NCBI GenBank assembly: GCA_030917925.1 | Contig: JAUPTV010000025.1 | Location: 1-35,276, forward strand | Origin: Pseudomonadota bacterium | GTDB lineage: Bacteria; Pseudomonadota; Gammaproteobacteria; Competibacterales; Competibacteraceae | Reading direction: 5' to 3' | DNA: 35,276 nt | In this document: positions 1-35,276 of the stretch, in pieces | How positions within the stretch are numbered: position 1 is the first letter of the stretch | How the letters are laid out: every line of letters begins with the position of its first letter | Translations under genes and position numbers: made by a program | The notes under the pieces: model-generated | Told to the model about the DNA's origin: nothing | Database searches by the model: none | What the model saw: the letters and a program-made list of their open reading frames with translations, nothing else

Positions 1-75
1 CTGACTCAAAAGAAGGCAGTCGGTGGCTTTGTTGCGTTGAAAACGGTTTACCGCGTGGGTGCCTTAACGCATTAG
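1..75 (+). CDS. C-terminal fragment of an unidentified protein (partial)
   Basis: The first frame is open from the window edge to a TAG at 73-75 and gives 24 residues ending in YRVGALTH. I do not recognise the family. It lies 61 bases before the palindromic element end at 137-179 and reads towards it, so it may be the tail of a protein carried by that element. An open frame this short can also occur by chance. Confidence 0.25.
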   Translation: MTQKKAVGGFVALKTVYRVGALTH

Positions 76-136
76 CAATAGGATACAAGCAGCTATTAAT
101 CCATTCAACCAAAAAGCTGACTGTGCTTCGCCCGGT

Positions 137-179
137 GCGCTATCCCTCCCCGCCCTAAAGGACGGGGCCTCTCGCGCAA
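137..179. mobile_element. Palindromic end of an IS200/IS605-like element
   Basis: This 43-bp block contains a hairpin at 148-167 (CCCCGCCCTAAAGGACGGGG). It matches the reverse complement of 32652-32694 at 42 of 43 positions, the only difference being C/T at 168. Subterminal hairpins with short loops are typical of IS200/IS605 elements and of their non-autonomous derivatives. The block abuts a gene that has lost its 5' part, so the junction near 179/180 is probably an insertion boundary. The rest of the element would lie left of the window. Which end this is cannot be settled here. Confidence 0.55.
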
Positions 180-184
180 TTCTG

Positions 185-520
185 GTGAATTATTTGAAGG
201 CGTTGTTGGGCGATCCGCGCCATGATGTGCTGTTGGTCGGGTATCAGGCGGCGGGGACACCGGGACGGGCGATTCAGCAGTATGGGCCGAAGGGCGGATA
301 TGTGGATCTGGACGGTCAGCGCTATCCGATTCGGGCAAAGGTGCATACGCTGGGCGGGTATTCGGCCCATGCGGATCAACAGGATCTGGTCAATTTCATC
401 AAGCGGATGCGGGTGAAGCCGAAGCGGGTGATTCTGGTGCATGGCGAGGAATCGGCTAAGGCGGTACTGGCCAGGGCATTGCGGCAACGCTTTGTGGATG
501 TTGAGGTTTGCATTGCTTGA
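185..520 (+). pseudogene. 5'-truncated MBL-fold/beta-CASP RNA exonuclease (C-terminal part only)
   Basis: The 111 residues match the C-terminal third of metallo-beta-lactamase/beta-CASP RNA exonucleases. There is a GYQAAGTPGR stretch (residues 19-28), the RMMBL motif GYSAHAD (58-64), whose histidine is a metal ligand in the family, and a LVHGE motif (84-88). Family members are usually about 450 residues, so the MBL core with the HxHxDH motif and most of the beta-CASP domain are missing. The homology begins just after the palindromic element end at 137-179, and the frame is open back through that element to 68. I infer disruption by insertion. A GTG at 185 could start a short product, but it would be inactive as a nuclease. 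Confidence 0.75.
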
Positions 521-524
521 ATTT

Positions 525-827
525 ATGCCAATCGTCCATGTAAATCTCATATTGTCGGAGCGTGTAGTGGACTGGACGCAACAATGGAAGCAGGAAGACC
601 GTCAGGAGGGTCTGACTTCGGAGCGGCGGTTGTTACTGCAACAAACCCGCCGCCGATTTGGTGAGGTCATTGCGATGCAAAGCACCCTGGCTTTGGAACA
701 GATTGAGCAACTGGCAGTTTTTGAAGACCTGGGCGAGGAGCTATTCGATTGCGCTGATGAGACTGTTTGGCTTGGCTGGCGCGATTGCAAACCGCGACAG
801 TGGAAGAAAGGCACTGAGCGCCATTGA
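525..827 (+). CDS. Fragment resembling the C-terminus of Rpn-family/DUF4351 proteins
   Basis: This is a 100-residue ORF that begins at an ATG five bases after the exonuclease stop. A charged stretch (WTQQWKQEDRQEG) is followed by LLLQQTRRRFGEV and a segment rich in LEQIEQLAVFEDL. That order recalls the tail of Rpn/PD-(D/E)XK transposase-like proteins (DUF4351-type), where an EGxxEG repeat leads into a small helical domain. The nuclease domain that normally precedes it is absent, so this looks like a remnant or a stand-alone tail. I see no clear ribosome binding site. The family assignment is by eye and tentative. Confidence 0.4.
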   Translation: MPIVHVNLILSERVVDWTQQWKQEDRQEGLTSERRLLLQQTRRRFGEVIAMQSTLALEQIEQLAVFEDLGEELFDCADETVWLGWRDCKPRQWKKGTERH

Positions 828-860
828 GGTAAAATATCAAGTGTGTAGAGTCTGATAATA

Positions 861-2723
861 ATGAAGATCTCGAAATCGCTCGCTATTCCTGCCTGGACAG
901 GAACCCTAATACTGGTCATTTGCGCCGCCAGTCTGAGCTATCAAAGCGCTTTAAACCACGGATTCCTGAGTTGGGATGATTATCTCTACGTCTATCAGAA
1001 TGCTCAGATCAAGGGCTTGGGGCTGAGCAATCTGTACTGGATGGCCACGACATTTCATGGCAGTAACTGGCATCCGCTCACCTGGTTGTCCCATGCGCTG
1101 GATTACGCCATCTGGGGGCTGAATCCCTGGGGTCATCATCTGACCAATGTTTTGTTGCATATTGCCAATTCGCTGCTGGTGATACCGCTGACGATCCTGT
1201 TGATGGCGGCGGTCAACCAACCCATCAGCGGTGATCGGGATCCGCTGCAGGTGACTTGGCCGATGTTACTGGCCGGAGGATTCAGCGGATTGCTGTTCGC
1301 CGTCCATCCGCAGCATGTGGAAGTCATCGCCTGGATCGCCGAGCGAAAAGAGCTACTGTGCTGCTTTTTCTATCTATTGTGTCTGATCGGTTATTTGTTT
1401 TATGCCCGGGACGGGTGCCGACTTTGGCGGCATTTGGCGCTGCTCAGTTTCGCCCTGGCGTTGACGGCTAAACCGATGGCGGTTAGCTTGCCATTGGTGT
1501 TGCTGCTACTGGATGTGTATCCGTTGAATCGGATGGCCGGTAGCCAATGGCGGGAGCGGGTGGCGCTATTGCGGGAAAAGCTTGGGTTTTTCCTGCTGAG
1601 TCTGGCGGTGATGCTCTTGACCTTGCTGGCTCAAGGGCAATGGGGGTCGATCAAATCCCTGGATGAGGTGGATTTGATACAGCGCCTGCTGAACGCGGCC
1701 AATAGTCTGGTCTTTTATCTTCAGAAATGGTTGCTGCCGCAAGCACTCTCACCATTTTACCCCTACCCGGACTGGATACGCGAACCGAACGGGCTGGCGC
1801 TGTTGCCGATCCTGGCGGTGATGGCCATTACGCTCCTGGCAGTACGGGAATGGATCGCGGGCCGGCGCTTTTGGTTGATTGCGTGGTTGTATTACCTGAT
1901 TACGCTCGCACCCGTGCTGGGGATTGTGCAGGTCGGTGGACAGGCGGCCGCTGACCGCTATGCTTATCTGCCTACCTTGAGCTTTTATGTTCTGGCTGGT
2001 GCCGGAGTCGGCTGGTTGCTGGCCACGCGCTGGCGCTGGCTGACGATAGCGATGGGAACTTTGGCGGTAGTGATATTGGTGGTACTGACACGATGGCAAA
2101 CTGCCGTTTGGGAGAATGACACGACGCTGTGGACGGCAGTGATTCGTTATTATCCGAACCGGGCAGCAGTGGCCTATCATAATCTGGCGAATGTGTCTTT
2201 TAATCAGGGTCAGTACGAGCAGGCCATCCTGCTGGCGCAGAAGTCTCTGGACATCGAACCTGATTACCCATCAGCCCTTTTGAATCTGAGCGTCTTTTAT
2301 GAACGCCTCGGGGACTTTGAGCAGGCCACGCGTCAATATGGTTTGCTGTTATCGAAAGGTTTTGATCAAGCAGAGGTGTTGATCCGGATGGGCGGGTTGC
2401 GCAGACGACAGGGGCACTATGATGAGGCGCAGCGATTATATCGTGAAGCGCTTGGGATCGCCCCTGACCGGGCCGATGCGCTGTATGGTCTGGCTTTGAT
2501 CGATAACCACTTGAATCGATTTGATCAGGCGGAACTGTTCTTGCAACAGGCGCTGGCGCGGAATCCTGATTATGCAGATGCCCTTTTATTACTGGCGATG
2601 TTGCAACACCGGCGCGGTGCATGGGAATTGGCGAAAGCGAGCTATCGCCGGGCGCTGCTGCTAAAACCCGACGACGCTACAACCAAACATAATCTGGGTG
2701 TTTTGGAGCAGATGAACCCGTGA
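861..2723 (+). CDS. GT-C-type membrane glycosyltransferase with C-terminal TPR repeats
   Basis: This is a 620-residue polytopic protein of the bacterial TMTC/DUF1736-like class. After the first membrane helix comes an acidic pair, WDD (D39-D40), the place where GT-C enzymes carry catalytic acidic residues on the periplasmic side. Downstream are NWHPLTWLSHALD (69-81), QHVEVIAWIAERKE, AKPMAV and QVGGQAAADRYAYLPTL, all typical of this class. About ten hydrophobic segments end near residue 415, followed by five or six TPR units (about 435-617). The family is thought to transfer a sugar from a polyprenyl-phosphate carrier to protein. The acceptor is unknown, but a methyltransferase, a GT2 enzyme and pilA lie downstream. 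It is clearly related to the protein at 4596-6359. The ribosome binding site before the ATG is weak. Confidence 0.85.
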   Translation: MKISKSLAIPAWTGTLILVICAASLSYQSALNHGFLSWDDYLYVYQNAQIKGLGLSNLYWMATTFHGSNWHPLTWLSHALDYAIWGLNPWGHHLTNVLLHIANSLLVIPLTILLMAAVNQPISGDRDPLQVTWPMLLAGGFSGLLFAVHPQHVEVIAWIAERKELLCCFFYLLCLIGYLFYARDGCRLWRHLALLSFALALTAKPMAVSLPLVLLLLDVYPLNRMAGSQWRERVALLREKLGFFLLSLAVMLLTLLAQGQWGSIKSLDEVDLIQRLLNAANSLVFYLQKWLLPQALSPFYPYPDWIREPNGLALLPILAVMAITLLAVREWIAGRRFWLIAWLYYLITLAPVLGIVQVGGQAAADRYAYLPTLSFYVLAGAGVGWLLATRWRWLTIAMGTLAVVILVVLTRWQTAVWENDTTLWTAVIRYYPNRAAVAYHNLANVSFNQGQYEQAILLAQKSLDIEPDYPSALLNLSVFYERLGDFEQATRQYGLLLSKGFDQAEVLIRMGGLRRRQGHYDEAQRLYREALGIAPDRADALYGLALIDNHLNRFDQAELFLQQALARNPDYADALLLLAMLQHRRGAWELAKASYRRALLLKPDDATTKHNLGVLEQMNP

Positions 2724-2741
2724 CGGGTTTAGAGGTTTGTT

Positions 2742-3728
2742 ATGATTTTTAATCAGGAAGCGGTCGATCCAGCACCTTGCCGCTTATGTGGGGCTACTAC
2801 TTTCCAATTTTGTCTGAATGCGCCGGATTTTGACACCGGCCAGGCGTCGTTCACGCTTTGCGAATGCCGGAGTTGCGGTTTGGTGCGAATCGAGCCGCTG
2901 TTGACGGAAGCTGAATTAAGCCGGTTCTATCCATCGGTCTATTATGGCGCGGGCCAGGAAAAATTTGTGGGACCCATCGAGCGACTGACTCGCTGGTTGG
3001 CTCGGCAACAGGCGCACCGTCTGCTCCAGAGTTTGAATGAGGGGCGTCAGCCTGTTGGTCCGATTCGCATCCTGGACATCGGTTGTGGACGTGGCAGCCT
3101 GTTGCGGGCGTTCGCGCAGATGGGGGGTGAGTGCCATGGCGTTGAGCGGGCGGATTTTCCGGACATTGAACCGGATGCGGGTTTCGTTTTGCATCGTCAG
3201 CCGTTGGCGGATCTTGCGTTTCCCGACGGCCATTTTGATATTGTGGTTCTTTGGCATGTGCTGGAGCATTTGGCCGATCCAGGAACCGTGTTGACGGAAA
3301 TTCATCGGCTGTTACGACCGGGTGGCTTGCTGGCCTGTGCCGTGCCTAATTTTTCGAGCTGGCAACGTCGCTGGTTTGGTCCGGACTGGTTTCATCTTGA
3401 CCTCCCCCGCCATGTTCATCATTTTGAGTTGCCGACGCTGCGCCATGGCTTGGAGGAACGCGGTTTCCAGATTGTGAAAGTTGAAACCCGCGCCCTGGAT
3501 CAGAATCTGTTCGGCTTTGTGCAAAGCGCCCTCAATCGCTTGCGGCGTTCCCGCCCTAATCGGTTGTATGCGTTGTTGAGACGACCCGAAGGGTTTTCGC
3601 TGGATAGCGAACTGGCAGGGTGGCTGCTGGCGGCTGGGATATTGTCGCCACTGGCGGGGATTGAATATATGCTCTCTGGACTGACCAATCAGGGGGCAAC
3701 GGTAGTCATGCAAGCTCGGCGTTGCTGA
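2742..3728 (+). CDS. SAM-dependent methyltransferase with N-terminal zinc ribbon
   Basis: The 328-residue protein opens with a likely zinc ribbon, CxxC at 13-16 and CRSC at 42-45, with further cysteines at 24 and 40. A class I methyltransferase domain follows, with motif I LDIGCGRG (111-118) and a VLEHLADP stretch typical of the Methyltransf_23 group. Proteins of this build often sit in cell-surface polysaccharide and O-antigen loci, where many modify nucleotide-linked sugars. The ATG has an AGAGG ribosome binding site and lies 18 bases after the GT-C gene, so the two are probably co-transcribed. A sugar substrate is inferred from context only. Confidence 0.85.
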   Translation: MIFNQEAVDPAPCRLCGATTFQFCLNAPDFDTGQASFTLCECRSCGLVRIEPLLTEAELSRFYPSVYYGAGQEKFVGPIERLTRWLARQQAHRLLQSLNEGRQPVGPIRILDIGCGRGSLLRAFAQMGGECHGVERADFPDIEPDAGFVLHRQPLADLAFPDGHFDIVVLWHVLEHLADPGTVLTEIHRLLRPGGLLACAVPNFSSWQRRWFGPDWFHLDLPRHVHHFELPTLRHGLEERGFQIVKVETRALDQNLFGFVQSALNRLRRSRPNRLYALLRRPEGFSLDSELAGWLLAAGILSPLAGIEYMLSGLTNQGATVVMQARRC

Positions 3729-3764
3729 GCGTCGATTGATTTAAGCTTTGAATTGAGAGTCTCG

Positions 3765-4508
3765 ATGATAAAAAACAAGATGATCGTGGTGGTTATGCCG
3801 GCTTACAACGCGGCGGCGACTCTGGAAAAGACCTATCGGGAAATTCCCCACGATATTGTCGATCAGGTGATTCTGGTCGACGATCACAGTCGTGATAATA
3901 CTCCCGGAATTGCCCGCGCTTTAGGTATTCAGCACGTCATCGTCCATGACCATAATCGGGGCTATGGTGGTAATCAGAAAACCTGTTACCGTCAGGCGCT
4001 GGCTTTGGGTGCTGATGTGGTGATTATGCTGCATCCTGATTATCAATACACGCCGCAATTAACTCGCGCAATGGCTGCACTGATTGCTGAAGATGTGTTT
4101 GATTGTGTGTTGGGTTCACGGATTCTCGGGGTAGGTGCGTTGGCTGGAGGGATGCCGTTATATAAATATGTGGCTAATCGTTTTTTGACGGCATTTCAGA
4201 ATTTCTGCCTGAATTATAAGATTTCCGAATACCATACCGGCTATCGGGCGTTTTCTCGCCGGATTCTTGAAACGTTGCCGCTGGATGCCAATGATGAAGG
4301 ATTTATTTTCGATAATCAGATGTTGCTGCAAATTATTAATGCCGGTTTTCGCATTGGCGAGATTACCTGTCCAACTCGCTATCTGCCCGACTCATCATCG
4401 ATCAGTTTCCGCAAAGCCGTCGATTACGGTATCGGTGTGGTTGGAACGACAATTATTTTAATACTACATCGATTTGGATTTAGAAGGAGTCGACTATTCG
4501 AAAATTAG
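3765..4508 (+). CDS. Family 2 glycosyltransferase, dolichyl-phosphate-mannose-synthase-like
   Basis: A 247-residue GT2 enzyme. It has VVVMPAYNAAATLEKT at the N-terminus, ILVDDHSRD (36-44) for nucleotide binding, NRGYGGNQKT (64-73) and HPDYQY (90-95) at the metal site. Enzymes of this type usually transfer a hexose from a nucleotide sugar to a polyprenyl phosphate on the cytoplasmic face. That product is the donor a GT-C transferase would need, and genes for such proteins lie on both sides. I chose the ATG at 3765, which has GAGAG upstream, over an in-frame TTG at 3753. There is only one hydrophobic stretch, near the C-terminus, so it is probably a peripheral membrane protein. Confidence 0.88.
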   Translation: MIKNKMIVVVMPAYNAAATLEKTYREIPHDIVDQVILVDDHSRDNTPGIARALGIQHVIVHDHNRGYGGNQKTCYRQALALGADVVIMLHPDYQYTPQLTRAMAALIAEDVFDCVLGSRILGVGALAGGMPLYKYVANRFLTAFQNFCLNYKISEYHTGYRAFSRRILETLPLDANDEGFIFDNQMLLQIINAGFRIGEITCPTRYLPDSSSISFRKAVDYGIGVVGTTIILILHRFGFRRSRLFEN

Positions 4509-4595
4509 ATTGCTTTTAATGTTTTTTACTCTACATCGCTATATCGATGTTAGATTTTCTTAAGAAGTTATAGCTTTGAAATTTGGAAAAAAGAA

Positions 4596-6359
4596 ATGAA
4601 ATTTTTAAATATTTTAACTGGTCAAAATATCCGCATGGCATTCGTTTTTTTAAGTGTTTTTTTTATCACATTTTTTTGCTACCTTAGTACTCTTAATAAC
4701 GGTTTTGTTTGGGATGATATTTACTACATTCTCAAAAATAGAAATATTAATAATTTAGGTTTAGATAACATCAAATGGATGTTCACAAGCCTATATATGT
4801 CAAACTGGCATCCATTAACTTGGTTGTCAATGGCTTTAGATTACTTATTTTTTGGTCACAATCCATCGGGCTATCATCTGACCAATGTTATTCTTCACTC
4901 ATTAAACTCTGTACTTGTTTTGATATTGTCCGCAATTTTAATTAAAATAAATCAGAATCCTAAAGTTAGCATACCTCATTTAAATATTTTTTCAGACAAA
5001 AAGGTAATTTTGAGTAGCTGGATTGCTGCGTTATTATTTGGTATACATCCACAGCACGTTGAATCGGTTGCATGGATTAGCGAACGTAAAGATGTATTGT
5101 CTATGTTTTTCACAATTTTAACATTTTTAGCTTACATAATTTACGCAAGGGCTTTAAAAAATCGTACTATTTACTATGGTTTGAGTCTTCTATTTTTCAT
5201 GTTAGCTCTTATGGCTAAGCCAATGGCAGTAACAATCCCGGTCTTATTATTATTACTCGATGTTTATCCACTACAACGCACCAACTTAACTGCTCATTCT
5301 GCTAATAGTTTGCTCTATGTTAAATGGAGCATCCTTCTGTCAGAAAAATTGCCATTTTTTTTATTTTCTTTAGCTGTTGTTAGTTTAACTCTTATAGCAC
5401 AGACAGGGGCTATGGTAGATTTAGATCGCTACGGTCTAGGAGTCCGTCTTCTAAATGCATTCAACAGTGTGATTGTCTACATATCAAAATTTTTGTTTCC
5501 TATCAATTTACAGCCTTTTTATGGTCATCAAGTAAATGTGAATGACTTTGAAAGTTATGTGCCTTTAATCGCCTGTTTCTTAGCAACATTAATTCTTGTT
5601 TATTGGTGGTTCAAGAAAAATTATTATCTCTTGATCATCTGGCTCTTTTACCTCATTACATTGAGTCCAGTTATTGGAATTATCCAAGTTGGCTTACAAT
5701 CTTCGGCTGACCGCTATGCTTATTTGCCAACGCTTCCCTTCTACATTATTACGGGTGCATTTATTAGTTATCTAATTTATATCCCACAGCAAAAAATGAT
5801 TGCCAAAACAACTATCGTGACTTTTTTTCTCGTCGTTATTGCAATCTTGTTCTTTAAAACTCAGCAACAAATCACAATTTGGAAAAACGATTTGGTTTTT
5901 TGGAACTACGTTGTTCATATGAATCCAGAGAATGGCCGGGCACAATCTAATCTAGGGCGAATTGAATATTCTTCTGGAAATTATGAAAAAGCTATTGAAC
6001 ATTTTGGAATTGCACATTCAAAGAATGCGTTACTATTGGAAGATATGCTTTTTTGGGGTGAATCCCTTCTGAAGAATCAGCAACCAGAACTAGCATTAGC
6101 CGTTTATTCGGTCATTGTTAATACGCCAGTTAAGATTGACAAAAATAAAAAGAGCTGTATTTATTATACCATGGGCTGTATTTATCTACTAAACAAAAAG
6201 ATAACAGATGCAAAAATTTTATTCGAATCTGTTGAAATAAACACCCCATTTTATCAAAAAAAGCAGGAAATTTTATCATATATTAGCCAATTCGATAATT
6301 TTCAGATGACTCAAAATCTGCCTTCATGCCAGTTTTGCTTCGAAAATGATGAAAATTAA
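4596..6359 (+). CDS. Second GT-C-type membrane glycosyltransferase (AT-rich)
   Basis: This 587-residue protein is related to the product of 861-2723 and shares its landmarks in order: VWDD (D40-D41), SNWHPLTWLSMALD, HPQHVESVAWISERKD, MAKPMAV and SADRYAYLPTL. About ten hydrophobic segments are followed by a shorter and less regular TPR-like tail. The DNA is strikingly AT-rich compared with the genes before it, with many ATT, TTT, TTA and AAA codons. I take this as separate, more recent acquisition rather than a local duplication. It may transfer a polyprenyl-linked sugar to a protein in the periplasm. The next gene starts inside its last codons, so the two are probably translated together. Confidence 0.85.
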   Translation: MKFLNILTGQNIRMAFVFLSVFFITFFCYLSTLNNGFVWDDIYYILKNRNINNLGLDNIKWMFTSLYMSNWHPLTWLSMALDYLFFGHNPSGYHLTNVILHSLNSVLVLILSAILIKINQNPKVSIPHLNIFSDKKVILSSWIAALLFGIHPQHVESVAWISERKDVLSMFFTILTFLAYIIYARALKNRTIYYGLSLLFFMLALMAKPMAVTIPVLLLLLDVYPLQRTNLTAHSANSLLYVKWSILLSEKLPFFLFSLAVVSLTLIAQTGAMVDLDRYGLGVRLLNAFNSVIVYISKFLFPINLQPFYGHQVNVNDFESYVPLIACFLATLILVYWWFKKNYYLLIIWLFYLITLSPVIGIIQVGLQSSADRYAYLPTLPFYIITGAFISYLIYIPQQKMIAKTTIVTFFLVVIAILFFKTQQQITIWKNDLVFWNYVVHMNPENGRAQSNLGRIEYSSGNYEKAIEHFGIAHSKNALLLEDMLFWGESLLKNQQPELALAVYSVIVNTPVKIDKNKKSCIYYTMGCIYLLNKKITDAKILFESVEINTPFYQKKQEILSYISQFDNFQMTQNLPSCQFCFENDEN

Positions 6360-7356
6360 AAAAAACAACAAAATTATTGTCTTCCAATTGATTATAACTG
6401 GATTTTTGTTTTGGTGGTTATCTAGTCAACTGGATATAAAAGAATTCTCGCAAGTAATTCATCAAACCCAATTATGGCCAATACTTGGCCTATCCGTCTT
6501 GCTACAAACCCTGGCTTTTGGATTGGGTGGTTTGCGCTGGTTGATTCTTCTAAAAGCTCATCAAGTACCTTGTAATTATTGGGAAGTTTTATCAAGTTAC
6601 TATTTAGGTGTATTTTTTAACAACTTCCTCCCAACCAGTATGGGTGGCGACTTGATAAGGACATGGCACCTGCATTTAGCTGGATATGCCTTGGAACCTC
6701 TGATTGCCACATCAATTCTCGATAGAATAATCGGCTTAATCGTTGTTTTGACGCTAGGCGCAGTCGCTTTGCCATTCTGGGATCCTCCATTTCTGGAGGA
6801 TTGGATGCACTGGATACCGATAATGCTGACCATGGTAACGTTGGCTTTTTTCTACTTGGTCTTGTATTTACTGGATACTCGCTTGGCGCATTATGAAAGT
6901 CTGTTCGACCGTCCCTTCTTGCGCGTCCTATTCCAAGTTCTGCAGATCTGCTGCGCAACCCATAGAAGCAAGGGCGCGTTACTCATAACAGTAATCTTGA
7001 CCCTACTTTTGCAAAGCTTGGTAGTGTTTGTCTATAGCCTGCTCGGAGAGTACATTGGAATCGCGATACCGTTACCTGTTTACTTTATCAGCAGCCTGGC
7101 GGTGTTCATCGTGGCCACCTTACCCATCTCCCTCGGTGGTCTGGGTGTGCGCGAAGGCACACTGGTTGGTGTGTTAGTCTTCGCTGGTGCCGAGGTTCAT
7201 CAGGCCACTGTGCTCTCGTTGCTCTATCTTGCTGTCTTGTGGGCTGCGACCTTGCCCGGCGGATGCATCTTCCTTATCACCCGGTTTCAACGAGCAGTTC
7301 CCGAAAATTCGCCATCTTCCCAACCCGGCCTGACAAAAAAAGTCACTACTCGCTAG
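6346..7356 (+). CDS. Flippase-like membrane protein, UPF0104/LPG-synthase-TM family
   Basis: This is a 336-residue polytopic protein of the lysylphosphatidylglycerol-synthase transmembrane/UPF0104 group. Family marks are LRWLILLKAH, YYLGVFFNNFLPTSMGGDLIR, DRIIGLIV and SLGGLGVREG. In glycosylation loci such proteins are often proposed to move lipid-linked sugars or phospholipids across the membrane, but no activity can be read here. It overlaps the previous gene by 14 bases. ATG codons at 6346 and 6349 are both possible starts. Base composition changes inside the gene: the first 45 or so codons are AT-rich like the gene before, the rest GC-rich like the locus as a whole. A recombination junction near 6480 would explain this. 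Confidence 0.82.
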   Translation: MMKIKKNNKIIVFQLIITGFLFWWLSSQLDIKEFSQVIHQTQLWPILGLSVLLQTLAFGLGGLRWLILLKAHQVPCNYWEVLSSYYLGVFFNNFLPTSMGGDLIRTWHLHLAGYALEPLIATSILDRIIGLIVVLTLGAVALPFWDPPFLEDWMHWIPIMLTMVTLAFFYLVLYLLDTRLAHYESLFDRPFLRVLFQVLQICCATHRSKGALLITVILTLLLQSLVVFVYSLLGEYIGIAIPLPVYFISSLAVFIVATLPISLGGLGVREGTLVGVLVFAGAEVHQATVLSLLYLAVLWAATLPGGCIFLITRFQRAVPENSPSSQPGLTKKVTTR

Positions 7357-7483
7357 TTCGCGTCACCTCTGGCCGGCAAAAGTTCCCGTATCGCCGAAGT
7401 TGGAAGGTCAATTTTTCGTTTATTAACAGGTTTTTCTTTATTTTCCATTTGGTTAATTAATAAATTAGGGAAAGTTTCCGACT

Positions 7484-7499
7484 TGGCACATCCTCTGCA
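7484..7499 (+). promoter_or_regulatory. Sigma-54 promoter of pilA
   Basis: TGGCACATCCTCTGCA has the -24 GG and -12 GC dinucleotides separated by exactly ten bases, as RpoN promoters require. It lies 90 bases before the pilA start. In many gammaproteobacteria pilA is transcribed by RpoN with the PilR activator, which supports the call. I did not identify PilR sites upstream. Confidence 0.8.
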
Positions 7500-7588
7500 A
7501 TCTCTCGTCGCGAAGGGATTGAAACTGAATCCCCCCACTTCCTAACCCAAAAACGGGTTTTTCGAAAGCAAAACTGAGGAGTTATCTC

Positions 7589-8008
7589 ATGAAGAAGCAA
7601 CAGGGCTGTACCTTGATCGAACTTATGATCGTCGTAGCCATTATCGGTATTCTGGCGGCCATTGCGATTCCGGCTTATCAGGATTACACGATCCGTGGGC
7701 AAGTCAGTGAAGGCTTAGTCCTATCAGGTGGCGCTAAGAATGCGGTGGCCGACACTTGGTCAAATCGTGGGGCTTTCCCAACTAGCAACGCTTCGGCCGG
7801 TATTACTGCTGCTGCTTCCATTAGCGGTTCCTACGTGACTTCAGTTACAATCGGGGTCGGCGGCGCAATTACCGCCGCTTACGGCAATAAGGCTAATAGG
7901 AAGATTACAAGCTCTATCGTACTTACCCCATCAGATGCCGGTGGTAGTGTGACGTGGAGGTGCACCTCTGGCTTGCCGGCTAAATATCTCCCGGCTGATT
8001 GCCGTTAA
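7589..8008 (+). CDS. pilA: Type IV major pilin PilA with cysteine at mature position 1
   Basis: A 139-residue prepilin. The leader MKKQQG is followed by the class III signal [18 protein letters not shown], with glutamate at mature position 5 (E11), cut after glycine by prepilin peptidase PilD. Mature position 1 is cysteine rather than the usual phenylalanine or methionine. Two C-terminal cysteines (C125, C138) should form the disulfide-bonded D-region. The middle is rich in Ser, Thr, Ala and Gly and offers many O-glycosylation candidates. A good ribosome binding site (GAGGAG) precedes the ATG. The gene is flanked by a sigma-54 promoter and a strong terminator, so it is probably monocistronic. 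Subunits assemble into the pilus fibre. Confidence 0.93.
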
Positions 8009-8035
8009 TCTTTAAATCGGCCTGTTTTGAATGAA

Positions 8036-8068
8036 GAAAGCCCGGCGAGTCCGGGCTTTCTTTTTTTT
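8036..8068 (+). terminator. Intrinsic terminator of pilA
   Basis: AAAGCCCGG and CCGGGCTTT form a nine-pair stem around the loop CGAGT, followed by a long T run. It lies about 28 bases after the pilA stop and separates pilA from the next gene. Confidence 0.92.
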
Positions 8069-8176
8069 AATTGCTACAGATTTGATTTTCCACCGCTTGC
8101 TGCGCACCCTCGTCTGCTCAATACCCCCTAGCGTACTGCGACAGGGTCGTCTATTTTAGAACAAACAGCATCCACC

Positions 8177-10081
8177 ATGATTGCAAAACTACGCTCGGCG
8201 CTTCCTGGACTCGGATTTTGGCTATTGCTAATGGCTATCTACGGGTTATACCTGCCCGGCCAGCAGGGCGCATTGCATTTCGACGATGAAATCAATCTGC
8301 GGGGACTTAGCCAAGTACAAACCGGTGGATCGGCGCTGATTTTCGTGACCAGCGGTGAAGCCGGCGATCTTTCCCGCCCCATTGCCTTAGCCAGTTTCCT
8401 GCTCAATATCGGCGACTGGCCCCAGAATCCCCAAGGGTTTCTGTATATCAATATCCTCATTCACTTACTCAATGGCGCACTACTGGCCTGGTTAGTCCTG
8501 CGTTTAATTCGCTTAATCCGCCCCGAACTGGCCCAGCGCACCGAATGGATTGCATTCAGCACTGCGGGGTTGTGGCTGCTGTCGCCACTACTCGTTTCAA
8601 CTTCCCTGATCATCATCCAGCGCATGGCTAGTCTGTGCGCGACCTTTATGCTGGCTGGCCTGCTGACCTATCTGATCGGCTTATCCTGGGAGGCGGCAGG
8701 TCGCGTTATCAAAGGCCGCTGCCTGCAAGCGGTGGGCATCGGGTTAGGTACTTTGCTCGCCGTATTAAGTAAGGAAAATGGCGTCTTGCTGTCCTTGTAC
8801 GCGTTGATTCTCGAAGTCACCGTGCTGGCTGGCGTGGGCACACTCGCGGCCTGGCGGCGCTGGCGAATGATACTGCTGGCCTTACCTCCCTTAGCCTTGC
8901 TGATCTATATTGCTGACCGTTTGTCGCCCGCTGCCTTCGCCGCCCGCGACTTTACCCTGACCGAACGCCTGCTGACCCAGCCGATTATTCTCTGGGATTA
9001 TTTGCGCCTAGCCCTTCTCCCACAAACCTTTGCCTTTACCCCTTTTCACGACGATTACCCGATTGCACATGGACTTCTGGATCCCCCCATCGCCTTGCTG
9101 GCTATTGCCGCTTGGCTGATTGTGTTCGTGTGGGCGGTATGGCAACGTCGGCGCTGGCCTTGGTTTGCATTAGCCGTATTTTGGTATCTCGGCGGCCATG
9201 CTCTGGAGTCATCAGTATTGCCGCTGGAATTGTACTTTGAGCATCGCAACTACATGCCGCTGATAGGTTCGATGATGGCATTGGCCTGGCTGGCGTGGAC
9301 AGCGACCGGAACCTGGCGACGGATTGCGCCCGCTCTTTTAGCCGCTTACGCACTGATGCTGGCGGTTGTCTTGTGGCAAACCACCAGTCTGTGGGGACAA
9401 CAGCTATTGGCCGGGGAAATTTGGGCGATCCATCATCCGGCCTCGCCGCGCGCTCAACAATTCCTGGCGCAGCGTTATGTGCTGATTGGTGAACAGAACA
9501 CGGCGTACAAGGTGCTGTCGCACGCCGCCAGGGACAACCCCGCACGGATTGATCTGGCGATACAAGCGTTACAATTGGCTTGTGATGCCGGGCGTGAAAC
9601 CGAGGTGAATGAGGACTATGCCCGTGCCGCCAGCCGGTTAGCCACAGGCGTCTTCGGCAACGCTGCGCTCAGTGCGCTCTCCATATTGATTGACCTGCGC
9701 GAGCAGCAGCGGTGCGCGTCTCTGAGCAACCAGGATATGCACCGGATGCTGGATGACCTGCTGAACAATCCCAAGTATCAAGCGGCTCATGCGCGTCATC
9801 ATCTGCATCACATGAAAGCGCGTCTTTATCGCCAGGAGAAAGACCTGGACCGTACCGTGCACCATCTCGATGCCGCTTTTCGGGCAAAACCCGAGATTGG
9901 GACAGCGCTGATCACCATCGGCACTTTTTTAAGCGCTGGCTTACACCAAGAAGCGCTGACCTATCTGACTACTGTTCGCCAGCAGGCTCCGGCCAATCCA
10001 GTGTTACGGTCACAGTGGATGACGTTGCTGGATCAGCTTGAAGAACAGATACCCAGCCTGACGCCTTCCCCTGCACCGTGA
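8177..10081 (+). CDS. Third GT-C-like membrane protein, next to pilA
   Basis: The 634-residue polytopic protein has an acidic cluster FDDE (35-38) after the first helix, then SLIIIQRMASLCATFM, SKENGVLLSLYA and LYFEHRNYMPL. These echo the acidic pair, ERK, AKP and DRYAYLP landmarks of the two GT-C proteins upstream, but they are more diverged. Membrane segments end near residue 410. The remaining 220 residues are soluble and helical, with weak TPR character. Its place directly after pilA recalls pilin-specific glycosyltransferases such as TfpO and TfpW, which sit beside pilA in pseudomonads, although it does not look like TfpO in sequence. Modification of PilA is inferred from position. The next gene starts 15 bases after its stop. 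Confidence 0.72.
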   Translation: MIAKLRSALPGLGFWLLLMAIYGLYLPGQQGALHFDDEINLRGLSQVQTGGSALIFVTSGEAGDLSRPIALASFLLNIGDWPQNPQGFLYINILIHLLNGALLAWLVLRLIRLIRPELAQRTEWIAFSTAGLWLLSPLLVSTSLIIIQRMASLCATFMLAGLLTYLIGLSWEAAGRVIKGRCLQAVGIGLGTLLAVLSKENGVLLSLYALILEVTVLAGVGTLAAWRRWRMILLALPPLALLIYIADRLSPAAFAARDFTLTERLLTQPIILWDYLRLALLPQTFAFTPFHDDYPIAHGLLDPPIALLAIAAWLIVFVWAVWQRRRWPWFALAVFWYLGGHALESSVLPLELYFEHRNYMPLIGSMMALAWLAWTATGTWRRIAPALLAAYALMLAVVLWQTTSLWGQQLLAGEIWAIHHPASPRAQQFLAQRYVLIGEQNTAYKVLSHAARDNPARIDLAIQALQLACDAGRETEVNEDYARAASRLATGVFGNAALSALSILIDLREQQRCASLSNQDMHRMLDDLLNNPKYQAAHARHHLHHMKARLYRQEKDLDRTVHHLDAAFRAKPEIGTALITIGTFLSAGLHQEALTYLTTVRQQAPANPVLRSQWMTLLDQLEEQIPSLTPSPAP

Positions 10082-10096
10082 CTAATTGACAGAATA

Positions 10097-13075
10097 ATGA
10101 CTACCTCGCCTTCGGTGCTCCGCAACCTGCTGTATGTCCTGTTCATCATTTCGGGCTTCAGCGGCCTGATCTATCAATCCATCTGGTCCCATTATCTAAA
10201 GCTTTTGCTCGGTCATGCGGCCTATGCCCAAACGCTGGTGCTGGCGATCTTCATGGGCGGCATGGCGCTCGGTGCCTGGCTGGCCAGTCGCTATTCCCAT
10301 CGCTGGACCCACCTGTTGCTCGGCTATGCCATCGCTGAAGGCGTGATCGGCTTGCTGGGGCTGGCTTTCCATCCCCTGTTTACCAGTTTACTAAATGCGC
10401 TATATCTAAGCTGGATCCCGGCGTTAAGCGATCCGTCCGCCATCAATATCCTGAAATGGAGTCTGGGCGGGCTGTTGATTCTGCCGCAATCGATCTTACT
10501 GGGCGCGACCTTTCCCCTGATGAGCGCGGGTATCATCCGCCTGTACCCGGCCACCCCTGGCGCGACACTGGGGATGCTTTACTTCACCAATAGCCTGGGC
10601 GCAGCAGTCGGCGTGCTGTTTAGCGTATTTGTTCTCATCCCGGCGGTCGGTCTGCCGGGTGCGATCCTGAGCGCTGGCCTGCTCAATATCATCCTGGCGC
10701 TGGTGGTGTGGCTGATCGCCAAGGATCGTCCAGCGCCCGCCCTGGCTGAACCTGTTGCTACCTCGGACAATCGTATCCCGTCCCGATGGACCACGATGCT
10801 GCTCACCATCGCGCTGTGCTCCAGTTTGGCCTCATTCTTCTACGAAATCGGCTGGATCCGGATGCTCAGCCTGGTGCTGGGCAGTTCCATGCAGGCTTTT
10901 GAACTGATGTTAAGCGCCTTCATCCTGGGGCTGGCGCTGGGCGGTTGGTGGATTCACCGTCGCCTCGACCGTATCGCCGACCCGCTACGTTATGCCGGTT
11001 ACGCACAAATCCTTATGGCGCTGTTCGCCGCCGCCACTCTGCTGCTCTACAACGCCAGTTTTGACTTCATGGGTTTCATGATCCAGAGCCTCAACAAAAA
11101 CGATGGCGGCTACACCCTGTTCAACCTGGCCAGTCACACCATCGCTCTGGTCATCATGCTGCCAGCGACCTTCATGGCCGGGATGACGCTGCCGTTGTTT
11201 ACCTATGCCCTACTGCAACGCGGCGCGGGCGAACGCAGCATCGGGCGGGTGTACAGCGCTAACACCGTCGGCGCAATTATTGGCGTGTTGCTGGCGGTCC
11301 ATCTCGTGATGCCCGCCATCGGCGTCAAGGGCTTGGTCAGCCTTGGCGCACTGCTCGATCTTCTGGTCGGGATTGCCTTGCTGGCGCTGGCCCGGCCCGC
11401 CCTGAAATGGCAATGGGAACTGCCAACCAGTGCGGTAGCCGCCCTGCTGGCGCTGGTCGCGATCATCACCGTCGCACACTTTGACCCGCTACGCATGGCG
11501 GCTGGCGTTTACCGGCAAGGCATGGCTCGGTTACCCGCAGATACCGACTTGCAATATTACCGGGATGGCAAAACCGCCAGCATCGCCCGTCTGCAGTTGC
11601 CCGACGGCCGGATGTTGATCACCACCAATGGCAAGCCGGATGCGGGCATTACTATTCACGGAGCTAACCCCACCCCGGACGAAATCACTATGGTGATGTT
11701 GGCGGTGCTACCGCTGGCTCTGCAACCTGAAGCGAAAACTGCCGCCAATATCGGTCTGGGTTCCGGGATGACCACCCATAATTTACTGGGCGTCGACCGA
11801 TTGGAGCGTGTGGATACGGTGGAAATCGAACGGGCTGTCGTGGAAGGCGCGAGGGGATTTGGTACGCTGGTTGAACGCGCCTTCACCGACCCGCGCAGCC
11901 GGATTCACATTGAAGACGCCAAAACCTACTTTTCCAGCCATAACGCTCGCTACGATCTCATTATTTCCGAACCTTCAAACCCGTGGGTCAGCGGCGTCGC
12001 CAGCCTGTTTTCTGAAGAATTCTATCGCGATATCCAGCGGCATCTCCATGAAGACGGCTTGCTGGTGCAATGGCTGCATCTGTATGAATCCAATCTGATG
12101 CTGGCTTCCTCGGTATTCAAGGCGCTGGCGGCTCACTTCACCGATTATGTCGTATTCAACACTAATGATGCCGATATCGTGATCATTGCCAGCAATGGCA
12201 GGAGGTTGAACCAGCTCGATCCGGCGATTCTGGTGGAACCGAAACTTCAGGCACAATTGCAGCGAGTCGGTCTGCGCTCGCTGGCTGATTTACAGGTGCG
12301 TCGCATTGGCGATAAAGCGCTGTTGCATCCGCTGTTTCTGGGGACCGGGGCACCAGCCAACTCGGACTTTTTTCCCTATATCAGTCTAAATGCGCCGCGC
12401 AGCCGTTACCTGCGGGAAGACGCCACTGAATTGACCCAGTTGGGCCAGGCACCGATCCCGGTGCTGGAAATGCTGGACGGTCACGCCCGCGCCAATGATC
12501 TGCCAACGGCGGTTACTACGCACTTTCCTATCCCGGAATTCCAGCATCAAGCCAGGCAATTTGCTGAATTCCTGATGATGTCCGCTACAACAACCCCACC
12601 GGAAAACCTGGGCGAGAATGGTTGGGTTCTCCAACTACTGGCGCGGGAACTGGCGATCAACGCACCACTAGCGCCAGCAGATACACTGATGCGTGGTGTG
12701 TTGCTCAAACTGGCCAGCGCCGTCAACCCCTACCTCCCCACCAGTCGCCTGGCCCCGCTGTGGGAATATCTGGCCGGTCAACCAGGCTTCAGCGCCCTGT
12801 CCGAAACGACGCAGACCTGGTTTGCTTTGCATCGGGCTGTGGGTTTGCGCGATGCCACGGCAATGGCGGCACTCGCTGCCCGCCTGATCGAAACCACGCC
12901 CAAGGAACAACTTTCTGCCCAGGAAGGGATGTATCTATTGACGGCAGGTTTGACCGGTGCATTGGCCAAAGGTGATAAAAACCAGGCTAACGCGATATTG
13001 GAAATGTTCGGCCAGCGCCAGAACCCAGTGAATCAACCGCCCCTGTACCTGCAATTACTGCTGCGGCAGATGTGA
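10097..13075 (+). CDS. Fused polytopic membrane/spermidine-synthase-like protein
   Basis: A 992-residue protein. About 450 residues of membrane helices (opening with SGFSGLIYQSIWSHYL) lead into a spermidine-synthase-like Rossmann domain. The nucleotide-binding glycine loop is NIGLGSG (551-557), followed by VDTVEIE and DLIISEPSNPWVSG (around 622-633). A helical C-terminal tail of about 250 residues follows. Membrane-bound SpeE-like proteins of this build are common in proteobacteria. SEPSNPW stands where soluble spermidine synthases carry catalytic aspartate, so true aminopropyl transfer is uncertain. It is 15 bases downstream of the GT-C-like gene, which suggests co-transcription and perhaps a shared role at the envelope. 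Confidence 0.78.
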   Translation: MTTSPSVLRNLLYVLFIISGFSGLIYQSIWSHYLKLLLGHAAYAQTLVLAIFMGGMALGAWLASRYSHRWTHLLLGYAIAEGVIGLLGLAFHPLFTSLLNALYLSWIPALSDPSAINILKWSLGGLLILPQSILLGATFPLMSAGIIRLYPATPGATLGMLYFTNSLGAAVGVLFSVFVLIPAVGLPGAILSAGLLNIILALVVWLIAKDRPAPALAEPVATSDNRIPSRWTTMLLTIALCSSLASFFYEIGWIRMLSLVLGSSMQAFELMLSAFILGLALGGWWIHRRLDRIADPLRYAGYAQILMALFAAATLLLYNASFDFMGFMIQSLNKNDGGYTLFNLASHTIALVIMLPATFMAGMTLPLFTYALLQRGAGERSIGRVYSANTVGAIIGVLLAVHLVMPAIGVKGLVSLGALLDLLVGIALLALARPALKWQWELPTSAVAALLALVAIITVAHFDPLRMAAGVYRQGMARLPADTDLQYYRDGKTASIARLQLPDGRMLITTNGKPDAGITIHGANPTPDEITMVMLAVLPLALQPEAKTAANIGLGSGMTTHNLLGVDRLERVDTVEIERAVVEGARGFGTLVERAFTDPRSRIHIEDAKTYFSSHNARYDLIISEPSNPWVSGVASLFSEEFYRDIQRHLHEDGLLVQWLHLYESNLMLASSVFKALAAHFTDYVVFNTNDADIVIIASNGRRLNQLDPAILVEPKLQAQLQRVGLRSLADLQVRRIGDKALLHPLFLGTGAPANSDFFPYISLNAPRSRYLREDATELTQLGQAPIPVLEMLDGHARANDLPTAVTTHFPIPEFQHQARQFAEFLMMSATTTPPENLGENGWVLQLLARELAINAPLAPADTLMRGVLLKLASAVNPYLPTSRLAPLWEYLAGQPGFSALSETTQTWFALHRAVGLRDATAMAALAARLIETTPKEQLSAQEGMYLLTAGLTGALAKGDKNQANAILEMFGQRQNPVNQPPLYLQLLLRQM

Positions 13076-13176
13076 TGAAGTCGCTCCCTTCACCAGCCTA
13101 AAATTCGTGTTGAGCCAAAACGATTTGCGGATAAAAGCAACAAATTGACACGAAAAGACATGCCAACCCATTGATT

Positions 13177-13253
13177 TGGCGCGCCCGGCGGGACTCGAAC
13201 CCACGACCTTTGGCTTCGGAGGCCAACACTCTATCCATCTGAGCTACGGGCGC
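13177..13253 (-). tRNA. tRNA-Arg (anticodon CCG)
   Basis: On the minus strand the acceptor stem GCGCCCG/CGGGCGC, a normal D-arm and a GGTTCGAGTCC T-arm frame an anticodon stem TTGGC/GCCAA with loop CTCCGAA. The anticodon is therefore CCG, reading codon CGG. The discriminator base is G, and CCA is encoded (TGG on the plus strand at 13177-13179). Confidence 0.95.
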
Positions 13254-13485
13254 ATTTGAAAGGACGTTAAGAATAACTGTGATCTGGCCTTCCCGTCTAG
13301 TCCTTTGACGACATTATTTTCATCCCGATGGCCAAAAGGCGGCGTAGTTATTGGGATACCAGTTTCAGGCAAGGCCAAATAACGTTATCATTAGTGATGT
13401 TTAGTTGACCCTAAACCACAAGATAACAAATCCAAACCCAGACCTTCCCACCAACGGCGCTCCCGTCAGGACTTATCCTCGATCC
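13254..13485. other. Intergenic stretch upstream of cytochrome c5
   Basis: I see no convincing gene, strong hairpin with T run or recognisable operator between the 5' end of the tRNA gene (transcribed leftwards) and the cytochrome gene region. It should hold the tRNA promoter on the minus strand and a promoter for the cytochrome, but I could not identify clear -35/-10 pairs. Confidence 0.5.
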
Positions 13486-13569
13486 ATGGAATACGCATCG
13501 AGTCGGGTCCACCGCTACGCCGCCGGGGATGAGCAGGTTGAAAATGTGCTCAGTGAGGTAAGAGTGTGA
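13486..13569 (+). CDS. Possible 27-residue upstream ORF
   Basis: An ATG at 13486 opens 27 codons and stops at a TGA (13567-13569) that overlaps the cytochrome GTG start as GTGA. It contains the ribosome binding site of the next gene, so translational coupling is conceivable. No family is recognised and no good ribosome binding site precedes it. It may be chance. Confidence 0.2.
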   Translation: MEYASSRVHRYAAGDEQVENVLSEVRV

Positions 13570-14087
13570 GTTCACAAGTCGAAAAATCTGTTGTCGTCAC
13601 GTCCGTCACCCTGCTCTCGGCGTTGGCGCTGGTGGCGACCGTACTGTTCCTGGTTGGCGCGCTCGTCGGCCTGGTCAACAGCGTCGCCCCTGACGACGGT
13701 TCGCGCAAGCAAACGGTAGCACTTGATCGCATCAAACCGGTCGCTCGCGTGTCAACCGCCCTGCCCAAGCCGGCTGGCGAAGTGAAGATGACCGGTCAGG
13801 AGGTCTACAACAAGGTCTGCGCGGCCTGCCATATGGCGGGCGTATTAGGTGCCCCCAAGGTCGGTGACAAAGCGCTCTGGCAACCCCGGTTCGCGCAGGG
13901 CTTCGATACGCTGGTGAACCACGCGGTGACCGGTATTCGCGCCATGCCCGCCAAAGGCGGCGATCCCTCGTTGACTGAAACCCATATCAAAGACGCCATT
14001 ATTTATATGTTGGGGGAGACCGGGATCAAGGTCGACGTGGCCGAAGCCGCACCTGCCGCCGAAGCTGCTCCCGCCGCGCCGCAATAA
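13566..14087 (+). CDS. Membrane-anchored cytochrome c5-type protein
   Basis: This 173-residue monoheme cytochrome has an uncleaved signal-anchor helix (about 15-38) and then a periplasmic c5 domain. The haem site is CAACH (85-89), with M127 in IRAMPAKGG as the likely sixth ligand. The arrangement EVYNKVCAACHMAGVLGAPKVGD is typical of CycB/c5-type soluble electron carriers, which pass electrons to terminal oxidases or reductases. The tail is Ala/Pro/Glu-rich. The GTG start at 13566 is supported by GAGG seven bases upstream. An intrinsic terminator follows shortly after the stop, so the gene is probably transcribed alone. Confidence 0.88.
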   Translation: MSSQVEKSVVVTSVTLLSALALVATVLFLVGALVGLVNSVAPDDGSRKQTVALDRIKPVARVSTALPKPAGEVKMTGQEVYNKVCAACHMAGVLGAPKVGDKALWQPRFAQGFDTLVNHAVTGIRAMPAKGGDPSLTETHIKDAIIYMLGETGIKVDVAEAAPAAEAAPAAPQ

Positions 14088-14114
14088 TCCCATCACTTTT
14101 TATGATCGTTACTG

Positions 14115-14147
14115 AAGGGCCATCCTCCGGGGTGGCCTTTCGTTTTT
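14115..14147 (+). terminator. Intrinsic terminator after the cytochrome c5 gene
   Basis: GGCCATCC and GGGTGGCC form an eight-pair stem (one G-T pair), followed by TTTCGTTTTT. It ends only about 13 bases before the ABC transporter ATG, so that gene must rely on read-through or on a promoter overlapping the terminator. Confidence 0.8.
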
Positions 14148-14160
14148 CAGGCAGGCCCTT

Positions 14161-15981
14161 ATGCGCCCCGATTTTCGCTATACCGAATCTCCCCATCACG
14201 AGCGCCGTGACTGGGCAAACCTGCGCGCGTTGTTGCCCTATCTCTGGGAATATCGCGGGCGGGTGCTACTGGCGCTCGGCTGTCTGGTGCTGGCCAAGGT
14301 CGTTAATCTCGGCGTGCCGCTGACGCTCAAGGGCATTGTCGATAGTCTGGACGCGCAACGACTGGCGGTCATCGCTTTACCCACAACCTTGCTGCTGGGT
14401 TATGGCGCATTGAAACTGGGCAATGCGTTATTCAGCGAATTGCGTGATGTGCTGTTTGCCCGGGTGCGCTATCGAGCCATGCGCCGGTTGACGGTGCGAA
14501 CGCTCGCGCATCTGCATGATTTATCGCTGCGCTTTCACCTAGAGCGGAAAACCGGGGCAATCAGTCGCGATCTGGAGCGCGGCGCACGCAGTTTAAGCAC
14601 GCTGCTGAATTATCTGGCGTTCAGCATCCTGCCGGTGGTGGTGGAATTTATGTTGGCGGCAGCGCTGCTATTGGACCGTTACCCGCCTGTATTTACTTTG
14701 ATTATCTTCGGCAGCGTCGTTGTCTATGTCACCTTTACTCTGGCGATTACCAACTGGCGGATGGAGCATCGCCATTTGATGAACCGGCTGGAATCGCAGG
14801 CCAATAATGAGGCCCTCGACAGCCTGATCAACTACGAAACGGTCAAATATTTCGGCAACGAGGACTGGGAGTTGCGGCGCTGCGATGCGACTCTAGCGGG
14901 TTGGGAGAACAGCGCGGTCCTCAGCCAGACGTCGATGTCGGCGCTCAACTTTGGCCAGGGCGCGATCATCGCGGTCGGGGTGACGCTGATTCTGTTCGTG
15001 GCCGCTGGGCAGGTCGCCGCCGGATCTCTAACTCTGGGCGACCTGGTGCTGGTCAATGCGTTGCTGCTGCAATTGTTCATTCCGCTAAATTTTCTGGGCA
15101 TCGTTTACCGGCAGATTAAATATGCGCTGGCGGATATGGACGATTTAATCCGCCTGTTTGAACGCACACCGGAAGTTCGCGATGCGCCGGATGCGGTCCC
15201 CTTGCAGGTTACGCAGGGTGAATTGCGCTTTGAGAACGTGGATTTCGGTTATCAACCGGATCGGCAAATCCTGTTTGACGTGAGTTTCACCGTGCCGCCG
15301 GGCCGTAAACTGGCGGTAGTCGGAGCCAGCGGTGCCGGAAAATCGACACTGGCGCGGTTGCTGTTCCGGTTTTATGACGTGCAGGGCGGGCGGGTGCTCA
15401 TCGACGGGCAGGGTCTTCAGCAAGTGACCCAGCAAAGTCTGCGGGCGGTGATTGGCATTGTTCCGCAGGACACCGTGCTGTTCAACGACACGCTGTACTA
15501 CAACCTGGCCTATGCTCAGCCTGACGCCAGCCGTGAAGAGATCGCCGCCGCTGCCCAAATGGCGCAACTGCATGATTTCATTGCCGCACTGCCTGCCGGT
15601 TACGATACAGTAGTGGGCGAGCGCGGTTTGAAACTGTCGGGCGGGGAGAAGCAACGGGTCGCGATTGCCCGGGCCATTCTTAAACGCCCGCGCATCCTGA
15701 TTTTCGACGAAGCCACTTCGGCGCTGGACAGTCGGTCGGAACAGGCGATTTTGCAGGCGCTGCGGGCCGTAGCGACCGATCACACCACACTGGTTATTGC
15801 CCACCGGCTTTCAACGATCATCGATGCTGACCAGATTTTAGTGCTAGAGCATGGTCGAGTGCGAGAGCAGGGCACGCACCGGGAATTGTTGCAACAGGAG
15901 GGCCTGTACGCGCAGATGTGGGCTTTGCAGCAACAGGAACAGGCGGCGCGGGAAGAAGAACAATTGCTGGGGCTGAATTGA
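14161..15981 (+). CDS. Atm1/HMT1-type ABC exporter (membrane domain fused to ATPase)
   Basis: A 606-residue half-transporter with six membrane helices (about 25-310) followed by an ABC ATPase. Walker A is GASGAGKST (388-396), the signature is LSGGEKQR (492-499), and Walker B ends in ILIFDEATSALD with D516 and E517. The opening (PYLWEYRGRVLLALGCLV, then a PLTLKGIVDSL segment) is typical of the Atm1/ABCB7/HMT1 group. These homodimers export glutathione-based or sulfur-containing compounds, and in bacteria they also protect against metals. The ATG at 14161 lies just after a terminator hairpin, with a weak AGGC ribosome binding site. The gene converges on the minus-strand operator at 15986 with a gap of only four bases. 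Confidence 0.88.
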   Translation: MRPDFRYTESPHHERRDWANLRALLPYLWEYRGRVLLALGCLVLAKVVNLGVPLTLKGIVDSLDAQRLAVIALPTTLLLGYGALKLGNALFSELRDVLFARVRYRAMRRLTVRTLAHLHDLSLRFHLERKTGAISRDLERGARSLSTLLNYLAFSILPVVVEFMLAAALLLDRYPPVFTLIIFGSVVVYVTFTLAITNWRMEHRHLMNRLESQANNEALDSLINYETVKYFGNEDWELRRCDATLAGWENSAVLSQTSMSALNFGQGAIIAVGVTLILFVAAGQVAAGSLTLGDLVLVNALLLQLFIPLNFLGIVYRQIKYALADMDDLIRLFERTPEVRDAPDAVPLQVTQGELRFENVDFGYQPDRQILFDVSFTVPPGRKLAVVGASGAGKSTLARLLFRFYDVQGGRVLIDGQGLQQVTQQSLRAVIGIVPQDTVLFNDTLYYNLAYAQPDASREEIAAAAQMAQLHDFIAALPAGYDTVVGERGLKLSGGEKQRVAIARAILKRPRILIFDEATSALDSRSEQAILQALRAVATDHTTLVIAHRLSTIIDADQILVLEHGRVREQGTHRELLQQEGLYAQMWALQQQEQAAREEEQLLGLN

Positions 15982-15985
15982 GCGA

Positions 15986-16222
15986 TTATTCACTGGACGC
16001 CAGCAGCGCCCGATCGGTCTCACCAAGCATCACCAGCACCCCGGCGTGTTGCCGCTGCAACCAGGCCAGGCGCTCGCGGCGTTCAACTAGTTCCTCATTG
16101 TCGTCATCATCGCCAATGAACTCCTGTAGCAAAGCGGTCAGTTCCATCACCGCCTCGTCGAGTTCATCCCGTTGTTCCAGCAAATCGCGCTGCTGGCGGC
16201 GCAGTTCATGAAGCATCGTCAT
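15986..16222 (-). CDS. Small coiled-coil protein, function unknown
   Basis: This is a 78-residue, highly charged helical protein. LHELRRQQRDLLEQRDELDEAV fits a coiled coil, an acidic linker GDDDDNEE follows, then a second helix rich in Arg and Leu. There are no membrane segments or cysteines. Its ATG overlaps the stop of the upstream membrane-protein gene by one base (TAATG), so the two are translated together. It resembles SlyX-like small coiled coils only in general character, and I do not assign a family. It is the last gene of the minus-strand group that begins with the flagellin. Confidence 0.6.
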   Translation of the reverse strand: MTMLHELRRQQRDLLEQRDELDEAVMELTALLQEFIGDDDDNEELVERRERLAWLQRQHAGVLVMLGETDRALLASSE

Positions 16223-17010
16223 TACCTGGCAATTTCAAGTAGCGATTCCAACGTGATCAATTCCGCAATGGGCTGTGGACTGAGGACGAAGACCTGAAAC
16301 GGACTTCGTTGCAAATACGCGGCAGTGAAACTGATCGAAATGGCCGTAGCGTAGATCAGCAACGCCATCAATTGCGTCCGCCAATGGTCCAGATGCGCCA
16401 ACACAATCGTCAGCATGGTCAGCGCGCCCAGACAGGCCACCGCAAACCATTTTAACGGATCGCCATGCTTCTGACTCTGCGCCAACCGCTGATGGCGGGC
16501 GGCCTGTACCCGCTCGACTTCCTGCAACATCACTGTATGGACGCTGGTCGATAATCCTCGCGTTGCCGGCTCGGCCAGCACCGCCCCCAATAAGCGCCGC
16601 CAACCGTCCAATACCGGCTGACTGGTTTGTCCATGCGCCAGCAGTGGCCATTCAACGTCAACTGTCAAGCGCGCATAGTCGCGAATTGCCGTTAGCATCG
16701 GCAGGCCAATGGCCGGAGTTTGCTGCTCGGCCAATCGGAACAACCCGCGCAACGCCTGCGCTTCCTGCACAATCGCGGTTTGTGCCCGGTCGCGCACACT
16801 CCAAATGTCGCTGGCAAAGAAGGTGGTGTACAGCGCGAACAGGATGCCGACTACCGCGACAATTTGCGGCGAGAAATGGCTAAATGAACGAAACCAGGGC
16901 GCGAAACGGGAGAAGCTGCTTAACCAGAGCAGTACACCGGCAGTCGCAAAAGTCGCCAGAATGCCGAGAACCAGCAGGCTGACGTAGATGAATTCGTGGG
17001 AGAGGGTCAT
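16222..17010 (-). CDS. DUF4239/bestrophin-like membrane protein
   Basis: The 262-residue protein has two N-terminal helices, a long soluble middle and two C-terminal helices. The region PQIVAVVGILFALYTTFFASDIW and the following RDRAQTAIVQEAQALRGLFRLA match the DUF4239 (bestrophin-like) family, whose function is not established; bestrophins are anion channels. I chose the ATG at 17010, which has GGGG just upstream. An in-frame TTG at 17046 would overlap the flagellin stop. The gene follows the flagellin by about 30 bases and is probably partly co-transcribed with it. Involvement in motility is only suggested by position. Confidence 0.72.
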   Translation of the reverse strand: MTLSHEFIYVSLLVLGILATFATAGVLLWLSSFSRFAPWFRSFSHFSPQIVAVVGILFALYTTFFASDIWSVRDRAQTAIVQEAQALRGLFRLAEQQTPAIGLPMLTAIRDYARLTVDVEWPLLAHGQTSQPVLDGWRRLLGAVLAEPATRGLSTSVHTVMLQEVERVQAARHQRLAQSQKHGDPLKWFAVACLGALTMLTIVLAHLDHWRTQLMALLIYATAISISFTAAYLQRSPFQVFVLSPQPIAELITLESLLEIAR

Positions 17011-17042
17011 AACCCCATGAGGTGGGGATCCTCTCCGGTATT

Positions 17043-18668
17043 TCAACCCAGCAGACTAAGAACTTGGCGGGACGTCGTATTCGCCTGCGCCAGCATACTC
17101 TGGCTGGCCTGTTGCAGAATCTGGCGACGCGCCAGCTCGCCGGTTTCATGGGCGAAGTCGGCATCCAGAATCCGCGAGCGGGCATCGGAGGTCGTTTCGA
17201 TATTGATAGCGTTGACGTTGATCAGGTGCCCGAGCCGGTTGATGGCGGCACCTACCCCGCCGCGCTGTTCGTTGAGATAGGTTAGCGCCAGATCAACCTT
17301 GTCAATAACCGTGTTGGGGTCGGTCGCCACATTGATGCTGGCCAGGCCCAGTGCGTTCACCGTTGTCGCACCGATACTGATATTAAGACGGTCGCCATTA
17401 TTTTCACCGACTTGAAGACCAAAGGAATTATAGGTCACGGTCTGGTCGAAGCCGCCCGGCCACGTTTCCTCAAATCCGGACAAGGGGTCGTAGGTGTAGC
17501 CGCCGGTGTCGGGGATGACGGATGTTGCGGTGAGCACCGAACCATCGTCCGCATCCGCACCACCTATCGCGCCGGTGTCGTCATTGTCGAAGTAACCACC
17601 ATCCCATAGAGCCTGTACATAACTTTCTCCCGCTGCGCTCTTGTAGGTATTCAGAAAATCGGTTGCATTGGTAAACCCGGTAGTTGCCGCCAGCGCCTCA
17701 TCAAAAGTGGCACCATCCTTGAGTTGAGTCATGATGCTTTTAATGCCGCCAGTGGTCTGCTCGTGCAGGAAACGCACCGCGACATAGGCGCTGGAGTATT
17801 CCAGGCTGGTGGACGGTTGGACGGTGGGTGCCGCATTCACCAATGCGCTGGCGGTGGTGAAATCAGCGGCAACGCGGTCATCCGCGCCGTGAATGAATTC
17901 CGCTGTGCCTTCGATAAACCACCAGGGCATGCTGCCGAGGTCCATGTTGTCCTCCATGACGGCATGGACCATTTCATGGGCAATGACCCGGTCAGCGGAA
18001 AACCCGCCCAAGGTATCCGGAGCAGTAAAATCCAGCATATCCACGCGCAACTCCATCGTACCGTTATTTGGGGTAATGGACGCCGCATAGCCGCCCACCG
18101 CATCTTCCTCCAGCATAATCTCGAAGGGAGTGTCCCCCTTGCCGGTCAGGCCATACCAGGTTTCAATCCGGCTTTCGGATTCCCGCAACCAGGAACCGCG
18201 CAGGCCATTAATCACCGTTTGCTCATCGGCGGTGCCACTCCCCAGGCTGCCGGTTCCGTCCATCAGCGACTGGCCATTGAATTTGGTGTCAATTGAAATG
18301 CGATTGATTTCCTGCATCAACTGATCGACCTCGCCCTGCATGGAACCGCGATCCGTGCCGCTGTAGGAATCGTTGGCGGATTGCACGGCGATTTCGCGGA
18401 TACGTTGCAGGACGTCGCCGATATTGCCTAAAGCGGAATCCGCCGTTTGCAGCAGGGAGATGCCATCATTGGCGTTGCGATGGACCTGGTTGAGGCTGCG
18501 AACACGTGCCGTCATGCGGTCGGCGATAGCTACCCCGGCTACATCGTCGGCGGCGCTGTTGATGCGGACGCCACTGGACAAGCGTTGCATCGCTTGACCG
18601 AGGTGTTGTTGCTGATTCGTTAAGCTACGATGAGCAAAAAGCGCCGACATATTAGTATTGATTTGCAT
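17043..18668 (-). CDS. Flagellin with inserted zinc metallopeptidase domain (flagellinolysin)
   Basis: This 541-residue protein has complete flagellin ends: an N-terminal D0/D1 region (1-140, MQINTNMSAL through NRISIDTKFNGQSL) and a C-terminal D1/D0 region (about 415-541, ending RQVLSLLG). Between them, where ordinary flagellins have a variable surface domain, lies a gluzincin-type peptidase domain of about 250 residues. It carries HEMVH at 231-235 (zinc ligands H231 and H235, catalytic E232) and EGTAEF at 253-258, whose E253 is the likely third ligand. Flagellinolysins with a related domain form filaments with proteolytic surfaces. All expected catalytic residues are present, so activity is plausible. 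A sigma-28 promoter and a GGGAGAG ribosome binding site precede it. No other flagellar gene is in the window. Confidence 0.93.
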   Translation of the reverse strand: MQINTNMSALFAHRSLTNQQQHLGQAMQRLSSGVRINSAADDVAGVAIADRMTARVRSLNQVHRNANDGISLLQTADSALGNIGDVLQRIREIAVQSANDSYSGTDRGSMQGEVDQLMQEINRISIDTKFNGQSLMDGTGSLGSGTADEQTVINGLRGSWLRESESRIETWYGLTGKGDTPFEIMLEEDAVGGYAASITPNNGTMELRVDMLDFTAPDTLGGFSADRVIAHEMVHAVMEDNMDLGSMPWWFIEGTAEFIHGADDRVAADFTTASALVNAAPTVQPSTSLEYSSAYVAVRFLHEQTTGGIKSIMTQLKDGATFDEALAATTGFTNATDFLNTYKSAAGESYVQALWDGGYFDNDDTGAIGGADADDGSVLTATSVIPDTGGYTYDPLSGFEETWPGGFDQTVTYNSFGLQVGENNGDRLNISIGATTVNALGLASINVATDPNTVIDKVDLALTYLNEQRGGVGAAINRLGHLINVNAINIETTSDARSRILDADFAHETGELARRQILQQASQSMLAQANTTSRQVLSLLG

Positions 18669-18705
18669 GGCTGCTCTCCCATTTTTATTAGTCCATCAAA
18701 CACGC

Positions 18706-18732
18706 TCATCGGCGGCTTGCGAACAGACTTGA
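18706..18732 (-). promoter_or_regulatory. Sigma-28 (FliA) promoter of the flagellin
   Basis: On the minus strand TCAAGTCT is separated by 11 bases from GCCGATGA, very close to the flagellar sigma-28 consensus (TAAAGTTT-N11-GCCGATAA). It lies about 40 bases upstream of the flagellin ATG. This places the gene in the late flagellar class, expressed once the hook is complete. Confidence 0.85.
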
Positions 18733-18789
18733 GCGCTTTTTGCGTCTTAATCTAATTTCATGCGGCGCTATTCAGTGGCAGACCGTGAA

Positions 18790-20244
18790 TTACAGCCCAA
18801 TACACACATATTTGATATTCAAATACTCATCGATGCCATACTTCGAGCCTTCCCGCCCGAAACCGGATTCCTTGACGCCGCCGAACGGAGCCACTTCGGT
18901 CGAAATCAGGCCGGTATTGACGCCAACCATGCCGTATTGCAACGCCTCGGCAACCCGGAACACTCGCCGCACATCCCGACTGTAGAAATACGCCGCCAGC
19001 CCGAACTCCGTCGCATTGGCCAGTTTCACCGCTTCCTCATCCTCCCGGAACCGGAACAGCGGCGCGACCGGCCCAAATGTCTCCTCCCGAGCCGCCAGCA
19101 TCTCCGCCGTCATGTCCACCAGCACCGTTGGTTCGTAAAACGTCCGGCCCAGCGCATGACGCCGCCCGCCAGTCAACACCTTCGCGCCCTGGGCTATCGC
19201 ATCGGCAATATGCCGCTCCACTTTCGCCAGCGCCGCCTCGTCAATCAGCGGCCCCTGCATCACCCCTGGCTCCAGGCCATTACCGACCTTGAGTTGCGAG
19301 TGCACTGCCTCGGTCAATCGGGCCGCAAAAGCATCGTAAATCCCGTCCTGCACCAGAAAGCGGTTGGCGCAAACGCAGGTCTGGCCGCTGTTGCGATACT
19401 TGGAAACCAGCGCCCCCGCCACCGCTGCGTCGAGATCCGCGTCGTCAAATACGATAAACGGCGCATTGCCGCCCAGTTCCAGCGACAGCCGCTTGAGCGT
19501 TCCGGCGCAGCGCTGCATTAAATATTTGCCGGTGCGGGTCGATCCGGTGAAGCTGAGTTTACGCACCAGCGGATGATCCAGAATTTCATCGCCGATGGCT
19601 TGGGCGGGACCGGTGACGATATTCAACACGCCGGCCGGCAAGCCCGCCCGTTCTGCCAGCACCGCCAATGCCAGGGCTGAAAAAGGCGTTTGCGGTGCCG
19701 GTTTGACCACCATCGTACAGCCTGCCGCCAGCGCTGCTCCCGCCTTGCGCGTGATCATCGCTGCCGGGAAATTCCACGGGGTGATCGCCGCGCACACTCC
19801 CACCGGCTCTTTCACCGCCAGTACTCGCTTGTCAGCCTGATGCGGCGGAATCACGTCGCCATACGCCCGCCGGCCCTCCTCAGCGAACCATTCCAGGAAG
19901 CTGGCTGCATAGGCAATTTCACCTCGCGCCTCGGCCAGTGGCTTGCCCTGTTCCAACGTCATCAGCGTGGCCAAATCCTCCTGATGTTCCAGCAGCAGGT
20001 TAAACCAGCGCCGCAGAATCACCGCCCGCGCCTGCGCCGTCTGCGCTCGCCAACCGGGCAGCACCGTATTCGCCGCGACAATCGCCCGGCGGGTTTCCCC
20101 TGCGCCCAGTTCCGGAACCTGACCGAGCCGCTCCCCTGTCGCTGGATTGATAATCTCCATAACATCGCCCTGATCAGCGTTGATCCAGGCACCATTGATA
20201 TAACATTGTTGACGAAACAAAGTATTATCGCGAAATTTCATCAA
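18790..20244 (-). CDS. gabD: NAD(P)-dependent succinate-semialdehyde dehydrogenase
   Basis: A 484-residue aldehyde dehydrogenase that oxidises succinate semialdehyde to succinate in GABA and related degradation. ITPWNFP (154-160) and FTGSTRTGK (232-240) bind the cofactor. The catalytic residues are E256 (in LELGGN) and C290 (in NSGQTC). The end FGGVKESGFGREGSKYGIDEYL is characteristic of GabD. Length is normal. The ribosome binding site GGGGAG precedes the ATG at 20244; a second ATG follows at once. The gene is transcribed away from opgG, with 162 bases between starts. No GABA transaminase is in the window. Other semialdehyde substrates cannot be excluded. Confidence 0.88.
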   Translation of the reverse strand: MMKFRDNTLFRQQCYINGAWINADQGDVMEIINPATGERLGQVPELGAGETRRAIVAANTVLPGWRAQTAQARAVILRRWFNLLLEHQEDLATLMTLEQGKPLAEARGEIAYAASFLEWFAEEGRRAYGDVIPPHQADKRVLAVKEPVGVCAAITPWNFPAAMITRKAGAALAAGCTMVVKPAPQTPFSALALAVLAERAGLPAGVLNIVTGPAQAIGDEILDHPLVRKLSFTGSTRTGKYLMQRCAGTLKRLSLELGGNAPFIVFDDADLDAAVAGALVSKYRNSGQTCVCANRFLVQDGIYDAFAARLTEAVHSQLKVGNGLEPGVMQGPLIDEAALAKVERHIADAIAQGAKVLTGGRRHALGRTFYEPTVLVDMTAEMLAAREETFGPVAPLFRFREDEEAVKLANATEFGLAAYFYSRDVRRVFRVAEALQYGMVGVNTGLISTEVAPFGGVKESGFGREGSKYGIDEYLNIKYVCIGL

Positions 20245-20406
20245 ATTCTCCCCTTAAACAACGGGCCGCTAACCACGGACCACGGGCTACTCACTATTAA
20301 CCACTAACTACTTGACGCTAACCCGCAATACAATACTGCGTTCCAGCTTTCCCCAAAACTGATTACGCAAAATTCCACCGAGAAACGTCAACGGAGCCGT
20401 GACGCC
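20245..20406. promoter_or_regulatory. Divergent gabD-opgG intergenic region
   Basis: The 162 bases between these divergent starts must hold promoters for both genes. I see a short imperfect repeat of ACCACGG/ACTAACCAC-like words around 20270-20310, but no clear -35/-10 pair and no recognisable operator. Confidence 0.45.
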
Positions 20407-21969
20407 GTGAAACTCCGAATGCTGCTGAGTATTGTCCTGCTGGCGGGTCTGTGCGCAGGTCCGGTAGCGAGCCTGGGCGCGCCGAACGTGCCCGAAGCCG
20501 CCCCGGCGACTACGCCGCCCCCCAAGCGGTTTAATTTTGCGGATGTGCGCCGCCGCGCCGAGATGCTGGCTAACCAGCCGTTTCAGGCACCCGGCAACAA
20601 CCTGCCCGATTTCTTCAAGAACCTGGATTACGATCAACATCGCGATATCCGGTTTCGTGCGGATCACAGCCTGTGGCGTGCCGAAGGCTTGCCCTTTGAA
20701 GTCCAGTTTGCGCCGCTCGGCTTCCTGTTTAAACAGCCGGTGGCGATCAATGTGGTCGCTGACGGCGAGAGCCACCTGGTTGAATACAACAATGATCTGT
20801 TCAACTATGGCAAAAACCAGACGCCCGCTAATCTCCCCAAAGATCTGGGTTTTGCCGGCTTCAAGGTGATGTATCCGTTGCACACCGACAGCCATTACGA
20901 TGAAGTGGCCGTCTTTCTCGGTGCCAGTTACTTCCGCGCCGTCGGCCAGAATCAGAACTATGGCATCTCGGTGCGCGGACTGGCGATTGACACCGGCCTG
21001 CCCAAGCCCGAGGAATTTCCCTACTTCCGCGAATTCTGGCTGGAGAAACCCGGCAAGGACGCCACTGAACTGACTGTCCATGCGCTCATGGACAGCGAAA
21101 GCGTGACCGGGGCTTATCGCTTCATCATCAAGCCCGGCCTCAATACCCAGATCGAAGTCCGGGCCAGCCTTTTCGTCAGGAGCAAGGTGCAAAAAATGGG
21201 TGTTGCGCCCCTGACCAGCATGTTTTTCCACGGCGGGCTGAACGAGCGGTTCTTCGATGATTTCCGGCCCCAGGTGCATGATTCCGATGGTTTGCTGATG
21301 GCGGCGGGCAACGGCGAATGGATCTGGCGGCCATTGAACAACCCGCTCCGTTTGCGGATCAGCTCCTTCCAGGATAACAACCCGCGCGGCTTCGGGTTAC
21401 TGCAACGTGACCGCAATTTTGACAACTACCAGGATCTGGAAGCGCATTACCACCTCCGTCCAGGCGTTTGGGTCGAGCCGCAGGGCGAATGGGGCAAGGG
21501 CACCGTGCAGTTGATTGAAATCCCCAGCGATGCCGAACGCTACGATAATATCGCCGCGTTCTGGGTTCCCGAAAAGCCGATTGAACCGGGACAATCACTG
21601 GAATTCAACTACCGGATGTTCTTCTTCCTCGACATACCGAATCTGTCGCCGGGCGGACGCACCCTGGCCAGCCGGGTTGGCGCGGGCACTGCGGGTGATC
21701 CGGGTTCCTCGCGGCGGTTCGTGATCGACTTCGGCGGCGAGTCCCTGGCCAAACTGGCGGATGACGCGCCCGTCAACGCTGTAGTCACGGGTTCCAGTGG
21801 GCAGATCAAACATATCGTCGCGCATAAAAACCCCTATACCAAGGGCTGGCGTGTATCTTTCGAGTTGCTGCCAAAAGACGATGAACCGGCGGATTTGCGC
21901 TGCTTTCTCAAGCTCGGCGACGATGTGTTAACCGAGACCTGGAACTATCAGTGGACCCCTGCCCAGTGA
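20407..21969 (+). CDS. opgG: Periplasmic glucan biosynthesis protein OpgG (MdoG)
   Basis: A 520-residue protein with a Sec signal peptide (MKLRMLLSIVLLAGLCAG, cut near residue 25). The mature protein matches OpgG, with FNFADVRRRAEMLANQPF, LDYDQHRDIRFR and FFHGGLNERFFDDFRP. OpgG acts in the periplasm in making osmoregulated periplasmic glucans; recent work assigns beta-glucanase activity to this family. Length is close to that of E. coli OpgG. The GTG start at 20407 leaves the signal peptide intact and has a distant ACGGAG upstream. The stop overlaps the next ORF by four bases (GTGA), so opgG, the small ORF and opgH form one operon. Confidence 0.93.
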   Translation: MKLRMLLSIVLLAGLCAGPVASLGAPNVPEAAPATTPPPKRFNFADVRRRAEMLANQPFQAPGNNLPDFFKNLDYDQHRDIRFRADHSLWRAEGLPFEVQFAPLGFLFKQPVAINVVADGESHLVEYNNDLFNYGKNQTPANLPKDLGFAGFKVMYPLHTDSHYDEVAVFLGASYFRAVGQNQNYGISVRGLAIDTGLPKPEEFPYFREFWLEKPGKDATELTVHALMDSESVTGAYRFIIKPGLNTQIEVRASLFVRSKVQKMGVAPLTSMFFHGGLNERFFDDFRPQVHDSDGLLMAAGNGEWIWRPLNNPLRLRISSFQDNNPRGFGLLQRDRNFDNYQDLEAHYHLRPGVWVEPQGEWGKGTVQLIEIPSDAERYDNIAAFWVPEKPIEPGQSLEFNYRMFFFLDIPNLSPGGRTLASRVGAGTAGDPGSSRRFVIDFGGESLAKLADDAPVNAVVTGSSGQIKHIVAHKNPYTKGWRVSFELLPKDDEPADLRCFLKLGDDVLTETWNYQWTPAQ

Positions 21970-22448
21970 ATACGCTCCGGTACTCCTTGTCTGCCCCCGG
22001 TAGCGAGCCACTGCTGGAGGATCTCAAAGCCTACTGGATGGCGCTGGGCGTGACGGATTTAAGCCTGGCGCTGGCGCTGAGTGAACAGACCTTGCGGCGG
22101 CTGCCGGATCGCCCGGACGACGAGGAATCCTCCGCCCGGGCCATCATTGCGGCGGGTGAATTACTCGATGACCGACTGGCGGCAGCGCTCGATTTGCCCC
22201 GCCCTTCGCCAGCCTTACGCGCAGCGCGAGCGGCTTTGTTAAGCAGCGCTGTGCCAGAGTGGCCGTCGATCCTGTTTGCGCCGCCCAGCGCGGCCAAACC
22301 GGCGTTGGAGCGGTTAAGGGTAGCTATTGCTGAACCAACGCCAGCGCCTAATCCGGCCCCCATGCCCACGCAGCGGATTGAACTGTTCTCGTTATGGTTC
22401 CCACTGCGATGGATGCAGCGACTGCTTGGTGTTTCAACCGCTCGATGA
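21966..22448 (+). CDS. Unknown 160-residue protein between opgG and opgH
   Basis: The ORF starts at a GTG overlapping the opgG stop (GTGA) and ends in a TGA overlapping the opgH ATG (ATGA), so it is tightly coupled to both. The protein is soluble, rich in Ala and Leu, with a Pro-rich linker (EPTPAPNPAPMPT) and a C-terminal aromatic/basic segment (FPLRWMQRLLG). I recognise no family. E. coli OpgH has an N-terminal cytoplasmic part of about 140 residues that this window's OpgH lacks. The summed length of this protein and OpgH (860) is close to E. coli OpgH (847). It may be that domain encoded separately, or opgH may be frameshifted. An in-frame GTG at 21951 is an alternative start. Confidence 0.65.
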   Translation: MNTLRYSLSAPGSEPLLEDLKAYWMALGVTDLSLALALSEQTLRRLPDRPDDEESSARAIIAAGELLDDRLAAALDLPRPSPALRAARAALLSSAVPEWPSILFAPPSAAKPALERLRVAIAEPTPAPNPAPMPTQRIELFSLWFPLRWMQRLLGVSTAR

Positions 22449-24547
22449 AGCCTGATTTCTTCTGGAAAAAGAGCATGATGCAACCTTCTCAACCCTCGAC
22501 CCTGGGGTATACGCTCCGGCGGATGGTGTTCTTCACGCTGGTGGCGCTGACGTCATTGATCGCCCTGGGCTTAATGGTCAGCGTATTTCAAACGAATGGC
22601 CTCAGCCCGATGGAATTATTGCTACTGGCCCTGTACACCATCCTGTTTTCCTGGATTTGCGTCTCATTCTGGACGGCCTTCATGGGTTTCTGGGTGATTC
22701 TGTTCGGGCGCGACCGCTGGGCGATTTCCCGCCAGCCGCCAGATACCGCGCCTGATCCGGCGGTGGTCTCGCCACGCACCGCGATTCTGATGCCGATCTA
22801 CAATGAAGATTCGGAGCGGGTGTTTGCTGGCCTGCGCGCTATTCATCAATCACTGGCGACCACGGGCCAACTGGATGACTTCCATTTCTTCATCCTCAGC
22901 GACACCCGTGACCCGGATGTGTGGGTGGAAGAGGAGTTGCGCTGGCAAGACCTGGTGCGGGCGCTGGATGGCAAGGGGCGCATTTTCTATCGCAACCGCC
23001 CGGAGAACACCAGTCGTAAAAGCGGCAACCTGGAAGATTTCTGCACCCGCTGGGGCAACCAGTATCGCTACATGATCGTGCTGGATGCGGACAGCATCAT
23101 GCAGGGCGAAACCCTGGTCGAGATGGTGCGGCTCATGGAGTTGCATCCACGGGTCGCGCTGATTCAGACCCCACCGGTGCCGGTCAACCGGACATCGCTG
23201 TTCGCCCGCATCCTGCAATTCGCCAGCAGCCTCTATGGCCGCATGTTCACCGCTGGCCTGAATTACTGGCAACTGGGCGAGAGCAATTACTGGGGCCATA
23301 ACGCGATTATCCGTATTCAGCCGTTCCTCGATCATTGTGGTCTGCCGAAATTGCCGGGGCGCGAGCCGTTCGGCGGCGAGATTCTTAGCCATGATTTTGT
23401 GGAAGCCGCGCTACTGCGTCGGGCCGGTTGGGAAGTGTGGCTGGCCTATGATCTGGAGGGCAGCTACGAGGAAATTCCGCCGACGCTGATTGACTACGCC
23501 AAGCGGGATCGCCGCTGGTGTCAGGGTAATCTGCAACATCTGCGGCTGGCCTTTTCCCGGGGTTTCAATGCGCTAAGTCGGTTGCATTTCCTGATGGGCG
23601 TAATGTCCTACGCTGCCTCGCCGCTCTGGTTGCTGTTCCTGATCGCGACCGGTGTTGAAGCGTTCATCCAGACCCAGCAGGAGCAGGTGTATTTCTTCGG
23701 GGAAAACTGGATGCCGGTCTGGCCGGTCTCGTTTGCCGTGGAAATGACGACGGTGTTGCTGGTCACGCTGACCATGCTGTTTCTGCCCAAACTGCTGGCG
23801 CTACTCCTGCTGCTCAAGGAGCGCCGCCTGCGCCAGGCTTATGGCGGGATGCCGGGCGCGACGCTGAGCGTGATGCTGGAAACGGTGTTTTCGGTGCTGA
23901 CCGCGCCGGTGCTCATGCTGTTCCAGACCAAATTTGTGTTAGCCATTCTGATGCGTAAAGCGGTCGGCTGGCCGCCACAGCAACGCGGCGATCATCAAAC
24001 TGGCTTTGCTGAAGCGGCCATGGCGCATGGCGGGCAGACGTTGCTGGGGGTAGTTGCTGGAACGTTGAGCTATCTTTATGTACCGGCATTTTTCTGGTGG
24101 TTTACCCCGGTGCTATTGGGGCTGGGACTGGCTATTCCCGTATCGATGTTGTCAAGCAGCATGGCCCTGGGGCGCGGTGCCCAGCGTCTGAACCTGTTTA
24201 TGACCCCGGAGGAGACCGAACCGCCGATGGTGCTGCGTGATCTGGATCGCTATCTTCAGGACAGTGAACCTACCCTGCCGGTCTTGCGGCAGGCGACGTC
24301 CAGCCGGTTTATGCAGGCGTTGATCGATCCCTATGTCAACGCCCTGCACCGGTCATTGCTGCCGGAACGCGAGCCGCCCGGCAAACGCCGCCGGCATTAT
24401 CTGGAAGGGCTGGTTCAGCAACTGGAAGAGGACGGACCCGACAGTTTGAGTCCGCAGCAAAAGCGCGAACTGATCGCTGACCCAGAGACGTTGTTGCGAC
24501 TTCATGCCTGGTTCTGGAGCCGGACGCCTAACCTGGTTTCAACATGA
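22445..24547 (+). CDS. opgH: Glucans biosynthesis glucosyltransferase OpgH (MdoH)
   Basis: A 700-residue inner-membrane GT2 enzyme that makes the beta-1,2-linked glucan backbone from UDP-glucose and passes it to the periplasm. Two N-terminal helices (about 24-86) precede the catalytic domain, with LMPIYNED (115-122), ILSD (150-153), DADS (214-217), QLGESNYWGHNAIIR, HDFVEAALLRRAGW and the acceptor-site RDRRW (354-358). More helices follow. Starting at 22445 (ATGA overlap) the protein is about 150 residues shorter at the N-terminus than E. coli OpgH. An upstream in-frame start at 22394 would lie inside the preceding ORF and seems less likely. Confidence 0.93.
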   Translation: MKPDFFWKKSMMQPSQPSTLGYTLRRMVFFTLVALTSLIALGLMVSVFQTNGLSPMELLLLALYTILFSWICVSFWTAFMGFWVILFGRDRWAISRQPPDTAPDPAVVSPRTAILMPIYNEDSERVFAGLRAIHQSLATTGQLDDFHFFILSDTRDPDVWVEEELRWQDLVRALDGKGRIFYRNRPENTSRKSGNLEDFCTRWGNQYRYMIVLDADSIMQGETLVEMVRLMELHPRVALIQTPPVPVNRTSLFARILQFASSLYGRMFTAGLNYWQLGESNYWGHNAIIRIQPFLDHCGLPKLPGREPFGGEILSHDFVEAALLRRAGWEVWLAYDLEGSYEEIPPTLIDYAKRDRRWCQGNLQHLRLAFSRGFNALSRLHFLMGVMSYAASPLWLLFLIATGVEAFIQTQQEQVYFFGENWMPVWPVSFAVEMTTVLLVTLTMLFLPKLLALLLLLKERRLRQAYGGMPGATLSVMLETVFSVLTAPVLMLFQTKFVLAILMRKAVGWPPQQRGDHQTGFAEAAMAHGGQTLLGVVAGTLSYLYVPAFFWWFTPVLLGLGLAIPVSMLSSSMALGRGAQRLNLFMTPEETEPPMVLRDLDRYLQDSEPTLPVLRQATSSRFMQALIDPYVNALHRSLLPEREPPGKRRRHYLEGLVQQLEEDGPDSLSPQQKRELIADPETLLRLHAWFWSRTPNLVST

Positions 24548-24588
24548 AATCATCTGTCAGAACCCGCCCTGACCATAATATCGCCTTT

Positions 24589-24692
24589 CCCGATGATCGC
24601 CGGACTTCCGGATTCCCCTCCTTGGCTAAGGAGAGGTGGCGCGAAGCGCCGGGGTGGTTCGGGAGGTCGGCGACTCAGGTTAAAAGACGATA
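24589..24692 (+). repeat. 104-bp dispersed repeat, copy A
   Basis: It is a near-identical direct copy of 31561-31664, with the same length and order of parts: CCCGATGATCGCCGGACTTC, a CCTCCTT/AAGGAG hairpin, GGCGCGAAGCGCC, GGGGTGGTTCGG, then GCGACTCAGG and GACGATA at the end. It fills the gap between opgH and mmuM. It has no coding potential and resembles the REP-like intergenic hairpin repeats common in proteobacterial genomes. Confidence 0.8.
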
Positions 24693-24701
24693 GCCCTGAC
24701 C

Positions 24702-25643
24702 ATGCCCAATCCCCTGACCTCGCTTCTTGAACGCTATCCCCTGCTGATTCTGGATGGCGCACTGGCCACCGAACTGGAACAACGCGGCGCGGATTTACGC
24801 GATGCCCTCTGGTCGGCCAAGGTGTTGCTGGAAAACCCGGAGTTGATCTATCAGGTTCACTTCGACTATTTCCAGGCTGGCGCGGATTGCGTGATCACCG
24901 CCAGCTACCAGGCGACCATCGCGGGTTTCATGCAGCGCGGCCTGACCCGCGAGGCGGCGCTGGAACTCCTCCAGCGCTCAGTGCAGTTAGCGATAGAGGC
25001 GCGAGACGCCTTCTGGCAGGACCCGGCGAATCGCGTCGGTCGCCCCCGGCCCCTGGTCGCCGCTTCGGTAGGACCTTATGGCGCATTTCTGGCGGATGGT
25101 TCGGAATACCGGGGCGATTACGGCCTCAGCGAAGTGGAATTGATGGATTTTCACCGCCCCCGGCTGGCCGGGTTGCTGGCGGCCGGCCCGGATCTGTTGG
25201 CCTGTGAGACGATCCCCTGCTGGACCGAAGCACATGCCCTGGCGCAGTTGCTGGCGGAATTCCCGGACGCCTGCGCCTGGTTCAGTTTCAGCGCCAGGGA
25301 TGATACGCAGATTTGCCATGGCGAACGGTTGGCCGATTGCGTGGACGGGTTGGAGGCCTTTCCCCAGGTCGTCGCCATCGGCGTGAACTGCACCGCGCCC
25401 CAGTACATTCCCTCGCTGATCGCCGAGATCCGTAGCGCGACCGCCAAGCCGATTGTGGTTTATCCCAATTCCGGCGAGACCTATGACGCCGAACAACACG
25501 CCTGGTGTGGCCCGGCCACCGTTGACGCCTTCGCCCTGGAAGCGCAGCGCTGGTATGACGGCGGGGCGCGCCTGATCGGCGGTTGTTGCCGAACTACGCC
25601 CACGCATATCGCACACATCGCAGCCTGGGCGCACGGCCTTTAG
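24702..25643 (+). CDS. mmuM: Homocysteine S-methyltransferase
   Basis: A 313-residue (beta/alpha)8 enzyme that methylates homocysteine to methionine, typically from S-methylmethionine. The zinc is held by C230 (GVNC) and C295-C296 (GGCCRTTP), the pattern of the whole family. The N-terminus LLILDGALATELEQRGADL and the ITASYQATIAGF segment are typical of MmuM. The domains that methionine synthases add are absent. The ATG at 24702 follows the dispersed repeat by nine bases. The stop overlaps by four bases the end of the convergent hydrolase gene at 25640. No mmuP permease is nearby. Confidence 0.9.
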   Translation: MPNPLTSLLERYPLLILDGALATELEQRGADLRDALWSAKVLLENPELIYQVHFDYFQAGADCVITASYQATIAGFMQRGLTREAALELLQRSVQLAIEARDAFWQDPANRVGRPRPLVAASVGPYGAFLADGSEYRGDYGLSEVELMDFHRPRLAGLLAAGPDLLACETIPCWTEAHALAQLLAEFPDACAWFSFSARDDTQICHGERLADCVDGLEAFPQVVAIGVNCTAPQYIPSLIAEIRSATAKPIVVYPNSGETYDAEQHAWCGPATVDAFALEAQRWYDGGARLIGGCCRTTPTHIAHIAAWAHGL

Positions 25644-26581
25644 GCGTGATCCAGCCAGTAGTGCAGGCCTTGCGCGTTCAGTTCGATATCCGAACGCAGC
25701 ACCTCACGCCACAATTCCCGGTCCAGCCGCCAGCCCTGCTGCGCCGCTTCGGCATCCATCAGCGCCCACAGCCCTTGCAAAATCCGCGCTTCCCGGTCTG
25801 GACCGGCTTCGCGCTCCCGTTCGGCGATGGTGACATGGGCGTCGAGCAGGCGATGCAGGTCGTCGCCCAGTCGCGTCACATCACGAACCTGGGCAAAGTG
25901 GGTCAGATACACTGCATCGGGTTGCTGATTCACAATCCGGTTGATCGAATCATGCATCACTGCTGGATCAAACTGGGTTGGGGTGGTGGTGGGAATCACC
26001 GATGGTCGCCTATCGACATCCAGTTCGCGGAACGACAGGCCAAAAATATCGCCGGTAAACAGCCCCCGACTGCGAGCGTCCCACAGACACAGGTGATGGC
26101 GGGCATGGCCCGGGGTGTCCCAGCAGACCAACGGGCGGCCCGCCAGTTCGAACGTATAGCCCTCGCCAGCAGCAATGATCCGGTCAGCGGCGACCGGCGT
26201 CGGTTCGCCATACAGTCGGTCGGCTTCCTCAGCGCCATAGACGGTCCGCACCGCGGCGAACAGTTTGGTGGGATCGGCCATGTGGGACGCACCACGGGGA
26301 TGGACGACCAGACGCGCTTCCGGGAAGGCCTGCATCATGGCCCCGGCCCCGCCGGCATGATCGAGATGAATATGCGTCAGGAACACATAGTCCACACTGG
26401 CCGGGGTCAACTCCAGGGCGCGCAAGGCGTCCTGCACCTGGGGAAGCGACGTGTAGCTGGCGGTGTCGATAATCACCGCGCGCCCCTGTTCGACAATCAG
26501 ATGAATCGCGGCCAATTGGGGACGGATATAACCCGCGTCAAGGGCATAAATACCGTGGTCGTAGCGCAACAAATCAAGCAT
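25640..26581 (-). CDS. Metallo-beta-lactamase-fold hydrolase
   Basis: This 313-residue protein has a complete MBL metal motif: HIHLDH (residues 70-75 from the ATG at 26581) with the preceding VDYVFLT strand. Further histidines appear in VVHPRGASHM and in the CWDTPGHARHHLCLW segment. This arrangement fits the glyoxalase-II-like branch, which mostly hydrolyses thioesters or phosphoesters; the substrate here cannot be read. The C-terminal 100 residues are helical. I chose the ATG at 26581 over an in-frame TTG at 26602. It converges on mmuM with a four-base overlap and diverges from the sugar-phosphate transferase gene across 60 bases. Confidence 0.83.
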   Translation of the reverse strand: MLDLLRYDHGIYALDAGYIRPQLAAIHLIVEQGRAVIIDTASYTSLPQVQDALRALELTPASVDYVFLTHIHLDHAGGAGAMMQAFPEARLVVHPRGASHMADPTKLFAAVRTVYGAEEADRLYGEPTPVAADRIIAAGEGYTFELAGRPLVCWDTPGHARHHLCLWDARSRGLFTGDIFGLSFRELDVDRRPSVIPTTTPTQFDPAVMHDSINRIVNQQPDAVYLTHFAQVRDVTRLGDDLHRLLDAHVTIAEREREAGPDREARILQGLWALMDAEAAQQGWRLDRELWREVLRSDIELNAQGLHYWLDHA

Positions 26582-26641
26582 GGGCGTTCTCGTAGCGGAC
26601 AAGGTCAGGGGGATCGCCCGGCGACGGGCGTTTAGCGTGCC

Positions 26642-27664
26642 ATGCTAGCATTTTGGAGCGTCTTCTTCGCCCCTGTTCTGGCCGGGATCACCGCGCTGGT
26701 CGGGGCGTTCTGGCTGGCTCGGTCAACCCACTGGCGGCTGCTCGATCATCCCAATGCTCGCTCCCTCCATGAACGTCCGATTCCCCGCACGGGTGGATTC
26801 GCCGTGCTGAGTGGTCTGGCCGTCGGTAGCGTGGGACTGGCGCTCTTCGTCGCAGAATTACCGCCACTGTTGAAAATCCTGCCGTTCGGTCTCCTGCCGC
26901 TGGCAGCGATCTCCTGGCTGGATGATCGGCATGGTGTGGCGGCGTGGCAACGGTTAGCCGTGCATGGCGTGGCGGCGGGCAGTCTAATCATCGCCGGTTT
27001 GTCCATTCCCGGTTTAGAACTACTCCCGGTCTGGGCGACGATGAGTCTGACCGGGTTGTTCGTGGTCTGGATGATTAATTTGTATAACTTCATGGATGGC
27101 ATGGATGGGTTCGCCGGCGGCATGGCGGTCATCGGTTTTACGACGCTGGCTTGGCTGGGCCGCGCTGATATTGGATTTGTTGCGATCAGTCTGATCATTG
27201 CGGCGGCCAGCGCCGGTTTTCTGGTCAGCAACTTTCCACCCGCCCGACTTTTTCTTGGGGATACCGGTTCGACAACATTGGGATTTCTGGCGGCGGCGCT
27301 CAGCCTGTGGGGCAGTCAGGCGGATTTGTTCCCGTTATGGGCGGCGCTGTGGGTGTTTTCACCATTTATTGTCGATGCCACGGTGACGTTGTTGCGGCGT
27401 TTAGCACAGGGTGAACGGGTCTGGGAGGGGCACCGCAGCCACTATTATCAGCGACTGGTGCTGCTGGGCTGGGGACATCGCTGCACGGTACTGGCCGAAT
27501 ATGTGCTCATGCTGACCAGCGCGGGTTCCGCAGTGCTGGCAGTGCAATGGTGGCCGGACCGTCTCTTTGTCCTGGTGCTGGGCGGTGGGGGCGTTTATGG
27601 CCTGTTGATGTGGGGCGTCGCCTGGCTTGAGCAGCGCCCACTGGATCAGCAGGCGAAGGACTAA
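26642..27664 (+). CDS. Polyprenyl-phosphate sugar-1-phosphate transferase (WecA/WbpL-like, GT4)
   Basis: A 340-residue polytopic enzyme of the MraY/WecA superfamily that would start a lipid-linked glycan by transferring a HexNAc-1-phosphate from a UDP-sugar to undecaprenyl phosphate. Motifs in order are DHPNARSLHERPIPRTGG (35-52), the WLDD pair (92-95), NFMDGMDG (149-156), FLGDTGS (204-210) and HRSHYYQRL near residue 265. About ten hydrophobic segments are visible. No ribosome binding site is obvious before the ATG. It stands alone, without the rest of an O-antigen locus. It could supply a lipid carrier to the glycosylation genes at 861-7356, but that is speculation. Confidence 0.88.
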   Translation: MLAFWSVFFAPVLAGITALVGAFWLARSTHWRLLDHPNARSLHERPIPRTGGFAVLSGLAVGSVGLALFVAELPPLLKILPFGLLPLAAISWLDDRHGVAAWQRLAVHGVAAGSLIIAGLSIPGLELLPVWATMSLTGLFVVWMINLYNFMDGMDGFAGGMAVIGFTTLAWLGRADIGFVAISLIIAAASAGFLVSNFPPARLFLGDTGSTTLGFLAAALSLWGSQADLFPLWAALWVFSPFIVDATVTLLRRLAQGERVWEGHRSHYYQRLVLLGWGHRCTVLAEYVLMLTSAGSAVLAVQWWPDRLFVLVLGGGGVYGLLMWGVAWLEQRPLDQQAKD

Positions 27665-27764
27665 CGATAATAAACGTATATTTATCGGTTTGAATTGCTT
27701 GAATTGCGAACAGGTAAATTGTACGCTTATTGAAGTATTTCAATTAGAGAAAGTGAATCAGTTA

Positions 27765-28532
27765 ATGAAAGAGAATAATCGACGCAAGTTCTGTCGTTAT
27801 CACTTGATTCATCAATTAAGCGTTTTTCAATATGATAGCAGGGAACCGCTTGGACACTTGATTGATATCTCTTCAGGTGGAGGCATGTTAATCAATCAGA
27901 CGCCTGTTCCTATTGGAGCGCAGTTTAGAATTCTTGTCATTTTGCCCGCAGGATTTATTCAGGGAGCTAATCTCGATATTGAAGTGGAAACTATCAGTGA
28001 AATTCAAGTTTTTGATAATAATTATTATATTAGTTTCCGGTTTATTAATGTTTATCCTGAGCATCAAAAAGCTATTGATTATCTTATAGAAAAATATAGT
28101 TATCTAAAAGATGCAGAGCTGCTGTCCAATATTCAAGACCGATGGAATGAACTTGCAGAATTGCTTGAAGAGATGCATTCAAATTCGGTTTATGAAGATT
28201 TTATTTATCAATTTTATCACTTATCTTTTAAGGTGTATAACATTCAGGATGAAACTAAAAAAATGGTTGAGGCATTAAAGAATATCGCGCCATCGGGTAC
28301 GGTACTTTGTGGATTATTTGACGAAATTTGCCAGGCTGGAGCTGACAATAAACAGTTTGAACCTGAAGATAACAAAAATGCATCTGGCCAGACCCGAGTA
28401 TTTATTGAGGCTTTTTTTCACGCAAAGTTTTTTCTGGAGATGGCGGTCAAATATGGGAAACAGCTAAAAACGCCTCCCTCTTTACTTCCTTCGGGTTGGG
28501 CGGCTTTGCTCAGCCTGTATGGTATAAGGTGA
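27765..28532 (+). CDS. PilZ-domain protein with helical C-terminal part
   Basis: The 255-residue protein begins with a PilZ domain carrying both c-di-GMP-binding elements: RxxxR at R7-R11 (RRKFCR) and DxSxxG at D34-G39 (DISSGG). Residues from about 110 on are mainly helical and match no family I know. The gene is markedly AT-rich compared with the one before it. I chose the ATG at 27765 because the RxxxR motif follows at once. A GTG at 27753 has AGAG five bases upstream and is a real alternative. PilZ proteins link c-di-GMP to motility, pili or exopolysaccharide. Confidence 0.8.
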   Translation: MKENNRRKFCRYHLIHQLSVFQYDSREPLGHLIDISSGGGMLINQTPVPIGAQFRILVILPAGFIQGANLDIEVETISEIQVFDNNYYISFRFINVYPEHQKAIDYLIEKYSYLKDAELLSNIQDRWNELAELLEEMHSNSVYEDFIYQFYHLSFKVYNIQDETKKMVEALKNIAPSGTVLCGLFDEICQAGADNKQFEPEDNKNASGQTRVFIEAFFHAKFFLEMAVKYGKQLKTPPSLLPSGWAALLSLYGIR

Positions 28533-28570
28533 GAGAATTGATATAAGCAGATATTAAATATGGATTTTCA

Positions 28571-29146
28571 TTATAAAATTGCTGCATGTATGATTTTAAG
28601 TCTTTCAATTTCTTTGTAACAATATTCCAATTCATTATTTATTGCTAATGAAATTAGGTTCTCTTCATCTATTTTTTGTACCGCCAATCTATAAGCATCT
28701 TTCAGATCCTTAAGTTCTTTATTGTTTTTCATCAATTCACTTTTTAATGTAACGTTTTCTTCAAAAATACTTAGCATTTTGGCTTTTTCCTGATTTAGCA
28801 TTTTAGATATGATATTGTGTCTTTCAATAGCCGCCGAACTTCTATCGGTTGCTCGTTGTGCTTCATTCAATAATTTAATTCTATTTTCCCGTGCAACATC
28901 CAATTTTTTGTTAAAAATATCTATTTTATTTTCCAGCATTACTATTCTATCCAGTAGCCGGATTTTATCTATTTTTTCAACATTTAATTCTTGATCAAGG
29001 CATTTTATTTTTTCCATCAATAAACCATTTTGTTCTTTTAACATATCATTTTCTTTTTGTAGCATTGCTGTGTTGTCCATTGAATTTACCTCACACCAAC
29101 GAAAGATCTTAATGAACAGCTTACTAGGTTTCTTCATAATTTCCAA
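28571..29146 (-). CDS. Coiled-coil protein of unknown function
   Basis: It is a long, almost continuously helical protein with heptad patterns, for example LQKENDMLKEQNGLLMEKIKC and LLDRIVMLENKIDIFNKKLD. No membrane segment or catalytic motif is seen. Three starts are possible: a TTG at 29146 with AGGAGG six bases upstream (191 residues, used here), an ATG at 29137 that overlaps the stop of an upstream frame as ATGA, and an ATG at 29080 with GAGG eight bases upstream (169 residues). The gene is AT-rich and converges on the PilZ gene with about 40 bases between stops. The shared composition suggests the pair arrived together. Confidence 0.65.
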   Translation of the reverse strand: MEIMKKPSKLFIKIFRWCEVNSMDNTAMLQKENDMLKEQNGLLMEKIKCLDQELNVEKIDKIRLLDRIVMLENKIDIFNKKLDVARENRIKLLNEAQRATDRSSAAIERHNIISKMLNQEKAKMLSIFEENVTLKSELMKNNKELKDLKDAYRLAVQKIDEENLISLAINNELEYCYKEIERLKIIHAAIL

Positions 29147-29400
29147 ATATATCCTCCTGTAAATTTTCCTGTAGTTGAACCCGAAATCAGTGCGCACCCC
29201 AACTTACACCGTTCAGGAAAAACGATTTCCGGGAGGGCTACCAGCAGACTGTTCGAGACCTCGACAGAAAGAATGGCCACCGCCCGGAATTGCGCAATGT
29301 CGTAAAGCTGGCCGCTGTTGTTGGCATCGGTCATCAAGGCTACCGCGTCCATATTAGCCGAACAGTTGCCGGCAGTCGGCGCAGATGTTGCGTTTCTCAC
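29134..29400 (-). CDS. Doubtful 88-residue ORF upstream of the coiled-coil gene
   Basis: The frame opens with a GTG just after the T run of a terminator and stops at a TGA overlapping an ATG of the coiled-coil gene (ATGA). Inside are SVEVSNSLLVALPEIVF and other stretches without a recognisable family. Unlike the downstream gene it is GC-rich. It may be the truncated end of an older gene. A later ATG at 29352 would give 72 residues. Confidence 0.3.
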   Translation of the reverse strand: MRNATSAPTAGNCSANMDAVALMTDANNSGQLYDIAQFRAVAILSVEVSNSLLVALPEIVFPERCKLGCALISGSTTGKFTGGYIWKL

Positions 29401-29434
29401 AAAAAAATCCCTTCTCCGGTTTGGAAAAGGGATT
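29401..29434 (-). terminator. Intrinsic terminator of prpE
   Basis: Read on the minus strand, AATCCCTTTTCC and GGAGAAGGGATT form a twelve-position stem with one mismatch around a five-base loop, followed directly by seven Ts. It lies about 80 bases after the prpE stop and terminates only in the minus direction. Confidence 0.85.
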
Positions 29435-29513
29435 CAGTGTCGCAACAATCACCCACTAACCCTCCCACCAGGGGGAGGGCGTTTCAGGGGCAGGGCATCA
29501 ACAGACGCCCGGC

Positions 29514-31406
29514 TTAATGGGGCTGGACTGCCCGCCGCACTTCTTCCAGCGAGTTCGGATCGTCCAGGGTGGACAAATCGCCCGGATCGCGGCCTTCAGC
29601 CAGCGCCTGGATCGACCGCCGCAGCAGCTTGCCGGAACGGGTCTTGGGCAGGGCGCTGACGAAATGAACGTTGTGCGGCTTGGCGACGGCACCCAGCAGT
29701 TCTTGCACCTTGGCAATGATTTCCTTCTCCATCCGCTCAGTCGCGCCAGGCGCATCCAGTTGTGTCGGATCCTTCAATCGGCAGAAGCCGACCGGCACCT
29801 GACCCTTGACCTTATCGGCCAGGCCCACAACCGCCACTTCCGCAACCGCCGGATGTGCCTGAATGGCTTCTTCAATTTCGCGAGTGCCCAAACGATGGCC
29901 AGCGACGTTAATCACGTCATCGGTGCGGCCCAGGATGAAGAAATAACCGTCTTCATCGCGCACCGCCCAGTCGGAAGAGGTGTAGAGCAGATCCTTAAAG
30001 CTGGAAAAATAGCTCTTGACGAAGCGCTGATCATCACCCCATACCGTGCTCAGGCAGCCCGGCGGCAGCGGCGGTTCGACGACCAGCACGCCCTTCTCGC
30101 CACGCGGCACTTCTTCGCCGGTGCCTTCGTTAATCACCCGGATGTCGTAGCCATACACCGGGAAGCCCGGCGAACCGAAGCGATTGGGCTTGAGGTCAAC
30201 ACCTGGCAGGTAGGACAGCATCGGCCAGCCGGTCTCGGTCTGCCAGTAGTGGTCGATGACCGGAATCTTCAGCGCATCGGTGATCCAGCGCGAGGTTGGC
30301 TCATCCAGCGGCTCGCCGGCCAGAAACAGGTAGCGCAGCGAGGACACGTCATGCTGGGTCATGTACTTCTGATCCTGACCCTTCAGCACCCGCACCGCCG
30401 TCGGCGACGAGAACATCGTCCGTACCTGGTATTCATTGACAATCTTCCACCAGATGCCGGGATCCGGACGGATCGGCAGACCCTCGTAGAAAATCGTCGG
30501 CGAGCCATTCATCAATGGGGCGTAGACAATATAGGAATGACCCACCACCCAACCGATGTCGGAGGTGGCGAACATCGTCTCGCCGGGGTTGATGTGATAG
30601 AGATGCTTCATGGTCGAGGCCAGTGCCACTGCATAGCCACCGACGTCACGCTGCACACCCTTGGGAATGCCGGTTGTGCCGGAAGTGTAGAGGATATAGC
30701 TCGGCTCGTTCGACTCCAACCAGGTGATTGGCACTTCGGCGTCGATGTGCTGAGCGCGCAGCGTCGCATAGTCCAGATCACGGCCTTCAACCATGGTCAG
30801 GTTCTTGTCCAGCCCACGGTTACAAAGCACGACATGTTGCGGCGGGAACTTGGACAGGTTGCAGGATTCATCGACCAGGTGCTTGTAGGGCACGGCCTTG
30901 CCGTTGCGCATTCCGGCGTCGGATGTGACCATGACCTTGGGCTTGGCGTCGTCAATACGCACGGCCAGGTTGTAGGCCGCGAACCCGCCAAATACGACGG
31001 AGTGAATCGCGCCGATGCGGGCGCAAGCCAGAATCGAGAACAGGGCTTCGGCGATCATCGGCATATAAATGATAACCCGGTCACCCTTGCCGACGCCCAG
31101 CGATTGCAGCACGGCGGCGAAGCGGTTCACTTCGCGGTGCAGCTCGGCGTAGGTATAAATGACGGTCTCGTCGGTTTCCGTCGAGATGTAGATCAACGCC
31201 CGCTGGTCAGCACGGTCGGCCAGATGCCGGTCTACCGCGTTATAGCAGAGATTGGTTTCACCACCGACAAACCACTTGCAAAACGGCGGGTTACTGTAAT
31301 CGCGGATTTTCTCGGGCGGCTTGTTCCAGTGAATCAGCTTCGCCTGTTCGCCCCAGAAACCTTCGGGGTCGTTGATGGACCAGCTATGGAATTCTTCGTA
31401 GTTCAT
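29514..31406 (-). CDS. prpE: Propionate-CoA ligase
   Basis: A 630-residue ANL-superfamily enzyme that activates propionate to propionyl-CoA through an acyl-AMP intermediate. The P-loop-like motif TSGTTGIPKG is at 241-250. WQTETGWP lies in the middle, and the C-terminal PKTRSGK carries K593, the lysine required for adenylation and the usual site of regulatory acylation. The N-terminal FHSWSINDPEGFWGEQA and FCKWFVGGETNLCYN favour PrpE over acetyl-CoA synthetase. A GGAGG ribosome binding site precedes the ATG, and a hairpin lies about 85 bases upstream. No methylcitrate-cycle gene is in the window, so the fate of propionyl-CoA is not shown. Confidence 0.93.
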   Translation of the reverse strand: MNYEEFHSWSINDPEGFWGEQAKLIHWNKPPEKIRDYSNPPFCKWFVGGETNLCYNAVDRHLADRADQRALIYISTETDETVIYTYAELHREVNRFAAVLQSLGVGKGDRVIIYMPMIAEALFSILACARIGAIHSVVFGGFAAYNLAVRIDDAKPKVMVTSDAGMRNGKAVPYKHLVDESCNLSKFPPQHVVLCNRGLDKNLTMVEGRDLDYATLRAQHIDAEVPITWLESNEPSYILYTSGTTGIPKGVQRDVGGYAVALASTMKHLYHINPGETMFATSDIGWVVGHSYIVYAPLMNGSPTIFYEGLPIRPDPGIWWKIVNEYQVRTMFSSPTAVRVLKGQDQKYMTQHDVSSLRYLFLAGEPLDEPTSRWITDALKIPVIDHYWQTETGWPMLSYLPGVDLKPNRFGSPGFPVYGYDIRVINEGTGEEVPRGEKGVLVVEPPLPPGCLSTVWGDDQRFVKSYFSSFKDLLYTSSDWAVRDEDGYFFILGRTDDVINVAGHRLGTREIEEAIQAHPAVAEVAVVGLADKVKGQVPVGFCRLKDPTQLDAPGATERMEKEIIAKVQELLGAVAKPHNVHFVSALPKTRSGKLLRRSIQALAEGRDPGDLSTLDDPNSLEEVRRAVQPH

Positions 31407-31489
31407 TCGGGATTATCCTCCAGCTTGTTGGGTAGTCTTGCGACGTTATGGGTTATCGCAAGAATCAAGTGTAGTTACTAAGCTGGAAA

Positions 31490-31543
31490 TTTCCTCCCCC
31501 CAAAGATTGCCAATTGCTGGCAACCGAGGGTCAGGGGAGGAAA
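31490..31543. promoter_or_regulatory. Nested hairpin upstream of prpE
   Basis: TTTCCTCCCC (31490-31499) pairs perfectly with GGGGAGGAAA (31534-31543). A second stem, TTGCCA/TGGCAA (31507-31523), sits inside the loop. In the prpE direction it lies about 85 bases before the start, in the 5' leader or promoter region. There is no T run, so a simple terminator is unlikely. It could be a leader structure or another small palindromic repeat. Confidence 0.4.
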
Positions 31544-31560
31544 GAACGACTATAGCCTGT

Positions 31561-31664
31561 CCCGATGATCGCCGGACTTCACGATTCCCCTCCTTGGCAA
31601 AGGAGGGGTGGCGCGAAGCGACGGGGTGGTTCGGAAGGTCAGCGACTCAGGCTGAAAGACGATA
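31561..31664 (+). repeat. 104-bp dispersed repeat, copy B
   Basis: It is a direct copy of 24589-24692 with roughly ten scattered differences. It directly abuts the mdh stop codon (31665) and separates mdh from the prpE leader. Its central CCCCTCCTT/AAGGAGGGG hairpin is more perfect than in copy A. It may serve as the 3' end structure of the mdh transcript. Confidence 0.8.
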
Positions 31665-32645
<981 letters not shown>

Positions 32646-32651
32646 TAGATT

Positions 32652-33063
32652 TTGCGCGAGAGACCCCGTCCTTTAGGGCGGGGAGGGATAGCGCGGAACG
32701 CGAAGCGTTCCCCTGTTCTCGCTCTCCTGTGGTGTCAGCTATCAGGGTTGAAAAAAGTGCAGGCTTTCCACCTGCCGGGTCGTGAGACTCTGCCCGTAAG
32801 GGCCTGGTAACAGATAACATCTTTCGACGTGATCGCTCCCCTCGCCAATGTTGCGTAGCGGCATTACGCCCCAATCCGTTTCGTGCTGACCCTCTGCGTG
32901 TCTGCAATCAGGGCTTCTAGAGCTTGGGACTGAGGAAGCATCCCAAGGTAGGTCTTGAACCTCTACGCAACGTAGCCCCTTTTAACCTCCCGGTTAGGCA
33001 GGCTTAGGCTGGTCAACCGAGCTTGTTTTCACAAGCTCCCGCCTTTAGGCGGGGGTAGTTGAC
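32652..33063. mobile_element. Non-coding IS200/IS605-like element (PATE-like) with hairpin ends
   Basis: The 412-bp block is bounded by a hairpin at 32664-32683 (CCCCGTCCTTTAGGGCGGGG), in the end shared with 137-179, and by CCCGCCTTTAGGCGGG at 33038-33053, followed by TAGTTGAC. Both have the short loops of IS200/IS605 ends. Next to the right hairpin is a second perfect stem, GAGCTTGT/ACAAGCTC (33019-33038). A palindrome GGAACGCGAAGCGTTCC lies at 32695-32711. No transposase or tnpB frame is present, so it would have moved with help from a full element. Exact ends and orientation are inferred. A guide-RNA-like transcript is possible but unproven. Confidence 0.6.
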
Positions 33064-33157
33064 GCTAATACTCCTTTGACGTTGTTGGTACTACCAGAGG
33101 GACGGAAAAAAACCGGCCCGGCGCCCCGGTGCAATTCATTGATTCAGTGATTCAGGA

Positions 33158-33186
33158 TTAGAGACCGCAGCGCCAAGTCTTATAAT
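33158..33186 (+). promoter_or_regulatory. Possible promoter of the CysZ-like gene
   Basis: A perfect TATAAT stands at 33181-33186. The sequence at -35 distance (TTAGAG) is a poor match. A GACGCCGCC/GGCGGCGTC hairpin (33189-33216) would form at the very 5' end of the transcript. Apart from this I see nothing in 33064-33296. Confidence 0.35.
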
Positions 33187-33296
33187 GGGACGCCGCCCGG
33201 TCAAGGCGGCGGCGTCTGATATGCTGGAAATAGTAACGTAGATTGCCACGTTTTGAAACGAATGCCGGCGTTTCCCGGCCAAGGTTCCTAACACTG

Positions 33297-34025
33297 ATGA
33301 GTGCTTCCCTGACTAAAGGCATGGGCTATGCCCTGACCGGTCTGCGCTGGCTGCCGAAAAGCGGTTTGCGCCGTTTCGTCGCTATCCCACTGCTCATTAA
33401 CATTGTGCTGTTTGGCGCGGGCGTCTGGTGGACTTATGGCCAGTTTGAACACTTTGCCCAGATGCTCCAGAACTGGCTGCCGAGTTGGCTGGGCTGGCTG
33501 CACTGGCTGATCGGGCCGATTTTTGCCCTGACCGTGCTGGTGGCGGTGTTTTACAGCTTCTCGGTGGTGACGAACCTGCTAGCCGCGCCGTTCAATGGGT
33601 TGTTGGCGGAACGGGTTGCCCGGATGGCGCGTCCGGGGGATACGTCCCCAGCAGCCAGTCCGCTCGGTTGGAAAGATTTGTTATTGAGTCCGCTGGTGGA
33701 AATCAGAAAGCTGTTGTACTTCATCGGTTGGGCGATTCCGCTACTGGTGCTGTCGTTTATCCCGGTCATCAACGTCATAGCGCCGGTGCTCTGGGTGCTG
33801 TTCGGCGCGTGGATGCTGGCGTTGGAATATGCGGATTATCCGCTGGGGAATCGGGGATTGTCGTTCCGGGAGCAGCGCCAGTTATTACGCAAGCATTGGC
33901 CGCTGACCCTGGGTTTTGGCGGCATGGTGCTGCTGCTGACGGTGATTCCGCTGCTGAATTTCCTGGCCATGCCGGCGGCGGTCATCGGCGCAACGCTGAT
34001 GTGGATGGAGGAGGGGCAGGGGTGA
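33297..34025 (+). CDS. CysZ/EI24-family membrane protein
   Basis: The 242-residue protein has four strongly hydrophobic segments and the family's opening (KGMGYALTGLRWLPKSGLRRF, then AIPLLINIVLF), together with NLLAAPFNGLLAERV and LEYADYPLGNRGL. CysZ of E. coli is a sulfate transporter or import helper, but many EI24-family members are not tied to sulfur, and no cys gene is near. The ATG at 33297 aligns with the start of E. coli CysZ. An in-frame TTG at 33243 is less likely. It is followed by a G-rich intergenic hairpin repeat (about 34040-34075) and then by the restriction-modification genes. Confidence 0.82.
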   Translation: MSASLTKGMGYALTGLRWLPKSGLRRFVAIPLLINIVLFGAGVWWTYGQFEHFAQMLQNWLPSWLGWLHWLIGPIFALTVLVAVFYSFSVVTNLLAAPFNGLLAERVARMARPGDTSPAASPLGWKDLLLSPLVEIRKLLYFIGWAIPLLVLSFIPVINVIAPVLWVLFGAWMLALEYADYPLGNRGLSFREQRQLLRKHWPLTLGFGGMVLLLTVIPLLNFLAMPAAVIGATLMWMEEGQG

Positions 34026-34148
34026 AGGGGAAAAGAAACAAATTCCCTCCCTCTGGCGGGGAAGAGTTGGGGGGGCGAAGCATCGCGTGAATCAGGCATT
34101 GATCAAGTTACCGAACAATTTCGACTGACCTTTTGAGATTAAACAGGC

Positions 34149-35033
34149 ATGAAAATACCCAAATATCCCCTTGCCGAAGTCTTCGGTTACTTGACCACTG
34201 ATTTCTCCGAACGCGCCATTGACTACCGTCATGACCGACTCTGTCCTTTTAATAATAAAGTCCCTAACTGCACAAAAGATAAAGCCAAAAATCCCCTTGG
34301 GGTTTGCAGCATATTCCATAATCAATCGCCGGTAATTACCTGCCTTATCCGATTCCGGGAAGATTGGTTAATTGTTAAGGATGCCGCTGGTTTTTTCTTT
34401 TCCGAAAATGCAACCTGGAGTTCCTTAGCCGAAGTTCGACTGAACGATGCTTATGGCAAGTCGGCGGGCAGTATCGACGTGGTTCTCGTCGCTTATGATG
34501 AAAAAGAGCGTATTTATGATTTTGGCGCTCTCGAAATTCAGGCGGTTTATATCTCTGGAAATGTTCGTGATCCTTTTGAACATTATATGGCATCTCCAGA
34601 AAACCATAAAAATATGGATTGGCCCAACCAGAATAATTACCCACGCCCTGACTATTTATCTTCTTCCAGAAAAAGACTTACTCCACAATTGCTGTTTAAA
34701 GGTGGAATCCTCAACCACTGGAATAAAAAGATTGCTGTTGCTTTAAACAAAGGATTTTATGACACACTTCCCATCTCTGGTTTAGACTCAGTTTCCAGGC
34801 AAGAGGGTGAAATTGGGTGGTTTGTTTATGATCTTGTGCAGGATACAGTTACGCAAAAACTGAAACTCACGAGAGTTCACGAGGTTTTTACAAAGTTTCA
34901 ACCCTCGCTGGTTAAAATTACGACACCTCAACCTGGAAAAATGGATGACTTTGTAAATTTTCTTCAACAAAAACTGGATGATAAACTTGAATCCGCTCCA
35001 GTCAATTCAACGATTGAGAGTCCATTCCAGTGA
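34149..35033 (+). CDS. NotI-like type II restriction endonuclease
   Basis: A 294-residue protein resembling the NotI family. Four cysteines in the N-terminal part (C32, C41, C53, C65) match the iron-binding Cys4 site known from NotI. An active site of the PD-(D/E)XK class is visible as D110 (GSIDVVLVAY) and E129-x-Q131 (FGALEIQAVY), the Glu-x-Gln variant also used by NotI. Further on, RPDYLSSSRKRLTPQLLFKGG is well ordered for this family. It is shorter than NotI (383 residues). The last four bases overlap a DNA adenine methyltransferase gene. Its cleavage site cannot be read. Composition is more AT-rich than the chromosome around it. Confidence 0.78.
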   Translation: MKIPKYPLAEVFGYLTTDFSERAIDYRHDRLCPFNNKVPNCTKDKAKNPLGVCSIFHNQSPVITCLIRFREDWLIVKDAAGFFFSENATWSSLAEVRLNDAYGKSAGSIDVVLVAYDEKERIYDFGALEIQAVYISGNVRDPFEHYMASPENHKNMDWPNQNNYPRPDYLSSSRKRLTPQLLFKGGILNHWNKKIAVALNKGFYDTLPISGLDSVSRQEGEIGWFVYDLVQDTVTQKLKLTRVHEVFTKFQPSLVKITTPQPGKMDDFVNFLQQKLDDKLESAPVNSTIESPFQ

Positions 35034-35276
35034 ACTCTCCTGCACAGCACAGCCTGTTTTCCGAATCCAGTATTTCCTGCACTGCCATTAAACCGGTAAA
35101 TGTCGCTTCAGTGCCGCAGCGCAGTCCCTTTCGCTATCCCGGCGGAAAGACCTGGTTTGTTCCAACCTTCAGAAAATGGATACAGTCTCTTGATTATAAG
35201 CCTGATTTACTGGTTGAACCATTTACCGGTGGAGGCATCATTAGCCTGACCGCGTTGTTTGAAAATCTCGTTGAAA
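35030..35276 (+). CDS. D12-class N6-adenine DNA methyltransferase (partial, runs off window)
   Basis: The GTG at 35030 overlaps the endonuclease stop (GTGA). The first 82 residues contain FRYPGGKTW (34-42), the motif X region of Dam-like D12 methyltransferases, and EPFTGGGIISL (63-73), the SAM-binding motif I. The catalytic (D/N)PPY motif would lie beyond the window. The enzyme would methylate adenine in the endonuclease's site and protect the host. The start codon is fixed by overlap; the GTG has no strong ribosome binding site, consistent with translational coupling. Confidence 0.85.
   Translation, partial: MNSPAQHSLFSESSISCTAIKPVNVASVPQRSPFRYPGGKTWFVPTFRKWIQSLDYKPDLLVEPFTGGGIISLTALFENLVE

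Follow-up and report, generated by a model that had tools for sequence, protein, structure and literature searches.

A flagellinolysin gene in a Competibacteraceae genome and relatives of its protease domain in other protein contexts

Introduction

What is the function of a flagellin whose two polymerising ends enclose a domain with the motifs of a zinc protease? The question is raised by the gene at positions 17043 to 18668 (reverse strand) of a 35,276-nucleotide stretch of DNA, hereafter the window, which is contig JAUPTV010000025.1 of a Competibacteraceae assembly (GCA_030917925.1). Flagellins of this design, the flagellinolysins, were described as a family in 2017 (Eckhard et al. 2017). 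Two members have been characterised (PMC7643111), and experimental precedents come from Clostridium haemolyticum (PMC5595980) and Hylemonella gracilis (PMC7643111). The 2017 paper proposed that whole genes, as well as the domain by itself, had moved laterally, and left the donor of the protease insertion undetermined (PMC5595980).

Results

The gene encodes a flagellinolysin with complete flagellin ends

The open reading frame (17043..18668, reverse strand, stop codon included) starts with ATG, encodes 541 amino acids and is preceded by GGGAGA (18675..18680, reverse strand), a probable ribosome-binding site read from the sequence. In a Pfam search, Flagellin_N matched residues 3-139 (profile positions 1-137 of 139, E 2.9e-42) and Flagellin_C matched residues 455-540 (positions 1-86 of 86, E 6e-18). 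Because both matches are near full length, both flagellin ends are complete, as the first-pass annotation of this DNA had claimed. The NCBIfam flagellinolysin model NF033876 scored 351.1 bits against a cut-off of 205 (E 9.9e-105) and was matched over positions 2-382 of 384. The assignment to the flagellinolysin family made in that annotation thus holds, and the product is a further, well-preserved member of a known family. A degenerate or broken gene was considered as well, and is ruled out by the open frame, the complete ends and the intact motifs.

The borders of the inserted domain were drawn by comparison with a conventional flagellin, FliC, encoded on another contig of the same genome (C132). 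In this FliC the D1 stretch NGKNLIDGS almost directly abuts the beta-hairpin KFQVGANANQTISISAG, and the protease sits exactly at the corresponding D1/beta-hairpin junction, between NGQSLMDGT and FGLQVGENNGDRLNISIG. The cassette therefore stands ahead of the beta-hairpin; in the conventional flagellin, the variable region comes after this hairpin. The product accordingly divides into an N-terminal D0/D1 shell (residues 1-139; 18252..18668, reverse strand), an inserted gluzincin-type protease cassette (residues 140-415; 17424..18251, reverse strand), and the D1 beta-hairpin with the C-terminal shell (residues 416-541 and stop codon; 17043..17423, reverse strand).

Predicted catalytic residues are conserved in the aligned family members

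Two motifs lie where the first-pass annotation had placed them. HEMVH (residues 231-235; 17964..17978, reverse strand) is predicted from alignment and a PDB profile search to supply two zinc ligands and the general base, and EGTAEF (residues 253-258; 17895..17912, reverse strand), on the same grounds, the third ligand, E253, together with a conserved alanine, A256. The hallmark of the family, HExxH with a distal glutamate and a conserved alanine in the hypervariable region, is hence present as H231, E232, H235, E253 and A256. Tyr291 (17796..17798, reverse strand) is the probable catalytic tyrosine, paired by alignment with Y315 of lugdulysin. The claim that all catalytic residues are kept was borne out: H231, E232, H235, E253 and Y291 are shared by all 12 sequences of alignment A1, the present product among them (A1 leaves out the 1092-aa L063 and the fragment L067). 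These residues stay invariant in 15 of 15 once three phage-tail domains, described below, join the alignment. In L012, a relative from the same genus, serine replaces the conserved alanine (EGASE).

A PDB search with the insert profile found lugdulysin (entry 7bb8) at E 0.0017, and collagenases G and H at weaker values (E 0.063 to 0.34). In the alignment with collagenase G, both HExxH and a WFxEGxAEF stretch coincide. In lugdulysin, a distance of 73 separates the residues aligned with E232 and Y291, and this is the E242/Y315 spacing in the title of PDB entry 7bb9; from this title we infer that E242 and Y315 are the catalytic glutamate and tyrosine of lugdulysin.

The insert resembles a gluzincin fold in a medium-confidence model

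A full-length model, built from two sequences (the present product and its Thiospirillum relative L036), reached a pLDDT of 40.5 and was set aside. Modelled from five sequences (alignment A4), the insert gave medium confidence (pLDDT 70.0, pTM 0.74), with helices at 86-102 (carrying HExxH) and 110-119 (carrying the third ligand) in insert numbering. The putative zinc ligands thus lie on the two expected helices. Aligned with VIA-align, this model resembled collagenase G (Z 11.5), lugdulysin (11.3) and collagenase H (11.0) most closely; the best eight rows (Z 10.7-11.5) were all either lugdulysin or peptidase domains of the clostridial collagenases G, H and T, and M1 aminopeptidases came next. 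Best Z values of 7-8 are typical where there is no clear match, so that values of about 11 exceed that level and are not decisive. Foldseek searches with the insert model returned nothing at E ≤ 0.001, either against the PDB (best E 0.016) or against BFVD (best 1.7e-3). The likeness of the model (Z 10.7-11.5), read with the caveat of the best Foldseek E of 0.016, supports a gluzincin-like fold, and the zinc-dependent gluzincin layout that had been proposed for the insert agrees with its eight best structural matches.

The comparison with M9-type collagenases stands in part. Collagenase G is among the closest structures, but the relation is distant: the score for Peptidase M9 (PF01752) was 19.7 bits against a Pfam gathering score of 26, so that membership was rejected on this score, and lugdulysin, of family M30, is equally close. 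What the insert has in common with the clostridial collagenase peptidase domains and lugdulysin is the gluzincin fold with HExxH and, with collagenase G, the WFxEGxAEF stretch as well. Identity in the structural alignments is 11-14%, and neither kind of protease is borne on a flagellin.

A sigma-28-like promoter precedes the gene

The sigma-28 consensus is TAAAGTTT-N11-GCCGATAA. A site that begins 64 nt ahead of the ATG, at 18732-18706 on the reverse strand, reads TCAAGTCT-N11-GCCGATGA and agrees with this consensus at 13 of 16 positions. On both strands of the window, with spacers of 10-12 allowed, no other site scores at least 13, and eight sites reach at least 12. A sigma-28-like site with a spacer of 11 lies upstream of all five genes tested, the present one and four close relatives, with 12-15 of 16 positions matched. 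The relatives score 12, 14, 12 and 15, of which the two scores of 12 are not rare, given the eight window sites at that level or above. Of the two conventional flagellin genes of the same genome with readable upstream sequence, one carries a sigma-28-like site (13/16) and one lacks it (best score 10). FliA is encoded in the genome (271.2 bits, cut-off 189.6), as are FlhA (874.4 bits, cut-off 772.1) and FliS. With FliA present and the site standing alone at its score, the proposal that the gene has its own sigma-28 promoter is supported. The gene neighbours an aldehyde dehydrogenase gene, MdoG/OpgG and a bestrophin-like gene; flagellar genes do not adjoin it in the window.

Two further loci were noted in passing. 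A second FlhA-like gene (L103, at 21959-23986 of contig C105 of the same genome) scores 647.5 bits, below the FlhA cut-off of 772.1, and we read it as part of a second flagellar or type III secretion system. Within the window, a type IV pilin-like gene (7589-8008) lies near three genes for large membrane proteins (861-2723, 4596-6359 and 8177-10081), some with TPR-like ends; judged from their translations, these genes perhaps form a pilin glycosylation locus.

The genome also encodes conventional flagellins

Flagellin_N matches five places in the genome: the gene described here, two on contig C132, one on C223 and one on C51, the last of which looks from its sequence like FlgL. C132 carries a complete conventional flagellin of 533 aa and the start of a second, and C223 starts inside a third. 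The fragments at the starts of C132 and C223, both broken at contig ends, are 94.4% identical in protein and 92.1% in DNA over their overlap; they are either two genes, as recent duplicates, or two variants, perhaps of different strains, of one. The number of conventional flagellin genes in the genome is consequently two or three, and a single gene exceeds the NF033876 cut-off. The search for a second, conventional flagellin suggested by the first-pass annotation was therefore successful, and its picture of a filament bearing protease copies in the thousands goes further than the data. Because the conventional genes are present alongside it, the flagellinolysin is probably a minority filament subunit. 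For C. haemolyticum, the authors put the share of flagellinolysin in the filament at up to 10% (PMC5595980).

A proposed mode of action and its alternatives

We consider it very probable that the gene encodes a flagellinolysin that is transcribed by FliA, exported, co-polymerised as a minority subunit and active as a surface zinc protease, its insert being a gluzincin-type zinc metalloprotease domain with conserved catalytic residues and predicted proteolytic activity. Under this model, sigma-28 (FliA) would transcribe the gene together with the late flagellar genes, and the protein would leave the cell via the flagellar secretion apparatus. Its intact D0/D1 ends would polymerise beside the conventional flagellins, and the insert would project from the filament surface and cut extracellular proteins. 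Zinc would be held by His231, His235 and Glu253, with Glu232 as general base and Tyr291 as probable transition-state stabiliser. By analogy with the characterised family members, the product may use zinc and calcium, be proteolytically active with broad specificity, co-polymerise and be exposed on the surface.

Three other explanations deserve to be weighed against this one. HExxH alone is short and frequent by chance, and the motif could on that account be an accident within an ordinary flagellin variable region. Such an accident has a negligible probability in our estimate, since the NF033876 match (E 9.9e-105), the full flagellin ends, the conservation of the motif with its surroundings and the gluzincin-like model together rule it out. 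Flagellin outer domains are often non-enzymatic, and the activity of the insert is a prediction, so a catalytically silent insert with an adhesive or structural role at the surface may also be imagined. We hold this to be highly improbable: the invariance of all five predicted catalytic residues in the 12 sequences is what selection for catalysis would be expected to produce, and proteolysis has been demonstrated for two relatives (PMC5595980, PMC7643111).

A protein that is exported but acts mainly as a secreted protease, as a released monomer or a shed insert and not as part of the filament, seems to us unlikely, though it has the better claim among the alternatives. The H. gracilis authors consider that the protein might be exported by the flagellar secretion system and that the insert might be shed (PMC7643111), and the gene described here does not adjoin flagellar genes in the window. 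Against this, both of its polymerising ends are complete, and the C. haemolyticum flagellinolysin occurs in the filament (PMC5595980). Co-polymerisation into the filament remains the explanation that we prefer.

Comparison with known flagellinolysins

FliA(H) of C. haemolyticum, an organism of a different phylum, shares with the present product the flagellin ends around a gluzincin insert, the HExxH, the distal glutamate and the conserved alanine three residues after it, and co-occurrence in one cell with a conventional flagellin (PMC5595980). It differs in the distance from the second histidine to the third ligand, 25 residues (His237-Glu262) against 18 here, and in that its gene lies inside a flagellar cluster (PMC7643111), whereas the gene described here lies outside one. 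HgrFlaMP of H. gracilis comes from a Gram-negative organism, is equal in layout and is encoded outside a flagellar cluster (PMC7643111). Its neighbours, a NUDIX hydrolase and a MarR regulator (PMC7643111), differ from those in the window. The closest relative found among named genomes is that of Thiospirillum jenense DSM 216 (L036:6001-7623), which has 541 aa, 73% identity over the full length, equal motif spacing and a sigma-28-like site of 15/16.

Flagellinolysins are patchily distributed

In the taxonomic family, the NF033876 cut-off was exceeded in 4 of 39 genomes, so that the distribution there is patchy; the corresponding counts were 5 of 370 in a sample of the class and 6 of 398 in one of the phylum (samples that overlap), each including the genome described here, and 5 of 398 for Bacillota. 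Among the six phylum matches, L066 is not a flagellin and L067 is a fragment. L067 lies beside transposase-like reading frames and, judging from these, was apparently cut by an insertion element. A motif search over 23 loci had found the insert in L036 alone; it missed L012, with its EGASE, which was found later. Adding the taxonomic family to the range of flagellinolysins, with at least four genes in 39 genomes, is of modest value in itself, and T. jenense DSM 216 offers, in a named strain, a close relative for testing the idea.

The window has the arrangement opgG, aldehyde dehydrogenase, flagellinolysin in common with G014, a genome of another genus of the same family (80%, 84% and 63% protein identity). 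No flank gene of the window was found next to the flagellinolysin gene of G034, a same-genus genome, or next to that of Thiospirillum, and the contig of G037 is too short to tell. A plasmid search matched 192 records; none covered at least 80% of the query, and the best 15 of the 192 covered 26-51%.

Shell and protease core may differ in ancestry

Over the shell, identity to the same-genus relative in G037 is 85.6% (residues 1-139) and 85.5% (residues 411-541), against 71% to Thiospirillum. Over residues 140-410 the order is reversed, with 64.1% for G037 and 75.2% for Thiospirillum. Across the same-genus relatives, shell identities are 79-86%, above that of Thiospirillum, and protease identities 60-64%, below it. 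In a 22-row tree of the protease core, built without L067 and without the permuted L085, L086 and L088-L090, the present product joins Thiospirillum (100/96). In a 22-row shell tree it groups with three relatives of its taxonomic family, with Thiospirillum outside (89/98); of 10 further conventional-flagellin loci tried for this tree beside the C132 FliC, a sequence pattern recovered 3. Nine-row trees gave an equal conflict between shell and core (support 90/92 and 92/96). In AU tests, the shell did not reject a pairing of the present product with Thiospirillum (p 0.097), nor did the core reject its placement in the three-relative clade (p 0.099). GC3 is 0.655, 0.672 and 0.652 in the N-terminal shell, protease and C-terminal shell, with no compositional signal of a foreign cassette. 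These comparisons are suggestive of a mosaic gene, with a shell like that of its own genus and a Thiospirillum-like protease core, and do not establish it.

The protease domain occurs outside ordinary flagellinolysins

A search of viral contigs with the family alignment returned four loci, three of which have the protease domain and lack flagellin ends. Each of these three (L068:47-2188, L070:823-2925 and L071:2756-4834) encodes a protein of 692-713 aa with the protease as its C-terminal part; the N-terminal part gave matches to phrog_1887, 'tail protein', at E 9.5e-33 to 1.4e-41. They score 197.3, 190.9 and 184.1 bits against NF033876, just below the cut-off of 205, and all three retain HExxH, the third glutamate and the tyrosine. 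In the 22-row protease tree the phage-tail domains form one clade, whose placement among the flagellin-borne domains the tree does not settle. A second viral scan with a phage domain as query returned the identical three contigs. Neither the L068 domain (E limit 1e-5) nor the window insert (E limit 1e-3) matched any of 50,697 INPHARED phage records, which tells against common phage carriage, and there were no tail-fused copies among the matches (E ≤ 1e-20) in 398 sampled Bacillota genomes. The word 'phage' is absent from both PMC5595980 and PMC7643111, and 'permut' from PMC5595980.

Cellular genomes hold further arrangements. L066:1279-2454 encodes a free-standing protein with the protease domain (238.7 bits against NF033876), without flagellin ends or any Pfam match; it is not beside obvious flagellar genes. 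L063:520-3795 encodes a 1092-aa flagellin (203.8 bits) in which the protease follows the D1 beta-hairpin instead of preceding it. In four Bacillota flagellins (L086, L088, L089 and L090, from genomes G1104, G815, G1125 and G1147) DTG[AS]I precedes HExxH, the reverse of the usual order. Circular permutation is shown by crossed BLAST segments for L086, L088 and L090 and suggested by motif order for L089, and L085 is probably permuted likewise.

The mosaic and these arrangements could be joined in a single account, in which a travelling cassette was exchanged with the Thiospirillum type within a lineage-specific shell and was placed separately in flagellins (at two sites, in normal or permuted order), in a free-standing protein and at phage tail C-termini. 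We put this account forward tentatively and regard it as rather doubtful. If it were true, phage tails would be among the carriers by which the protease domain spread, or the setting in which it first arose. The phage-tail, free-standing and permuted relatives are concrete sequences with which to ask how enzyme cassettes move between extracellular fibres, and these by-products may matter more than the new family member itself. On one Bacillota contig, the permuted L088 and L083, which has the ordinary order, adjoin.
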